Assembly: GCF_007750395.1 (NCBI RefSeq)
Contig: NZ_CP036281.1
Coordinates: 5,479,001-5,543,000, forward strand
Direction: 5' to 3'
Source of the DNA: Polystyrenella longa
Lineage (GTDB): Bacteria; Planctomycetota; Planctomycetia; Planctomycetales; Planctomycetaceae
DNA: 64,000 bases
The position numbers and the translations under genes were made by a program. Numbering within the stretch: the first letter of the stretch is position 1; every line of letters begins with the position of its first letter. Below the pieces are notes generated by a model. It was given only the letters and a program-made list of their open reading frames with translations. It was not told where the DNA came from and made no database searches. This document shows, in pieces, positions 1 to 64,000 of the stretch.

Positions 1-516
1 GAACAGCGTTTCCGTCATCAGGCTGGCGGTGGCGAAAAGTAGTAGCGGATCGAAAGCCATGACTCCAGCGGCCACGGCCCCAGTCGCCTGATTCCCCATG
101 CGGGAGGCGGTCTTACCAGTGAACCATACAGACGCTGTTCCCAGCATCACTTGTACAATTCCGATTCCCCACAAACCGCCACCTAGGCTTAAGATCGCGG
201 CATAGAGAATGGGAAGCAGGGGAGGCCGGAAAGCGGTGGGAACCTCAGTTCCCGGTTTGAAGTACCCTCCATTGTCTAATAACGTCTGCGCATGAGCTAG
301 ATAGGCATCAACATCCATCCCGAGTTGATCACGATAAAAGACAAGTACACCAAGCCGCATTCCCAACGCGAGGAGGCTGATCCAAAGCAGATAAGAGTGA
401 GTGCAGTTTTGGGAATTCAAGTGTTGTAATCCAGCGAGCAGCAGAGATTCAGAGGAGCGGCCATAAGGGAGAGGCCAAAAGAAAGTCAGCACGAAACTCT
501 CTGCTGATGGGTCCAC
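1..516 (-). CDS. GT39-like membrane glycosyltransferase, N-terminal part (runs off the left edge)
   Basis: Only the first ~170 codons are inside the window. The translation has a first membrane segment (LLWISLLALGMRLGVLVF), then a luminal loop with the DVDAYLAHA and FRPPLLPILYA motifs, further hydrophobic helices and an MTETLF motif. This is the pattern of the ArnT/PMT-type (GT-C fold, family 39) transferases, in which an acidic residue in the first loop acts in catalysis and the donor is a lipid-phosphate sugar; here the DVD fits that place. The start is uncertain: no ATG lies in frame, an in-frame TGA is at about 525, and GTG codons at 516 and 492 or a later TTG are candidates. The real acceptor (lipid, protein or polymer) cannot be told. 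Confidence 0.7.
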   Translation of the reverse strand, partial: MDPSAESFVLTFFWPLPYGRSSESLLLAGLQHLNSQNCTHSYLLWISLLALGMRLGVLVFYRDQLGMDVDAYLAHAQTLLDNGGYFKPGTEVPTAFRPPLLPILYAAILSLGGGLWGIGIVQVMLGTASVWFTGKTASRMGNQATGAVAAGVMAFDPLLLFATASLMTETLF

Positions 517-802
517 CCTATATCATGTCGCGTCAGCCGCACAGTAAGAAAATTGAAAAAACCGATTCGCTGCAAGCCCGTGCCGAACTCCTTTGACCTG
601 CGAAGTGTCCACCCAGACATGCCACTTGAATTACAGACCGCCCTTTCTACTTTGGAGTTGCCAATAAAAGCAGACGAAAGGAGAGACATCTCTTCCCTTT
701 TGCCTGAAAACTGACTAGATTACTCCAGATCAGCCGAGCATCTCCACGATTCGGAGCCCCGGTTGAGACCTAACATATTGAATTACAGGAGTTTACCGCT
801 CC

Positions 803-896
<94 letters not shown>

Positions 897-902
897 CTAT
901 AT

Positions 903-936
903 AAGGACTTACGTCGAAAGATGTGAGTCCTTTTTT
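903..936 (+). terminator. Rho-independent terminator after tRNA-Ser
   Basis: AAGGACT (903-909) and AGTCCTT (926-932) form a stem closed by a 16-nt loop and run straight into six T residues. It lies 6 nt after the tRNA and suits a single-gene transcript. Confidence 0.7.
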
Positions 937-1118
937 CGTTGATACTGAAAAGTCCTCCATCAAGTCCTCCACTTTTCTTGTCAGTGCTGCTTATTGAGCA
1001 CATTATCGGGAAGGAATTAAACATAATCGCAATCCAGAACGCAGTCGGCACCACGCCGCGGTCGAAATTCGAAATCGGATTCATTCAATTCGAGGTTCCG
1101 TAAGCCACCGCCCCTTTT

Positions 1119-1324
1119 ACGTTCGCACCCTCTCGTTGAGATTCAGTTCATCTGCCCGGATGAACTGCTGTCGGTCCTCGGACCAGAAGGGGTGGTTCGG
1201 TGTGGAACCGAGAGCAACAGGTTCGGAAGCAATTTTCACATCGATGATCGAGGCGTTCTGATGCTTGTACGTCGCCGTGATCACTTCGCCGTCACCGGGA
1301 GCGATTGGTGGGCAGGGGCTGATG
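1119..1324 (-). pseudogene. Displaced Hint-domain fragment downstream of the immunity gene
   Basis: About 206 nt here match 2252-2457, the core of the Hint domain of the toxin gene, at roughly 92% by hand count and in the same orientation. The homology starts at the codons for the FCPPIAPG region and stops just after the codons for NERVRT, where a TAA closes the frame. There is no start codon or toxin tip of its own. Fragments like this downstream of an immunity gene are expected when toxin tips are swapped by recombination through the shared Hint sequence, leaving the old cassette behind. That history is inference; the duplication is seen directly. Confidence 0.8.
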
Positions 1325-1349
1325 AAAGGTGCTTAGCATCGCCTAAAGA

Positions 1350-1748
1350 TCAACTATTCGACGTACCCGGGTATGGCTCCAGTCGTGTATGCGGGAATCT
1401 ATGATTTCGGTACTCGTTCCAAAGTGAACTTAACCACGGATCATTCTCACCAAGTTCAAGAGCCAAACCGATAAGCCCTAAATCATCTGAAACGTAACTA
1501 GCTAATTCTGGGTTACTCGTATGTTCAAACACTTTCTCATAAGCGAGTCGCCGAAGTGCTTCAATGGCGTCTGACTCACCATTGTTTTTTTGATCCATCA
1601 TAAGCTTATGAACTCTCAACCAATCTGTTTCAAAATCTGGAGAATCTCTCGAATCTAAGGCTAGGTCAATATCCAGCTGATCAAAAGTTTCTGAGTTAAG
1701 AATCTTGTCTTGAGAAATGGATTCCGTGATGCTTAATATTTCTTTCAT
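1350..1748 (-). CDS. Putative immunity protein for the adjacent Hint-toxin
   Basis: 132 residues, acidic, no signal peptide or membrane segment, so probably cytoplasmic. It begins 2 nt after the stop codon of the toxin gene (TAG-AA-ATG), which is the usual placing of a cognate immunity gene in polymorphic toxin systems. It would bind and block the toxin tip. I recognise no named immunity family; the call rests on position, size and charge. The C-terminus ends close to the displaced Hint fragment. Confidence 0.7.
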   Translation of the reverse strand: MKEILSITESISQDKILNSETFDQLDIDLALDSRDSPDFETDWLRVHKLMMDQKNNGESDAIEALRRLAYEKVFEHTSNPELASYVSDDLGLIGLALELGENDPWLSSLWNEYRNHRFPHTRLEPYPGTSNS

Positions 1749-1750
1749 TT

Positions 1751-3361
1751 CTAGTTTAACCCTTGTCCAAACAACCAGTTTGCTATCAATTCGACACCCT
1801 CAGCAGGACTTACGTCTAAACCTAACACATGCTCGCCATTGGGAGACCGGACATCGAGCCGAATGTCATCAAGTCCTCTGTATGCTTGCCGATATGCTTC
1901 GAGTAATTCGTCATCAGTGCCATTGAATTCTCCTTGACGAGGACCAATAAATTCTCGCTCAGCGTTATGTAACCGCCAATGATCATATCCTGGATCGTCA
2001 CCTCTGGAGAAAAATGTCGGGCGAGTCTTATCGCTTCTCGAAACCTCAAATGGTCTCCCGATAGATTTACGTATAGCAGGAACATGATGGCCAGACACTC
2101 CCACGTTGAGTCGAGTACAATGATCCCCATTATGCACCAATACCCCGCCGGTGCCCACATGGTAAACATGTTCTCCCTTAACTTCTATGTTGTAAACAAT
2201 ATGCCGACCGGGGCGTAGGCGGATTTGTTCGACGATCGAGACGCCAGCTAACGTCCGAACCCTCTCGTTGAGGTTCAGTTCATCTGCCCGAACGAACTGC
2301 TGTCGGTCTTCGGACCAGAAGGGGTGATTCGGGGTGGAACCGAGAGCGACTGGTTCGGAAGCAATTTTCACATCGATGATCGAAGCGTTCTGGTGCTTGT
2401 ACGTCGCCGTGATCACTTCGCCGTCACCGGGAGCAATCGGTGGGCAGAAACTGATGTCGAGGATCTCGGCATCACCATCGATCCCGCACTCCGGGACGGA
2501 AATGTAGATCGAGTGACCGACGCGGGCCGACTGCTCCTCTATCCATTCGACCGGGCGAAGCATCTGGATGTCGGACCAGGAGCCATCTTTCTTCGGCGCC
2601 TTGAGCGTCATTAACTGCCAGGTCTTCGGATCCACTTCGGGAAGGCTGGTGTCGTATTCCTCCCGGAGCGGGTTGGTGCCAACCGTCTTCATGCCAACTT
2701 TGGCATCGCCCATATTGATTGTAGCGTGGGAGTCGTGCGACTCGGTGGAAGCGACGGACGCTTGTAGTTCCGGTACCGTATCTGGCCCCGCGTTCGGCCA
2801 ACAGAAGAATCCCCCAATCAACCCCCAGAGAATTAACCACAGGGTTGCCAGTGACCAGCGTTTACGGGAGTCGGGTTTTCTGACAGCAGTAACAGAGAGT
2901 TTTTCTCTCGATTGGCTTTCATGAGCTGGATTAAGAGCGTCCTCAGCGTAATCTTCTATATGTAAAGAGGAATGATTTGAAGTGTCGTACAAAGCTTCCT
3001 CTTCATCGTCTGTAGAATCGTAATCGCTAAACAAGCTGTCTACGGCATCGAACCTGGCTTTCATGAGACTCTCTTCCGATTCCATCGAATTGTGGTCTTG
3101 AGTTATTGATGTGTGAATTCGTTTCTTTTCATCATGATGTTTACGGGAATTTCTTGGTTTCTTCAGAAGCCAAGAACCTCCGACTCCTATCAGGATTGTA
3201 AATAATAGTGGGAATTTAGATTCATTCTGTTCGGTTTCAACCTGCTGGAAAGCCATCATTTCGTTTGTTAGTAATAGAGATTCGGAAGTGACAATCAGTG
3301 GAGTCTCATAAACAAAACAACCCGTTTGGGAGGTATTTAGCAGAACGCCCGCATCATCCAT
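1751..3361 (-). CDS. Polymorphic toxin: membrane anchor, Hint domain and C-terminal toxin tip (5' end cut by an IS)
   Basis: From the first ATG outside the IS (3361) the protein has ~536 residues. It has two hydrophobic segments (FPLLFTILIGVGGSWLL and LATLWLILWGLIGGFF) around a charged, Asp/Glu/His-rich linker, then a planctomycete-type Hint domain with LRPVEW, FCPPIAPG, NHPFWSEDR, NERVRT and a closing HVYHVGTGGVLVHNG. Hint domains release the tip by self-cleavage after the final HN. The tip is the last ~120 residues, with GHHVP, DHWRLHNAE, IGPRQGEF and DVRSPNG; the His pairs suggest a metal-dependent nuclease of HNH/Endo VII type, which is inference. The frame is open further upstream to 3538, but those codons lie inside the IS. 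The original N-terminus is probably lost, so the gene may be poorly expressed. No CFxxGT motif is visible at the Hint start. Confidence 0.8.
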   Translation of the reverse strand: MDDAGVLLNTSQTGCFVYETPLIVTSESLLLTNEMMAFQQVETEQNESKFPLLFTILIGVGGSWLLKKPRNSRKHHDEKKRIHTSITQDHNSMESEESLMKARFDAVDSLFSDYDSTDDEEEALYDTSNHSSLHIEDYAEDALNPAHESQSREKLSVTAVRKPDSRKRWSLATLWLILWGLIGGFFCWPNAGPDTVPELQASVASTESHDSHATINMGDAKVGMKTVGTNPLREEYDTSLPEVDPKTWQLMTLKAPKKDGSWSDIQMLRPVEWIEEQSARVGHSIYISVPECGIDGDAEILDISFCPPIAPGDGEVITATYKHQNASIIDVKIASEPVALGSTPNHPFWSEDRQQFVRADELNLNERVRTLAGVSIVEQIRLRPGRHIVYNIEVKGEHVYHVGTGGVLVHNGDHCTRLNVGVSGHHVPAIRKSIGRPFEVSRSDKTRPTFFSRGDDPGYDHWRLHNAEREFIGPRQGEFNGTDDELLEAYRQAYRGLDDIRLDVRSPNGEHVLGLDVSPAEGVELIANWLFGQGLN

Positions 3362-3369
3362 GACATCAT

Positions 3370-4879
3370 CGCGTATCGTAAATTTATTCAGCCGACGTTG
3401 AAAACGAGTGATTCCAAGCGGTTGTGTTACTGACAAATGATGGATTTCGGACGAGAATCGTTTTGCGGTCAGTAAAGCAGTATCGGATTCGACACGAAAA
3501 GCATCATCTGGGCGCAGCGGTAGCGCGGATTGACGCAAGATTTGGAGTTTATTAGCGAAGTGGTTTCACGCCGCGTCGCGGTAGTAATACTTGAGCAGAC
3601 CGCCGAGACGTTCACGGCATTCAACCTTGCCGGCGACGCATCCGAATTCCTCATCTGGTTCAATCAACTGATTGTCGAGTCCCTGATGGTTTCTCTCGGA
3701 ATGATAGTGAGCAACGTATTCCCGCAATACTCGTTCGAGGGAATGTTTGCCGAAGAAGATCATCTTGTTCAGGCATTCCGATTTCAGACTTCTCATGAAT
3801 CGTTCGAGATACGCATTCATGTTGGGACTCTTCGGAGGAAGTAGCACCGGCTCAATCTGAGTCTGATCGCTCAGAAACGAACGCAGGGGTTGAAAGCTGG
3901 TATCACGATCAAGAATCAAATGCGTCGCGTTTTCGAGGAAACCGTCACTGCCCGTCAGGTTGCGTCCAACTTGAGTCACCCATTGCTTATTCGGGTTCGT
4001 CGTAATCCCCGCGATCTCAACGCGTCGTGACTTCAACTCCATCACCACCATGACGTAGAACGTCGTCAGACCGGTCTTCGTCCAGACTTCTACCGTGGTG
4101 AAGTCAACGGCGAATATCGCTTCCCAATGAGCTTTCAGGAACGTCTGCCAGGACATTGAAGCGGGACGATCTGGGGCATGCTCGATACCGTTCGCCTTCA
4201 GCACATTCCGCACGGTGGTGTCGGTGATGTGAAAACCAACATTGGACAAAGCACCCTGAATTCGATCAGCTCCCCACGTGGGATTCTCTTTCGCAAACCT
4301 CAAGATCAGTTCGACGATCTCCGTTCGAATACGAGGTCGACCAACTTGTTTCTTCTCCGACGAGTAGTCCCATTTCCTGGCAATCAACTCCCGGTGCCAG
4401 CGGAGAATGGTATCGGGAGTGAAGATCGCGCCGAGTTCACTTAGCAACTTCCTACCAAGCTGCTTTCCTTTGACCGCCAGGCGACGACGCTCGTTATCGT
4501 TCAGCAGGACCCGTTTCTTGCCAACCTTTTCCCGGAGGATGCTATTTTCGGTCTTGAGGTATTCAATCGCCAATTGTTGTTCACGATTCACCCAACTTGC
4601 CAGAGCGAATACCAGCAGGTGCCAGGGCTGCATCACAAATTCCATCTAATCAGTTACCAAAGTGAAGGGGAGGGTTACTTTGGAACTATAGCCATTCTCT
4701 GAACCCTGGCACTCGCGAAACGTGTATCGCTGACAGTCTTCACGACCGGTGACAACGATTGTACTGAATGCGGCGGCGAGCGTTGCTACCAACTTGTCTG
4801 AGAACACATGCCGTCAGAGTTTCACAGCACCCTTGATTTACAGTGTCTTGAGTTCGGCTAAGTTTTTTTACGGTACGGG
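3370..4879 (-). mobile_element. Intact copy of the resident DDE insertion sequence (~1.5 kb)
   Basis: The transposase-upstream end reads CCCGTACCGTAAA inward from 4879 and the opposite end reads CGCGTATCGTAAATTTATTC from 3370, giving imperfect terminal inverted repeats. The consensus seen in other copies is CCCGTAYCGTAAA. One complete transposase gene lies inside. Other copies, all damaged, occur at 11.6, 22-23, 25, 26.5, 33-34.6, 46-47.6 and 60.6-61.2 kb. No clear target-site duplication is visible next to either end. This copy separates the toxin gene from the PAP2 pseudogene and has removed an end of each. Confidence 0.8.
3566..4645 (-). CDS. Transposase with rve/DDE integrase core
   Basis: 359 residues and apparently full length. 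The N-terminus (MQPWHLL, SWVNREQQLAIEYL) has a coiled or helical region, then a helix-turn-helix type segment around 55-130 (VKGKQLGRKLL, TPDTILRWHRELIARKW, NPTWGADRIQGAL). The integrase core follows, with the likely catalytic residues D181 (AVDFTTVEVW), D246 (LILDRDTSF) and E281 (NAYLERFMRSLKSECL). The C-terminus ends LLKYYYRDAA. It resembles the integrase-core transposases of the IS481/IS3-like group common in planctomycetes, as a single ORF without programmed frameshift. It is the only intact transposase in the window and could mobilise the damaged copies in trans. Confidence 0.9.
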   Translation of the reverse strand: MEFVMQPWHLLVFALASWVNREQQLAIEYLKTENSILREKVGKKRVLLNDNERRRLAVKGKQLGRKLLSELGAIFTPDTILRWHRELIARKWDYSSEKKQVGRPRIRTEIVELILRFAKENPTWGADRIQGALSNVGFHITDTTVRNVLKANGIEHAPDRPASMSWQTFLKAHWEAIFAVDFTTVEVWTKTGLTTFYVMVVMELKSRRVEIAGITTNPNKQWVTQVGRNLTGSDGFLENATHLILDRDTSFQPLRSFLSDQTQIEPVLLPPKSPNMNAYLERFMRSLKSECLNKMIFFGKHSLERVLREYVAHYHSERNHQGLDNQLIEPDEEFGCVAGKVECRERLGGLLKYYYRDAA

Positions 4880-5852
4880 AATCAGTGCTGAAGACAGCCC
4901 GTGTGGCCAGCCAGGCGAAACCCCAACCGAGAAACGCTTGCGAAGCGTAATGGTGATCGTCATTGACACGGGAGAATGCAGCGAGCGTCGAACCGCCGTA
5001 ATATAGAGTTTGCAACCAAGGCTCGTCCGTCATCTTTGCAGCGGTCAGGAATGGGATCGCTCCCATAAAACTATGCCCGCTCACACCGTTGTTGTCCTGA
5101 AGCGGATTCCAATTTGATTTGTAGGTCGCTTCTCCAGGTCGCGAGGCTCCTGTGACGCGCTGTGCGAGCAACATGGGGGGAGCACCAACCGCAAATGCCC
5201 GCAGAGATCGTTCTCCCCAAGTTCCTGCAAGAGCCGCCCGTGGATCCTCGTCGAAGACCTCACCAACCATCCAGGAAGCTGCAAACAGGGGTAATGTGTA
5301 ATATCCATTACCCAGTTCCTTTTGCGCGTGGAGCATTTCAAACCAGTCATCGGATGTCGCACTTCGTATGTTCTGCTGAACTTTATGACGTAGTTTTTCA
5401 TCGATGGATGAGTTCGCCATAAGCGCACCACCAATAAGGCCGAAGGTCATCAATTCTAAATTCTCGCTGGAATAAAACTAGTAATGATCTTCAACTACGC
5501 GATCAAACAGGGTGACATCAGTAGTTCCGATGTCGGGAGGCATTTCATATTCCAGCTGATCCGTTGAACCTAATGTCATAGGGGAATGGGGATCATGATT
5601 CTCGAACAGCTTTTCCGGTTCGATTAATGACAAGCTGTTGGATTCAATTGAAACGGTTACCAGTGGCAATTCCTGATCAACGTCTTTAGATCGCTCGAAT
5701 ACTGATTGATGACGCAAGTCTTTTCGGTATTCCGTTCTTCGACGAGTTGTCGCTAATTGCGGGGAGCGCGCTCGAGCAGAAAAACAGCCCGTTAGTAAGA
5801 ATACCAGCAGCAGTCCAAACAGAAATAGAAATTGTTGCGAGTGAGAATGCAT
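4880..5852 (-). pseudogene. PAP2-family phosphatase, broken by an in-frame stop and an IS
   Basis: Two reading frames belong together. The first (5852-5478) has a lipoprotein-like signal (LLVFLLTGC) and ends VVEDHY-TAG. The next codons are in the same frame and continue FYSSENLELMTFGLIGGALMAN into a PAP2 domain with the acid-phosphatase signatures ASRPGEA, GVSGHSFMG and SRVNDDHHYASQAFLGW, the last holding the catalytic His. The join reads as one protein of the planctomycete PAP2 type, so the TAG is probably a nonsense mutation. At the 3' end the frame runs into the IS terminal repeat (from 4879) and picks up foreign codons. The ancestral enzyme would have been exported and acted on lipid phosphates. 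A restart at the ATG at 5450, after the stop, is possible but would lack the signal peptide. Confidence 0.7.
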
Positions 5853-5932
5853 AGAGAGAACAGTTCGTGGACACAGAATAAAATTCGGAGGGCTTGAGAG
5901 ATTGTTGTCTGGAAAAGTAAATCGGATTGAAA

Positions 5933-7996
5933 TTAATCTTTAACATCGGGGTACCAGCGGTCTTCGTAGTAAAGCTGATAGCCTGACTGAAAACAGGCCG
6001 CGGTATTGGCCAACATTTCGGGACTCATTTTTGACTGCTGATTCAAGTCATGAGAATCGGGCTCATATTGAAACTGAGTCGCTTGCTTTCCATACCCGAG
6101 TACGAGCATCCGGTTTTGTGCGTCCAGTAACGCTACGTCGTGGTTATGCTGCATCAGGGCCCTTCCTTCCTCAGCAGGTATATTCAGAACATCCTGTCCA
6201 AGAAACACGGACTGATACACGCCCCCCAGTTGTCCCATCACCGTCGACGGGATGTCGAGTGAGCAACCCAGAGTGTGACAGCGTGTTTCCGCATGCGTAA
6301 CATCAGGGTGAATCATCAATACGGGTACCTGGTAGGAACTCATGGGAAATGACTGGCTGCCATAAACGCGGGCACCGTGATCTCCCATCACGACGAAGAT
6401 CGTGTTTTTGAAGAAATCATGTTGCCTGGCTTCTCGGAAGAAGTATCCCAGAGCCCAGTCCGCATATTTCACTGCGTTTTCGCGTGATTGTGCGTTTTCC
6501 GGGATGCGTCCTTCCGGATAGGTATAAGGTCGATGATTAGAAACCGTGAGTAGCGTTGCGAGAAACGGTTTTCCTGAGTCATGCAGATGATCAAGTTCCC
6601 CGAGCGACTTGCGAAACAAATCTTCATCACTGACTCCCCATGCATTGGAAAAAACAGGGTCCTCGAAGTCCGACTGTTCCCGGAACTCGTTGTATCCATT
6701 AGACGTCATAAAAGAGCGAACACCGTCGAACAGCCCTCGACCAGCGGTCATGAATAATCTCTCATATCCACGTTCTTCCAGAACATTCGCAAGGGTGAAT
6801 ACTCGCTCGGAGTGGTCTCTTTTCAGAATAGATTCCGTCGGAATCGGAGGCATCGAGGTGTGCACGGCCTCCAGAGCCCGCGATGTTCGGTTACCTGTCG
6901 CGTAGAAATTGTCGAAGAGAATCCCAGACTTCGATAGCTCATCGAAATTCGGGGTCAGTCCTCGGTCATCTCCCAGGACTCCGACGAAATTCGCACCGAA
7001 ACTCTCTTCGAGAATGAGAACTACGTTGTAGTCCTGCTGTGGTTTGCCAGTATGCACTAATCGATCAATGGGATTCGTTGAGAACTTTGATAGCTCATCC
7101 TCTGGACGAACGGCAATTTGCCGTAGACGTGTCTCCGCTTCTTTCTCGTCAAGCGAGATATAGTTCTGGTCGTATTCGAAATGACAAGTCCACGCGTAGT
7201 AGACGAAACTGTACATCCCATTCCAGCTGCACTCATTTGTGATCCGGTTTTTCGTGTATTGGGCACTAGTGGAATCCGTGGTGAACCAGAGCACCGTGAT
7301 CGCTGTCAAACAGCAGCCTAGAAACCCGAGTCGTCGTTGAGTTGGCAACGGCATGGTCAACATCCGATTAAAGTGACGACGGGCAACCAGCCAGGGAAGA
7401 ATGCCGACGAGACCAATCGCAATCAACAGATCAATAAGTGGATAGGACTCCCAGATGTTGCAACATACTTCGGTGGGATAAACCAGATATTCGAATGCGA
7501 TGTAATTCAAACGCGATTGAAACTCATCAAAGAACAGAAACTCAGCCACGCACAGGAAAGGTAGAAAGAGAAAAGCAATCAACCATTCTGTCTCGATGAA
7601 GAAGCGGCTTAACATGCTGTTCAGTCGACTTTCTGGCCAGAGACTGAACTGGATAATTTGCGGAAGTGCAAAACAGAGAACGGCGAGGAGATCAAAGCGA
7701 ACTCCGGTAACAAATACATGTGCAAATTCGCTCAGAGACAGGCTTCCAGGTTCCGCCATCGTCAGCAATAGTGTCAGTCGTAATGACGTCAAGTACGCGA
7801 GCATGACGCCCAGCATGACGAACGTGATTTGGTATCGACCTGAATATGCTGCGAAGCGCATGTAGATGACATACAAGCTGTTACTTAGACGTGAAGCCGA
7901 TGACTGCGGTCTTAAATCAATTGCGACGTTCCCGCCGGATTCAGAAGTTGAAATGGAATGGGGAGTCTCAATAGAGGGAGATGTTAAACTCGACAT
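5933..7996 (-). CDS. LtaS/OpgB-like phosphoglycerol transferase (alkaline phosphatase superfamily)
   Basis: 687 residues. About five membrane helices fill residues ~50-250, followed by an extracytoplasmic sulfatase-fold domain. Visible motifs are VVLILEESFGANFVG (metal-binding Glu), GNRTSRALEA with the Thr that serves as nucleophile in LtaS/OpgB enzymes, AFL-type turns at SNHRPYTYPEG, and GDHGARVYG (metal-binding Asp/His). Family members move glycerol-phosphate from phosphatidylglycerol to a glycan or polymer on the outer face of the inner membrane. The gene sits between a membrane dual-specificity phosphatase (86 nt upstream) and the PAP2 remnant, which suggests an operon for envelope phospholipid head-group chemistry. 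The true acceptor is unknown; a link to periplasmic glucans is attractive because a cyclic glucan synthase lies nearby. Confidence 0.85.
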   Translation of the reverse strand: MSSLTSPSIETPHSISTSESGGNVAIDLRPQSSASRLSNSLYVIYMRFAAYSGRYQITFVMLGVMLAYLTSLRLTLLLTMAEPGSLSLSEFAHVFVTGVRFDLLAVLCFALPQIIQFSLWPESRLNSMLSRFFIETEWLIAFLFLPFLCVAEFLFFDEFQSRLNYIAFEYLVYPTEVCCNIWESYPLIDLLIAIGLVGILPWLVARRHFNRMLTMPLPTQRRLGFLGCCLTAITVLWFTTDSTSAQYTKNRITNECSWNGMYSFVYYAWTCHFEYDQNYISLDEKEAETRLRQIAVRPEDELSKFSTNPIDRLVHTGKPQQDYNVVLILEESFGANFVGVLGDDRGLTPNFDELSKSGILFDNFYATGNRTSRALEAVHTSMPPIPTESILKRDHSERVFTLANVLEERGYERLFMTAGRGLFDGVRSFMTSNGYNEFREQSDFEDPVFSNAWGVSDEDLFRKSLGELDHLHDSGKPFLATLLTVSNHRPYTYPEGRIPENAQSRENAVKYADWALGYFFREARQHDFFKNTIFVVMGDHGARVYGSQSFPMSSYQVPVLMIHPDVTHAETRCHTLGCSLDIPSTVMGQLGGVYQSVFLGQDVLNIPAEEGRALMQHNHDVALLDAQNRMLVLGYGKQATQFQYEPDSHDLNQQSKMSPEMLANTAACFQSGYQLYYEDRWYPDVKD

Positions 7997-8081
7997 GATA
8001 GAGATGTCCTGGACAACGGTGGGGGAGTACTAAAGCAAATTACAAAGAGATGACGGAAGAGGTCGCACCATGCGATGCGGC

Positions 8082-8795
8082 TCATTCGATGGCCTTTGAG
8101 GGACTGTTCTGCTCGTCCAATAGGGGGATGTCCGCGGGGTTCAAAGTCATTGATCCCGTGCCCCGTAATCTCTCGGCCAGTTCTCGCCGGTTTTGATTCA
8201 GAAAAGGAATCAGCTTGACGTTCACCGACTCGTTCCAGAATCCAAATTGCTGCAGTGCATTGAAGACGTTCCTGGTGCTTTCGCCACGTACATGCAGTTT
8301 GTACATGGCGAGCACGCCGCCCGTACGCTGAAGGCCAGCGGCACAGTGAACGAGAACACGCTGGTGATGTTCAATGGCATTGTCGATGCAATGAACCGCC
8401 GCAGCGTATATGTCGAGATCACCTGTGCCATCGCCCTTCAACGGGAATCGATGGTGTTCGATCTGCAACTGGTGACAGGCATTCAGTTCGGCCTGTTGAT
8501 CCACATTTCCCGGCTCCCAGCTTGTGAGATCAACGACGACATCAATACGGTTCTCTTTGAGTACGCGTGTAACCAGCGAATTTGAAAGTTGACCACTGCG
8601 ATAGAGCTCCCCCTGGTAAACTTCAGCCCACCGTTTGGGGAAGTACTGGTAATAAAATTGTTTTCGCCAGAATAGTGTGAGTGCAGCCACTATTAAGATG
8701 AGCAAAAGAATTCGAGTTAGAATTCGTACAGTCCAGATCTGACTTGGAACTGAATTCAATAAATTGGGTGGGGCATCGGTAAGAGAAGTCGGCAT
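8082..8795 (-). CDS. Membrane-anchored dual-specificity/tyrosine-type phosphatase
   Basis: 237 residues with one N-terminal membrane helix at ~25-43, then a soluble domain opening YQGELYRSGQLS, as in the DSP/cyclophilin-like phosphatase family of bacteria. The signature HCAAGLQRTGG gives the CX5R loop, Cys151 and Arg157. A good ribosome binding site (AGGAG, ~10 nt before ATG) supports the start at 8795. The substrate may be a protein phosphotyrosine or a lipid phosphate; membrane anchoring and the neighbouring phosphoglycerol transferase and PAP2 remnant make a lipid phosphate plausible. It is probably the first gene of the block running to 4880. Confidence 0.85.
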   Translation of the reverse strand: MPTSLTDAPPNLLNSVPSQIWTVRILTRILLLILIVAALTLFWRKQFYYQYFPKRWAEVYQGELYRSGQLSNSLVTRVLKENRIDVVVDLTSWEPGNVDQQAELNACHQLQIEHHRFPLKGDGTGDLDIYAAAVHCIDNAIEHHQRVLVHCAAGLQRTGGVLAMYKLHVRGESTRNVFNALQQFGFWNESVNVKLIPFLNQNRRELAERLRGTGSMTLNPADIPLLDEQNSPSKAIE

Positions 8796-8963
8796 CCTTG
8801 CCTGCTCCTTTCAATTCTCCATTTCGAGACGAATGAAGAGATACTAAAAGTTTAGGATTAAAGGTTAAAAAAACAGATCGGTACGTGCGGGCATCAAAAC
8901 CAAACCGGGTGTAGATTCGTGTCCGAAAGAATTAGTAGTTGTGTGGAAATAAAAAGCACGCTG

Positions 8964-10115
8964 CTACTCCCGTGTTTTGCGTTGCTGCGAAAGGTGTTCT
9001 TTCATTTCATCCAGTTCTGTACGTTGGCTGAAGATTTCAAAGTCGCGGGCGGGGACGCCCAGATCATGGAGAACGCTTGCCGACCATTTGGGCCAGGGGG
9101 ACCAGTTGGAACGTGTAGAAGCCAGCACGTTGAGGGGCAACCAGAACCAGGAGATCAACAGGCTAAACGAAACGAGGCAGATCATCGCAATGTGACATGG
9201 CAATTGAGCTCGTATCGATTCGCCGTTGGCAGACGCAAGCATTACAAGCCGTTCGGCGCGACGGGCGATTGCCTGTCTTCCACGGCTGAAGTTAAGCGAC
9301 GATGGCAGATTGTCCTTATGGCTGGTCGTGTACTCTACAATAGTCAACAGAGTACGCAGATATTCGACAATCTCCTGCTTTGTTTGAATGGCTGCTTCAT
9401 CACAGGCAAACTCTCGATGGAGGTCTGATTTTCGGGTAGCCCACCAGACAAGTGGGTGGAACCAGAACAACGCTTCTACCAGTCGTTGCAGAAACAATTG
9501 CAGCGGATGGCCAGTTTGCAGGTGCTCAAGTTCGTGTCGAACTATGTATTCGATACTGGTCGGTTCAAAGCCAATCAAGTATTCGGGTAAGACGACATAA
9601 GGAGAGTGGAATTGCCAGCAAAATGGTGTCGTGACTTCCGAACTCACCAGCACCTGAATCGGACGATTCTTCATAAATAACCGGTTGAAATTATCCTGAC
9701 TGTCTAACAGAACCTGGTAAAGTTCTTTGCCTGCCTTTGAATGCTGTTCGAGTTTCTGACATCTTTTAAGGAATCGATGAATTAAGCAGAACCGAAACGC
9801 CATCAACATTAATGTAGCGACGAACCCGATCAACCAAATCAGTAACAGAGCCTGTCCACTCTTTTGTTCAAACTCAGCGAGTGTAACCAAACTTTCTGTG
9901 CTGAATGATTTCCAGGGATGGAACAGCCGAGGGTGAGGTGCCGCCACTGCCAGGCCAACCAGCAGTAGAATCAATGCATAAGAGCACGTCCAGAGACGGC
10001 ATCGCTTACGCTCTTCACGAATAAGTTGATTCAACCCCCAGGTTAGACCGACGACAAACGTAATCTGAACGGAAAGGGTGATCGCTGTTTCCAGAAAATG
10101 CAATGAGTTCAACAC
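8964..10115 (-). CDS. M56-family (BlaR1-like) membrane metallopeptidase
   Basis: 383 residues. Three membrane helices lie before residue 120 (AITLSVQITFVVGLTWGL, YALILLLVGLAVAA, LLLIWLIGFVATLMLMAF) and one near 308-330. The cytoplasmic zinc protease motif HELEH is at 194-198 and the third ligand region is DLHREFACDE at 231-240. Family members sense an envelope signal and cut a BlaI-type repressor. Its start overlaps the end of the blaI-like gene by 7 nt, so the two are translationally coupled. No penicillin-binding sensor domain follows the last helix, only ~55 residues, so the signal is not obviously a beta-lactam. Confidence 0.88.
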   Translation of the reverse strand: MLNSLHFLETAITLSVQITFVVGLTWGLNQLIREERKRCRLWTCSYALILLLVGLAVAAPHPRLFHPWKSFSTESLVTLAEFEQKSGQALLLIWLIGFVATLMLMAFRFCLIHRFLKRCQKLEQHSKAGKELYQVLLDSQDNFNRLFMKNRPIQVLVSSEVTTPFCWQFHSPYVVLPEYLIGFEPTSIEYIVRHELEHLQTGHPLQLFLQRLVEALFWFHPLVWWATRKSDLHREFACDEAAIQTKQEIVEYLRTLLTIVEYTTSHKDNLPSSLNFSRGRQAIARRAERLVMLASANGESIRAQLPCHIAMICLVSFSLLISWFWLPLNVLASTRSNWSPWPKWSASVLHDLGVPARDFEIFSQRTELDEMKEHLSQQRKTRE

Positions 10116-10483
10116 TGCTCCTCCAGTTGCGAAATTGCTTCTTTCAGTTCTCTGATTTCATCGGGTGATATGGTTTTCGGATCCATCAGGCTCAGCATGA
10201 GGGATTTCACTGAACCTCCGAAGAGCCGGTTGGTCAAATCGCCCGCCATGGAGCGACTCACTTCTTCTCGGCTGACAGCGGCCTCGTATACATAAGCGCG
10301 TCCACACATTTCCTTTCGCAATACACCACGAGTCTCATCCAGGATTTTCAGCGTCGTCATTACCGTGGTGTATGCAAGGGGGCGTTCGAGTTTATCGACC
10401 ACATTCTGAACAGTCGCTTTGCCGAGTGCCCACACGACATCCATCACTTCGAGTTCGCATTTAGTCAGTTGTAACTGAGACAT
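10109..10483 (-). CDS. BlaI/MecI/CopY-family transcriptional repressor
   Basis: 124 residues with the family's winged-helix (LTKCELEVMDVVWALGKATV, AYTTVMTTLKILDE) and a C-terminal dimerisation helix set (MAGDLTNRLFGGS). It is of normal length. Members bind DNA as dimers and are cleaved by the cognate M56 protease, here encoded just downstream with overlap. The ribosome binding site AGGAA lies 6-7 nt before ATG. Only 33 nt separate it from the DUF1559 gene upstream, so it may be co-transcribed with that gene or use a promoter inside it. Target genes are unknown. Confidence 0.9.
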   Translation of the reverse strand: MSQLQLTKCELEVMDVVWALGKATVQNVVDKLERPLAYTTVMTTLKILDETRGVLRKEMCGRAYVYEAAVSREEVSRSMAGDLTNRLFGGSVKSLMLSLMDPKTISPDEIRELKEAISQLEEQC

Positions 10484-10516
10484 TGAATGGTTCCTATTGA
10501 TTTCTGCAACTGCAAG

Positions 10517-11464
10517 TTAATCTTCGAGAGTAGATGCGTGAATGCTTGAGTACGTGTCGTCCTGCCGTTTTGACAGCGATCTGTAAAGAGCCTGATCAAT
10601 GTTTTCTGAAACCATCTCGACGTGTCCATCGCCCCAGAGAAAATTGACTCCCCCGGGATGGCGACTCGTGAATTCACATTCATCACAATCGACGCAATTA
10701 GGGGAGGTCATCGCGCTCCCAACCAGTCGACAGACCGCATCCTCTCCTCGTGCATCCACCCCTAGCCACGTGGAAGGAACAGTCGCCATCGTGCGTTCTC
10801 CAATAATGATGGTATTACTCAAGCCACGTCTGAACTCGACGAATCGGACAGCTTTGGTGTCCAGGAATGCTCCATCCCCTTTGGGTACGGGGTAACCGTC
10901 ATCAGCCTCGATCGTTCCAAAAACGCCTAGATAATTCGTCGTGGGCAATTCAAACAACGGAGTCGGCGATTCGGATGTGCTCTCCTCATCTTCCTCATAC
11001 AACATGAAAGTCTTGTTTGTAATATCAGACGGACAGAGGAAGGTAGCGACTGAGCAGAACCGAGCGTTGACATTCTGAGGATCTGATAAAAGACGATCTG
11101 AATGAATTTGTTCATAAACGGCACGCAGCTCCATGAAACTTAACAGCGGTACCGACCAGCCATATGCCGACTGCTCCGTTTCTTCCCATTGAAATCCGGG
11201 GGGAAGACTGCGGTTGAGTTCATGATACCCCTGCAAGGCTGTTCCCAGTTGTCGCAACTGGTTTTGGCATTGGATCCGCCGTGCTGATTCTCTGGCGGAA
11301 CCGAGAGAAGGTAATAGAAGCGCAAGAAGCACAGTCACAATGGCGATGACCGTGATCAGTTCCAAAACGGTAAAAGCACGCCGACAACGCGTCCTGCTTA
11401 TTGAAGCGTTGTCGCACTTTAACCAGCAGATCTGCAAGCGTTGTCTGAAGGATCGATCATCCAT
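10517..11464 (-). CDS. DUF1559 pseudopilin-like secreted protein
   Basis: 315 residues. After ~28 basic residues comes a type IV pilin-like N-methylation segment (RRAFTVLELITVIAIVTVLLALLLPSLG in pieces), then RESARRIQCQNQLRQLG, the standard DUF1559 opening, and the C-terminal box NFLWGDGHVEMV. Glu at position 5 after the processing site is present (FTVLE). Such proteins are highly multiplied in planctomycetes and are thought to be processed by prepilin peptidase; their individual roles are unknown. It lies just upstream of the BlaI/M56 pair on the same strand. Confidence 0.9.
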   Translation of the reverse strand: MDDRSFRQRLQICWLKCDNASISRTRCRRAFTVLELITVIAIVTVLLALLLPSLGSARESARRIQCQNQLRQLGTALQGYHELNRSLPPGFQWEETEQSAYGWSVPLLSFMELRAVYEQIHSDRLLSDPQNVNARFCSVATFLCPSDITNKTFMLYEEDEESTSESPTPLFELPTTNYLGVFGTIEADDGYPVPKGDGAFLDTKAVRFVEFRRGLSNTIIIGERTMATVPSTWLGVDARGEDAVCRLVGSAMTSPNCVDCDECEFTSRHPGGVNFLWGDGHVEMVSENIDQALYRSLSKRQDDTYSSIHASTLED

Positions 11465-11614
11465 TGACCCTGTTCTTTCATCCCTGAAAAGTGAGTGGAA
11501 TCTTTCCGTTTGTTTCTACTAAGAAATCAGTAATTGCGTCAATCCCAATTCCTGAACTTAATTGCAAATGGCTTAACCTGACGTCGTTAGTGAATTATTA
11601 CGTTACGGTCTCGC

Positions 11615-11669
11615 AGATGCCTTAATTTGTAGTGTTTTCAGTTCGGCTGAGTTTTTTTTACGGTACGGG
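11615..11669 (-). repeat. Solo terminal end of the resident IS
   Basis: CTTAATTTGTAGTG...TTCGGCTGAG...TACGGTACGGG matches the transposase-upstream end of the IS at 4826-4879, but no transposase or opposite end follows. It lies 80 nt beyond the stop of floA. Confidence 0.75.
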
Positions 11670-11748
11670 TCCAAATGGCCTGGGTGACAACAAGCGATTC
11701 GGTATTTTCAATTATGATCAACTGGTATTTGTTTTAACGATTAGAGGA

Positions 11749-12717
11749 TCAGATTCGGCTTTGATTCGTATAGCTCCGCTTTTCCTTCCCTCGAACTCGA
11801 GAAGATCGCAATGGATTATCCCGAAACGCAAATGCGACTGCTGACGGAATCTTCGATTCTTCAAGAACGAGTTGCGCCTCATGTTCTTTCGTTAGAGCAA
11901 CCATTTCCTGTTGTCGCGCCACTGCCATGGCACGCCGTTTCTCAGAAAAGGCGAGGGCGATGCGAATATCGGCATTGGCCTGGTCCAGTTGCAACCTGGC
12001 ACCGATGTTGTCCCCGATATCGATGTCGGCTATGTCGATGGAGACAATTTCAAAGGAGGTCTGTGAGTCCAGTCCCTGCGCAAGAACTTGCCTTGAAATG
12101 ATTCCAGGGTCAGCCAGTATCTCCCGATAGCTTCCACAGGCTCCTATTGCCGAAATGATTCCCTGGCCTACTCGTGCAATTACAGTTGCTTCGGTCGCTC
12201 CTCCCACTAGTTGTAAGAGGTTGGTCCGGACAGTCACCAGCGCCCGGACCTTCAGTTGAATCCCATCTTTGGCAAATCCATCAAGCGTGCTGAGCCCTTC
12301 AGATTCCTGAATTGGACAGTTAATGACTTTGGGATTCACACTGATCTGGACCGCTTCCAGAATGTCGCGTCCCGCTAGATCAATGGCTGCGGCGGTGTCC
12401 CAGTCGAGGGCAATATTGGCTCGTTGAGCGGAGATCAATGCAAGCATAATACGGGGTACATCTCCCCCAGCCAGATACTGAGCTTCAATGGCGTTGGTGG
12501 AGATCGTAGTGAGTCCCGCCTGAACTGCCATCACTTTAGATCGTACGATCACTTCCGGATTGACTTTTCTGAGCGACATTAAAAATAAAGTCAACAGCTT
12601 TATGCCAGTGCCTGTAACGTAAGCCTGCAACCAGAGGGACAGGTATCGGGCCAATAAGAGCAAAACTCCAATGACTCCCGCTGCTGCTACTATCATCCAA
12701 AACCAGAACATTGTCAT
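11749..12717 (-). CDS. floA: Flotillin-like protein FloA
   Basis: 322 residues. One N-terminal membrane segment ([20 protein letters not shown]) is followed by the FloA/UPF0365 SPFH region with [62 protein letters not shown] and an Ala/Glu-rich coiled coil ([22 protein letters not shown]). It scaffolds membrane microdomains at the cytoplasmic face of the inner membrane. Length is normal for the family. In many bacteria it is paired with a NfeD-type partner; none is beside it here. It lies 155 nt downstream of the cyclic glucan synthase gene, same strand. Confidence 0.92.
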
Positions 12718-12872
12718 GACAGGCTCGATTCAGTTATTTAGAGTATCCTTCGAAAAGAATGCGAGAAGGAATCACATTAGAAGCTGTCCGGAAAACCTTC
12801 CCTGGGATTCAGTGGACTTGTTTCACTCAGTCGTCGACGACAGTAAACCGCAAAGAGTGCTCCAAGCGGGTT

Positions 12873-15800
12873 TCAGGAAGGGTGCAGATCATCAGGACGC
12901 ATAACGACTTCAACCTGGTGATCCTGGTTGTCATTTATTAGTTGAATGAAGCTCTCTGATATCTCGACACCATCCAGAGTCAGACGCTGTACGCTGGTAT
13001 TCGCTCCCTCATTGTCAAACGAAATGTGATAGAAGGTCTCGTGAAAGCGGTAGTGGATTTTAAAGCGGGTCCATGCCTCAGGAAGACAGGGTTGGAGTCG
13101 TAATTTATCAATATCAAGTTCAATCCCTAAAAAGGACTCAATTAATAGTCGGTACATCCAGCCTGCTGAACCTGTATACCAGGTCCAGCCGCCCCGGCCG
13201 GTATGAGGATCGACCCCGTATACATCTGCAGCCACGACGTAAGGTTCAACACGATAAATGGCAATCGCATCGGAGCTGTCTCCATGTTTCACTGGGTTGA
13301 TCAATGAAAATAAGTCCCAGGCGTTTTCGTTATTTCCCAGAGCGGCCGTCGCCATCACTGTCCAGATTGCGCTATGGGTGTACTGTCCACCATTCTCTCT
13401 TACCCCCGGCACATACCCTTTAATGTATCCCGGGTTGAGATCGGAATGATTGAACGGAGGATCCAACAGTAAGATGAGTCCTTCCTCCTTTCGAACCAAC
13501 CGGTCCTGGACGCTTTGCATCGCCTGAGTTCCGCGTTCGGGATTCGCCACTCCGGAGAGGACTGACCAACTTTGTGAGATGGCATCAATCTGACATTCAT
13601 CATTCTGTTTCGAACCAAGCGGAGTCCCATCATCAAAATAAGCACGTCTGTACCAGTCACCATCCCAACCATGGTTCTCCAGGCTCAGCTTGAGTTGGTC
13701 GATTTCTGTTTTGAGTTCATGGGCGACATGTTCGTTCCCCAGGCTTCTCAACAAACCAGAGTATTCGGTGAGAACATGGACCATGAAGAACCCCAGCCAT
13801 ACACTTTCGCCTCGGCCATGTTCACCAACCAGATTCATGCCGTCATTCCAGTCGCCACATCCCATCAGGGGAAGGCCATGTTCACCGAATTTCAATCCGT
13901 TTTTAATAGCACGGATTCCATGTTCGATAAGAGTCCCCATTTCATCGGAAGTTTGAGGAAGGTCATAGTTGGATTCTTCATCATCCCGCAAGGGGCGAGA
14001 CGTAAGGAAGGGAACTTGTTCGTCGAGGACGCCTCGGTCTCCTGTGGTGTTGACATACTTGCAAATGGCGAGAGGAAGCCAGAGATAGTCATCAGAGAAA
14101 TGGGTACGGACTCCACGACCGACGGGAGGATGCCACCAATGCTGGACGTCTCCTTCAGCAAACTGATGGGCTGCTGCTCGCAGCAGATGCTCTCGCAGCA
14201 ACTGAGGTTCGGCGTGTACCAGCGCCATTGCATCTTGTAGCTGATCACGGAATCCATAGGCGCCACCTGATTGATAGAACCCCGAACGAGCCCACATGCG
14301 ACAAGCCAGTGTCTGGTACAGCAGCCAACCGTTAGCGAGGAAGTTGACCGAAGTGTCCGGGGTCTGGAGATGAATGACGCCCAAGGTTTGACTCCAGTAA
14401 TGCCAGACTCCTTCAATGGCTCGATTCGCACTATCAACATCACGGAATCGCTGTGCCAGGTTTCTGGCATCCGCTGTCCCTCTCGCGGCTCCCATGGTGA
14501 AGGTCACGATCTTCTCCTGACCTTCGATTAAATTCAGGGGTGTATGGAATGCGGCACAAGGGTCGTAACCAGCTCCGACGCGACCGGATAATCTCGACCT
14601 TTTCAATGCTGCCGGGTCAGCGGTGCTTCCGTTGCGACCCAGAAACTCGGTCCGATCTCCCGTAAAAGTACGGTTGGGTTCGCTGCAATTAAAGAAAGCA
14701 ACCCGGTCACCAAATTCCGGACTGTAAACATTCCGGGCCAATATTGCTCCGCTTTCGGAATCAAATTCGGTCGTTACATGCATGGAGGACTTACTTCGGG
14801 ATTCGCCCAGGACTAATTCAGAAAAACTGAAAATCGAGAGTCGTCGTGCCCGACCTGAATTATTCGTGACCTTCAGTTTGCAGAACTTGACCGGTTCTTC
14901 GGTAGCCACATACACGGAAAGTTCTGTCGTGATTCCCTCCTCCGTGCTATCAAAGATTGTATAACCGAAACCATGGCGGGTGATATACGTGTTCCGTCCA
15001 CGAGCTGGTAGAGGAGTTGGAGACCAGAAGCGGCCCGTTTCTTCATCACGCAAGTACATCGCTTCGCCACTGGGATCCGTCACCGAGTCGTTGTACCAGG
15101 GCGTAATACGAAACTCATGACTGTTTTCTCTCCAGGAATAAGCACTCCCTCCTTCGGAAATGACGGTCCCGAAATCTTTATTGGCGATGACATTAACCCA
15201 CGGGGCTGGGGGCGCTTCTCCCTTCTTCAGAATAATGATGTATTCATGCCCATCCTGACTGAACCCACCATAGCCGTTGAAAAACTTCAAATCATGGTAG
15301 GGAGTTTCAAACCTGACGGAGGGATGGGAAGTCTGTTCGGATATTTTCAGCATCGGGACTGACGAACTGGTTCTGACATACTTCTCGGCCTGTTCCTGTA
15401 ACGTACCGGAATCGCCTGACAAGATAACGCGGGATACGGTCTGCAACAGAACGCGGTCTTCCTCTGATATCTGTTCTCCCCGTCGAATAAAAATTCCGCC
15501 TGGTCGATCCGTAAACAGGGCTTCTGTACTGGTAGCGACGAGATCCGTGATTCTTTCCTGCAAGGATTGTCGATAGACGGAGTCATCCTCATTCCAGATC
15601 ACCAGATCGACGGCAAGCCCTTTCATTCTCCAGTAGGCATGGGCCTGCACCGCCTGTTTAACCAGTTCCAGTCGATCGGCGTCGCGTATCTGAACGAGGA
15701 CGATGGGTAGATCGCCCGAGATACCGTAACCCCATAGTCCAGACTGCCCCTGCCGATTGCGGTTCAGAATGTCTCTGCGAGCCCGTCGGATAGAGGAACT

Positions 15801-18800
15801 GTATATAATAGAGCTTGCCAATTTGCCGTAAATCTGAGCGTCCAGTTCGGAAGCGCCCAATTGCTGTAGTAAGATATGTCCGTGAGTCCAAGCCAAATTA
15901 AACACGCGATCCGTCAGACTGGGGTCACTGTATTTTTCAGACAGTAACTCCACTTCCGACCGTGTAGGCGCGATGCCGGTGACGACGTCAAGTTGAATAG
16001 ACTCGTTTGGTTGAAGCAGTACCGTCTGGCGAATACTGACAATTGGATCGAGTACGGAACCTTCCGAATTGGACAGCGGCCCCTTCTGCTCGCACGCGAT
16101 AGGATTTTGCAAAGTGCGTTGTCGTCCAATGAAAGTCGAACGGTCGGTCTCATAAGAAGTGGGCTCGGTGATCTCACCCCGAACAGTAATCATATGCAGC
16201 AACCAGGGAGGTTGTTCTTCCCGGGAACGCGGTCGGCGTGTGCAATAGATTGCCTGATGGTTTGGTACAAGTTCCGTTTGTACGAAGAGATTGCTGAATG
16301 CGGGATGGGCTTCGTCCTGCGCTTGCGGCGCCAGAACGACTTCGGCGTAGCTGGTTAGCTCCAGATGACGTGGTTCCTCGGATCGATTCGTCAGTGCGAT
16401 TCTGCGGAGTTCAATATCGTCTTCCGGAGAAACACTAACCTGCGTGTAAGTTTCGATCTGGTAATCAATACGCCGAAACTCGGCTCGTGATTGCGTAAAT
16501 ATGGCTTCATAGCCACTTCCCGTGGTGTTCTTCGGCTGGAAGGTGTTTGACCACAAGGCATCATTTTCAAAATCGCGAATGTAGCAGAAAATTCCATGAT
16601 TATCGCGTGTCACATCTTCGCGCCATCTCGTGATGGCCAAATCACCCCAGCGGCTGAATCCTCCTCCCGCGCTGCTGATCGCTACATGATAATGATCGTT
16701 GGAGAGCAGATGAGTTTCGATCTCGACGTTGCTAGGATTGGTGATGACACGCATGCCCCCAGTCTCTTCGGCGGTGGCGATTCGAGTCGCTCGCGCTTCA
16801 CTGGCGTGAGGCAGAACTGGTGCCGTTTCCTGAGGGACTCTTTCCTGGAGTAACAGACTGCATGACCGCAGTAGCGGATCGGAAAGAAAGCGTCGCTGCA
16901 TCGGCTTGTCGAGTAACAAGAATGCAAGAGAAAGTAGACTCATTCCTTCATGGTGAGCCATGAACTGCTTTACAGTGGCTTTCTCTGCGCCCGGTTGCAG
17001 TCGTGAAGGAGTATAGTCAACCGCCTCGTAAAATCCGTAAGGCCCCATTTGCTCTTCAGCCTGCAATCTTTCGAGATTGCGACAAGCGGCTTGCGGTTCC
17101 ACCATCAATGCCAGAACTGTTGCGTAGGGGGCAATTACCAAATCTTCGGCCAGGCCCCGTTTAAGACCTAATCCTGGAACGCCGAACGCTTTGTATTGGT
17201 AAATATGGTTCACATCGATTGTGTTGTACCCGGATTCGGAGATTCCCCATGGAACTCCTCGCTGGTTGCCATACTCGATTTGGCGCCGCACGATCGAATG
17301 ATAGCTTGAATTGAGTAATGTGTTTTCATAGCTGGGCATTACCAGCAATGGCATCAAATACTCGAACATCGAGCCACTCCAACTGAGCAGAGCCGGGGAC
17401 CGACCTGTAGTCGTTAGCAAACGCCCTAGAGCAAACCAATGTTTCTGACCATATTCCCCCTTGGCGATTACCAGATAACTGGCCAGCCGTGCTTCTGATG
17501 CCAGCAGGTCATAGTACCCCGCATCTAATCGACGCTCGCTCACATTGAACCCGATCGAAAAGAGATCTCGGACGGGATCATACAGGAGGTTGAAATCCAT
17601 CTCAGCAAACTCTCGAGCCTGTAAAGCGATTGCTTCAAACTCATTCAAACGCCTTGCCGCTCGCTCCGAGGCAATGGAAATCGCTGAGGATAATTTTCGG
17701 CACCACTCTTTTTCCACTTCCGATGCTGTCGTATTGATCTGATTGAAAAGCGGCTGAAGCGTTGACTGTAATTCAGCCACTTTAGAGAGAGTTCCGGACG
17801 CGTCGAGTTCATCAAGTATGACATATGTTCTGTGCAGGAATTTCCGATCCTGATCTGCTCCAGTAGAGACGGAATTCACAGGAGGCCTGGGAATATCCAG
17901 CCAGGTTGCCAGATGAAGAAGGTCGGCTTGATGTTCTCTGCACGCATCTTCGAAGGCCGTCACCCACCAGTGGTATTCGGAATCCTGCACGTCAACCGAT
18001 TTCAGATCCGTGGTTGCAGTGATTAACTCGGTTAACAAAGCATTAGCCGACAGTAACGAAGTGGGGCCATGTTCCACTTGGTTCAATTGGGCTCGAACGA
18101 TCTCGATCGTTCTTGTTCGGGAGGGCGACTCCTTCCATTGGGTGACCAGATCCAATAATACGTGGAGCGTGTCACTGAGACCGTCAAATGTTCGGGCGGG
18201 TAGCAACGACGTCGATGCAAATTCCTGACAACCGCTGCTGAAGACATGCAAGTTAGCGGCTAAATTGCCGCTATCTACCATCGAAACGTACTGAGGATAG
18301 AGCGGAGCCAAGGTGCGGGTGTCGTACCAGTTTAGAAAATGGCCGCGGTATCGTTCCATTTTGGCAAGAGTTTTCAAGGTCTCCTGACTTCGCGAATGAA
18401 ACTGCGATGCCGAACAATATCCGAAATCATAAGCCGTCAAATACGATAGCAAAGCCATCCCAATATTGGTGGGGCTTGTTCTGGAGGCAATTACTAAGTC
18501 GGGATTCTGATGAATGTTATCTGGAGGCAGCCAGTTTTCTTCGGCGGTGACGAACTCTTCAAAATACCGCCATGTTTTCCGTGACAGCTTACGTAGAAAC
18601 AAAAGCTGATCCGCCGAAAGTTGCGGAGTAGACAGCTGGACCGGTTGGCTCAACCACCATGCAATCGCCGGAGATACTGCCCAGCAGAACAATAAGGGAC
18701 TCACCCAGAACAGAATTTCCATTTCCGCAGTCAGAAATACAATGCACAACACTCCCGCCAACAAGGGAGCAACGATCATCGAGCGGACAAAACTGAGGAA

Positions 18801-21647
18801 TGAACCTTTCGCGCCACGTTCCGAATCAGAAGCTGTTTTCCATTCCAGTAGATGACGTTTTGTCCAACAAGTCCGTACCAGCGTCCGTCCGATGGCGTCC
18901 AGGCTGACGAAAGCTTCGTAGGGAAGGAAGACGAAACTCAGTAACTGCTGTAAAAGTGGACGGGACAATCTTTGGATCGAAAAACGTAAGTGAATGCCAT
19001 ACGGCAAATCGACCGGCAAGTTGAGTAAGCGACTTGTGAAATCGACGAGTAGCGGGAGTAGTGAAGCACCAATCAGAAAAAGGGTGGTTACGATAGCCAC
19101 ATTGACGGACATAAACCAGGAGATCATTATCGTCGAGAGCAACGCAATCGGAATAAGACTGCGACGCAGGTTATCCAGTAGCTTCCAGCGTGAGAGCGCT
19201 GTTATGGGGTTTTTTTCGGATTGATCAGACCGACCACGTACTGTGGGAAACAACCAGCCTGCAATTTGCCAGTCACCACGAATCCACCGATGACGACGCG
19301 ACATGTCGGACAAGTATCCGGCAGGATAGGATTCATACAATGTCACATCGCTCACGAGGGCCGATCGGCAATAAGCACCTTCCAGCAAGTCATGGCTGAG
19401 GATGGTATTGTCGGGAAAATCATTGCAGCTTCTTTCGAAGGAATCGACATCGTAGATCCCTTTACCTACAAACGACCCCTCTTCGAACAGATCCTGATAC
19501 ACGTCTGCGACGACCCGGGTGTAAGGATCGATTCCCGCGTCTCCCGCATAAATGCGAGTGAATCTGGACTTGAGCGTATTCAACAATCCCACGCCAACCT
19601 GAGGTTGCAGTATCGTATATCCTGCTACAACCCGGTTTAATTGCTCATCGTAAACTGGGCGATTGAGAGGATGCGCGAGAGTGCCGATCAGTTTGATGGC
19701 CGCTTCTCGTGGCAACTCTGTGTCAGTATCCAGCGTAATGACAAAACGGACGTTCTGAAGCACAGTCGTGTCGCCAATCACATCGGAAAAACGATCCTCT
19801 GCACCACGCAACATGGCGTTGAGATCAGCCAACTTACCCCGTTTACGCTCATAACCCATCCAGCAGTTTTCGTTCGCATTCCATTGGCGCGACCGGTGTA
19901 ACAGATAAAAAATATCCGTGCGATCATCAATGTACTTCTGATTTAATAATTCAATACCCTGCCGCGCCTGGTTGATCAGCTCTTCATCTTCGGGCAGGAC
20001 GTCCGCATCGGCATCTTTTAAATCCGTTAACAGCGCGAAGTGCAAACAGGGATCGCGATTGGACAGATATCTCAGTTCCAAACCATCCAGTAACTTTTCG
20101 ATCTCATTTTGACTGGTAAGCATGGTGGGAATCGCCACCAACGTTCGATGCTCGGAGGGAATTCCATTTTCTAACGCCAATCGAGGCAACGATACCGGGG
20201 AAACGAACTGTTTTGTCAACCAGTTCGTAAGTTCCACTCCCATCGCCGAGACACACAGAGTAAGTGGCAAGCCTAATATAAGCAGAGTCTGCCAGTTCGC
20301 ATCTTCGGAATGTGCTAACTCGGCGTATCCCCAAACGGTAGCAATCGTGATGACAACGATCATCGCCAGATAAAACGAGAGTGGGAACCGTCTACGCAAC
20401 TTTTCAAGCGACGCGACGAAAGAGAAACGAACATCAGATTCTCTCTCCAGGACGACACGACCACTGTCGATCAGATAATATCCTACGTGGGATGTCCGGT
20501 TTTCGGACTCGGCGGACGATTGTTTTTCCGCCAGTTGGACTGCCAGAGCCGCGACTTCGTTTTCAGTTAAGGAACTGCGCTTCGCAATATCTTCTACAGC
20601 ATGGCGGTAACGGTCCCTGGTGAGAAACTCCATCTCCCGATACGTACCGGATGGATCGCCTTCGAGTGTTCGCTCTACTTGACTGTGTTCACGAATAAAC
20701 TCCCGCCAGTCGTTTGCGTCCAGAAACCGTAAGCTATGAATGCTGTTTCCGAAAGAAACCTGGTCAACGGCCTGTGATTGACCTTCCGTCCGAACAACTT
20801 GCTCTACGGTCAACATCTCGTCAGCCAGACGATGGTCAAGCCAGCTATTTGCAAAGGCAAAGTTGGGATTCTGTTCGTGAAAATAACGAGACAACTCTGA
20901 GAGGAAAGCGCCTGACAATGGTGGAGACTGACGAGTCATGTCGGCGAGAACCAGGATCAGGTCGGCGGGTTTTTCCTCGACGACTTGAATCATTCGATCC
21001 GCCCAATCGCTTGCCAAGTCGCGGTCGCATCTCGCGGAAGCAATCCTGATTGCCACTCTGCGCAGGTTTTCGATAAGCGCCAGTCTCAACATCAAGGGCA
21101 GAGCCCACAACTCTCCCAGCAGGAGGGGTTGGATGGACTGGTAGGAAGCGACGAAACTGTCGAGACTAGTGGAATCGATACGACCGTCGACGTGAGTGAT
21201 TAACTCTAAAGCGATCTTATAAATACGAGGAGCACTGCCTGTCTCCTGGTCAGCAATTCGCGGCAACTCTCGACTGTAAGCAGGGGGCAATAACCGACGA
21301 ATCTCGCGGATTTCTTCTTCGATGAGATAGAAGTTGTCGAGTAACCATTCCGCAGCCGGTTCAATCTGGCGGCTTTTGTCAGCAGCAGCTGCAACCAGAT
21401 CGTAGGTCTCAATTAGGACCTTCTGATTGTCCTCCAACCGTGACAGAAGCCTGTCTGTGCCGGTTCTCGGAATCAACTTATGTGAAGCAGCGATCAGTTT
21501 GGCATGTCTTTCCAGTTGATCAATACTGAAAAGATCGGATCGAAGCGGTTTTTCATCAGCAGGGCCACGCCAAGGGAAACTTGGCTTCGAAAGCAACCTA
21601 CTCGATAAAAACCGACTCACCCTTTGCCAGATAATAGGTAAATGCAT
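12873..21647 (-). CDS. Cyclic beta-1,2-glucan synthase (NdvB/Cgs type), 2924 residues
   Basis: A giant inner-membrane enzyme. The first ~400 residues are cytoplasmic; paired helices follow at ~405-460. The GT84 glycosyltransferase region (~490-800) has DLKDADADVLPEDEEL, LDTDTELPREA and RRHRWIRGDWQIAGW, then five or six helices to ~1010. The glucoamylase-like domain has WSGSMFEYLMPLL, GVPWGISESGYN and MAHHEGMSLLSLA. The C-terminal half holds two carbohydrate-binding domains and a GH94 phosphorylase-like module (GCGDWNDGMNLVG, GGQYTHSAIWTV, GRGGWTWYTGSAGWMYR) thought to control ring size. It makes cyclic periplasmic osmoregulated glucans from UDP-glucose. The start at 21647 has AGAGGG ~9 nt upstream. 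Length and module order match proteobacterial Cgs, and no break is visible over 8.8 kb. Confidence 0.93.
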   Translation of the reverse strand: MHLPIIWQRVSRFLSSRLLSKPSFPWRGPADEKPLRSDLFSIDQLERHAKLIAASHKLIPRTGTDRLLSRLEDNQKVLIETYDLVAAAADKSRQIEPAAEWLLDNFYLIEEEIREIRRLLPPAYSRELPRIADQETGSAPRIYKIALELITHVDGRIDSTSLDSFVASYQSIQPLLLGELWALPLMLRLALIENLRRVAIRIASARCDRDLASDWADRMIQVVEEKPADLILVLADMTRQSPPLSGAFLSELSRYFHEQNPNFAFANSWLDHRLADEMLTVEQVVRTEGQSQAVDQVSFGNSIHSLRFLDANDWREFIREHSQVERTLEGDPSGTYREMEFLTRDRYRHAVEDIAKRSSLTENEVAALAVQLAEKQSSAESENRTSHVGYYLIDSGRVVLERESDVRFSFVASLEKLRRRFPLSFYLAMIVVITIATVWGYAELAHSEDANWQTLLILGLPLTLCVSAMGVELTNWLTKQFVSPVSLPRLALENGIPSEHRTLVAIPTMLTSQNEIEKLLDGLELRYLSNRDPCLHFALLTDLKDADADVLPEDEELINQARQGIELLNQKYIDDRTDIFYLLHRSRQWNANENCWMGYERKRGKLADLNAMLRGAEDRFSDVIGDTTVLQNVRFVITLDTDTELPREAAIKLIGTLAHPLNRPVYDEQLNRVVAGYTILQPQVGVGLLNTLKSRFTRIYAGDAGIDPYTRVVADVYQDLFEEGSFVGKGIYDVDSFERSCNDFPDNTILSHDLLEGAYCRSALVSDVTLYESYPAGYLSDMSRRHRWIRGDWQIAGWLFPTVRGRSDQSEKNPITALSRWKLLDNLRRSLIPIALLSTIMISWFMSVNVAIVTTLFLIGASLLPLLVDFTSRLLNLPVDLPYGIHLRFSIQRLSRPLLQQLLSFVFLPYEAFVSLDAIGRTLVRTCWTKRHLLEWKTASDSERGAKGSFLSFVRSMIVAPLLAGVLCIVFLTAEMEILFWVSPLLFCWAVSPAIAWWLSQPVQLSTPQLSADQLLFLRKLSRKTWRYFEEFVTAEENWLPPDNIHQNPDLVIASRTSPTNIGMALLSYLTAYDFGYCSASQFHSRSQETLKTLAKMERYRGHFLNWYDTRTLAPLYPQYVSMVDSGNLAANLHVFSSGCQEFASTSLLPARTFDGLSDTLHVLLDLVTQWKESPSRTRTIEIVRAQLNQVEHGPTSLLSANALLTELITATTDLKSVDVQDSEYHWWVTAFEDACREHQADLLHLATWLDIPRPPVNSVSTGADQDRKFLHRTYVILDELDASGTLSKVAELQSTLQPLFNQINTTASEVEKEWCRKLSSAISIASERAARRLNEFEAIALQAREFAEMDFNLLYDPVRDLFSIGFNVSERRLDAGYYDLLASEARLASYLVIAKGEYGQKHWFALGRLLTTTGRSPALLSWSGSMFEYLMPLLVMPSYENTLLNSSYHSIVRRQIEYGNQRGVPWGISESGYNTIDVNHIYQYKAFGVPGLGLKRGLAEDLVIAPYATVLALMVEPQAACRNLERLQAEEQMGPYGFYEAVDYTPSRLQPGAEKATVKQFMAHHEGMSLLSLAFLLLDKPMQRRFLSDPLLRSCSLLLQERVPQETAPVLPHASEARATRIATAEETGGMRVITNPSNVEIETHLLSNDHYHVAISSAGGGFSRWGDLAITRWREDVTRDNHGIFCYIRDFENDALWSNTFQPKNTTGSGYEAIFTQSRAEFRRIDYQIETYTQVSVSPEDDIELRRIALTNRSEEPRHLELTSYAEVVLAPQAQDEAHPAFSNLFVQTELVPNHQAIYCTRRPRSREEQPPWLLHMITVRGEITEPTSYETDRSTFIGRQRTLQNPIACEQKGPLSNSEGSVLDPIVSIRQTVLLQPNESIQLDVVTGIAPTRSEVELLSEKYSDPSLTDRVFNLAWTHGHILLQQLGASELDAQIYGKLASSIIYSSSIRRARRDILNRNRQGQSGLWGYGISGDLPIVLVQIRDADRLELVKQAVQAHAYWRMKGLAVDLVIWNEDDSVYRQSLQERITDLVATSTEALFTDRPGGIFIRRGEQISEEDRVLLQTVSRVILSGDSGTLQEQAEKYVRTSSSVPMLKISEQTSHPSVRFETPYHDLKFFNGYGGFSQDGHEYIIILKKGEAPPAPWVNVIANKDFGTVISEGGSAYSWRENSHEFRITPWYNDSVTDPSGEAMYLRDEETGRFWSPTPLPARGRNTYITRHGFGYTIFDSTEEGITTELSVYVATEEPVKFCKLKVTNNSGRARRLSIFSFSELVLGESRSKSSMHVTTEFDSESGAILARNVYSPEFGDRVAFFNCSEPNRTFTGDRTEFLGRNGSTADPAALKRSRLSGRVGAGYDPCAAFHTPLNLIEGQEKIVTFTMGAARGTADARNLAQRFRDVDSANRAIEGVWHYWSQTLGVIHLQTPDTSVNFLANGWLLYQTLACRMWARSGFYQSGGAYGFRDQLQDAMALVHAEPQLLREHLLRAAAHQFAEGDVQHWWHPPVGRGVRTHFSDDYLWLPLAICKYVNTTGDRGVLDEQVPFLTSRPLRDDEESNYDLPQTSDEMGTLIEHGIRAIKNGLKFGEHGLPLMGCGDWNDGMNLVGEHGRGESVWLGFFMVHVLTEYSGLLRSLGNEHVAHELKTEIDQLKLSLENHGWDGDWYRRAYFDDGTPLGSKQNDECQIDAISQSWSVLSGVANPERGTQAMQSVQDRLVRKEEGLILLLDPPFNHSDLNPGYIKGYVPGVRENGGQYTHSAIWTVMATAALGNNENAWDLFSLINPVKHGDSSDAIAIYRVEPYVVAADVYGVDPHTGRGGWTWYTGSAGWMYRLLIESFLGIELDIDKLRLQPCLPEAWTRFKIHYRFHETFYHISFDNEGANTSVQRLTLDGVEISESFIQLINDNQDHQVEVVMRPDDLHPS

Positions 21648-21984
21648 CGCATCACCCTCTAGCCGTTCCCTGATTAAAGAGAATAGGCGAATTAGCTTAT
21701 TATAGAGGGCAGGGTTACGTTAAGCAATCTGCAAGAAGAAAACGGTTCGCCTGGAGGAAGCATTGCACGCATTGAGGATTTAACCAGGCTGCTCTAACTG
21801 GTAATAACTTGATCGATTGTCCGTAACGATTTTCTACTCGGGAGAGAAATTGTAGAGGATCTAAAAAAGATCTAACGAATGAGAAATAATCCCCTGGCGT
21901 CATTACGAAATGGATTCTTGCTGGATCGGAAAACGGCGAGATACTTGTACCGTAACAGGAATTAGACGATGTTGAAAAAGAGTG
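21648..21984. other. Intergenic region with no recognised gene
   Basis: It holds the leader and presumably the promoter of the glucan synthase. I see no convincing coding frame, hairpin or repeat before IS-like sequence starts near 21985. Confidence 0.5.
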
Positions 21985-22449
21985 TGCTCAGACGGAGATG
22001 TTTTTGTTAAACGGCGATTTTCGAAGAAGACTTCTCCAGTTGTAAAGTCGACGGCGAAATTCATTATCGTTCAGCAGCATCCGTTTCTTACCGAGTTTAT
22101 CGCGGAAGATACCTTTTTCGGTCTTCAGGTATCCAATCGCCAATTGTTGTTTGCGATTCACCCAACTTGTCAGAGCATAGACGAGCAGGTGCCAGGGCTG
22201 CATCACAATTTCCATCAATTCAGTTGTCAAAGTGAAGGGGAGGGCTACTTTGGCACTATAACCATTGCCTGAGCCGTAGTACTCGCGAAATGTGTATCCC
22301 GGTCAACCATCACGACCCGAGACTACGATTGTACTGATTGCAGCGGTAAGCATCATTGCCAACTCGCCTGAGAATAGACGCCGTCAGCGTTTCACAAACA
22401 CCTTGATTTGCAGTGTTGTGAGTTCGGCTGAGTTTTTTTACGGTACGGG
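21985..22449 (-). mobile_element. Internally deleted IS remnant (copy A)
   Basis: The transposase-upstream end is complete (TACGGTACGGG at 22439-22449). The transposase N-terminus is recognisable from 22230 (MQPWHLLVYALTSWVNRKQQLAIGYL) but breaks after about 50 codons at NDNE. There the sequence jumps to codons from the catalytic region (GTAAAGTCGACGGCGAA near 22040). About 400 nt of transposase are missing, and no opposite terminal repeat is visible. It cannot encode a functional enzyme. Confidence 0.75.
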
Positions 22450-23114
22450 TTCGTTGTAATCCCCGCGATCTCAACGCGTCGTGATTTCAGTTGCATCACC
22501 ACCATGACATAAAAAGTCGTCAGACCGGTCTTCGTCCAGACTTCCACCGTGGTGAAATCGATGGCGAAGATCGCTTCCCAGTGGGCTCTAAGGAATGTTT
22601 GCCAAGACATCGAGACAGGGCGGTCGGGGACCGGTTCAATGCCATGAGCTTTGTGTACATTCCTGACGGTCGTGTCGGTGATGTGAAAACCAACGTTGGT
22701 CAAAGCACCCTGAATTCGATCAGTTCCCCACGTGGGGTTCTCTTTCACAAACCTCAGAATCTGTTCGACGATCTTCTGTCGAACGCGCGATCTCCCAACT
22801 TGTTTCTTCTTCGATGAGTAGTCCCATTTCCGGGCAATCAACTCCCGGTGCCAACGGAGAATGGTATCAGGAGTGAAGATGGCCTCGAGTTCACTTAGTA
22901 ACTTCCGGCCAAGCTGCTTTCCTTTGACCGCCAGGCGACGACGCTCGTTATCGTTCAGCTGGACCCGTTTCTTGCCAATCTTATTCCGGAGGATGTTATT
23001 CTCCGTCTGCAGGTAGTCAATCACGTGTTGCTGTTCACGAGTCATACAGCCGACCATAGTGAGCAGGAACAGGTACCAAAACTGCATCTGTAATTCCATC
23101 AAATCAGTTACCAA
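22450..23114 (-). pseudogene. Transposase fragment, 3' truncated
   Basis: Codons match residues 1 to ~218 of the intact transposase at 3566-4645, including the helix-turn-helix region and the first catalytic Asp (AIDFTTVEVW). The N-terminal ~35 residues differ (MELQMQFWYLFLLTMVGCMTREQQ), a second subtype also seen in the copy starting at 34458. The second Asp and the Glu of the DDE triad are absent. The open frame continues for about 18 codons into the neighbouring IS end (RKKTQPNSQH). Confidence 0.85.
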
Positions 23115-23332
23115 AGTGCAGGTGAGAGTTACTTTGGAACTCTAACCGCTGGCCGTCAGTACCAAACCTTGAATCAGGAATTAATGACCTCTTCCTCAAT
23201 CAGAAATAACGGTTACTCTGATTGTTCTGGCGAACAAAGTCAGCAGATCGTTCGAGATCAGGGGGAGCCAGTCTCTCACAGACACCTTAATTTGTAGAGT
23301 CTTAAGTTCGGCTGAGTTTTTTACGGTACGGG
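22450..23332 (-). mobile_element. IS remnant (copy B), cut by the end of copy A
   Basis: The upstream terminal end is intact (TACGGTACGG at 23322-23332), with the transposase start at 23114 and codons up to ITTNP near 22452. At that point the terminal repeat of copy A begins abruptly, so the C-terminal third of the transposase and the opposite end are gone. The order suggests copy A (or its progenitor) inserted into copy B, followed by loss of the distal part. Confidence 0.8.
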
Positions 23333-23486
23333 TCAGCAAATGTAGGCTCCGCCCCGAGCCATAAGTCGATTCCGTTCCGGTGTCCGTGACCAACTGATCA
23401 TGTGCGGTAAGAGCATCTTCAAAACCGGATTCTTGATGTGAAGTATCCGTAATATGACAACTTCCTTACGTTGATGTTCTACTTTC

Positions 23487-24563
23487 CTAAGTCACGGGCA
23501 GGGTATGAGCCGCTTGTTGTAGTAGATCATGAATGTACTGCATTTTAGAAACGACTGGCGGCACCAGAATCTCCGGTACATAATCGATGAGTCCCATCGC
23601 TCGATTCATCTCGTTAAGTAAGACTCCTAGTTTGACGTAGTGCGACACCATCACCGTGAGCTCCGTTTGACTTGGATCGCAACTTTGGTGAATATCCATG
23701 TGCATGGCGGTATCAAGGACGCTGATCATATCCAGATACGTTGCGAACGTTTCAGCAAAGTCTTCCCACGGATGCATTGATGCATAGGCACTCACAAATG
23801 TGGATTGCCAGTTCCCAACTGGCCCCTCTTTGTAGAATCTCTTTTGTGCATTTGCGTAACTCGGGTTTTCGTGATCGCCAAAGACGGCTTTGCACTCCAC
23901 CTCTGTTTTCCCCTTCACAAGCATTTCCCAGTAGTAATGCGATATTTCGTGACGAAAGTGACCGATAACAGTTCGGTGAGCTTCCTGGAAAAGCACACGG
24001 GCTTTTTCTCGCTCCACTGTATCAGCCTCGCGGAGATTGATTGTGATTTTCCCTTCCGCATGACCCGTGTAGACGCGTTCCTCTTTCCCCAATGACCACC
24101 ACCACTGGTTCGCTTGCGTCACCACATCGGATTTGAAATCAAACTTGAGACGCGGTTCCAATCCGTTCGAATTCGTCCCGTACGGAAGCTGAAGAAGATC
24201 TAACGTGTATAGCAATCGGCGTTTTGCCTCTTCAAGCCGTTTCCACATCTCGCGATTCCCGGGAATTGTCAAGTCAGGGATCGTGTCGTTGAAGTCGCAG
24301 TAGTCGCAAAGTCCGTCCGGCCGTGATAGTTCTGCTGAAACGGTAAAGCAATGATTACAAACCTTTTCGATTGCATAGTTATTGCACTTTAATAACACGG
24401 CACTGCAATCACTATGGCCACATCGAAAACTTTCATCCTTGTGAGGTAGTAGAGCAGTCATACGATTGCAGGACGGGCACCACCCCAGTTCACTGCCGCA
24501 ACATACACAGAGAGTATTTTCGTAGAAAATCGTATTGCTACATTTGCAAGCGAATGTCTTCAT
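23487..24563 (-). CDS. Zinc-ribbon protein with putative zinc metallopeptidase domain
   Basis: 358 residues. The first ~90 hold at least four Cys pairs (CKC, CVCC, CPSC, CGHSDC, CNHC, CDYC), a zinc-ribbon array. A helical linker follows, then the peptidase domain with HFRHEISHYYW giving HExxH at 205-209, and a downstream HPWEDFAETFATYLD segment that may supply the further ligand. This matches the 'putative zinc-binding metallopeptidase' family (Peptidase_Mx type). No signal peptide is present, so it is probably cytoplasmic. In other bacteria relatives sit with transglutaminase, alpha-E and ATP-grasp genes of an unassigned peptide-modifying locus; here a transglutaminase lies 1.1 kb away on the other strand, separated by IS debris. 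Substrate unknown. Confidence 0.8.
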   Translation of the reverse strand: MKTFACKCSNTIFYENTLCVCCGSELGWCPSCNRMTALLPHKDESFRCGHSDCSAVLLKCNNYAIEKVCNHCFTVSAELSRPDGLCDYCDFNDTIPDLTIPGNREMWKRLEEAKRRLLYTLDLLQLPYGTNSNGLEPRLKFDFKSDVVTQANQWWWSLGKEERVYTGHAEGKITINLREADTVEREKARVLFQEAHRTVIGHFRHEISHYYWEMLVKGKTEVECKAVFGDHENPSYANAQKRFYKEGPVGNWQSTFVSAYASMHPWEDFAETFATYLDMISVLDTAMHMDIHQSCDPSQTELTVMVSHYVKLGVLLNEMNRAMGLIDYVPEILVPPVVSKMQYIHDLLQQAAHTLPVT

Positions 24564-24954
24564 GCTCCTACACCTTCTGATAACATCGAAAATCCAAATA
24601 ATTCAGTCCACAAATTGACAACGATCGCAGAACCAGCAGTGTTCTAGGTTCGGGACTCATTTGTCGACAATGGGCTTGTCCAGCGGGTGGATCATTGAGA
24701 CCTTCCCTGATGACGATATTTGCAAAACCTCCAGTTCCTTGGCAGCCTGTTTTATCAACAGCTACTCGTCTGTTGCTGTTGTTGAACCTGCTTAGTAATT
24801 GAAGAAATGCGTTCAAGTCAGATTCTATAACGTTAACAAAGATGACAATTGACAACAATCAGCAGACACATACATTAAAAGTACTTAGGGCGACGTAGCC
24901 AAGCTTGAAGTAAACGAACATTGTCGACTGCTATTGAGAATCTAAACGGATTAG
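24564..24954. other. Intergenic region upstream of the metallopeptidase
   Basis: No supported gene. A weak minus-strand frame of 96 codons exists, but it has no recognisable domain, and the stretch abuts decayed IS sequence. Confidence 0.4.
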
Positions 24955-25309
24955 CCGTGCATTTAACCCGAAGTTATCCAACTGATCTTGAGGTTCGCGT
25001 AAGAGAACCCGACGTGGGGAGTCGATCGAATTCAAGGTGCCCTGGTAAACGTCGATTATCGCATCACCGGTACGACCGTCAGGAATGTGCTTAAGGCGAA
25101 CGGCATCATCCGCTCCCGACCGCCTTGCCTCGATGTCCTGGCAGACGTTCTTAAGAGCCCACTGGGAGACTATCTTTGCCGTCGACTTCACGACGATAGA
25201 AGTCTGAACGAAGACCGATCTCACCACGTTCTACGTCAAGGTGGTAATGGAACTGAAATCACGGCGCTTTGAGATCGCGGGGATTACGCCAAATCCCAAT
25301 AGACAATAA
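24955..25309 (+). pseudogene. Decayed transposase fragment (plus strand)
   Basis: Sequence such as GGAGTCGATCGAATTCAAGG, ACCGTCAGGAATGTGCTTAA and GAACGGCATC is the forward-strand equivalent of the transposase centre (GADRIQGAL, TTVRNVLKANGI, the catalytic region and ITTNPN). Frame breaks and substitutions are frequent. Both ends of the parent element are missing: the 5' part is lost, and the 3' side is cut at ~25310 by another IS end. Confidence 0.75.
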
Positions 25310-25592
25310 CGTACCGTAAAAAAACTCGGCCGATCGCAGAACACGGCAAATTAAGGGGTCTGTGAGACTCCGGCGGCATGTATTCTCAGTCGAGTTGGCA
25401 ACATCGCTCGCAGGCCCCAATTCTCACGCATTATTCCGAGCTACCGCTGCGCTCGAACGGTCACTTTAGCGTCGAATCTGATAGCAGCGTATAGGTCGTG
25501 AAACCAATCTCGTCCGAAAACCATTACTTGTCAGCAACACAATCGCTTGGAATCACTGTTTTTCGTCGTCGAATGATTTTCTTTACGATACG
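25310..25592 (+). mobile_element. Miniature, transposase-less IS derivative (~283 bp)
   Basis: It starts with CGTACCGTAAAAAAACTCGG, the transposase-upstream end, and closes with TCTTTACGATACG, the inverse of the other end's CGTATCGTAAA. The ~250 nt between carry end-proximal sequence of both sides (also seen next to 3370 and 46165) but no transposase codons. It has the form of a non-autonomous element that the intact transposase at 3566-4645 could move. Confidence 0.7.
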
Positions 25593-25684
25593 CTGTTCCC
25601 TATACTTAAGAAGTTTTGAAACTGCTTATATGACCTGCGTGCGGAATCGAGAACGCTGGAATCAATTTTTGGACTTAATTCTAT

Positions 25685-26482
25685 ATGTGGCTGCATGCTT
25701 CCTGTTTACTCGACTTCAATATCCCCGTGGATACCCCCTTCCTACTCATGCTGCGGCCCCGTAGCGGGAAACAGCAATGGGTGGGTCGCGAACAGTATGT
25801 GTTAAAACCCAGTATTTCTGCCATCGAATTCACCGACCCGTTCGGCAATCTCTGTCAGCGACTGGTGGCCCCCGCCGGCTCGTTTTCAGTTCAGACTTCG
25901 TTTGACATTGAAGTCGCCGATTCCTCTGATACTGCTTTTGGCGCCTTCTTTATCCCAGTCGAACAGTTACCCGAAGATACACTCCCTTTCCTGCTGCCCA
26001 GCCGTTACTGCGAATCAGACCGCTTTTCAAAGATGGCCTCCTCGCTTGTCCAAGGAGTGGCCCCCGGCTACGACCAGTGCAACAAAATTGTGGAATACAT
26101 TCGCACGAACATAAAATATGCGCCCGGTGAGGGTCAGGAAATCATCAGCGCCTGCGAAGTCAATGAAAGATCACAGGCAGTCTGCCGCGATATGGCTCAC
26201 TTGGGGATCGCCTGCTGTCGCGCCCTGTCGATACCCGCACGACTGGTAGTCGGATATTTGGAAACACTGCAACCGATGGACCTACATGCCTGGTTTGAAG
26301 TTTACGTAGGCGGGCGCTGGTATACGTTCGACCCGACCCAGGACAATCTGAAAGGAGGACGAGTGGCGATTGCCTATGGTCGTGATGCAGCAGACGTTGC
26401 AGTCTATACCCAGTTCGGCGATCCTGTTGAGGTGCTCCGGATGCAAATCAATGTCGAACAGATCTCCCCGCCCCAGTATTGA
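25685..26482 (+). CDS. Transglutaminase-like cysteine peptidase family protein
   Basis: 265 residues, cytoplasmic by sequence (no signal peptide). The N-terminal ~100 residues form the bacterial transglutaminase N-terminal beta region ([20 protein letters not shown]); the core follows, with all three catalytic residues visible: C167 ([12 protein letters not shown]), H201 ([10 protein letters not shown]) and D216 (YTFDPTQDN). This family is widespread and tied to proteolysis or peptide cross-linking with ATP-grasp and alpha-E proteins. Those partners are not in the window. The region just upstream is IS debris, so its native promoter and any operon partners may have been lost. The IS fold-back element begins 10 nt after its stop codon. 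Confidence 0.87.
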
Positions 26483-26491
26483 GATTCACTA

Positions 26492-26657
26492 CCCGTATCT
26501 TAAAAAAACTCAGCCGAACTTAAGACTCTAGCAATGGTTGTGCTGATTGCACTGACGTCCAACGTCAGAAGCTCGTCCGAGAACAGGGGTAGCCAGTCTC
26601 TCTCAGATACCTTAGTTTGTAGAGTCTTAAGTTCGGCTGAGTTTTTTACGATACGGG
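26492..26657. repeat. 166-bp fold-back element made of two IS ends
   Basis: Left arm CCCGTATCTTAAAAAAACTC... and right arm ...GAGTTTTTTACGATACGGG are inverted copies over ~39 bp with very few mismatches. The right side extends into ~120 more bases of the transposase-upstream IS end; the left arm is only the terminal part. It is thus an inverted repeat of the same IS end, not a deleted IS with two different ends. Transcribed, it would form a long hairpin directly after the transglutaminase gene. Confidence 0.85.
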
Positions 26658-26917
26658 TTTGCGGGTTGTTTGGACTTGATACAGCCCGCCTAGCGCGGTT
26701 TAACAGAGCCATACGGAGTCGTTGCCTGTTCAAAACGTTCATCCGCCGAATTCCCCCATTTTCCAGCACCCATCAGAATCACTGACACGATTTACTGCCA
26801 ACGAAGCTGAAGTTGAGGTTTTCAACGGGCTGCCAGACGCACAGTTGACTGGTCAGCATCCAGATGCTGTAATGGTTGCATCCAGACTTTTTTAACTCCG
26901 ACTAGCCATCCTTCAAC

Positions 26918-29900
26918 ATGCAACCCGAAGGAGTTGTGCCTGATCTAGTATTTCTCCTAACACAGGTTGCCTCTTTGATTATGCACTTCACATCGCATCT
27001 CACGTCATTTCTCCGTGCCCATAAACGCAAAGTACGTCAGAAACAAAGCAATCTCCAGTCCCATAAGCTTTCCTGTTGGACTCAGCTAGAGCGATTGGAG
27101 GATCGCACGATGTTATCGGCTCCCGTAGCCGATGCCGGTGGCCCCTATTCGATTAAAACAGGAGAAACTCTGCAGCTGGATGCCTCAGGCTCTACTGATG
27201 CGGAACAGGATTCAATAACACTCACTTACGAATGGGATCTCGATGGGGATGGATTATTCGGTGAGATTGGGGTAGCTGCTCTATATGGCGATGAAATTGG
27301 AATGAACCCAGTTTTTGAAACCGATATGTTCCCTTTTGAACAAGTGGTGACGGTTGAGCTACGAGTGACTGACGATGGTGGAGCCTCAGATCTTACTTCG
27401 ACAAAGATCGATCTCTTTGATTTGCCATTGCAACTTGATTTTGCCGGTGTGCAAGAGGGACTAGACGGAATAAATACTCGTGACATTGCGACAGATAGTT
27501 CTGGTAACAGTTACATCGTTGGATCGTTCAGCGGAACTATCGACGCCGACCCTGGCACTAATGTCCACAACCTGACAAGTAATGGCGATCAAGACATCGT
27601 TATTTCGAAGCTTGATTTTCAAGGAAATCTCGTCTGGGCTCAGAGTATTGGTGGAACGGACAAAGATGTTGGCAATTCAATCTCGGTCGACATCCATGGC
27701 AATATTCATATTACGGGTTACTTTAGTAGTAACACTGTTGATTTTGATCCAGGACCGGGCGTTTACAACCTAACTAACCCAGACGCATCCGCAATCAACA
27801 TGTTCATTTTGAAGCTGAGTGGTACTGGCGATTTCCAATGGAGTCGACACTCCAGTGGCCCCAAGTATTCTTCGGGGAATTCGATCACAGTAGACAATAT
27901 TGGAAATGTCTACGCTACTGGTTTCTTCAGCAGAACAGTGGATTTCGATCCTGGACTTGAGACTTATAATCTGATTAGTCTATCGAGTACGGAGGATATA
28001 TTTATATTAAAGCTAAGTAGTTCCGGGGACTTTATCTGGGCAAAAGGTCTTGGAAGTAAGTTTATAGATTATGGATACTCAATCTCTTTAGATAATTCGG
28101 GAAATATTTATACCACAGGCTACTTTTTACGTACCACAACAAACTCACCAAATAGGTATATGGACTTCGATCCTGGGCCAGATGTATACAATCTCAGAAG
28201 CACAACGGACCCGAGTGCATATGTGCTGAAACTTGACAGTTTGGGGAACTTTCTGTGGGCCAGGAACATCGGAGGAGAAAGAGGATATTCTATCTCGACA
28301 GATAGCCAGGGTAGTGTTTACACCTCAGGACGCTTCTCTGGAACTGTTGACTTTAATCCAGGGCAAGATATTTACAACTTAACCAGCCATGGAGAGATGG
28401 ATGTTTTCATCTCCAAACTTGACAGTTCAGGCAACTTTCTCTGGGCTAGAAATCTAGGTGGAACAGGGGATGACTCAGTCGCTTCCATTACGGTTGATAG
28501 TCAAAACAATATTTACACAACAGGTTATTTCCTAGAGACAGGAGACTTCGATCCAGGACCGGGCGTATACAACCTTTCAAGTAAAGGGGGGAATGATATT
28601 TTTGTATCAAAGCTAGATAGTTCTGGGAACTTTTTATGGGCAGAAAGTTTCGGTAGCGAACTTTCCGAATCAGCATCCGGTCTCGATGTCAGCCTTGCCG
28701 GCGATATTTATCTCACAGGTTACTTTTTTGGACATTTAGACTTCGATCCAGACATTGACGTCTATTCCCTCACTACAGATCGTGGGGCGTTTATCGCCAG
28801 ATATAATCAGACCGGCACCGATAGAGTTAATGGTCCTCCGAGCATAAATGCAGGAGGCCCCTACACAGTTCAATCAACTAAACTACTCCAGTTGGATGCT
28901 TCAGGTACGTCTGATACAGGCCAAAACACCAACTCTCTCACTTTTGAATGGGATCTCGATGGCGATGATGTTTTCGGTGAGACTGGCAATGAAGCTACTC
29001 ATGGTGACGAAACTGGCATTAACCCAACATACTTGGCCCCCAACGTCGACAGTACCGAAGTCATTTCCGTAAAGTTGAAAGTGACCGACTTGGATGGACT
29101 CACTAGTACAGGCATGGTGAATGTCACGGTTGAGAGAGTGCTGCCTAAATTTGGTTTTGGTTATAATGGAAATACATCCATTGATGCGGATGCTAAGAGC
29201 ATTGGCACGGATGCAGCAGGAAATGTCTATTCCGTAGGCTCTTATGAGGGTGAGATGACGATTAACCCGGCGATCTCCAGTCCTGATTTAGTAAGTACAG
29301 GGGGGCGTGACGGCTATTTGATCAAACATGATGTGTCGGGGGACTTCGTATGGGCCAAAGAGATCAAGGGCTACGGGAATGAAAGCATAGAAAGTGTAGC
29401 CATAGATGGAACTGGAAATATCTTGCTGACAGGTTATTTTGACAACACTGTCGATTTTGATCCAGGTCCGAACACGTTTGAACGGACGAGTAGCAACGAG
29501 TCAGATGCATTCCTAATGAAGCTCAATCAAAACGGCGACTTCCTATGGGTAAAAAGTATTGGCGGCACGGGTTCGATTCTGGGAAAAGTTGTCAAATTCA
29601 ATGGTAATGGAAATATTATCGTCGCTGGACATTTTAATAATACGATCGATCTTGATCCATCCAGTTCAATTTTCTCCCTGAGTGCGGACGATTCTACGGA
29701 CGCATTTCTTGCTGCCTACAGCCCCACTGGTCAATTTCTATGGGGTAACCATTTCGAAGGAAATAATGCTGTTTATATTAATGATATAGACTTTGATGAT
29801 GCTGATAATATGTATCTGACTGGAAGTTACTATTCAACGGTCGATTTCAATCCAGATTCTTCCCGGCAATACCACACCAGTATCGGGTCCTCAGATGTAT

Positions 29901-32900
29901 TCCTTGTGAAGTTGAACAACATAGGAAGATATGAATGGTCAAAAAGTTTCGGCTCCAGTTATTCCGATAGCGGGCGGGGTCTTCTACTCCATGAGAATGG
30001 CGATATCTATGTCACCGGAAAGCTTGAAACACTTATTGATGATAGCTCAGCTCCTTGGCTAGGTAGTAGAAGAGACAGTGATCTTTTTGTCTATCGATAC
30101 AACCCCAATGGAAATTTGCAATGGACGCAGAAGATCAGCGGTTCATCCTGGATCGAATCAGAGGGAATCGCCGAAGATTCCGAGGGGGAAATTTACGTAG
30201 TAGGGTCCTATACTGACTCCATGCAAGTTGAAAATAATGCCGGGACGACTACTTTGGAATCTGCTGGTGGAGACAATGCGTTACTTATAAAAATGGACAC
30301 AGAGGGGAATTACCTTTGGGCACTTGACTACCCAAGTAATAATGCCAGTCGAATTATCGCAATCTCTATTGATGCTTCTGACAATATTCTTCTGACCGGA
30401 GCGTATCGTAGAAAGATCGATTTTGACCCGGGACCTGGTTCCTACGAATTAACTGATAACTCACTAATTTTTGAGCCTGACTCGGATATATTCATCTCAA
30501 AACTGATCCAGAATGAAATTGTCCAAGAAGAACCTACTTACGAAACTCCCGAAACTCTCATTAGCTATTCAACTCGGGGGCAGCAGCGGACCGGTGTTGC
30601 TGGCCAGCGGTCGGTGGCTGCAGCGGCGGATGGTCGGTATGTGACCACCTGGTGGAGTGATGAGGGAGACGGAGATGGTGCGGGGGTCTTCGCTCAGCTT
30701 TATCGAGCCGACGGTAGCAAAGTCGGTGGACCGTTTATCGTCAGCACGACGACTGATGAAGACCAAATCAATCCTTCGGCTGCAATGCAAGCCGACGGGT
30801 CGTTTATGATCGCCTGGCAATCGGATAGCGATCCCGGAGCCGGAGTCAACTGGGAGATCCACGCTCAGCGATACCTTGCCAGTGGTCTGCTCGATGGTGG
30901 CGAGATCGCGATTAACAGCGAACTGGCTTCGAATCAGTCATTAGCTGATGTTGTATATTTGGCGAATGGTCATTTCGTGGTCACCTGGACCGGAAAGGGA
31001 CCAGGAGATGCCAACGGTATTTTCGCCCGCATCTTCGATGCGAGTGGTAACCCGCAGGGACCTGAGTTCCTCGTTAATGGAACGACAGCCGGTGCCCAGG
31101 TCAATCCGTCACTCACTGCTGATCGTGCCGGTGGGTTTGCTGCCGTGTGGCATGGTGACGGTACTGGCGATAGCAATGGTGTCTTCTTCCGTCGATTTGA
31201 TCAGTTGGGTACCGCACTCTCAAGCGAAGTTCGGGTAAATCAGACGGTTGCAGGAGTGCAACAGACCGCTTCGGTTACGCAAACCAACAACGATGACTTC
31301 ATCGTCGCCTGGAGTGGCGAAGGAACGGGAGATTCCAATGGTATCTTCACTCGCCGGTTAACTCCCCTGGGAGACGTTACAGGCAATGAGATTCTTGTGA
31401 ATCAGACAACCGGAGGAAATCAGGTCACTCCCTCCATCACACCTGATCTTACCACCAATGGTTACCTCGTTACCTGGTCGCATCAGAATTCAGGAAACGA
31501 CTATGACATCAAACTGCGTCCGTTCAATGGAAGTGATGTGGCAACGGAGGGCGAGCAGACGATCAATCAGGTGCTTGAGAACCGCCAATGGAATCCCACG
31601 ATCATTCAACGTTCAACGTCCAGCGGTGATCAATACGTCCTCGCGTGGGGCGGATACGGAGATGGCGACACAGCCGGTGTCTTTACACGAGCATTAGACT
31701 CCAGTCTCAATCCCATCACTCCGGAAACCCTCGTTAGTTCTTCCACCAAAGGGCAACAACGGACGGGAGTGGGTGGACAGCATGCAGCGGCTACCGCTGC
31801 TGACGGTCGCTACGTCACTACTTGGTGGAGCGACGAAGGAGATGGCGACGGAGCCGGAGTCTTTGGTCTATTGTATCGGGCTGATGGTAGTAAAGTGGGC
31901 GGACCGTTTATCGTCAGCACAACAACAGACGAAGACCAGATTAACCCTTCAGTCGCGATGCAGGAGACGGGTCAGTTTGTCATCGTCTGGCAGACCGACG
32001 CCGATTCCGGCGCAGGAGTAAACTGGGAAATCCACGGTCAACGCTTCCTCGCCAGTGGCTTGCTCGACGGTAGCGAGTTCCTGATCAACAGTGAAACGGT
32101 ATCTAACCAGACACTCGCAGATGTCGTCTATCTCGACAACGGCAGCTTTGTCGTTACCTGGACAGGAAAAGGGCCGGGCGATGCCAATGGTGTCTTTGCC
32201 CGGATCTTTGATGCGAGCGGTACCCCCCTCGGAACCGAGTTTCTGGTTAACGAGATAACATCCGGAGCCCAGCTCAACCCTTCACTGACAGAGGATAGCG
32301 CGGGTGGCTTTAGCGTCGTGTGGCACGGCAATGGAGCAGGGGACAGTAATGGCGTCTTCTTCCGTCGGTACGACAACGCGGGAACTCCTCTAACGGGTGA
32401 AGTACTCGTCAATGAAACCGCTTCCGGAATACAGGAAGCAGCACGTGTCACCCAGACAGCAACGGGTGACTTCATCGTCACTTGGAACGGAGAGGGCATT
32501 GGCGATATCAACGGTATCTTTGCCAGGCGTCTCTCTCCCGCCGGCGCTTTGACCGGATCGGAAACGCTCGTCAATGAGGAACCAGCCGGTAATCAAGTGA
32601 CTCCCTCAGTTGTCGCAGACCACACTGGGGGTGGGTTTCTTGTCGTCTGGTCACATCAGAACTCCGGTATCGACTACGACATTAAGTTCCGTAAGTTCGA
32701 TGAAACCGATTCCTCTGTCTCCGCGACTCAGCTTGCGAATCAGGTGACCGAGAACCGGCAATGGAACCCGACCATTATTCAGCGTCCCACTTCGGAAGGG
32801 AATGATTTCCTCGTGATCTGGAGCGGCAACGGAGACGGCGACACCGCTGGTGTCTTCACGCGCCAGTTCACCTTCGAAGAACCAATCGCAGCCCTCGCAC

Positions 32901-32956
32901 TATCATCGATCAGCGACGCTGCCTTCGCAGAGGGATTAGACGAGGTGCTCGATTAA
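26918..32956 (+). CDS. Giant secreted protein: PKD, SBBP repeats and two seven-bladed propellers (2012 residues)
   Basis: The N-terminus carries a basic stretch and LERLEDRTMLSA, the planctomycete motif found at the start of exported giants. Then come a PKD-like domain (DAGGPYSI...YEWDLDGDG), about nine SBBP-type repeats (GNIYTTGYF, DFDPGPGVYNL, SSGNFLWA), a second PKD domain (~645-740), another SBBP array (to ~1195), and two tandem ~390-residue modules. Each module has seven W-G-GDG-F-R repeats (VTWTGKG..GDANGIFARIF), expected to fold as seven-bladed propellers. It ends FAEGLDEVLD. Asp-rich turns suggest calcium binding. An ATG at 26981 (MHFTSHL) would bring the start closer to the motif and may be the true start. 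Probable role is cell-surface or matrix adhesion; no enzyme motif is visible. Confidence 0.88.
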   Translation: MQPEGVVPDLVFLLTQVASLIMHFTSHLTSFLRAHKRKVRQKQSNLQSHKLSCWTQLERLEDRTMLSAPVADAGGPYSIKTGETLQLDASGSTDAEQDSITLTYEWDLDGDGLFGEIGVAALYGDEIGMNPVFETDMFPFEQVVTVELRVTDDGGASDLTSTKIDLFDLPLQLDFAGVQEGLDGINTRDIATDSSGNSYIVGSFSGTIDADPGTNVHNLTSNGDQDIVISKLDFQGNLVWAQSIGGTDKDVGNSISVDIHGNIHITGYFSSNTVDFDPGPGVYNLTNPDASAINMFILKLSGTGDFQWSRHSSGPKYSSGNSITVDNIGNVYATGFFSRTVDFDPGLETYNLISLSSTEDIFILKLSSSGDFIWAKGLGSKFIDYGYSISLDNSGNIYTTGYFLRTTTNSPNRYMDFDPGPDVYNLRSTTDPSAYVLKLDSLGNFLWARNIGGERGYSISTDSQGSVYTSGRFSGTVDFNPGQDIYNLTSHGEMDVFISKLDSSGNFLWARNLGGTGDDSVASITVDSQNNIYTTGYFLETGDFDPGPGVYNLSSKGGNDIFVSKLDSSGNFLWAESFGSELSESASGLDVSLAGDIYLTGYFFGHLDFDPDIDVYSLTTDRGAFIARYNQTGTDRVNGPPSINAGGPYTVQSTKLLQLDASGTSDTGQNTNSLTFEWDLDGDDVFGETGNEATHGDETGINPTYLAPNVDSTEVISVKLKVTDLDGLTSTGMVNVTVERVLPKFGFGYNGNTSIDADAKSIGTDAAGNVYSVGSYEGEMTINPAISSPDLVSTGGRDGYLIKHDVSGDFVWAKEIKGYGNESIESVAIDGTGNILLTGYFDNTVDFDPGPNTFERTSSNESDAFLMKLNQNGDFLWVKSIGGTGSILGKVVKFNGNGNIIVAGHFNNTIDLDPSSSIFSLSADDSTDAFLAAYSPTGQFLWGNHFEGNNAVYINDIDFDDADNMYLTGSYYSTVDFNPDSSRQYHTSIGSSDVFLVKLNNIGRYEWSKSFGSSYSDSGRGLLLHENGDIYVTGKLETLIDDSSAPWLGSRRDSDLFVYRYNPNGNLQWTQKISGSSWIESEGIAEDSEGEIYVVGSYTDSMQVENNAGTTTLESAGGDNALLIKMDTEGNYLWALDYPSNNASRIIAISIDASDNILLTGAYRRKIDFDPGPGSYELTDNSLIFEPDSDIFISKLIQNEIVQEEPTYETPETLISYSTRGQQRTGVAGQRSVAAAADGRYVTTWWSDEGDGDGAGVFAQLYRADGSKVGGPFIVSTTTDEDQINPSAAMQADGSFMIAWQSDSDPGAGVNWEIHAQRYLASGLLDGGEIAINSELASNQSLADVVYLANGHFVVTWTGKGPGDANGIFARIFDASGNPQGPEFLVNGTTAGAQVNPSLTADRAGGFAAVWHGDGTGDSNGVFFRRFDQLGTALSSEVRVNQTVAGVQQTASVTQTNNDDFIVAWSGEGTGDSNGIFTRRLTPLGDVTGNEILVNQTTGGNQVTPSITPDLTTNGYLVTWSHQNSGNDYDIKLRPFNGSDVATEGEQTINQVLENRQWNPTIIQRSTSSGDQYVLAWGGYGDGDTAGVFTRALDSSLNPITPETLVSSSTKGQQRTGVGGQHAAATAADGRYVTTWWSDEGDGDGAGVFGLLYRADGSKVGGPFIVSTTTDEDQINPSVAMQETGQFVIVWQTDADSGAGVNWEIHGQRFLASGLLDGSEFLINSETVSNQTLADVVYLDNGSFVVTWTGKGPGDANGVFARIFDASGTPLGTEFLVNEITSGAQLNPSLTEDSAGGFSVVWHGNGAGDSNGVFFRRYDNAGTPLTGEVLVNETASGIQEAARVTQTATGDFIVTWNGEGIGDINGIFARRLSPAGALTGSETLVNEEPAGNQVTPSVVADHTGGGFLVVWSHQNSGIDYDIKFRKFDETDSSVSATQLANQVTENRQWNPTIIQRPTSEGNDFLVIWSGNGDGDTAGVFTRQFTFEEPIAALALSSISDAAFAEGLDEVLD

Positions 32957-33060
32957 TCAGGGAAGACAATATCGAAAGATAGAATGAATTCACTGTTGTC
33001 CGCTGGTCAGAAAAAGCCAACTATCAATCAGGTGTTACCTGAAATGTTACCTAAACGCGA
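30530..33060. repeat. Duplicated block, copy 1 (double propeller plus 3' flank)
   Basis: The last ~2.4 kb of the 2012-residue gene and ~110 nt after its stop recur at 43520-46050. The coding part has diverged clearly, while the segment from GCAGAGGGATTAGACGAGGT through the stop and on to CGCGAAATAAACAC is almost unchanged. Within each copy the module is itself doubled, giving four related ~1.15-kb units in the window. Confidence 0.9.
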
Positions 33061-33067
33061 AATAAAC

Positions 33068-33117
33068 ACGCTATACAGGTCGAAAGCCGGTTTTCGAAAA
33101 CGTGACCTGTATAGCGT
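33068..33117 (+). terminator. Strong hairpin downstream of the 2012-residue gene
   Basis: CGCTATACAGGTC (33069-33081) pairs perfectly with GACCTGTATAGCG (33104-33116). The 22-nt apical part can pair further (CGAAA/TTTCG). A second small palindrome, CAGGT-GTT-ACCTG, is at 33029-33041. There is no T-run, so it may act as a 3' stabiliser as well as a terminator. The partner locus after 45944 has a weaker version. Confidence 0.6.
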
Positions 33118-33144
33118 TTAAAGGGTTATGTGATACGCAGGAGA

Positions 33145-33666
33145 GCGTACCGTAAAAAAACTCAGCCGAACTCGAAACACTACAAATTAAGGTGTCTGAG
33201 AGAGACTGGCTACCCCTGTTCTCGAACGAGCTGCTGACTTTGAACGTCAGTACAATCAGCACAACCATTGCATCCGGTCGTGGAGATTGGAGACGATATG
33301 AGATTCTCGAGTGCTACGGCTTACGGAATGGCTATCGATCCGAAGTGACTCCCTTCCCTCGTTTGGAACTGTTTCCATGAATTTTCTGATGCAGCCCTGG
33401 CACCTGCTCGGCTTCACTCTGTCAAGTTGGGTGAATCGCGAACAGCAATTGGCGATTGAATACCTTAAGACCGAAAATGGTATCCTCCGCAATAAGCTCG
33501 GTAAGAAACGGGTATCGTCGCCAGTCTCTACGACCGGATGCAACAGTTGTGCTGAATGTAGCGACGAGCGTTGATGCCAACTCGTCTGAGAATTCATGGC
33601 GTCAGTGTCTCACAGACCTCTGGCTTTTCAATGTTTGAAGTTCGGCTGAGTTTTTTTACGGTACGC
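33145..33666. mobile_element. Fold-back element: two inverted copies of the transposase-upstream IS end
   Basis: It starts GCGTACCGTAAAAAAACTCA and ends GAGTTTTTTTACGGTACG. The left half continues into the plus-strand transposase N-terminus (33377-33515, MQPWHLLGFTLSSWVNREQQ), then switches at about 33515 to the same IS end in the opposite orientation. Both termini are therefore the same end. It interrupts the transposase fragment that starts at 34458. Confidence 0.8.
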
Positions 33667-34458
33667 CTTTAGAAAACCTCGTAGTGGTTGAAAGCTGGTA
33701 TCGCGATCAAGGATCAGATGAGACGCGCATTCGAGGAAACCATCGTCGCCAGTCAGGTTGCGTGCAACTTGAGTTATCCATTGTCTGTTTGGATTCGTCG
33801 TAATCCCCGCGATCTCTACGCGTCGTGATTTCAATCCCATCACCACCATGACATAGAACGTCGTCAGACCGGACCTCGTCCAGACTTCTACCGTAGTGAA
33901 ATCAACGGCGAAGATCGCTTCCCAGTGGGCTTTCAGAAACGTCTGCCAGGACATTGAAGCGGGACGGTCTGGGGCAGGCTCGATACCGTTCGCCTTCAGC
34001 ACATTCCGCACGGTGGTATCGGTGACGTGAAAACCAACATTGGACAACGCACCCTGAATTCGATCAGCTCCCCACGTGGGATTCTCTTTCGCGAACCGCA
34101 GAATCAGTTCGACGATCTCCGTTCGAATACGGGGTCGACCAACACGAGGTTTATTTGAAGTGTAATTCCATTTCCGGGCGATCAACTCCCGGTGCCAACG
34201 GAGAATGGTATCAGGGGTGAAGATCGCGCCGAGTTCACTTAGCAACTTCCGGCCAAGCTGTTTTCCTTTAACCGCCAGGCGACGACGCTCGTTATCGTTC
34301 AGCAGGACCCGTTTCTTGCCAATCTTTTTCCGGAGGATGCTATTTTCGGTCTGCAGGTAGTCAATCACGTGTTGCTGTTCACGAGTCATACAGCCGACCA
34401 TGGTGAGCAGGAACAGGTACCAAAACTGCATCTGTAATTCCATCAAATCAGTTACCAA
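33667..34458 (-). pseudogene. Transposase fragment, C-terminus removed by the fold-back element
   Basis: Codons cover residues 1 to ~258 of the transposase, including two of three catalytic acids (AVDFTTVEVW, LILDRDTSF), and stop at PLRGFLK, where the IS end starts; the frame then reads YRKKTQPN from the foreign end. The catalytic Glu and C-terminus are missing. Its own upstream IS end continues to about 34605 but lacks the terminal CCCGTA repeat. The N-terminal subtype matches the copy starting at 23114. Confidence 0.85.
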
Positions 34459-34706
34459 AGTGCAGGGCAGGGTTACTTTGGAACTATAGTCATTCTCTGA
34501 GTCTTAGCACTCCCGAAACGTGTATTGTCGCCAGTCTTCATGACCGCATACAACCGATGTCCTGAATGTCGCGGCGAGCATTCTAGCGAACTCGCTTCAG
34601 ATTAGGAGCAGAACCAAGACGTAAGCCAGTATGTATGGACCAGACTGATTCAGGAATTCTTTGCCTTGTTTGCAAACGAAAATGAACTACAGATTTCACA
34701 CTGTAA

Positions 34707-37247
34707 TTAGATCAGATCAAACAGTTCCTCTTCGGAAAACAGGCTGTCACTAAGCAGAGGGATGGTGGAAGCGAGATTCTGGGAAACGTTCAGATGATAG
34801 TATGGGTTACCATATAATGATCCCGAAGTCAGTACGATAAAATAGACGCCCACATCCGCGTTAAATGAGCGTGAAGCCCCCGGATCAATGGTACCTAAAA
34901 AAGGAAAACCGACTCTTTCCGCATATTCGAGTACGCCATTCCCATTCACGTCTTTGTAAATAATGCCGTCCACCGCTTCCGACATATCATATAAGCTGAC
35001 GGTGACTTGAGTGGAGCTCGAGATATGAAATCTATAATAGTCAGAAGCATCGGTTCCCCAGATTAGATCGCCAACATCGACCGGGGATGAGATTGTCCCC
35101 AAGTTTCTAGCTGTTCCAGTCGTGCTTCCAGGATCCGTTGGCAGAACCACTACAGGTGTTTGCGAAACTGCTAGTAAATAAGTCGTATTCACATTTGTGT
35201 GCGATGCAAAGTTAGTGGAGCTTAAGATCTGCAAGAAATATCGCCCCTTCGGTAGATGTTCTTCAATCAGTCCGCTTAATCCACCAATGCCGCCGCCACC
35301 ACCGGTATAGATCTGCCCATTGAATGCCAGCTCAGAATTGTCTAGAACGCCGTTTTGATTGAAGTCCTCATACAACCTTGCATAGATTGCTGTTTGAGTC
35401 TCACTGATGGAAATGGACACATTACTCGGACTGGAAAGCTCGAATGAGTACGTGTCAACAGCATCCAGTCCCCAGAGCATATTATCTGCCTGTACAGCCA
35501 AATCCAGTACACCAAAATCATACGCCGAGACAATAGAGGCACCTGGATCTGGAATACTAAAGAAGAGTGGATCCTGCGATAAGTATAGAGAGTAATTCAG
35601 TTCGTCGGTGGTGGCGACAATATAAACTTCAATGAAGTACTGACCGGCTGGCAAAGCTTCATCGATAGAAGACGTAATCTGACTATTTAAAGTTCCGGCA
35701 AGCTCGAACGACTCAAGGGCACCATTGTGATTGAAATCTTCATAGATCCTGGCGTATATCACTGGAATAGGATTCGACGCTGTGTTCAGTCGCAAGTGCA
35801 TATGCAGATTAGACGCGATTACTAGTTCAAGACGGTAGATGTCAACCAGATCAGCCTGACCAAATGAACCTTCTCCCAGTGAATCGTCGATGACGATCGA
35901 GTCTCCCAATACACCGAGATCAGAGGCTGTTTCAACCTCGTCCCCCGCATCCGAAATGGCTGAAACGGAAACTTTATCGAATTCAGTTCGTGCATTGTAT
36001 CCCATCACGCCGACACGACCTTGGTTTAGAACTGATTCGCTAAGAAAACTACCAAACAACACCTGGTCGTCATCCACCCGTAATTTAACTTGATTTCCAG
36101 TAACAATTACATCGAGTTTATACTCCCGATTGATATCAATCGTCTTTCCGCTATTGTCCCAATCGACTTCCGCGATGCGACTGCCAAATCCTCCTCGAAA
36201 ATGACCTATTACCCACTGGTTCTGACCGGCGAGAAAGCCTGCGTATTTGAAATTCGTTTCCGTTTCGTAGTCGAAGATTAAGAAGCCATCATAGGCCCCA
36301 CTAGGATTGTACAGCGATTTGATAGACGCCGAGAGAACGAAGTTCTCTGAGAGCGTTCCACTAATTTCTATGAGTGAAGTAGATAAGGGCTGCGATGGTG
36401 AACTGATGGATTGGTATACACTGTCCGTCCCGGTATTGACTACCGACCAGAATTCCGGACTTGTCGGTGTGAAGTTGTTGGCGAATCCATCTTCAAAGGA
36501 TTCGCGTACAGGAATGAAGCTACGACCACTCAGCACTTCGTCGGAAACTGTAAAGTTATCAAATCGGGTAATGCCATTCCGGGTGGCCAGACCGACATAG
36601 CCCTGATTTAGCTGAGAGCTGTTTTCGAACGTCGTTGCCAGAATTGCTTCGCCATTGACCGTCAATTCCAGTCGATTGCCGGTGATGGAAAGATGAATCG
36701 TATAGCTCGTATTGGTTTGAATGTCACGTCCTGAGGAGTCCCAGTCGACCTCTGCTAAACGGTGCTCTTTCCCGTCTACAATTTCACCTACGACCCATTG
36801 ATTCTGACCAGCATAAAATCCTGCATATTTGAAGTTATTCGCACTTTCAGTGTCGAATACCAGAAATCCATCGAGCCAACTGCCAGACTTGAAAACGGAT
36901 GTGACCTGTGCGGACATTTCATAATTGACAGGCAGAAATCCTCGAAAATCAACCGTAGAGATACCCCAGCCAAGCCCTCCCGAAGTATCGACAGTGTAGG
37001 CGCCACTGTTCACGCTCCACGAAGGCGAACCCTGAGTCTCGAAATCCTGTGCCAGTCCGTCGTTGAAAGTTTCCTGGTAAGCGGGAGGATCAACGGTGCC
37101 TGCTGATAATAGAAGTCGGCTTTCCAACTGATCGAGTGAAGAGCATTGATGACTTTGGCGAAGACCACGTCGTTTTGCGGTTCCTTTTGAAAAACGGGCT
37201 GAAAGCGATGTTTTGAACTGGCGCGAATAACGAAAGAAACGATGCAT
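34707..37247 (-). CDS. Secreted protein with two LamG-like and three PPC-like domains (846 residues)
   Basis: It opens with a basic region and LDQLESRLLLSAG, the planctomycete export-associated motif. Two related ~185-residue beta-sandwich domains follow (ETFNDGLAQDFE... and ESFEDGFANNFT..., sharing FKYAGF-AGQNQWV and AEVDWD-SGK), probably concanavalin/LamG-like. Then come three ~125-residue modules of pre-peptidase C-terminal type, each carrying an EF-hand-like loop (DFNHNGALESFE, DFNQNGVLDNSE, DVNGNGVLEYAE) likely to bind calcium. The tail is DSLFSEEELFDLI, similar in character to the ends of the 2012- and 1422-residue proteins. No catalytic motif is visible. It is probably extracellular and carbohydrate- or matrix-binding. 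Confidence 0.85.
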   Translation of the reverse strand: MHRFFRYSRQFKTSLSARFSKGTAKRRGLRQSHQCSSLDQLESRLLLSAGTVDPPAYQETFNDGLAQDFETQGSPSWSVNSGAYTVDTSGGLGWGISTVDFRGFLPVNYEMSAQVTSVFKSGSWLDGFLVFDTESANNFKYAGFYAGQNQWVVGEIVDGKEHRLAEVDWDSSGRDIQTNTSYTIHLSITGNRLELTVNGEAILATTFENSSQLNQGYVGLATRNGITRFDNFTVSDEVLSGRSFIPVRESFEDGFANNFTPTSPEFWSVVNTGTDSVYQSISSPSQPLSTSLIEISGTLSENFVLSASIKSLYNPSGAYDGFLIFDYETETNFKYAGFLAGQNQWVIGHFRGGFGSRIAEVDWDNSGKTIDINREYKLDVIVTGNQVKLRVDDDQVLFGSFLSESVLNQGRVGVMGYNARTEFDKVSVSAISDAGDEVETASDLGVLGDSIVIDDSLGEGSFGQADLVDIYRLELVIASNLHMHLRLNTASNPIPVIYARIYEDFNHNGALESFELAGTLNSQITSSIDEALPAGQYFIEVYIVATTDELNYSLYLSQDPLFFSIPDPGASIVSAYDFGVLDLAVQADNMLWGLDAVDTYSFELSSPSNVSISISETQTAIYARLYEDFNQNGVLDNSELAFNGQIYTGGGGGIGGLSGLIEEHLPKGRYFLQILSSTNFASHTNVNTTYLLAVSQTPVVVLPTDPGSTTGTARNLGTISSPVDVGDLIWGTDASDYYRFHISSSTQVTVSLYDMSEAVDGIIYKDVNGNGVLEYAERVGFPFLGTIDPGASRSFNADVGVYFIVLTSGSLYGNPYYHLNVSQNLASTIPLLSDSLFSEEELFDLI

Positions 37248-37409
37248 TGACGATGGCCCCTGGTAGTAACTTGGCGAATGTATGCGAAAACGCAGTGTGT
37301 TCCGAATTCGATCAGGTGCCGAATCGAGACTGGCTTACTACTTCAGGATGCAGAGACTTCTTAATACCGACTAATAAAATGTTGACTTTTCTCTAATATC
37401 CCCAAAAAC

Positions 37410-40400
37410 CTATCGTGCCTGTTCTGATGGAGGGCTCAGATCAATAAGTCGCATTTCCCCTTGCAGGATCACCGCCACCCGATCTCGATCCGGGCTGACG
37501 GCAAATGGCCCCGAGCAGCGGGTAAATAGCTCTTCATGTGTATTTTCCCAATGCAAAGATACCGGTTCAGGAAAGCAGAGCAGCTCACTTTCATTTTCCA
37601 GATCCCAGAAGTGGGTTCGGACTGAAGACGATACGAGAATGCGATCCTGGTTACAAAATTCCATTTTTGTGACAACATCTTCATGGGAAAACTCAGCGAT
37701 CTTTTCCATTTCAGGGTAAAGAAAGACAACCGCTGATCCGTTAGAGAGACCTATCGCCAAACGTTGGCGACTTGGTGACAGGCTGAGCGAGTTGATGCTC
37801 GATCCGAGGCTTGTCCAAAGTCTCTTTTTTATTCCCCCCCCCTCCAAATTCCAGAGATGTACATTGCCCCGGTCATCTCCGGAGATAGCATTCAATGGCC
37901 CAGATTCTTCGTTTACGAAAATGACAGAGGGCGTGAAATACTCATTTTTGAGCGGTTCTTCCATTTCACCGGTTCGCAAATCTCCAAAATACAGGTCGCT
38001 ACCCCACGCAAGAATGAAGTGAGTCTCTAGATTGTTGATGACCGGAACTCCATGTATATAGTCCGGATGAAGAAAGGGGGGCAGCGATCTTTCCCAGTCC
38101 TGTTTCCGTGTGTGGGTATTCATCAGCGTTAACCGGCCTTCGTGATAAGCCTGTATCAATTTGCCACCGCTGGGAGAAACAGCGATATCCTGGCCAGAAG
38201 GCATTGTTAATCGATGCTGTACGGGCTCCTCGATTTTTGAAAACACATGGAGAAAGCTATCTTCCGAATCCCAGCCGATATCATTCCGAACCCCCTCATG
38301 GGTCATGATGAATAACTTGGAAGGAGTCCAATACATCCTGTTGAATTCCCGATGCGACGCCGTCTTAAACGGTTCCTGATCCCGCAAATCGGCCGGAACT
38401 AGCTCCAGCGACTGAAGAACCTTCCACAACCGTATAGTTCGATCCTCCGAGCCGCTTACAAAAAAGGACGAATGGGGTACCTTATGCAGCGAATTGATAG
38501 CCTGACTATGCCTTGTCGATGTACGTCCCACAAAAATCTCTTCGTCGAGCAGGATCTTTTTGGTTTTTCGAAGAGCGCGATCAGCTATCTGGAATTCTGT
38601 CACACTACCGGTTATGTCTGCTTTATATAGACGATTTGCCGCAGGCCAGCAGAGCGATCTTGCGTTGGGATATTGTTTTTCCGCATCAATCAGTTCTCCC
38701 ATGTCTCCGTCGGCCGTGGACCAGACGAACGTATCGTTCATGATCGACCCACCCGCTAATCGATCGCCAACTGGTGAAAAAGCCAGAGAACGACACCAGT
38801 TTTCAGGTCTCGGCACCTGAATTACAAATTGCTTCGGTTTCTCACCAGCCCTGAAGTCCCAGACTCGAATCGTTCCATCCTTAGAAGTGGAGGCGAGGAT
38901 TCTTTCAGTGGGGTGAAATGTCAGGTCACTGATTTCCTTCTGATGCCCGTCTAATGTTTGCAGAGGTTCTCCCGTTGAAGCCGCTCGAATATGAATGACA
39001 GAGTCAACACCTGCGACGGCCAGTAAATCACCGTCAGCTGAAAAAGAAGCTCTATTTATCTTTCCTCCATCAAGGTGGATCTGTTTCCTGAGAGACCAGT
39101 CGAGAGTATCCCAGAAACAAATAGCGGAATCGTCACCGACAGAGACCAATGAATCGCCTGACGGTGAGAATACTACGCAATTGATGCTTCCTGATTCATG
39201 TCCACGAAGAGAGGAAACTTTATCCAGGCTTTCAAGGTCCCAGATCTTAATCACTCCATCTCTGCAGGAGGATGCGACCAAGTGACCAGACGGGTGGGGA
39301 GCGACACTAGTAATTTGATCTGCATGCTCCCCGAGAATACGAGTAGTATCGTTAAATTCCTTCCATAAATGCCACCATGCAAAACTACGGACATCCTTTT
39401 CACCTTTACCGGGAAAGTGCCGCTTTAGTAGCCTCAGTGCTTGTTTGGTATTGCCCTGAGACCAGGCCGACTGAGCCAGACGCGTATCCGTCATGCATGA
39501 TCTTTGACGAATAGCGAACGACTGCTTTTCAACCGTTACCCGACCTCGTTCTGATTGGACCAGCAATATCTGCAATTTATTGTTGTAATAGAATGTCACG
39601 CAGATCAGGAGACAGAGGCTGACGCTCAAGATCGTGGAAGCCATTGCCAGCAAGGGGTGGCGTTTTCCCCATTTGAGGGTTTTTTTTAAGAGATTCGCAG
39701 GCCGAGCCAGCACAGTTCGACCATCTAAAAAACGCTCTAAGTCGTCGGCCAGTTCATCTGCCGATCGATAACGCTGTTCTGGTTTTTTCTCGAGTCCTTT
39801 GAGACATATCGCCTGAAGATCCCGGGGAACGGACAGTCGATACTGACGAGAAGGAATTAGTTCCGTGAGATTGAGATTATTAAGGGTTTCCGATTCGGAA
39901 TGGGAGCGGAAAGGGTGTGTTCCTGACAGCAATTCGTAGAGAATAATGCTCAGACTGAAGATATCCGATTTCGCGGTTACGTCTTTGCTGCTGCCCAGCA
40001 CCTGTTCCGGCGACATATAACTCGATGTTCCCGGGGTCAAACCTGAGCGAGTCAAATCTTCTTCCGAGTTTTCCTGTTTCGCCAAACCGAAATCAGTCAG
40101 TTTAGGAATGAATTTAAGAAAAGAGCCATTTTTCATTTCGCCGACAGGTTCCAGTAAAACATTCGACGGCTTAATGTCTCTGTGCAAAATTCCCCGGCTA
40201 TGGGCATGTGCCATTCCCCGGGCTAAATGCATGACGATCTCGGCCGCCTCACGCGGGGCGATTTTCCGCTGTTGATCGCGCCAAATCGCCAAATTTCCGC
40301 CTGTGACGTAAGGCATCACAATATAGGGTACGACGCCCTCAGCACCACTATCAAAAACCTGAACGATATTGGGATGATCCAACTGAGCGGCCGTGCGGGC

Positions 40401-40784
40401 TTCGTTGCGAAACCGGCGGACATGATCTTCCGACATCAAGATTTCAGGACGAGGAATTTTAATAGCCACCGACCGATTGTTGTCCGGATCCTTCGCGTGA
40501 AACACGATTCCGAACCCGCCCATTCCTAATTGAGAGAGAACCTGAAACTTACCAATAGTCGTCGGTAATAGCTCTGTTACCTCATGTGGGGACTGGTAGG
40601 CAACCATCCTGCGAATTTTGTCGATGAAGTCAAGACATTGCTGGTTTTCGGCAAGCTTCTGCAGTGCCTCAAGGGGCAAGGAGCAATCCTCTCCAATTTT
40701 GGTACGTTCAACAGCGTCAGCCGAATTCAACTGCTCTTGGTACGATACCAGTGATTTGAGAAATGAGTCGTCATAGTCGCTCAT
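37410..40784 (-). CDS. Transmembrane Ser/Thr protein kinase with C-terminal WD40 propeller (1124 residues)
   Basis: Kinase domain at ~80-355: glycine loop GMGGFGIVFHAKD, catalytic Lys109 (VAIKI), HRDIKPSN at 201-208, DFG at 231-233 and TPGTSSYMSPEQVLG. One membrane helix at ~377-400 follows. The remaining 700 residues hold a short helical repeat and about twelve WD40-type repeats (ASSCRDGVIKIWDL, VSVGDDSAICFWDT, ASTSKDGTIRVWDF, VSGSEDRTIRLWKV), presumably outside the inner membrane. Its start overlaps the upstream sigma factor gene by 14 nt. Such pairs are common in planctomycetes and may couple envelope sensing to sigma activity. A divergent giant secreted protein gene at 41679 is a possible target. 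Confidence 0.93.
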   Translation of the reverse strand: MSDYDDSFLKSLVSYQEQLNSADAVERTKIGEDCSLPLEALQKLAENQQCLDFIDKIRRMVAYQSPHEVTELLPTTIGKFQVLSQLGMGGFGIVFHAKDPDNNRSVAIKIPRPEILMSEDHVRRFRNEARTAAQLDHPNIVQVFDSGAEGVVPYIVMPYVTGGNLAIWRDQQRKIAPREAAEIVMHLARGMAHAHSRGILHRDIKPSNVLLEPVGEMKNGSFLKFIPKLTDFGLAKQENSEEDLTRSGLTPGTSSYMSPEQVLGSSKDVTAKSDIFSLSIILYELLSGTHPFRSHSESETLNNLNLTELIPSRQYRLSVPRDLQAICLKGLEKKPEQRYRSADELADDLERFLDGRTVLARPANLLKKTLKWGKRHPLLAMASTILSVSLCLLICVTFYYNNKLQILLVQSERGRVTVEKQSFAIRQRSCMTDTRLAQSAWSQGNTKQALRLLKRHFPGKGEKDVRSFAWWHLWKEFNDTTRILGEHADQITSVAPHPSGHLVASSCRDGVIKIWDLESLDKVSSLRGHESGSINCVVFSPSGDSLVSVGDDSAICFWDTLDWSLRKQIHLDGGKINRASFSADGDLLAVAGVDSVIHIRAASTGEPLQTLDGHQKEISDLTFHPTERILASTSKDGTIRVWDFRAGEKPKQFVIQVPRPENWCRSLAFSPVGDRLAGGSIMNDTFVWSTADGDMGELIDAEKQYPNARSLCWPAANRLYKADITGSVTEFQIADRALRKTKKILLDEEIFVGRTSTRHSQAINSLHKVPHSSFFVSGSEDRTIRLWKVLQSLELVPADLRDQEPFKTASHREFNRMYWTPSKLFIMTHEGVRNDIGWDSEDSFLHVFSKIEEPVQHRLTMPSGQDIAVSPSGGKLIQAYHEGRLTLMNTHTRKQDWERSLPPFLHPDYIHGVPVINNLETHFILAWGSDLYFGDLRTGEMEEPLKNEYFTPSVIFVNEESGPLNAISGDDRGNVHLWNLEGGGIKKRLWTSLGSSINSLSLSPSRQRLAIGLSNGSAVVFLYPEMEKIAEFSHEDVVTKMEFCNQDRILVSSSVRTHFWDLENESELLCFPEPVSLHWENTHEELFTRCSGPFAVSPDRDRVAVILQGEMRLIDLSPPSEQAR

Positions 40785-41418
40785 AATAGCGTGGATCGCT
40801 TTTTAAAAGTTCCAGTCTTAGTTCTTCGATCGCTCGTGCCCATAGTTTTTGAGTCGCCCCGACTGACTTTCCAATCATTTCAGCGACATCATTAAAAGAC
40901 CGATCATCCAGACTGCGCAATTGTATTACTTGCCGATAGTGTATCGGAATACGATCCATTGCTGTCTCATAAAGAAGCCGCGTTTCCTCTCGCAGGACTG
41001 GTTGGCTCGGTGTGAGTGAATCTTCGATTTCTCCCACATTCCGAGTGCCACAAGCAGTATTACCATATAATGAAACTTCCTTACCTATGTCCCGTTTACG
41101 GGCAGTTATAAATCGACGTTTTGTCGTAGCCAGTTCATTCTCAAGAATGGTCCTGAGCCATCCTAACAGTCGAAATTTGGTTTCCCCTCTGAACTGATCG
41201 TAATTCAGATAGGCGTTAGCAAGCGTATTCTGAACAATATCCGAAGCCGGTACCTTCACCGACAAATCACGGTCCAGCTTTCGATTTGCTATTTTAAGCA
41301 AGTAATTCCGATAATACTCAAGCAGTGGTTCGCTACTTTCGGAACCTTCCATCTCGCTGTTACCGAGCGGAATATCAAAAACAGGCTCAGAAGACTCGGA
41401 TGAAACAAATTGAGACAT
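40771..41418 (-). CDS. ECF-type sigma-70 factor of the planctomycete group
   Basis: 215 residues from the ATG at 41418, preceded by GAGAGTGAAG; the frame is open a few codons further to a TTG. Region 2 is seen as DIVQNTLANAYLNYDQFRGETKFRLLGWLRTI in pieces, and region 4 as DRIPIHYRQVIQLRSLDDRSFNDVAEMIGKS with a helix-turn-helix. No anti-sigma gene is adjacent; instead the kinase gene follows with overlap, suggesting control by phosphorylation. Such factors direct RNA polymerase to a small regulon. Confidence 0.92.
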   Translation of the reverse strand: MSQFVSSESSEPVFDIPLGNSEMEGSESSEPLLEYYRNYLLKIANRKLDRDLSVKVPASDIVQNTLANAYLNYDQFRGETKFRLLGWLRTILENELATTKRRFITARKRDIGKEVSLYGNTACGTRNVGEIEDSLTPSQPVLREETRLLYETAMDRIPIHYRQVIQLRSLDDRSFNDVAEMIGKSVGATQKLWARAIEELRLELLKSDPRYYERL

Positions 41419-41678
41419 AAAGTCTTCACTCTCTACTGTTGATGCTAACAACAGCCATTACAGACACGAAAAACTGGAGCTCGGGAAAATAATTAGAACA
41501 CAGAGAACGCGAGTTGCTTCTTTCACCTAGAATAAGAACACTCATAGTAGTCATGCGTTTAGAGATAAATCAACTACCTCGAATCCATGACAAATCAGAA
41601 TATTCCAGAAGCGGCCAATTTTTCAAGTAGCATTTTGGGATAAATAGCGTCTTAAAGGCGGAGGGGCTTTTTCTTTTG

Positions 41679-44600
41679 ATGTTTGCTGCTGGACAGGCAC
41701 GAGAATTCGCCAACATCCTTAGCAAAATCCAATTCAGCCGCGCTACCACAACTCCTTTCAGAAATAACCGGGCTATGACATCGAACCACTGGCTAGCAGC
41801 CTTTCAAAGCAAATGTGTTTCCATGCGGCGGCGCCACAATCATTCCGCCCCGGTACATGCTGGACTTGAGAATTTGGAACCCCGGGTTTTGCTTTCGGCG
41901 GTCGGACAACTTCTACCGCAAGAGATTTCCTCTGAAGTAGTGGAGGGAACTGACCTCTGCATCGACACAACTTCCACTCCGCAATCGGTTGTTGAGGGCG
42001 AAGTGATCGGGTACACAATTACTGTTATCAATCAGGGGCCAACGAATGTTATCGATGCAAGAGTGGTAGATCTATTCTCCGGTCAGGTCGATGCTGTGAC
42101 CTGGTCTGCGCAGTTCACCGCGGGAGCTGCTGGAACGAGCAGTGGTATAGGGGAGATCGACGAGTTGGTCGCTATTCCGGTCGGAGGCACTATTACCTAC
42201 ACAGTTGGGGGGCGGGTGGGGGATGACATAGGCCGCTTCTTGAAGAATGAAGCGACTGTCACGGTCCCAGGCGGAGTAAGCGAAACCGATCCATCTAATA
42301 ACAGCGACTACGAAATCGATTCCGTTACCAGTCCAACAGCGGTAAGCAAGGCGGAGTTCAAAGAAGGCTCCGTGATCTCGGTCGCTGTACCAGGTTCAAG
42401 CGGCGAATACATCAATGACATTGCATTCGGCGACCTGAATAACGATGGATACAACGATGCGGTACTTTCCTTGGAATTCTGGGATGGCGTAGATTATTAC
42501 GGTTATCACCAAATTTGGTTTTATGATTCTGCCTCCGAAGGGCTCGTCAACTCTGGTCAAAATCTCGCTTATCAGAGTTTTCAACCACACGATGCGGCGG
42601 CCCCTGAGATCGGGGATTTCAACACCGATGGCTACCTCGATGTGGTGGTCATCGTCGCCAATGTCCAAGCGGTTTACCTGAACGATGGTGCCGGTGATTT
42701 TACTGCGTCAGGCATTCCCATCCCCGGAATCGGTGGCCTGCAATCAAACGAAGTTGAAGCAGGGGATCTAGATGGTGATGGTGATCTTGACCTGGTGGTT
42801 ACCGACCAGAGAGGATCGAAGACTGAGTATGGTGGAACAGGTGAGAATTACATTCTGCTCAACGACGGGACTGGTAATTTCTCCCAAGTCATTCCGTTAC
42901 CGATGCAAAGTGAAGATGATTTCACTTGGGATACCACAATCGGAGACTTCGATGGGGATGGGGATCTTGACTTTATACTTTCCAACCTGAAGGCTGGAGT
43001 TACGAGTGAATTATGGTTGAATGATGGCTTTGTAGTTTTCTTCAAATCGAGCGAAACATTCGGAGATAAGTCACACTGGAACGTCGAGAAAGGAGATTTC
43101 GACCAAGATGGTGACCTCGATTTACTGTTAAACGTCGGCGTTAACCATGTGGAACTCTGGAATAACGATGGAACCGGCAATTTCAGTTATTCTGGACAAC
43201 GAACTTACACGTCTGAAGGTGGGCAGGGCGGAATAGAAGGACTCCAAGTCGGTGATTTGGATGGAGATGGCGACCTCGATGCATTTTTCTCGACTTTTGG
43301 TACGGCACCTACGATTCAGACTTGGATAAACGATGGATCAGGTATTTTCTCCGTAGGAGTTATTTCCTCTTTATACAGTACACCCCCACCATATGAGAGT
43401 GGGGGATGGCGTTCTCGATTGGGTGATGTTGATCAAGATGGTGACCTAGATGCGTTCGTGTTCGAAGGTTCTACCGGGAAACTCCATTACTTTGAGAATA
43501 TCAATAATACTGCCGCACAGGTTACGTACAAAACCCCCGAAACTCTCATCAGCTACTCCACCCAAGGTCAACAGCGTACGGGGGTTGCTGGCCAGCGGTC
43601 AGTCGCATCGGCTGCCGATGGCCGCTATGTCACAACTTGGTGGAGCGACGAGGGAGACGGCGATGGTTCTGGCGTCTTTGCACAGCTGTATCGGGCTGAT
43701 GGAAGTAAGGTCGGCGGTCCGTTCCTCGTCAGTACCACGACCGAGGGAGATCAACTACACCCCTCCGTCGCGATGCAGGACAACGGAAAGTTTGTCATCG
43801 TCTGGCAGTCGAACTCTGACCTTGGGGCAGGGACTAATTGGGACATTCACGCCCAGCGATATCTCGCCAGTGGACTCCTGGATGGTTCTGAGGTGGTCAT
43901 CAACAGCGAATTGACCTCGAATCAATCGCTGGCCGATGTCGTATACCTTACCAACGGGAACTTCGTCGCCACTTGGACCGGGAACGGATCGGGGGATGCC
44001 AATGGGGTCTTCGCCCGCATCTTTGATACCAGTGGCAATCCCCTGGGGACTGAGTTTCAGGTTAACGAAACCACGACCGGGGCGCAGGTCAATCCGTCAC
44101 TCACCTCCGACAGTGCCGGTGGCTTCGCCGTCGTCTGGCATGGAAACGGAACGGGTGATAGTGATGGTGTCTTCTTCCGCCGGTATGACAATACCGGTTC
44201 GCCGCTGACGAGTGAAGTCCTGGTGAACCAGACGACGACGGGTATCCAGCAGACAGCCTCCGTTACCCAAGCCAACAACGGGGACTTCATTGTCGCTTGG
44301 AGCGGGGAAGGAACCGGGGACAGCGAAGGCATCTTCACCCGCCGATTGTCTCCTTCCGGGGGAGTAACCGGGAACGAGATTCTGGTGAATCAGTCCACTG
44401 CCGGGAGTCAGATTACTCCGTCCATCACAAGTGATCTCACTACCAACGGATATCTTGTGGCCTGGTCGCATCAAAACACGGGGATTGACTATGACATCAA
44501 GCTGCGTCAATTCGACGGAAGTGATTCCGCCACCTGGGACGAGCAGACCGTCAATCAAGTCCTCGACAACCGGCAGTGGAATCCGACGATCACTCAGCGT

Positions 44601-45944
44601 CCGACTTCAGTGGGTGATCAATACGTCCTTGCCTGGAGTGGACATGGTGATGGAGACAATGCCGGCGTCTTCACCCGGGCACTCGATGCCAGCCTCATAC
44701 CGGTAACATCAGAAACGCTCGTCAGTTCTTCCACGAAAGGGCAACAACGGACGGGAGTTGTCGGACAACACGCAGCCGCGGCCGCTGACGACGGTCGGTA
44801 TATCACCACCTGGTGGAGTGACGAAGGGTATGGCAGCGGTTCCGGTGTCTTTGCCCAGCTGTACCGCGCGGATGGCAGTAAAGTGGGTGGCCCGTTCCTC
44901 GTGAGCACGACTACAGATCAGGATCAGCTGAATCCTTCCGTCGCGATGTTGGATAACGGCAAGTTTGTCATCGTCTGGCAGACCGACTCCGATTCCGGTG
45001 CCGGAGTGAACTGGGAGATCCATGGACAACGCTTCCTCGCGAGTGGTCTCCTGGATGGGACGGAGTTCGTCATCAACAGCGAAACACTCTCCAACCAGTC
45101 CCTGCCCGATGTGGCGTATCTCAGTGATGGTAGTTTCGTCGTTACCTGGACCGGAAAGGGATCAGGAGATACCAACGGGGTCTTCGCCCGAATCTTTAAT
45201 GCTTCCGGAAACCTAGCGGCACCGGAGTTCCGGGTCAATGTCACCACGACCGGGGCGCAACTCGATCCTTCACTGACGGCAGACAGCGCCGGTGGCTTTG
45301 CTGTTGTCTGGCACGGGGAAGGAGCAGGGGATACCAGTGGTGTGTTCTTCCGCAGGTTCGACAACGCGGGGACAGCCTTGACGGGTGAAGTCCTCGTCAA
45401 CGAAACCACAACCGGTGCACAGGAATCCGCTCGCGTCACACAAACAGCGACGGGGGACTTTATCGTCACCTGGAGTGGCGAAGGAACGGGAGATACCGTC
45501 GGGATCTTTACCAGAAGACTCACCTCGGCGGGAGCCTTGACTGGTTTGGAAGTCCTCGTCAACACAGAAACCTCAGCTAATCAGGTCACTCCTTCTGTGA
45601 TCGCGGACTTCATCGGAGGGGATTACGTCGTCGTCTGGTCACATCAGAACACCGGCATTGATTACGACATCAAACTCCGCCGGTTCGATGAAAACGACAT
45701 CGCGATCAGCACCACCCAGGTGGTGAACCAGGTTCTTGACAACCGCCAATGGAATCCGACGGTGATCCAGCGTCCGAACTCCGAAGGAGAGAGTTTCCTC
45801 GTCATTTGGAGCGGTTACGGTGACGGCGACTCTGCCGGCGTCTTCACCCGCCAACTCACCTTCGATGAACCGATCTCAGCGTTGGCGCTTTCATCGATGA
45901 GCGATGCTGTGTTCGCAGAGGGATTAGACGAGGTGCTCGATTAA
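41679..45944 (+). CDS. Giant secreted protein: DUF11-like domain, FG-GAP/VCBS repeats and two seven-bladed propellers (1421 residues)
   Basis: The LENLEPRVLLSA motif follows a ~65-residue basic leader; the first ATG is at 41679 with GGAGG ~15 nt upstream, and a second ATG at 41775 is possible. A DUF11/CARDB-like domain (GYTITVINQGPTNVIDARV, ~residues 100-200) comes first. Then FG-GAP/VCBS-type repeats follow (GDLDGDGDLDLVVTDQ, GDFDGDGDLDFILSN, GDVDQDGDLDAFVFE), which bind calcium in integrin-like propellers. From ~residue 620 two tandem seven-repeat modules closely match those of the 2012-residue protein, and the C-terminus FAEGLDEVLD is identical. The two proteins therefore share a C-terminal half on unrelated N-terminal halves. 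It lies divergently to the sigma/kinase pair, 260 nt away. Confidence 0.88.
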   Translation: MFAAGQAREFANILSKIQFSRATTTPFRNNRAMTSNHWLAAFQSKCVSMRRRHNHSAPVHAGLENLEPRVLLSAVGQLLPQEISSEVVEGTDLCIDTTSTPQSVVEGEVIGYTITVINQGPTNVIDARVVDLFSGQVDAVTWSAQFTAGAAGTSSGIGEIDELVAIPVGGTITYTVGGRVGDDIGRFLKNEATVTVPGGVSETDPSNNSDYEIDSVTSPTAVSKAEFKEGSVISVAVPGSSGEYINDIAFGDLNNDGYNDAVLSLEFWDGVDYYGYHQIWFYDSASEGLVNSGQNLAYQSFQPHDAAAPEIGDFNTDGYLDVVVIVANVQAVYLNDGAGDFTASGIPIPGIGGLQSNEVEAGDLDGDGDLDLVVTDQRGSKTEYGGTGENYILLNDGTGNFSQVIPLPMQSEDDFTWDTTIGDFDGDGDLDFILSNLKAGVTSELWLNDGFVVFFKSSETFGDKSHWNVEKGDFDQDGDLDLLLNVGVNHVELWNNDGTGNFSYSGQRTYTSEGGQGGIEGLQVGDLDGDGDLDAFFSTFGTAPTIQTWINDGSGIFSVGVISSLYSTPPPYESGGWRSRLGDVDQDGDLDAFVFEGSTGKLHYFENINNTAAQVTYKTPETLISYSTQGQQRTGVAGQRSVASAADGRYVTTWWSDEGDGDGSGVFAQLYRADGSKVGGPFLVSTTTEGDQLHPSVAMQDNGKFVIVWQSNSDLGAGTNWDIHAQRYLASGLLDGSEVVINSELTSNQSLADVVYLTNGNFVATWTGNGSGDANGVFARIFDTSGNPLGTEFQVNETTTGAQVNPSLTSDSAGGFAVVWHGNGTGDSDGVFFRRYDNTGSPLTSEVLVNQTTTGIQQTASVTQANNGDFIVAWSGEGTGDSEGIFTRRLSPSGGVTGNEILVNQSTAGSQITPSITSDLTTNGYLVAWSHQNTGIDYDIKLRQFDGSDSATWDEQTVNQVLDNRQWNPTITQRPTSVGDQYVLAWSGHGDGDNAGVFTRALDASLIPVTSETLVSSSTKGQQRTGVVGQHAAAAADDGRYITTWWSDEGYGSGSGVFAQLYRADGSKVGGPFLVSTTTDQDQLNPSVAMLDNGKFVIVWQTDSDSGAGVNWEIHGQRFLASGLLDGTEFVINSETLSNQSLPDVAYLSDGSFVVTWTGKGSGDTNGVFARIFNASGNLAAPEFRVNVTTTGAQLDPSLTADSAGGFAVVWHGEGAGDTSGVFFRRFDNAGTALTGEVLVNETTTGAQESARVTQTATGDFIVTWSGEGTGDTVGIFTRRLTSAGALTGLEVLVNTETSANQVTPSVIADFIGGDYVVVWSHQNTGIDYDIKLRRFDENDIAISTTQVVNQVLDNRQWNPTVIQRPNSEGESFLVIWSGYGDGDSAGVFTRQLTFDEPISALALSSMSDAVFAEGLDEVLD

Positions 45945-46050
45945 TCAGGGAAGACAATATCGAAAGATAGAATGAATTCACTGTTGTCCGCTGGTCAGAA
46001 AAAGCCAACTATCAATCAGGTGTTACCTGAAATGTTACCTAAGCGCGAAA
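43520..46050. repeat. Duplicated block, copy 2 (double propeller plus 3' flank)
   Basis: Counterpart of 30530-33060. After the TAA, the ~110 nt TCAGGGAAGACAATATCGAA...AACAC differ from copy 1 at about two positions, after which the hairpin region (46058-46105) diverges. Both copies are followed within 220 nt by an element of the resident IS. Confidence 0.9.
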
Positions 46051-46164
46051 TAAACACACTTTCCAGGCCGAAAGCCATTTTTCGGAAACACGACCTGTAA
46101 AGCGTTTAAAGGGTTATGCGATGCTCAAGAGAGGCTGAATTGAGGTCAGCCGTGTATTGCTAAT

Positions 46165-47651
46165 CCCGTATCGTAAATTTATTCAGACGACATCAAAACC
46201 GAGTGATTCCAAGTGGTTGTGTTGCAGACGAGCGATGGTTTTCGGACGAGATTGATTTCACTGCCCGTAGCTGATTGTCGGAGTTGAGGCAATATCGTAC
46301 TTCCGAGCGCAACGGTAGCGCGGAATCACAACACGAGGACCGACATCGATTCGAGGCTGATTCAAGCTGCGTCGCGGTAGTAATACTTGAGCAGCCCTCC
46401 GAGGCGTTCTCTGCATTCGATCTTGCCGGCGACGCATCCAACGTCTTTATCAGGATCAATCAGCTGATTGTCGAGTCCCTGATGATTCCGCTCAGAATGG
46501 TAATGGGCAACGTATTCTTTCAGCGTTCGTTCGAGTGAGTGCTGACCGAAGAAGATCATCTTTCTCAGGCACTCCGATTTCAGACTTCTCATAAAGCGTT
46601 CGAGATACGCATTCATGTTCGGACTTTTCGGCGGAAGTAGCACCGGTTCGATTTCAGTCTGGTTCTTCAGAAAAGATCGCAGCGGCTGGAAACAAGTATC
46701 GCGATCAAGAATCAGATGGGACGCGCTTTCCAGGAAGCCATCGTCGCCCGTCAGGTTACGTCCAACTTGAGTTACCCATTGTGTGTTGGGATTCGTTGTG
46801 ATGCCTGCGGTCTCGACTTGCCTTGATTTCAGTTCCATCACCACCATGACGTAAAAAGTCGTCAGACCGGTCTTCGTCCAGACTTCTACCGAGGTGAAGT
46901 CGACAGCGAAGATGGTCTCCCAATGAGCTTTCAGGAACGTCTCCCAGGACATTGAAGCGGGACGGTCGGGGGCAGGCTCGATACCGTTCGCCTTCAACAC
47001 ATTCCTAACGGTGGTATCGGTGATGTGATAACCGACATTGGACAAAGCACCCTGAATTCGATCAGCTCCCCACATGGGATTCTTTTTCGCGAACCGCAGG
47101 ATCTGTTCGACGATCTCCGTTCGAATACGAGGTCTCCCAACTTGTTTCTTCTTCGACGAGTAGTCCCATTTCCGGGCAATCAACTCCCGGTGCCAGCGGA
47201 GAATGGTATCGGGAGTGAAGATCGCGCCGAGTTCACTTAGTAACTTCCGGCCAAGCTGCTTTCCTTTGACGCCAAGCGGCGACGCTCATCGTCATTCAGC
47301 AGGCCCCATTTCTTACCGAGTTTATCGCGTAAGATACTATTATCGGTCTTGAGGTATTCAATCGCCAATTGCTGTTCGCGATTCACCCAACTTGCCAGAG
47401 CGAATACCAATAGATGCCAGGGCTGCATCACAGATTCCATATAAGCAATTGACAAAGTGCAGGGGAAGATTACTTTGGAGCCGTAGCACTCGCGAAAGGT
47501 GTATCGCTGACAGTCGTTGCGATCAGATGCAACAGTTACGTTGATTGGAGCGGCGAGCTTTCTTGTCGACCCATCTGAGAATACATGCGGGCAGTGCGCC
47601 AATAAGACTGTGAGTTATGCAGTTCTGAGCTCGGATGAGTTTGTCGCAGGA
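46165..47651 (-). mobile_element. Near-complete IS copy with frameshifted transposase
   Basis: The transposase-downstream end is well kept (CCCGTATCGTAAATTTATTC at 46165-46184). The opposite end is decayed (GCTCGGATGAGTTTGTCGCA near 47627-47646, in place of TTCGGCTGAG...TACGGTACGGG). Length agrees with the intact copy at 3370-4879. The degenerate end suggests it can no longer move. Confidence 0.8.
46362..47440 (-). pseudogene. Transposase gene with a frameshift near codon 57
   Basis: Starting at ATG 47440 (MESVMQPWHLLVFALASW), the product follows the intact transposase to NDDERRRLA. There TTTGACGCCAAGCGGCG replaces TTTGACCGCCAGGCGACG and the frame is lost. From about 47250 the second frame continues through D (AVDFTSVEVW), D (LILDRDTCF) and E (NAYLERFMRSL) to the normal C-terminus LLKYYYRDAA. 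One small indel is enough to explain it. Ribosomal frameshifting is not supported, because the intact copy needs none. Confidence 0.85.
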
Positions 47652-47677
47652 CTTCAATCACAACTTTAGAGTGCCAG

Positions 47678-49102
47678 TCAGTGCGATGAATTCATCTCAC
47701 CATGCACAATGAGTTTCGTCGGTTTTCCACCGACAGTGAAATCAGATATCGGTTCGAGTGTCTTTAGTGAAAACAGGGTGATACTTCCGTTTCCCGGATT
47801 CGACCAAAGCGCATAGCGACCGGAGTTGTCGAACGCGATGTCATGGTGACCATAATGCCCATCGACGGCACTTGGTCCGACCTTAATACTCGACAATACG
47901 GTGGCATCGGAATAGTCGAAGTCCTGGTTTGGATCCAATTCGACTATCGTCATAAATTCATCCGCTTGTTCTTCACCTTTATTGTCATGAAAAATAAATG
48001 CGAGACGTTGACCAGAGACTGAGTTAACCACTTGAGGAGTCGTTGGTGTGGTGTTGACGTCCATCGGTATGTCGATCTTGGTCAAACTCGGATTGTCACT
48101 AGTGGCGTTGATAATTCCTAACAAAGTACTCCTTCCTGAACCACTCACAAAGAGAACACGGTCACGGTTGACAGTAAACGCTCCTGTTCGCATAGGCTTC
48201 TTCGTCTCCTGATCAGTTCCTATCTCGATAGAGTTAATTTTTATTTCTTCAATCAACTTCGGTTGTTCGGGGTTTGGATCTACAGAAACCCAGGAGATTC
48301 CCTCTGATGGAGCGAAGAAGACTTTGTTCTCTACCACCGTCGCGCCATGGATTGCCCCGCTGCTTAAGTTGAACGAGTAGCTGACATCTTTTGTCCCTGA
48401 GTCCGAGACCGGTACCACATCGACACGGCCTTTGTTTGGGCCGCCACCATCGATCCAGGTGGAATAGCCAACGGAGTTATTGGCAACAGCAAGAGTGATG
48501 TGATTGCCTCCTCCTGCATGGAACGCAGATATGTTCTTAGTGGGTTCGCTTTCAATCCAGAGAGCCGGATCAATGCGAGTAAATCCATTATTCCGATCAT
48601 TGGCCAAATAGAAGCGGGCATCGTATTGGTACAAGTGGGCAGGATTTCCTTGCTGGTCATCGACTTGAGAATGCAGCAACTGTGGTTCTGACTCATAACT
48701 CCAGTGCGAATGATCGCCGTGAGCTTCCTCTTCCACTCCGGTTTCCAGGAATATCCATCCACTCTGAAATCCTCCATCTTGATCGTCACGAACTCCTGTT
48801 ATTACCTTGTCACCAATACGCTCCATCTGTACCAGTTTTTGCCGAGTGTTATCAAGTTCAGGAAGCCCTTTAACAGGGGCCGGTTCGGAGAGTAAAAAAG
48901 ACGAGCTTTCTCGCAAGTCGGCCCATTTCAGTTGAGACGAATCATGATCCTGAAAGAATAGGCGACAGACGACCTGAGAAGTCTCTTCCTGTTCGGCCTG
49001 AACGAGTTGATATTCCTGATAGGACTCTGCTTCAGTGCAACCTGCGAGCAGTGATAGAGTGACAGAGACCGAGAGTGATAACGTAATAAGATTATATCTC
49101 AT
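47678..49102 (-). CDS. AztD-like beta-propeller lipoprotein, putative zinc chaperone
   Basis: 474 residues. Lipobox LSLLAGC at the N-terminus indicates a lipid-anchored periplasmic protein. The rest reads as repeated beta-propeller blades. Residues ~120-160 carry LETGVEEEAHGDHSHW (H128, D130, H131, H133), then EPQLL and GNPAHLYQYDARFYLAND. This matches the arrangement in AztD, the periplasmic zinc metallochaperone of AztABCD transporters, where a D/H-rich loop beside a propeller binds zinc. A second His cluster, GHYGHHDIAFD, lies near 427. The assignment is by motif order and is tentative. It is the last gene of the metal locus; 62 nt separate it from the small lipoprotein upstream. Zinc is the favoured metal. 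Confidence 0.6.
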   Translation of the reverse strand: MRYNLITLSLSVSVTLSLLAGCTEAESYQEYQLVQAEQEETSQVVCRLFFQDHDSSQLKWADLRESSSFLLSEPAPVKGLPELDNTRQKLVQMERIGDKVITGVRDDQDGGFQSGWIFLETGVEEEAHGDHSHWSYESEPQLLHSQVDDQQGNPAHLYQYDARFYLANDRNNGFTRIDPALWIESEPTKNISAFHAGGGNHITLAVANNSVGYSTWIDGGGPNKGRVDVVPVSDSGTKDVSYSFNLSSGAIHGATVVENKVFFAPSEGISWVSVDPNPEQPKLIEEIKINSIEIGTDQETKKPMRTGAFTVNRDRVLFVSGSGRSTLLGIINATSDNPSLTKIDIPMDVNTTPTTPQVVNSVSGQRLAFIFHDNKGEEQADEFMTIVELDPNQDFDYSDATVLSSIKVGPSAVDGHYGHHDIAFDNSGRYALWSNPGNGSITLFSLKTLEPISDFTVGGKPTKLIVHGEMNSSH

Positions 49103-49164
49103 GGGTGTTTTTACCTGAGTTCAATGTTTGAAGAATTTGTACAAGAATGAAATGGCTTCGTCGT

Positions 49165-49557
49165 TCAGCCAGACGTGTCTTCCCAACCGGTTCCTTCATC
49201 GGAAGTGTTGAAACCACCTTCGTTGAATTCGACATACAACCATTCCATTTCCCCGATCCCGATAGTAAGCCAGTAGAAACGAATTCTTCCGTCTGACGTA
49301 GAATAGAGAACTGGATTTCCTGTCATTCGTGGATTGTCTGTAAGGGACGGACGATGATTTACGATCGTTGCTAGCTCAACTTCCATCACGGGAAGAATCT
49401 CCTTTTCTTTTGTCCAAGTCGAATCGCCTTCAACAAACGTCAACGGAGGTTGATTTACGGGGGTCAGTTTTTCCATCGATTGTTCCGAACAACCACATAT
49501 CATGAACAGGCATGCGATGAGAAGTGTGGATAACGAACTTACTTGTGTTGAATTCAT
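49165..49557 (-). CDS. Small lipoprotein of the metal locus
   Basis: 130 residues with a lipobox (LFMICGC) and a predicted lipid anchor. No known domain; the C-terminal half is beta-rich (YSTSDGRIRFYWLTIGIGEMEWLYVEF). The start codon overlaps the stop of the PQQ-like gene as ATGA (49554-49557), so the two are translationally coupled and probably act together in the periplasm. Function unknown. Confidence 0.8.
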   Translation of the reverse strand: MNSTQVSSLSTLLIACLFMICGCSEQSMEKLTPVNQPPLTFVEGDSTWTKEKEILPVMEVELATIVNHRPSLTDNPRMTGNPVLYSTSDGRIRFYWLTIGIGEMEWLYVEFNEGGFNTSDEGTGWEDTSG

Positions 49558-51128
49558 GGGGTTTCGTCTCCGCTAATACAGAACAACCTCGTCCCTGTTC
49601 GAACTACAAACCGACCATTGGCTGCAGATACACCATACACAATCGGATCCCGACTCGAACTGCGTGAGTTCTCGCGTCGCTTACGAAATGCGACTTCGAT
49701 TTGCCCTAGCTCATCCTGGTCAAGAACACCATCCGCATTCAGGTCCGTCTTTTCGAAGGAAGACTGCATGGACACTGGAAGTTCTTCTCGACTCAATTGC
49801 CCATCGTCATTGGTGTCGCCACCAAGCAGGCGTTTTAAGAATCGACTTGGTCCGCTATCTGCAGGGGACTGGTCTGCAGAAGACTGCTCCGAAGCCGCCT
49901 CTTGGTATTCTTCGGGCACAGGAGGCTCTTCAGGATTCCATAGTTGGCTGACATTTTCTGACTGGTACTTTGGACCACCCCGAATAATAACGGTCTGGCC
50001 ATCTTTGCCGAAAAAGAAGAGGCGATCGTCAACGACGACAGGAGTTGTCCAGCAACTGGTGCCGATTCGTTTCACATAATGCTCTTCCCCTGTTTCCCAG
50101 TCGAGACAATAAAGAATTCCACCATCATTCAGGAAATAGGCACAGCCTTCACAGTAGACTGGACTGGCATAATGACAGACCGCTTTTCGGGCTCTCCATA
50201 TAATATCTGGAACTGAACTGGAACTGTCTGGAATCTCAAAACATAAATTCGACTTCGCAGCCGCGGACGCGGAGCCAAATTCTGACGCACGTGCACCAAT
50301 CAGAATGCGATTGTCGTGGACGAGCGGCGAAGGGACGCTGTTTCCCGCGATGCCCTCCAGTGACCAGAGTAGTTTTCCAGTCTCAGCGGCAAATCCAGAA
50401 ACGGTTTCGTTTGAGCTGACGACTAATTGTTCCCCCTGTTTCGTTTCTGCAACCACTGGAGATGTCCAGGACGAACCTGAAGGACGCGCCGCTTTCCACA
50501 TATTCTCCCCGGTTTGCTTATCGATGGCTAATAAATAAGATTCTCCTCCGTGCTCAACATTGAGAAAGAGTGAATCTGCATTATGCGCAGGTGACGACCC
50601 CAATCCATGACGGGAATCGAAAGCTCCATACTCCTGGGTTAATGAACGCGACCACAATTTGTTACCCGAATGATCAACTCCCATCACATCACCGTTTTCG
50701 AAGAATGCGTAGACTCCCCGATCGTCGACTATTGGAGTTGGAGCCGCACGACTCATCATATAGGTCGATGGCCCCGTCGAAGTCGCGTCATGGGAATATT
50801 TCCAGACCTCATCACCGTCGACGAGGCGGTAGCAGATAATTAAACAGGTTTCCTTCTGATTTCCTATAACTGCCGTTACGAAAATATGATCATCCTTTAT
50901 GACAGGACATGATTGTCCGTATCCTGGGGTTTCCCGCTGCCATGCAACTCCCGAATCGGGAGACCAGCTCGTCGGATAATTACCTTCTGCCGTCGAGTTG
51001 CCTCCGTTTCGAAAGGAATTCCAGTCGGCAGCGTGTACGTTTAGAGAGGAAGACATCACTACAAAATAAGAGATTGAAAATGAGATGGCGAATACGCGTA
51101 CACAGACTCTGGAATGAATATTTGTCAC
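49554..51128 (-). CDS. Exported PQQ-like beta-propeller protein with EF-hand pair
   Basis: 524 residues. A signal peptide ends LNVHAADW. Six to eight PQQ/PQQ-like blades follow (DWNSFRNGG, WQRETPGYGQSCPVI, DGDEVWKYSHD, GNKLWSRSL, TGENMWKAARPSGSSW, TGKLLWSLEGIAGN, ILYCLDWETGEEHYV). Near residues 425-480 two EF-hand loops are inserted (DTNDDGQLSREE and DLNADGVLDQDE), likely calcium-binding. Planctomycetes carry many such proteins as periplasmic scaffolds or PQQ-independent propellers; no dehydrogenase residues are evident. Here it is embedded in the metal locus, 54 nt after a DUF1559 gene. Confidence 0.87.
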   Translation of the reverse strand: MTNIHSRVCVRVFAISFSISYFVVMSSSLNVHAADWNSFRNGGNSTAEGNYPTSWSPDSGVAWQRETPGYGQSCPVIKDDHIFVTAVIGNQKETCLIICYRLVDGDEVWKYSHDATSTGPSTYMMSRAAPTPIVDDRGVYAFFENGDVMGVDHSGNKLWSRSLTQEYGAFDSRHGLGSSPAHNADSLFLNVEHGGESYLLAIDKQTGENMWKAARPSGSSWTSPVVAETKQGEQLVVSSNETVSGFAAETGKLLWSLEGIAGNSVPSPLVHDNRILIGARASEFGSASAAAKSNLCFEIPDSSSSVPDIIWRARKAVCHYASPVYCEGCAYFLNDGGILYCLDWETGEEHYVKRIGTSCWTTPVVVDDRLFFFGKDGQTVIIRGGPKYQSENVSQLWNPEEPPVPEEYQEAASEQSSADQSPADSGPSRFLKRLLGGDTNDDGQLSREELPVSMQSSFEKTDLNADGVLDQDELGQIEVAFRKRRENSRSSSRDPIVYGVSAANGRFVVRTGTRLFCISGDETP

Positions 51129-51182
51129 AGGGATTCTCCTGATAGGACTTCGATTTAATTTAAAAGAATAATGAGTGTTGCT

Positions 51183-52157
51183 CTACTCGATTCCTCCAAC
51201 GTATTCGCCATCGTTTCGATTAAATAGTTTGCGAAGGAGGTCGTTGTTAACCCCATCTCCAATGAAATGGACGCTCCCGTCGCAGAACAATGTGTTCACA
51301 CCACCGGTATGACTGGAACGTGGTCCGGAGATAATTTCACCATGATGCGCAACATCAGGTTCATTCGAGTTCGGTGAGTAGTATGCATTCACAAGAATGT
51401 TGTAACCCGTCGCGCGAATCCAACCGCCAGCGCGTCGTCCCTCGTAGCGGGTGGCTGGAAGTACTACGAGATCAGAGGCATTTGTCGAGCAGGGACTACC
51501 ACCGCTGACCCGTTTCATCTCACGCTGTGAGTCGGTCAGGACAGACGTATCGTCTCCCCGGCGTCCGAATAGACCTTCAGCAACGAACACGGTTTGGGTT
51601 GTTCCATCCCGAAGATCTTTAAAGCTGAGGTCACATCCACGCCAGAATAGGCCGTTGTTCTCTGAGGAGCAGTACTCAAGGGTATCTCCACTACCACCGT
51701 TGAGGAGATAGTTCGTTCCAGCAAAGATATCGCCATTGTCATCGACATCAATCGGATTCCCACTATCGCTGGGGCACTTTAGTACTGCCAGTTCCGTAGA
51801 GGCAGCCTCGCGCATACTGGGATTCAGAATAGGGGCCCATGGCAATCCACCGAAAAGAGGTTCGTCAAAGTCGATAATGTCATGCAGATTTTTGGCTTCA
51901 AAATAAGGGAGCAGTAACGCTTGTGGCGAGTATCCGTAAAGCGAGTCGGATGCCATTGTGGGAAAGGTGCGATGCACGTCGTGATAGGAATGCAATGCTA
52001 TTCCTAATTGCTTCAGATTGTTGCGACACTGTGTTCGTCGACCAGCTTCCCGGGCCTGTTGTACAGCTGGAAGTAGAAGAGAAATTAATACCGTAATAAT
52101 GGCAATCACGACTAGTAATTCGATGAGAGTGAATCCGGTACGTTTTTGATGTTTCAT
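51183..52157 (-). CDS. DUF1559 pseudopilin-like secreted protein of the metal locus
   Basis: 324 residues, canonical form: MKHQKRTGFTLIELLVVIA pilin-type N-terminus with Glu5, AREAGRRTQCRNNLKQLG, YSPQALLLPYFE, and the C-terminal NTLFCDGSVHFIGD box. Processed by prepilin peptidase by analogy. Its placing among lipoproteins and propellers of the metal cluster is notable, because DUF1559 genes are usually not given a substrate. A 169-nt gap upstream may carry its own promoter. Confidence 0.92.
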   Translation of the reverse strand: MKHQKRTGFTLIELLVVIAIITVLISLLLPAVQQAREAGRRTQCRNNLKQLGIALHSYHDVHRTFPTMASDSLYGYSPQALLLPYFEAKNLHDIIDFDEPLFGGLPWAPILNPSMREAASTELAVLKCPSDSGNPIDVDDNGDIFAGTNYLLNGGSGDTLEYCSSENNGLFWRGCDLSFKDLRDGTTQTVFVAEGLFGRRGDDTSVLTDSQREMKRVSGGSPCSTNASDLVVLPATRYEGRRAGGWIRATGYNILVNAYYSPNSNEPDVAHHGEIISGPRSSHTGGVNTLFCDGSVHFIGDGVNNDLLRKLFNRNDGEYVGGIE

Positions 52158-52218
52158 TGTTTACTCCTGGTCAGCGACCTGGGTTGACTGTCAGAGACCC
52201 TCAACACACGAAATCTGA

Positions 52219-52234
52219 ATGCATTGGTCTGCAT
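52219..52234. promoter_or_regulatory. Candidate operator: ATGCA-N6-TGCAT palindrome
   Basis: A perfect 5-bp inverted repeat in the only sizeable gap (168 nt) inside the metal locus, upstream of the DUF1559 gene. Its half site ATGCA also occurs in the palindromes upstream of the first gene of the cluster (60497-60521). No promoter elements are clear beside it. Confidence 0.25.
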
Positions 52235-52325
52235 CAATACTGGCGCGAGGGATCAGCGGGGCATGAAATTCGAGACGGATCTTTCACGCAAAAATGAGAA
52301 AGAGACGCTAAAAGTCAAACGCGGC

Positions 52326-52730
52326 TCAGACAGCCGGTGGGCCGCGTGGTAAGAAGAGAGTCACTGTTCGCGAAGAAGGAGTCGTTAACTCAGCAACGTG
52401 AACAGGCGCAATCAGTTCAGGAAGGAGGGAAAGCGTGAAGAGCGACACCACCTTTGTGGCCAGGCTAAAGTGATGGCATAAGGAACAATGCTCAGGATCG
52501 TGTGGTTCCTTTTCTGATTGGTTGCGATCCGAGTGCTCTTCCGGCTGATTGTGAGAATGCGAATGACAATGCCTGCACTTACTCAAACAGTATTGTCGAG
52601 AAGAATATTCGACTGATGAATTTTGATCGACGCAATTCGCCACGCCGATATCACTCAGCGCGTGCATCCCCACGTTTCCAAGCAGAAACGGAGTCAGCAG
52701 ACCAAGGGAGAGAATCAGGCGATAGAACAT
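52326..52730 (-). CDS. His/Cys-rich small membrane protein, DUF2946-like (second copy)
   Basis: 134 residues. An N-terminal signal or anchor (LILSLGLLTPFLLGNVGMHAL) is followed by a metal-binding-type stretch: CRHCHSHSHNQPEEHSDR and then DPEHCSLCHHF. A hydrophobic segment (VSLFTLSLLPELIAPVHV) comes next, and the C-terminus ends LPRGPPAV. The layout (leader, His tract, HCxxC, hydrophobic segment, RGPP end) matches the 143-residue protein at 60037. Proteins of this kind (DUF2946 type) accompany metal uptake or efflux genes. It starts 50 nt after the permease stop and probably buffers or delivers metal in the periplasm. Confidence 0.7.
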   Translation of the reverse strand: MFYRLILSLGLLTPFLLGNVGMHALSDIGVANCVDQNSSVEYSSRQYCLSKCRHCHSHSHNQPEEHSDRNQSEKEPHDPEHCSLCHHFSLATKVVSLFTLSLLPELIAPVHVAELTTPSSRTVTLFLPRGPPAV

Positions 52731-52780
52731 TGTGGTGACGTTGGATTCGAGAGTAGATGTTGGAGAATTGGATATCTGAC

Positions 52781-54343
52781 TTAGTATGACGTTAAGAGGA
52801 GTGGATCTTCGTACGATTGTTTCATGCGTGAGTAAGCATTGTTGACTTTGATTCGGTAAGTCTCGATTTCGTCTTTTTCTTCGTCTTCAACAGCATGTTC
52901 CAGCATCTCCAGGTGCTCACGAAGGAGTCGAGATTTCATCGCTCGGTAGTCACTCAGTTCCCATTCTCGTAAATAGGTACTGACTTCGAGCTTTCGACTC
53001 CAGTCGTCGAGGAGTTCGATCCAGTAACTGGCGTGTTGTGCATCCCCTGTCATGGCTGCAGTGAGAACTTCTGCTCGGGCAATCTGCATCTCCTCAAAGA
53101 TTTCGTCTTTGGGAGGATAGTAGACAAAACAACCTACGATTGAGAATAAGATCAACATGCCGATGGCAACCATTCCAAGCACAGGGGCAGAGACTTGCCG
53201 ATCGAGTTTCGAGCCTTGCTCTCGCTCAGACTTCACCCGCAACCAGACCTCCACGTCATGTGTTTGTTCAACCTTTCTCAGCGCCAGTCCGCACGTCATG
53301 AGGACTCCGAGCATAGAGAGGGCGTACCACTCGTAAGGTAGAATGTCATGTCCCCATTTGGTTTTGATTGCCTGAATTGGATTAGAAGGAGCTAGATGAA
53401 ATGGCTGAGCGTAAATATCGAAAGCGTGACTGTGATTGGCTGGGTCTATGTCTGCCGGGAAAAGAGGCCTCTCCACTCCGTAAGCGATCCCCAGAACGAT
53501 TACTAATAGCAATGCGAACCACACTAATGTTTTCTGGAGACTGAAATTCCTGATCATCCAGTAAACTAAGCCTAGATTTAATCCCGCCCCCAGTGTGAGC
53601 AGGACGAAAGCGGCCCCCACCGAGTTGGCATGGGCAAACATCATCCCGAGTTGCGACATCGCCAGCATCGGTGTCGCATATACAGGTACAGCCAACGCTG
53701 ACATTAGTAGCGGAGCATAAGGATTGTCGAAATTCATGGACTTCTGCAAGCTGTTATGCGGCAGGAAGGCCCCTAACAATGCGACTCCCACCAAGCCTAT
53801 AGCAATGTACTTTAGCGAAGGCCCCACCGACTCACGGGCCGCAGAGATTCCAATTGAAAGAATCCGTTTGACACCTGGCTCAAGCATTTCTTCGGGCTCT
53901 GGTTTCTCTTTTGTCTCACTAAAGAAACGATCATACAACCCGCCTGTTATGGTCAGCAATACAAGTGAGCAAAAGGTAAAAGCAATGATGACGACTGGCT
54001 CAGACAACGTCAGACCGTACAGGAGGGAAAGTGGATTAAAAAGTGGAGCAGCCATAGCAAAGGCTAGAATAGTCCCCCCGGCAAGTCCTGCTCGTTTCAT
54101 TTGAGAAGCAATCGGAATGACGCCTAAAGAACATACAGGAAGCAACATGCCAATTCCCCAGGCTTGTATCAGAGATCGACGACTGTTCCCACCAAATAAA
54201 GCTCGGGTATGTGCAGCACCGAGCATTCGTTGAAGAATTGCCGCTACGAACAAACCAGTCAGGATGAAGGGAGCAGCCTGTGCCAGGCACTGAACGAACC
54301 GAACAATAAATCCGGAAATAATCATCAACAACATAACGAGCAT
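52781..54343 (-). CDS. UPF0718-type (ArsP/DUF318-like) permease with extra helical tail
   Basis: 520 residues. Two halves of a permease are recognisable: FVQCLAQAAPFILTGLFVAA...GMLLPVCSLGVIPIASQMKRAG...AMAAPLFNPLSLLYGLTLSEP, and later GLVGVALLGAFLPH...ALAVPVYATPMLAMSQLG...GAAFVLLTLGAGLNLGL. The cysteine near GMLLPVCSLGVIP matches the Cys essential in ArsP-type permeases. After further helices a ~110-residue charged helical tail (ARAEVLTAAMTGDAQHASYWIELLDDW) is attached, which is not usual for the family. Neighbours suggest transport of a metal or metal complex rather than organoarsenicals. It follows the HGHSHG lipoprotein by 40 nt. Confidence 0.8.
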   Translation of the reverse strand: MLVMLLMIISGFIVRFVQCLAQAAPFILTGLFVAAILQRMLGAAHTRALFGGNSRRSLIQAWGIGMLLPVCSLGVIPIASQMKRAGLAGGTILAFAMAAPLFNPLSLLYGLTLSEPVVIIAFTFCSLVLLTITGGLYDRFFSETKEKPEPEEMLEPGVKRILSIGISAARESVGPSLKYIAIGLVGVALLGAFLPHNSLQKSMNFDNPYAPLLMSALAVPVYATPMLAMSQLGMMFAHANSVGAAFVLLTLGAGLNLGLVYWMIRNFSLQKTLVWFALLLVIVLGIAYGVERPLFPADIDPANHSHAFDIYAQPFHLAPSNPIQAIKTKWGHDILPYEWYALSMLGVLMTCGLALRKVEQTHDVEVWLRVKSEREQGSKLDRQVSAPVLGMVAIGMLILFSIVGCFVYYPPKDEIFEEMQIARAEVLTAAMTGDAQHASYWIELLDDWSRKLEVSTYLREWELSDYRAMKSRLLREHLEMLEHAVEDEEKDEIETYRIKVNNAYSRMKQSYEDPLLLTSY

Positions 54344-54383
54344 CCAAATAGAAAGAGTGAAACAACAATAAGAATGAGTCTGT

Positions 54384-54932
54384 TTACCTGGAACTAGGTT
54401 TTTCAGGCTTCGTTGATAAAGGAACAGATACTGCCGGACGATCGACGGCGAATGGGACCAGCAATACCTGCTTGTTCAATTGTGATTCCAGATCGGAGAG
54501 ATCTTCGACAGTGAGTGAACCCTGCTTTATCTTCAAATCCACGTTGTCACAGCTCTTCAGCATTTCTCGGCTGACGGCCTGTACCTGATTCCATTCCCCT
54601 TCTGCCATATCGGTATCCCCCGCGAGTTCGGGCAGCCAATGGATGAATTCTCTCAGTGTGATAATTTCGTCCTCAACATGATCAAGATGGCCTCCAGTCA
54701 GGTCTACATGAATGTGTTCTAGTCGTTTTTTGATTTCTGCAACGGCCTTCGCGAAAGTTTCGGGTTTGTACGATGGACCATGAGAATGTCCGTGATCATC
54801 ATCTTCTTTCTTCAGATCGGTCGGTAGCGAACTCGGCTTTGTTTCCGAAGGCTGACAACCGGTTAGCCCGAGTATTATTAGAACCTGAGCGCTGACGATT
54901 AATACAACGGATGATTGTGCATAAGCTCTCAT
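54384..54932 (-). CDS. Lipoprotein with HGHSHG metal-binding-type motif
   Basis: 182 residues. Lipobox LGLTGC indicates a lipid-anchored periplasmic protein. A short linker carries EDDDHGHSHGPSY, typical of zinc-binding His tracts. The remainder is helical (FAKAVAEIKKRLEHIHVDL, GGHLDHVEDEIITLREFIHWLPELAGDTDM), with more His residues spaced along it, and resembles the helical tail of the permease encoded just downstream. It probably acts as a periplasmic metal-binding partner of that permease. No named family is recognised. Confidence 0.75.
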   Translation of the reverse strand: MRAYAQSSVVLIVSAQVLIILGLTGCQPSETKPSSLPTDLKKEDDDHGHSHGPSYKPETFAKAVAEIKKRLEHIHVDLTGGHLDHVEDEIITLREFIHWLPELAGDTDMAEGEWNQVQAVSREMLKSCDNVDLKIKQGSLTVEDLSDLESQLNKQVLLVPFAVDRPAVSVPLSTKPEKPSSR

Positions 54933-54980
54933 AAAGTGGTACCTGACTTCTAAACGACATTGGTATTCAAGAGTGGTAGA

Positions 54981-55964
54981 TTATTTATGGTCAAACTCGG
55001 GAAGGGGGACGGTCCGTAATAGCTCTTCCAGCAGCGTCTCTCCTTCGTCGTATTCAAACCCAAGACGAACTGACAACACTGGCAACGCGGTCTCTTGCAG
55101 ATCCTCAGGAATGACGTAGGACCGCCGGGCAAGATATGCCGTCGCCTGAGCCGTCCGTTGCCAGATCAGTAAACCACGAGGTGAAATCCCGAGATTCAAT
55201 CCAGGATGCTCCCGAGTCGCTTTAGCAAATCGGACCATGTAGTCAAGCAACAGACTCTTCATCTCAATCTTCTCGACCTGATTCTGAATCACAGCAAGCG
55301 TTTTGAGATCCAGGGGGGAGTCCCGGCGAGAAGTGGAATCTTCTCCTTCGCCTTTAGCGATAGCCGCGTTTAACATCGCAACTTCATCGATTTGACCTGG
55401 ATATCCAATCGATAGCTTCATAGAAAAGCGATCACACTGAGCCTCTGGCAATGGAAAGGTTCCGTGTTGTTCCGAAGGGTTCTGAGTCGCAATAACGAAG
55501 AAATGGGGAGGCAGTTTATGGCAATGGGTATCAATCGTCACCTGCCGTTCAGCCATCGCCTCAAGCAGAGCACTCTGGGTTCGCGGAGTCGCGCGGTTGA
55601 TCTCGTCCGCAAGACAGATATCCGAGAACACTGGGCCTTTTCGGAACTCAAACGAATGATCCTTCTGATTAAAGATATTAAAGCCGGTAATATCGCTGGG
55701 CAATAAATCCGGGGTGCATTGCACTCGAGCAAAATGCCCAGAGATCGCGGCCGCCAGGGCTTTCGCCAACGTTGTTTTACCGAGTCCCGGTTTATCTTCG
55801 ATTAGCAGATGGCCTCGACTGAGAAGACATACCAGAACCATTCGCACTACCGACGTTTTTCCTTTTAACGCTTTATTCAGTGTTTCTTCCAGTTGCGATA
55901 TTAATTCGAGTTGTTCGTCAACGGCGATTAAAGGTCCGTTCGTTGTTGGAGACGTGATAGTCAT
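54981..55964 (-). CDS. MoxR-family AAA+ ATPase
   Basis: 327 residues. Walker A is seen as GHLLIEDKPGLGKTTLAKALA, Walker B as DICLADEINRATPRTQSALLEAM, and sensor 1 as FFVIATQNPSEQHGTFPLPEAQCDRF, followed by the C-terminal lid (ISPRGLLIWQRTAQA). MoxR ATPases remodel client complexes, often inserting metal cofactors, and occur with DUF58 and transglutaminase-like proteins. Here those two genes lie directly upstream, in the order DUF58, transglutaminase-like, MoxR, all minus strand; the gap to the transglutaminase-like gene is 64 nt. Confidence 0.93.
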   Translation of the reverse strand: MTITSPTTNGPLIAVDEQLELISQLEETLNKALKGKTSVVRMVLVCLLSRGHLLIEDKPGLGKTTLAKALAAAISGHFARVQCTPDLLPSDITGFNIFNQKDHSFEFRKGPVFSDICLADEINRATPRTQSALLEAMAERQVTIDTHCHKLPPHFFVIATQNPSEQHGTFPLPEAQCDRFSMKLSIGYPGQIDEVAMLNAAIAKGEGEDSTSRRDSPLDLKTLAVIQNQVEKIEMKSLLLDYMVRFAKATREHPGLNLGISPRGLLIWQRTAQATAYLARRSYVIPEDLQETALPVLSVRLGFEYDEGETLLEELLRTVPLPEFDHK

Positions 55965-56028
55965 CGATATTTACTTCCAATCGGTCTTTGAGCGAATTGT
56001 TTATTTCATTGCTTGAGGCTAGACATCT

Positions 56029-58377
56029 TTACCCACGACGTAATCGTGACCATGAGAAATGACGGATCATGTCCTTCGAAACAAGAAGTGGGTCCAGAAG
56101 CATCCCGGGAGAATTCCCTCGGCTTCCGTAAATTGTTTCGTCAATCAAATACATAAAGTCCGATAGTTGCTCTCGCTCTTGTCCATTTAGTAGATACGAT
56201 TCCAGAAGCCACTTTCGTAAAGTAACTCCAACTGGACGGCGATGACCAACTAAAGCCAGATGACGGTCTAATAGATCTCGAGTGAGCAGCAACACTTTAT
56301 CTGGTCGTGAAGTCGCGATGCGTAGCCAGAAGCAACACATCTTCCAGTACCACAGGGCCAGGAGAGCCATCACTGCGTGACGCTGCCAAAGAATCATGCA
56401 AGTCAGAACGAATGACATTGTGATTCCCATCCAATGCGTGATTGACCAACTGATCACTTCTAGGAATGCGTGTTCAATTCGCTCGTATAATCGCAATGGC
56501 GGCCCCAGTTTCTCATACCCAGGTGTCGGTTCGAGTGTCTGCCATGTGTTGCCTCCAAGATCGACTTCGCACCAGAAATGAACGTCCTGGGAGTAAACCG
56601 ACGTGTGATCTTTTCTTCTATCATAGTTGTCCGGATCGACGTAGTAGCCACTGACGACTCGGCAGGAAATATCGAGTGACCGCAGTAATAGCATGGTCGC
56701 CGTGGCGAATTCGTAATCCGTCCCTTTTCTGGTTTCGAATAAAAAAGGAGTAATCGAAAGCGATTTCGAATCTTTATCGCCGATTATCGGGGATGAATTC
56801 TCTTCTACATGGTCATAGTTGTCTCGAACGTAGTTCAGGATTGAGACAACTTTTTCTCGCTTGAGAGTACATTCCGCAGTATTCTCATTCGCAAGTTCGA
56901 TGATGGGTAACATATCGGGCGTATCAGGGATCGAGATATATCGTTGTCGGATCGCTGAATACAGAACCTGTGCCGAATCGAAGTTCCGCTCATCCAGAAC
57001 GCGGGACCGCACATGTATCGGAACGAGATCCGGGAGAGCATCCCGGTCCAAGTGCATTACCCGGTGCTGCCCCTCGACGTAGAAATTGCGGGTGTTGAGA
57101 TCCTTAATGGCAATCCCTGTCCAGTGCAGAGGTGTCGGAATAATATTCGAATCGATTCCGACGATTTTGAGAACATGCGATTCTTCTGGAGAAAAGAAGT
57201 TGAAGGCGCAATCTTCCAGTGCCTCCAACCAGTGCATTTCGTCATGTTCGTTGAGAACGTATTCGGTCGAATTCGTCGAATTGTCACCGGGAATTAACTG
57301 GCTCCCGTCATAAAAGTCATAAGTCTCCATTCTTAGATGTAGCGGAACGCGCCCGACAACGTGAAAGATCGCCTTAGAAGTCGTACTTTCTACGTCCGAC
57401 CGCTTACGCCCTACCTTGTCACGCAACATTGAAAACTGTCGACCGGATTGCTGCATCGTTTTCATTTCTTCAACCAACTCAGGCAACAGTGTTTCCGTAC
57501 GATTGGGTGGGATCGCAATCATGCGATCGGAATTCTTAGGCTTGAATGGTTCGCCGTATTCTTCACTAAAGGAATCGTACAGACTCGGTTTGTCATCTTC
57601 TCGGAAAGGAGCATCGTCAAGCGGCGCGAATGACTGCACATTTTCCTTTCCTGGCACTAATGCATCACCATTTCCGATTCCACTGAGAGAATACTCATCT
57701 CGTCCTCCTTCCCCTCCTGATGTTGGGAAAAATCCTTGTAGCGACCAGATTGTTCTTCCCGATGCGAACGGGGCGAAAGCAATCACGATTAACACAGGGA
57801 AAATCGCCAAAGCCAGAAATCGCTTCAGCGAGTATTGACGTTGAGTGGCGTGAATTGTTCCGGAGTAACGTTTCAAGTACCGGGTAATCAGCCAGACTAT
57901 TGACGCGCACAGGTAAAGCCCCATCAGGACAATCGTAAGGCCAGAAGTCGGACTGAGGGCCATCGAGAACAGAAACACAAACAGGCTGATGGCAATCGTC
58001 AATGGTTGATATTGCCGCCAGCAGCAAATCATGGTGAACAACAGCAATTCATTTTTAAAGGCACGCACCATCACTACTTCAACGGATGAACCTCCATTAG
58101 GAATCAAACGCAAGATTGGCTCTGCTGCTAACGACACAATTGCTGTGAGAATGATTACTGGCATCAACGCGGGTAGTTCCCCACGGTAGAACTGCTTCCG
58201 ACGAAAAAAGACAACTCCGCCAATAAGCAGCGCCGTTTGTACGAGATAACTAACGAACAAATAGAGAGGCGTACGCACTTCTATCTCAACCAGCGAGTAT
58301 TGCCCCAGTGCTAACAGCGAAATCAGTCCCAAGCCGAGATGTTCTTTCAGAGGGACTTCCGACTGGCTAGTTAACAT
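56029..58377 (-). CDS. Membrane transglutaminase-like protein (TgpA/DUF3488 type) lacking the catalytic Cys
   Basis: 782 residues. About six N-terminal helices, a large periplasmic domain with a transglutaminase core at ~500-640, a membrane helix near 645-665, and a C-terminal DUF4129-like region (LLDRHLALVGHRRPVGVTLRKWL). At the usual RxGxCxxFA site the sequence is RKGTDYEFATAT, so the Cys is Asp (residue 554). The His (H600, DVHFWCEVDL) is present, and the third position reads LEPTPG. It is therefore probably a pseudoenzyme that binds peptides or partners rather than cutting them. The start overlaps the DUF58 gene by 11 nt. It forms a membrane module with the DUF58 and MoxR proteins. Confidence 0.88.
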   Translation of the reverse strand: MLTSQSEVPLKEHLGLGLISLLALGQYSLVEIEVRTPLYLFVSYLVQTALLIGGVVFFRRKQFYRGELPALMPVIILTAIVSLAAEPILRLIPNGGSSVEVVMVRAFKNELLLFTMICCWRQYQPLTIAISLFVFLFSMALSPTSGLTIVLMGLYLCASIVWLITRYLKRYSGTIHATQRQYSLKRFLALAIFPVLIVIAFAPFASGRTIWSLQGFFPTSGGEGGRDEYSLSGIGNGDALVPGKENVQSFAPLDDAPFREDDKPSLYDSFSEEYGEPFKPKNSDRMIAIPPNRTETLLPELVEEMKTMQQSGRQFSMLRDKVGRKRSDVESTTSKAIFHVVGRVPLHLRMETYDFYDGSQLIPGDNSTNSTEYVLNEHDEMHWLEALEDCAFNFFSPEESHVLKIVGIDSNIIPTPLHWTGIAIKDLNTRNFYVEGQHRVMHLDRDALPDLVPIHVRSRVLDERNFDSAQVLYSAIRQRYISIPDTPDMLPIIELANENTAECTLKREKVVSILNYVRDNYDHVEENSSPIIGDKDSKSLSITPFLFETRKGTDYEFATATMLLLRSLDISCRVVSGYYVDPDNYDRRKDHTSVYSQDVHFWCEVDLGGNTWQTLEPTPGYEKLGPPLRLYERIEHAFLEVISWSITHWMGITMSFVLTCMILWQRHAVMALLALWYWKMCCFWLRIATSRPDKVLLLTRDLLDRHLALVGHRRPVGVTLRKWLLESYLLNGQEREQLSDFMYLIDETIYGSRGNSPGMLLDPLLVSKDMIRHFSWSRLRRG

Positions 58378-59647
58378 GGCAATGTCCCCTTCTTAGCCAG
58401 TTAGCTCTCAAGTCATCTTGCCAACGGGTGCTTTGAACAGAACTCCGACAATCAGAGTTTGCAACTGGCTCTAAAGGGAGGCTTCCCACTTCGATCCAAG
58501 AGGTTGAATGATGATTCCTGGATTTGCTCATGTATTCAATGAGTGGTGATTCAGCCGTGGTTATAACAATTGCCGTTCCAAGACGGGAACGAGAGTAGTC
58601 TTGCGAAGAGTTCGTTTCTGATATGCCTCCATAGGGAACACGCGCAAGAGCGTCCATGTACCGTTCGTAATTCCGGTGATTTCCTCCCAACTGATAGATT
58701 TCTCCACTCATGTCACAAAGAACATACGCGTTCTGCCGAACAAGTGATTCCACAACGCTCGCCGCTATTGAAAGCACTTCCTCCACTTTCCGGTCCCACG
58801 CCGGAGAGCGTTCTAGATAACTACAAATATCGACAATCACCTCTGCGGAAGCCGATGCGGGAGATTGCCGCTCGTTCACAATCAGCGACTGCATTCGTGC
58901 TGTTTGGCCCCAATGAATTCGACGCAGGGAATCTCCTTCACGAAAGGCTCTCGTTCCAATCAAGTCTCCTAAGTCTCCTGCTTTTCGATCAGTCATATTC
59001 TGTTCGTGAAAATCGAGTGAGCTTGAATCAGGAAGGCCTTCCAGACGAACCGTTTCCGGCCACACGATCAATTCTCCAAGACATGATATTGGGGAACGGC
59101 AGGTGAATAGTCCCAACGGAAAACTGGTTTCAATTTGTGGCGTTTCTAGCGGATAGACTCCACGTTGCTCGGGCGAAAATTCCCAACTGAACTCAGCGGT
59201 TGTCCAGGCGGACATCCGAGTGAGAGAGAAGCCGTTTACCCTCTGGGATTCTGGGAAGAAGCCTTTGGACACCATCAACCCCCAAAGTGGCCATGGCCAT
59301 TTGTTGGTCAACTTCAGGCTGACCTGAACCCGCTGTCCGACTCGTGTCCGGCGCGTTCCCATGGTCAAATCACCACGGAGTCCACGCACAGTGATGAACG
59401 GCCAGACAATGGCGATTAGCAGCACTACTGTCATGGCGAGCATCGCCAGGAATACCGTTTGATTCATGAACAGCGCGAGCAACAAAGCGCTCAAAATTCC
59501 TCCGCCAATCAAGGCCAGCGGATGCTTCAACCAGTAAACAAATTTATTCACTTGCGGGCAGAAGTCACGTGTCAGTAGATCATGAAATCGCTTGCTGAAA
59601 GTGTGAGTCGATGTTGAACCATTTAGTTCGGAAACGCTGGTGGACAT
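58367..59647 (-). CDS. DUF58-family membrane protein
   Basis: 426 residues from the ATG at 59647 (MSTSVSELNG), chosen because GAGGTG lies ~7 nt upstream; the frame is open 35 codons further. Two helices near 42-85 (LALIGGGILSALLLALFM, AMLAMTVVLLIAIVW) precede the beta-rich domain (GTRRTRVGQRVQVSLKLTN, GVYPLETPQIETSFPLGLF). The DUF58 signature GDLIGTRAFREGDSLRRIHWGQTAR follows, then a vWA-like end. Partner of MoxR ATPases; probably assembles or activates a periplasmic client. A 389-nt gap to the next upstream gene may hold a separate promoter. Confidence 0.9.
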   Translation of the reverse strand: MSTSVSELNGSTSTHTFSKRFHDLLTRDFCPQVNKFVYWLKHPLALIGGGILSALLLALFMNQTVFLAMLAMTVVLLIAIVWPFITVRGLRGDLTMGTRRTRVGQRVQVSLKLTNKWPWPLWGLMVSKGFFPESQRVNGFSLTRMSAWTTAEFSWEFSPEQRGVYPLETPQIETSFPLGLFTCRSPISCLGELIVWPETVRLEGLPDSSSLDFHEQNMTDRKAGDLGDLIGTRAFREGDSLRRIHWGQTARMQSLIVNERQSPASASAEVIVDICSYLERSPAWDRKVEEVLSIAASVVESLVRQNAYVLCDMSGEIYQLGGNHRNYERYMDALARVPYGGISETNSSQDYSRSRLGTAIVITTAESPLIEYMSKSRNHHSTSWIEVGSLPLEPVANSDCRSSVQSTRWQDDLRANWLRRGHCHVN

Positions 59648-60036
59648 AACGCACCTCATATCGGGGTGAGAATTCCATTGGGAAAAGACAACGCGAGCGA
59701 TAGAGAGGTATGCACGCATAATATGCGGAATTCCTCTGATCTCACGTTCCACGAATAATCCTCAGAGAAGCGGGCCAACCGTCGGGCGGCAGCCGTTCGC
59801 TTTCTCGTCGTTAATCGCCGTCCTGCCTTTACAGAATAAGACGCAAGCATGCCTGTCAGCCTGACCTACGGTTATTCAGACATGCTCAACCCTCACTCAT
59901 GGCGCGAGCAAGTTAGCCTGAAGATAGAAAGGCGACGTAAAACGCGGATCAAAATGGAGCTTCTAACCTTCAAAGAGCTTAGAAACTGCGCAGCGTAGAC
60001 CCGATGCGTAAATACATTCCGTTAAAAGAAGGACGC
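59648..60036. other. Intergenic gap inside the metal locus
   Basis: No supported gene. It carries the ribosome binding site of the DUF58 gene near 59655-59660. A promoter for the DUF58/transglutaminase/MoxR set is likely here, but I cannot place it with confidence. Confidence 0.4.
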
Positions 60037-60468
60037 TTAGCTCAGCGTCGGAGGTCCGCGGCGGTTGAAAGCAACAACAACGCGACGACATTCCTGTTGA
60101 TAATCAGAAATCGCAGCGTACGTGACCGCCTGAAAGAGAGAGGGCGACTCAACTTGGAGAGTCACACGGGACGACAGGCCGAAGAACTGACAAACGAGGC
60201 AGTGGTCTGCGTCATGAGAAGGACGGGGCTGCAATGGTACAGACGAGTCATCTGCTACCGGTACATGACACGAATGCTGACCATGATGGTGGTGACTATG
60301 ATGACCGTGAGAACAATGAGCATGTTCACCTGAAGGCAAAGTCGATTCGTGCACGACAGAATGCGAATGAGTGCAGACCCCTAGCCATTCCTGCACGGCA
60401 TGCGTCCCCGCGTTACCCAACAGGGCTACGGTCACAAAGGCCGAGATGAATAGACTACGAAACAGCAT
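60037..60468 (-). CDS. His/Cys-rich small membrane protein, DUF2946-like (first copy)
   Basis: 143 residues. N-terminal signal or anchor (FRSLFISAFVTVALLGNAGTHA), then a long His tract (SHSVV...GEHAHCSHGHHSHHHHGQH), DADHCLVCQFFGLSSR with HCxxC, a hydrophobic stretch, and the terminal RGPPTLS. It is the paralogue of the protein at 52326. The His run strongly suggests zinc, copper or nickel binding outside the cytoplasm. It is the first gene of the locus, with a good promoter and a palindromic site just upstream, so its product may be made when the metal is scarce. Confidence 0.8.
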   Translation of the reverse strand: MLFRSLFISAFVTVALLGNAGTHAVQEWLGVCTHSHSVVHESTLPSGEHAHCSHGHHSHHHHGQHSCHVPVADDSSVPLQPRPSHDADHCLVCQFFGLSSRVTLQVESPSLFQAVTYAAISDYQQECRRVVVAFNRRGPPTLS

Positions 60469-60496
60469 GAGAAACCTGTTTTTCTGACAAAACCTA

Positions 60497-60545
60497 AATG
60501 CAAACTTATTGCACCTGCATTATATGCTACCAAGACCTACGCCAA
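60497..60545 (-). promoter_or_regulatory. Promoter and candidate Zur-type operator of the metal locus
   Basis: Reading the minus strand, TTGGCG, a 15-nt spacer and TATAAT (60524-60519) form a plausible sigma-70 promoter. Just downstream, where a repressor would block, lies TGCAA-N5-TTGCA (60499-60513, a perfect 5-bp inverted repeat). An overlapping outer pair AATGCA/TGCATT spans 60497-60521. Fur-family Zur repressors bind AT-rich palindromes in this position upstream of zinc genes. The assignment to Zur comes from gene content, not from a match to a known planctomycete consensus. Confidence 0.4.
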
Positions 60546-60584
60546 TGAAAAGTGAAATGTGCGAAAAATCAATTATTTAAATTG

Positions 60585-61002
60585 AAACGACGTAAGTCGT
60601 AAAAGACTCGCAACGAATTCGCTCAGCTCCCCACGTGGGGTTTTCGTTCGCAAACCTCAGAATCTGTTCGACGATCTCCTGTCGAATACGAGGTCGACCA
60701 ACACGAGGTTTATTTGAAGTGTAATTCCATTTCCGGGCAATCAACTCCCGGTGCCAGCGGAGGATGGTATCAGGAGTAAAGATCGCGCTGAGTTCACTCA
60801 GCAACTTCCGGTCGAGCATTTTCCCTTTGACCGCCAGGCGACGACGCTGTTCGTCAGTGAGCAGAATGCGTTTCTTGCCGACCTTTTCGCGGAGGATACT
60901 ATTTTCGGTCTTGAGATATTCAATCGCCAATTGCTGTTCGCGATTCACCCAACTTACCAGAGCGAAAACCAGCAGGTTCCAAGGCTGCATCACAGTTTCC
61001 AT
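60585..61002 (-). pseudogene. Transposase N-terminal fragment
   Basis: METVMQPWNLLVFALVSWVN and following codons match residues 1 to ~128 of the transposase, up to NPTWGAERI, after which the homology stops. The whole catalytic core is missing. Confidence 0.85.
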
Positions 61003-61236
61003 CTATTCAGTTACCAAAGTGCAGGGGAGGGTTACTTTGGAACTCTAACCGCTGGCCGTCAGTACCAAACCATGAATCAGGAATTAATGACCTCTTCCTC
61101 AATCAGAAATAACGGTTACTCTGATTGTCCTGGCGAACAGAGTCAGGAGATCGTCCGAGAACAGGGGTAGCCCGTCGCTCACAGACACCTTAATTAGTAG
61201 CGTTTTAAGTTCGGCTGAGTTTTTTTTCGGTACGGG
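60585..61236 (-). mobile_element. IS remnant, transposase-upstream half only
   Basis: The terminal end (TTCGGCTGAG...TTCGGTACGGG) finishes at 61236, 3 nt before the stop codon of the next gene. The opposite half is missing beyond ~60620. The 61045-61200 stretch is almost identical to that at 23140-23300 in copy B, so the two belong to one subtype. Confidence 0.8.
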
Positions 61237-61238
61237 GG

Positions 61239-62519
61239 TCAGTATCTGGGGAAGATGGCCGGGGTCGGGAAGCGGTTTTCATGGCTAGCTTTCCAATCTT
61301 GCAGATACTCCTCACGGGGTACGCGCAGGTCGGGCCAAATCGCAGGGCGGACACGGACGACTCTTCCGGGGCGAATACCTTCGGTGATGAGATCGGTCTC
61401 AAAGCGAATCTGGGTTCCGCTGCTTCCCAGTGGAGCCTCGCCGTCCGACTTGATGACATCCAGGATAGGGCCTTTTGAGGCCATTTGAGAGGTGCCCGCC
61501 GAACCCCCGGCCCAATGCTTCAACGTGTTTTCGGATGCGGCCATCAGGGCCTGGCTCCCTTTCTTAAAATCCACGTAGAGAGAGGAATCCATGCCGCCGA
61601 ACAAGGTCGCGGTCACGGTGGCGCGGCCGAACTTACCATACTCGACGGAATCGACCCAGGCAGGCATCCAGCGACTGCGGATGAAGGCTTTGTGTGTTTC
61701 GGTCTGATTGCGAGCGGCGCACTGCATCGCGGTGTCGTCCAGCCAGATGTCCGATATGTGGAACCGGGTGAACACACTGTCTGGAGTGGGCTTCCAGGTG
61801 ATCCCGAGCAGGACGGCCTGGCCTTCGAGGGATTTCTTTCCACTGGAGGGCCAGATGCCCTCGACGATCAGGTCCTGGATCCCGAGGAATTCGCGGCCGC
61901 GCCAAATGCGGGTGGCGGCATCGAAGGTCAACGCTTCCTCGTTGGCTTTGTCGTCTTCACCTGTTTTTGATTGGCGACTGGCGACGATCGTCCCTTGGTT
62001 GTTCCGGATGTTTAAATGCTTCAGTTTCCAGACTTTGCCCTCGCGAAGGCAGTAGCTGGGCTCATCTTCAAGCAAGAGGACGTGGTTCTCGGCGGGGAAG
62101 ATACCCGCGCCACGATTGTGGTTCGCATCTTTTGTTTTATTATCGACCGGCAATACCGGCACGGCAGAAATTTTTGGATCGGGCGGGAGAAAAGCATGGA
62201 CGTGCATCACGGTGCCGAGCGGGACGTCGTACAGATCCGCCGGTGCCCCATGATAGCGAATGATGCCGTAGGGGAGCATGGCAAAAGGGTGCGGATTGTT
62301 TCGGCAAAACATTCCCGTTCCTTGCACACGAATGCTGCCACGGCGGTTGGCATGATCCACGAACACGAGTTCGCCCCGGTAGGAGTGCGCCTTTTCCAGA
62401 GAGGGAAACTTTCCCGCCTCGGGGCGGAACGGCTCGTCGGCAGCGTTGGCATTGCCCGCGAGCAGGGACACACACAGGTACAGAACGGCGACATAGCAGA
62501 TAGATTTGAGTTGTGTCAT
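61239..62519 (-). CDS. Secreted protein of unknown function, partner of DUF1552
   Basis: 426 residues with a signal peptide ([20 protein letters not shown]). Internal features are repeated beta-rich segments ([40 protein letters not shown]) and no catalytic motif that I recognise. Its start overlaps the stop of the DUF1552 gene as ATGA (62516-62519), so the two are translated together. Similar secreted proteins follow DUF1552 genes in other planctomycetes, as far as I recall. Base composition here (58-70% GC in sampled lines) is higher than in the left part of the window (~48-50%). Confidence 0.75.
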
Positions 62520-63871
62520 AGTTCGATCACCTTGTTGCTATCGCCAAAATTGTCAGTTTCCACCCCCATGTGTTGGGCCATGAGGAGCAGCAGGTTACTC
62601 ATGTGGGCGTTGGGGTTCGCGGGGCGGCTACAGAGCCCGTAATGTTCACGGGGTTTGTCGAGTTGGTAACCGCCGAAGTGCCCCTGATTGAAGTCGAGAT
62701 GACTGCCATGCTTCAGGCCGAGGTCCGAACCGCCAGCGAATACTAGCGGGAGGTTAGCGTTTCCATGGCTGTGGCCGTAGGACATACCGCTGCCAAAGAG
62801 TGCCATCGTCGAGCCAAGGAGCGGCTTGCCGTTGACGTCCTTCGTCTCCTTAAGCCGCGACAGGAAGTAGCTGAACTGCTCAATTGCGAACGTATCGTAG
62901 TTGGTGAGCTTCTCCATGTAACCTGGATCGCCGCCGTGGTGGCTGAGCTGATGGCGGGACTCGGTAATGCCGATTTCAGGAATGGCAATCGCTTGACCTT
63001 CGCCGCCCAGGCTGAAGGTGACTACGCGTGTTACATCGGTTTGAAAGGCGAGCACCATCAGGTCGTAGACGGTGCGGAAATAGTCGCCTGCCTGGGTTTC
63101 GGCGATGTCCCGGTTGGTCCGTTTGCGGTCGGCGTCGGAGATGTCAGGTAGCGGCGTGTCGAGCCAGGCTTCGGCCCGCCGTGTGCGGATCTCTGCCTCA
63201 CGAACCGAGGTGAGGTATTGGTCGAGTCGTCCTTTGTCGGCCGCTCCTATCTTTTGCTCAAGCCGACGTACTTCCGCTAGGTTGTCATCGAGGACGCTGG
63301 CTTTACGACGCAGGGCCCTGCGTTGGACTGCGATGCCGCCTTTCGGTTCCTCGAAGAGAGACGCGAAGATCTCACTGCAACGACGCATCGCCGGAAGCCG
63401 AACGCCGTCTGCGGTCCAGGCGAGGGAATCCTGCGTAATGGCGATTTCCATGGACGGGTAGCGAGTGTGCTTCGCGGTGACTTCGGCCATCTTCTGGTCC
63501 ACGGAGATCGTGTTGCGGTCGGAAGGGCCGAGCTTTCCGCCGGTTAGCCAGATATTGATGCAGTTGTGGTGGTGGCCGAGGCTTCCCGGATGATGCAGAC
63601 CGCTGATAGGCGTGATGACCTGGCGGTGCTTCTCCAGAGGCTTGAGCGACTGGGAAAACTCGTAATCCCGGCCCGGCTTGGTGATCTGATAGTTCAGTGA
63701 ATGGACGCCGTTCGCGAGGTAGATAAAAGCGCTGCGCCGAGGCGTGGAGGGGTGTTCGGCCGCGTTGAGCGGGATCATGCATTCGAGCATGGGCAGGGCG
63801 ATGCAGGTTCCCATTGCACGGAGGGCAAGGCGGCGGTCGATCAACCAGGATTGAGTTCGAATGTTGCTCAT
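62516..63871 (-). CDS. DUF1552 domain protein
   Basis: 451 residues. An N-terminal leader with Tat-like character ([23 protein letters not shown]) and the DUF1552 body: [110 protein letters not shown]. In planctomycetes it is paired with DUF1587/1592/1595/1585 cytochrome-type proteins, whose C-terminus indeed lies just upstream. A sulfatase-like (DUF1501-type) fold is likely. Function unproven; a role in extracellular polymer breakdown is often proposed. Confidence 0.92.
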
Positions 63872-63937
63872 TGCTATTATTCCTGTCTTACGCTTCGGGT
63901 TACCAATGTTTTGAAACTGGTGCTGACAGCGATTTGA

Positions 63938-64000
63938 TTATCGTTTTCTCATTAGATCCGACAAGGCCACGGCACGTACGATGTCTTTGATTCGGTATTC
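63938..64000 (-). CDS. C-terminus of a DUF1592/DUF1585-type cytochrome-associated protein (runs off the right edge)
   Basis: The last 20 codons read EYRIKDIVRAVALSDLMRKR and then TAA. The YRIKDIVRAVALSDL pattern is the characteristic end of the planctomycete DUF1587-DUF1592-DUF1595-DUF1585 proteins, which are nearly always encoded just before a DUF1552 gene, as here (66-nt gap). Confidence 0.75.
   Translation of the reverse strand, partial: EYRIKDIVRAVALSDLMRKR

Follow-up and report, generated by a model that had tools for sequence, protein, structure and literature searches.

How a transglutaminase-like protein comes to be retained in a conserved gene set after the loss of its nucleophile is the question raised by the gene at positions 56029..58377 (minus strand) of the window, the 64,000-nucleotide stretch of Polystyrenella longa DNA analysed here. 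Gene sets that combine MoxR, DUF58 and a transglutaminase occur in many bacteria, and little is known about what they do. The gene encodes a TgpA-like membrane protein of 782 amino acids, in a frame that starts with ATG and runs without interruption over its full length, and carries a Transglut_core domain (PF01841, 64.1 bits; cut-off 23) from which the catalytic Cys is missing. The active-site stretch reads FLFETRKGTDYEFATATM, where codon 554 (GAT, 56716..56718, minus strand) specifies Asp at the catalytic-Cys position, as the earlier note had proposed; a phmmer alignment pairs this Asp with the Cys of TgpA 6g49. The other two triad positions are likewise as described there, with His at codon 600 (56578..56580, minus strand, in DVHFWCEV) and Glu at codon 616 (56530..56532, minus strand, in LEPTPGYE), the latter at the position of the triad Asp. 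Two objections had been raised in advance. A sequencing error at codon 554 is very unlikely, because the nearest relative (L008, 63% identical to the window protein) has the same residue, with GGTDYEFATATM at its active site, and each sample of the family has Asp at this site more often than any other residue. A replacement Cys elsewhere in the pocket was not found either, there being no invariant or near-invariant Cys column in alignments of 21, 24 and 70 members.

The AlphaFold2 (AF2) model of the window protein (mean pLDDT 82.6) superimposes on the periplasmic domain of Pseudomonas aeruginosa TgpA, with Z scores of 22.3 and 22.0 and rmsd values of 3.1 and 3.3 for 6g4h and 6g49, respectively (250 and 258 residues matched, 18% identity). 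The likeness to TgpA thus covers the periplasmic fold, the membrane-anchored architecture in the model and the triad His, whereas the family differs from it in the missing Cys and in the exchange of the triad Asp for Glu. Transglut_core was found in 24 of 24 members tested, and DUF4129 was matched in one of them. None of the 24 matches TgpA_N (PF11992) at an E-value of 0.001, although part of the membrane region at the N-terminus does align in a profile comparison, and full-length homology is established by profile-profile comparison with eight Cys-type TgpA-like paralogues (hhalign probability 99.8%, 577 columns). One such paralogue lies in the same genome (L001/L117, 823 amino acids); it shares the Transglut_core domain and an adjoining DUF58 gene, but has GHCEYFA with Cys, DPTPG with Asp, and a TgpA_N match of 74 bits. 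Natural loss of the nucleophile with retention of the remaining active-site residues has a parallel in the papain-like families menin, DUF2145, DUF2272, DUF3750 and APC5867, where Ser replaces Cys; the excerpt of that source names neither an Asp replacement nor a metal operon (PMC10318531).

The gene is present in 31 of 294 sampled Planctomycetota, and the triad in the 30 loci retrieved from this phylum sample is D-H-E in 28, E-H-E in one and A-H-D in one. A scan of named genomes, which overlaps with the phylum sample, gave 80 loci out of 84 confirmed relatives, with Asp at the site in 60, Ser in 10, Ala in 4, Pro in 3, and Asn, Thr and Arg in one each. Cys was seen in none of these 80 loci, nor in 24 relatives, the 30 phylum-sample loci or the 93 rows of the tree (overlapping sets), whereas it is present in 32 of 33 Cys-type control rows, the 33rd (L163) being itself a member of the family. 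At the N-terminus of the core helix, where the catalytic Cys resides in active members, the window protein has Asp, and none of the 93 family rows has Cys. His600 does not vary in any of three sets (93, 80 and 30 rows), nor does Trp602 in the 93 combined rows; the acid is Glu616 in 92 of 93 and Asp in one, a count partly biased by the scan pattern, and Glu occupies the third position in 29 of the 30 phylum-sample loci, which were picked without that pattern. Asp554 is thus preferred yet dispensable, while Cys is gone from every row seen and the His is invariant. The suggestion that Asp might be fixed in planctomycetes with the same gene order is ruled out by the 20 of 80 loci with another residue, many of which have the operon in place, and this replacement argues against Asp554 itself as an indispensable metal ligand or nucleophile. 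In one member (L013), a His-rich run lies directly ahead of the active site.

Gene decay is ruled out by purifying selection. Ratios of dN/dS range from 0.07 to 0.29 in 11 of 12 close pairs, and the single ratio of 0.42 in the twelfth may be explained by the frames having been taken from stop to stop, such that some include non-coding ends; in a thirteenth pair, the window's own, synonymous sites are saturated. Selection of this kind also holds in pairs with Ala, Ser or Pro at site 554. With the DUF58 and MoxR genes of the window being open frames with Pfam matches, the earlier note was right to regard the module as intact rather than decaying. On a tree of the 93 distinct rows among 103 (L037 removed as identical to L010), built by a quick method with no bootstrap, the label at site 554 changes seven times. 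Co-variation of Asp554 with Asp598, which lies two residues ahead of the triad His600, gives a Fisher p of 2.6e-5, but fails as an independent signal on the tree, where about 1.2 of 7 pairs go in the same direction. Loss of Asp554 tends to accompany loss of R550 (of 7 independent pairs, about 4.2 agree in direction and none is opposite; median sign-test p 0.125, with R550 chosen from many positions), and this joint loss hints at a shared erosion of the former nucleophile loop.

The typical gene order is DUF58, the Cys-less TgpA-like gene, MoxR, often a lipoprotein gene, and then a permease of the ArsP_1 type. In the window, all genes of the operon are on the minus strand, and the first is a small secreted His/Cys-rich protein of 143 amino acids (60037..60468), with a signal peptide recognised by eye and a CLVCQFFGL motif. 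This protein has no Pfam match; a relative (L082) matches DUF2946 below the cut-off, so that the window protein is DUF2946-like only weakly, by way of that relative. The DUF58 gene follows (58367..59752; PF01882, 28.6 bits) and shares 11 bp with the beginning of the TgpA-like gene; neither of these two proteins has an NCBIfam match. Further downstream are the MoxR-type AAA+ ATPase (54981..55964; AAA_3, 204 bits, and AAA_lid_2), a lipoprotein with no Pfam match (54384..54932; LTGC lipobox by eye, His-rich stretch DDHGHSHGP), and an ArsP_1-type permease of 520 amino acids (52781..54343; PF03773, 81.6 bits). ArsP_1 permeases include exporters of organoarsenicals; the permease, the His-rich lipoprotein and the small protein are candidate features of a metal-transport operon.

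Across the 80 related loci, DUF58 is found at 74 and MoxR at 73. Profile searches place relatives of the small protein at 30 loci, 23 of which have at least five His in 25 residues, and relatives of the lipoprotein at 32 (set A) and 8 (set B), with 18 and 6, respectively, reaching that count; 7 small-protein loci and 14 plus 2 lipoprotein loci are not His-rich by this measure. Where at least 4.5 kb of downstream sequence was available (62 loci), the permease is present at 56, in 54 cases directly downstream on the same strand and in two elsewhere, and it is missing from six. It was also found nearby in 17 of 18 later loci, a set from which one of 19 was left out as a duplicate (L233, identical to L038). 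All 67 permeases (66 from the 80 loci, plus the window's own) match ArsP_1, and H306 and D309 of a His/Asp motif are kept in at least 90% of the 67 rows. The linkage is unlike that of Cys-type paralogues, for which the permease, small, lipoprotein and Fur genes were each found at 0 of 34 control loci within the retrieved flanks. These controls are weak-match genes taken from the same related genomes, some of which lack the family; retained in the neighbourhood count are the family member L163, L166, which is a different type of transglutaminase, and a single locus with no alignable transglutaminase frame. L163, a second Asp-type copy, has no permease. Within the retrieved flanks, Fur-like genes occur at only six of the 80 loci, ZIP-like genes at two and ABC-3 genes at four.

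Upstream of the window operon, 29 bp before the ATG of the first gene, is a candidate Fur-family (Zur/Nur-type) box, the palindrome GTGCAATAAGTTTGCAT at 60498..60514, with a perfect TGCAA-N5-TTGCA core and 2 of 12 positions mismatched against TTGCAA-N5-TTGCAA. Within the 6.1 Mb genome there are six perfect cores including this one, an unremarkable number given four for a reversed control pattern, and none of four others precedes an evident metal gene. Over loci, the candidate box is enriched: with up to two mismatches it precedes the first gene at 15 of 64 loci (window included; seven near-identical loci and those with no identified first gene left out). The corresponding figures are 4.0% for random segments of the same loci and 1 of 63 for control upstream regions. 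The box had been picked out of the palindromes listed for these data before a later set confirmed the enrichment. In that later set it was found at 8 of 18 loci against a background of 3.8%, although two pairs among the eight (L241/L242 and L243/L244) look closely related. The box is absent, within two mismatches, from 49 of the 64 loci and 10 of the 18. For three further Zur consensus strings, one each of the cyanobacterial, proteobacterial and mycobacterial type, no clear excess over shuffled sequence was seen; matches to the mycobacterial string were slightly raised (up to four mismatches in 9 of 99 stretches versus 3.8). The window-type box resembles the nickel-type Nur box of Streptomyces, which makes nickel or another metal a candidate as well; a literature search on TTGCAA with Zur or Nur returned no relevant paper.

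Because the Cys is missing and the gene is found alongside genes for metal transport and a control site of the zinc type, the window protein is probably a non-enzymatic component of a metal-handling system. At a probability of about 60%, we favour a non-catalytic TgpA-like binding or scaffold part of a machine for metal handling, most likely under zinc starvation, controlled by a Zur-like repressor of the Fur family. Here, a full-length TgpA-like inner-membrane protein, its periplasmic transglutaminase domain devoid of the nucleophile and presumably no longer a transglutaminase, would act together with the DUF58 protein, the MoxR ATPase, often His-rich periplasmic proteins, and the ArsP_1-type permease. 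A Fur-family protein would bind the box and respond to zinc, the operon would import rather than export the metal, and the MoxR/DUF58 pair may power assembly or a conformational change, while the retained His600/Trp602/Glu616 groove, with Asp554 where present, could bind a partner peptide or a metal. The earlier idea of a pseudoenzyme with a binding or metal-linked role fits the permease, the His-rich proteins and the box, and has to accommodate an Asp that is not fixed. A bolder version, in which an enzyme system was turned into an ATP-driven metal-acquisition machine, the altered pocket (Cys to Asp, Asp to Glu) serving as a periplasmic Zn2+ relay from His-rich lipoproteins to the ArsP_1-type permease and a planctomycete Zur reading TTGCAA-N5-TTGCAA, is speculative and rather unlikely as a whole.

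A rival proposal is that D-H-E is itself a metal site, with Asp554, His600, Glu616 and perhaps Asp598 holding Zn2+ or a similar ion in a periplasmic metallochaperone or relay that feeds the permease. The 28 D-H-E and one E-H-E triads among 30 phylum-sample loci, the invariant His, the metal-type operon, the His-rich run of L013 and the conserved H306/D309 motif of the permease are all consistent with it, yet 20 of 80 loci have another residue in place of Asp, many of them with a complete operon that includes the permease, and the 554/598 co-variation is not independent on the tree. In the normal triad geometry the His stands in front of the third acid, and three ligands would therefore not converge without rearrangement. 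This proposal is tentative and rather unlikely. A working enzyme of new mechanism, either a metallo-hydrolase or one in which Asp acts as the nucleophile of an Asp-His-Glu triad, like that of haloalkane dehalogenases, would account for the retained fold, triad-like residues and Trp602, and for Asp being the commonest residue at 554; it is made very improbable by seven label changes, with Asp giving way to Ala, Pro, Arg, Ser, Asn or Thr under continuing purifying selection, and by the link to R550, which hints at erosion of the nucleophile loop.

The protein might also be a pseudoenzyme unrelated to metal, in an operon for cell-envelope assembly whose linkage to metal genes is incidental. Such gene sets occur in other contexts, for instance the bifidobacterial PFNA cluster (excerpt of PMC8430577), TgpA is required for viability in Pseudomonas (excerpt of PMC3507681), and some loci have no permease, box or His-rich proteins. 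Set against this are the permease at 56 of 62 and 17 of 18 loci versus 0 of 34 controls, the absence of the small and lipoprotein genes from those same 34, and the enrichment of the box at related loci, all of which render the envelope proposal improbable.

If metal handling is instead the role of the operon, as preferred here, a gene set that lost its catalytic residue and stayed tied to metal-type features supplies a concrete function candidate for these modules, and the Cys-less branch suggests that these modules may do their main work without transglutaminase chemistry. ArsP_1-type permeases would become candidates for zinc handling in planctomycetes. Precedent for the latter exists in another bacterium, where the gene for the ArsP_1-superfamily permease BAS1632 is bound by Zur in EMSA; transglutaminase-like, DUF58 and MoxR genes are not mentioned in the excerpt of that source (PMC6336718). 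Among papers on transglutaminase, planctomycetes and MoxR, the excerpt of PMC7159879 does not describe the window operon, and a search on Cys-less transglutaminase-like proteins with zinc and periplasm gave none on topic, judged by title. The ZrgABCDE zinc uptake system of Vibrio combines a predicted zinc-binding protein, a small DUF2607 protein and Zur control (excerpt of PMC9817125), but differs from the window operon, whose six genes (52781-60468) include the ArsP_1-type permease and DUF58/MoxR/TgpA-like genes and no ABC transporter gene. The likeness to ZrgABCDE lies elsewhere in the genome, where the sole exact TTGCAA-N5-TTGCAA is found upstream of an ABC transporter resembling ZrgBC, composed of an FtsX-type permease with an HDHGH-rich loop and an ATPase.

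The TgpA-like ORF of the window (56029-58377, minus strand) encodes a protein of 782 amino acids, in which Pfam detects a single domain, Transglut_core (64.1 bits, residues 494-617). The AF2 model has a mean pLDDT of 82.6, with 10-residue blocks from 541 to 620 at 88-97, and its predicted layout is seven membrane-length N-terminal helices, a mixed part and C-terminal helices. The solved structures closest to the model are those of the TgpA periplasmic domain, 6g4h and 6g49 (Z of 22.3 and 22.0, rmsd of 3.1 and 3.3 over 250 and 258 residues, 18% identity, Foldseek E ~1e-11), the next match dropping to a Z of 10.3, and a profile comparison with eight Cys-type paralogues extends over 577 columns (probability 99.8%). 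Because of these structure matches and the profile alignment, the window protein is TgpA-like by descent. The periplasmic folds are alike, but the window protein has Asp where TgpA has Cys, the site motif being RKGTDYEFA with GAT at codon 554 (56716-56718, minus strand). The earlier note had described Asp554 at the Cys position, with the His kept and Glu as the third residue, and this description is borne out, His600 and Glu616 both being present; judged by its codons, the protein lacks the defining residue of TgpA-family enzymes.

Counting the window's own, 59 related genomes were searched, and 50 of them have a match. Strong matches (E <= 1e-29), found in 26 genomes, were taken as orthologues, and the other matching genomes held weak matches only; a weaker second match is also present in 18 of the 26. 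The site residue is Asp in 24 orthologue genomes and Ala in two, the triad His is kept in all 26, and the third residue is Glu in 25. The two Ala loci also have an altered third motif (ENAPGY in L020; DPSPGY, with Asp for Glu, in L021). The window's genome has both kinds of protein: alongside the Asp554 gene it carries, at L001, a Cys-type paralogue that has TgpA_N. The surroundings of weak-match genes served as control loci, and the domain could be aligned in 33 of them, with Cys in 32; the 33rd, L163 (G049:C40), is of Asp type, its genome having another such copy, and no permease adjoins it. Another family member (L013:1396-3912) carries a long His-rich insert just ahead of the active site.

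The pattern Wx[TPV][VLI]EPTPGY around the Glu was scanned against a named-genome collection of 84,980 species, each represented by a single genome; 90 stretches matched, of which 84 were confirmed and 80 kept. By record title, 78 of these loci are from Planctomycetota, the other two being called only 'bacterium'. The family occurs in 31 of 294 evenly sampled Planctomycetota (requested completeness at least 90%), all 31 from the window's own class; the two sets of loci overlap partly. The site residue in the 80 scan loci is D in 60, S in 10, A in 4, P in 3, and N, T and R in one each, with no Cys. The triad His is present in all 80, as is the Glu, a count biased by the scan pattern. In 30 phylum-sample loci taken without the Glu pattern, the window's included, the triad is D-H-E in 28, E-H-E in one and A-H-D in one. 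Whether Asp is fixed in planctomycetes, a point raised in the earlier note, can thus be answered in the negative, with another residue in 20 of the 80 scan loci: Asp is preferred, not fixed. Several of the Ser rows come from genomes titled as marine Mariniblastus or Pirellulaceae.

On an unrooted tree of 93 different rows, built by a quick method with the site columns left out, the Asp label needs seven changes, all forced by supported branches. In close pairs whose site residues are Ala, Ser, Pro or Thr/Pro, dN/dS is 0.07-0.29, similar to the values for pairs with Asp on both sides (0.13-0.23, and 0.42 in one pair); the window's own pair is saturated at synonymous sites. Asp and Arg550 are lost together in ~4.2 of seven independent pairs and never the opposite way, which is a hint only, given a median sign-test p of 0.125 and a position picked among many. 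Other marks separate the 93 family rows from 33 control rows, for instance P553 (76/93 versus H in 29/33), Y555 (80/93 versus E in 29/33) and E616 (92/93 versus D in 30/33 and E in 3), and Y621 is found in all 93 family rows. H600 and W602 are invariant in family and controls alike. Since the His and Trp are invariant and the Glu nearly so, the alignment suggests that the transglutaminase pocket is still in use; either a metal or a partner peptide would fit as candidate ligand of the groove.

The operon of the window spans 60468 to 52781 on the minus strand and comprises six co-directional genes. In order, they encode a small secreted protein rich in His and Cys, DUF58, the TgpA-like protein (its gene overlapping that of DUF58 by 11 bp), MoxR, a lipoprotein containing a His-rich segment, and a permease of the ArsP_1 type. 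Profiles, with examples confirmed by Pfam, assign DUF58 in 74 of the 80 scan loci, MoxR in 73, the permease in 66, the small protein in 30, lipoprotein sets A and B in 32 and 8, and Fur-family, ABC-3 and ZIP genes in 6, 4 and 2. The lipoproteins and small proteins are not all His-rich, at least five His in 25 residues being found at 18/32 (A), 6/8 (B) and 23/30 loci. All 67 permeases (66 from scan loci and the window's own) match ArsP_1. Where at least 4.5 kb lies downstream, the permease is within the fetched stretch in 56 of 62 loci (absent from it in L058, L063, L068, L105, L109 and L112); 54 of the 56 lie directly downstream on the same strand, the exceptions, both on the other strand, being upstream (L085) or ~9 kb away (L099). 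The 34 control loci have DUF58 in 25 and MoxR in 8, with the permease, small protein, lipoproteins, Fur, ZIP and ABC-3 each in none. In the window permease (52781-54343, minus strand), an HTHAFD-like motif lies in the C-terminal half (residues 306-309); its His and Asp, kept in at least 90% of the 67 rows, are a possible metal contact.

Most likely, the TgpA-like protein belongs to a metal-starvation system as a non-enzymatic component, with zinc first and nickel or others possible. MoxR/VWA pairs assist the insertion of metal cofactors. MoxR ATPases are described, in a passage of PMC8430577, as chaperones in protein-complex assembly. The metal-starvation reading is supported by passages in two reports: in EMSA, a Zur protein bound upstream of the gene for a permease of the ArsP_1 superfamily (PMC6336718), and the zrg genes under Zur control code for an ABC pair, a protein predicted to bind zinc and others of unknown function (PMC9817125). 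For papain-like active-site variants, section 6 of PMC10318531 lists families in which Ser stands for Cys, but no family in which Asp does. Neither the gene set nor zinc-tied Cys-less transglutaminase-like proteins were named in the literature searched, most subscription journals lying outside it.

A candidate control site, TTGCAA-N5-TTGCAA, was picked from a list of palindromes upstream of family operons. Among 99 upstream stretches, seven have at most one mismatch and 17 at most two (0 and ~2 in shuffles). At most two mismatches are found upstream of the first gene in 15 of 64 loci, versus 4.0% of 2455 random same-locus segments, and in one of 63 control-gene upstreams. Since the pattern was derived from the same data, 18 other loci were tested, and the box is present in eight, two closely related pairs among them, versus a background of 3.8%. 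The permease is near the family gene in 17 of these 18 (the exception is L238); in L239 it lies upstream with ZIP- and Fur-like genes. Within ~10 kb, L239 holds a ZIP-like gene, two Fur-family genes, the permease, DUF58 and the Cys-less TgpA-like gene.

In the window, the Fur-family box-like site GTGCAATAAGTTTGCAT (60498-60514) has two mismatches and is followed after 29 bp by the start codon (ATG) of the first gene. In the 6.1 Mb genome, the perfect core TGCAA-N5-TTGCA is found six times and the reversed pattern four times, so the core count alone is unremarkable; its position is remarkable. The genome's sole exact TTGCAA-N5-TTGCAA is one of the other five cores and lies upstream of an ABC transporter, an FtsX-type permease with an HDHGH-rich loop plus an ATPase (L192:6471-8665; genome C1 ~4256970-4259164), which resembles ZrgBC. 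Neither of two proteins downstream of this pair, which carry a DNDICCFG/DNGKCCFG motif, matches a Pfam family at E 0.01, and no metal gene is evident behind the remaining four perfect cores. There are two Fur-family genes in the window's genome, one of which (L194) resembles, by eye, Fur genes near the family operon in other genomes. Directly upstream of the operon's candidate control site lies what appears by eye to be a transposase/integrase-like fragment (60577-61002, minus strand).
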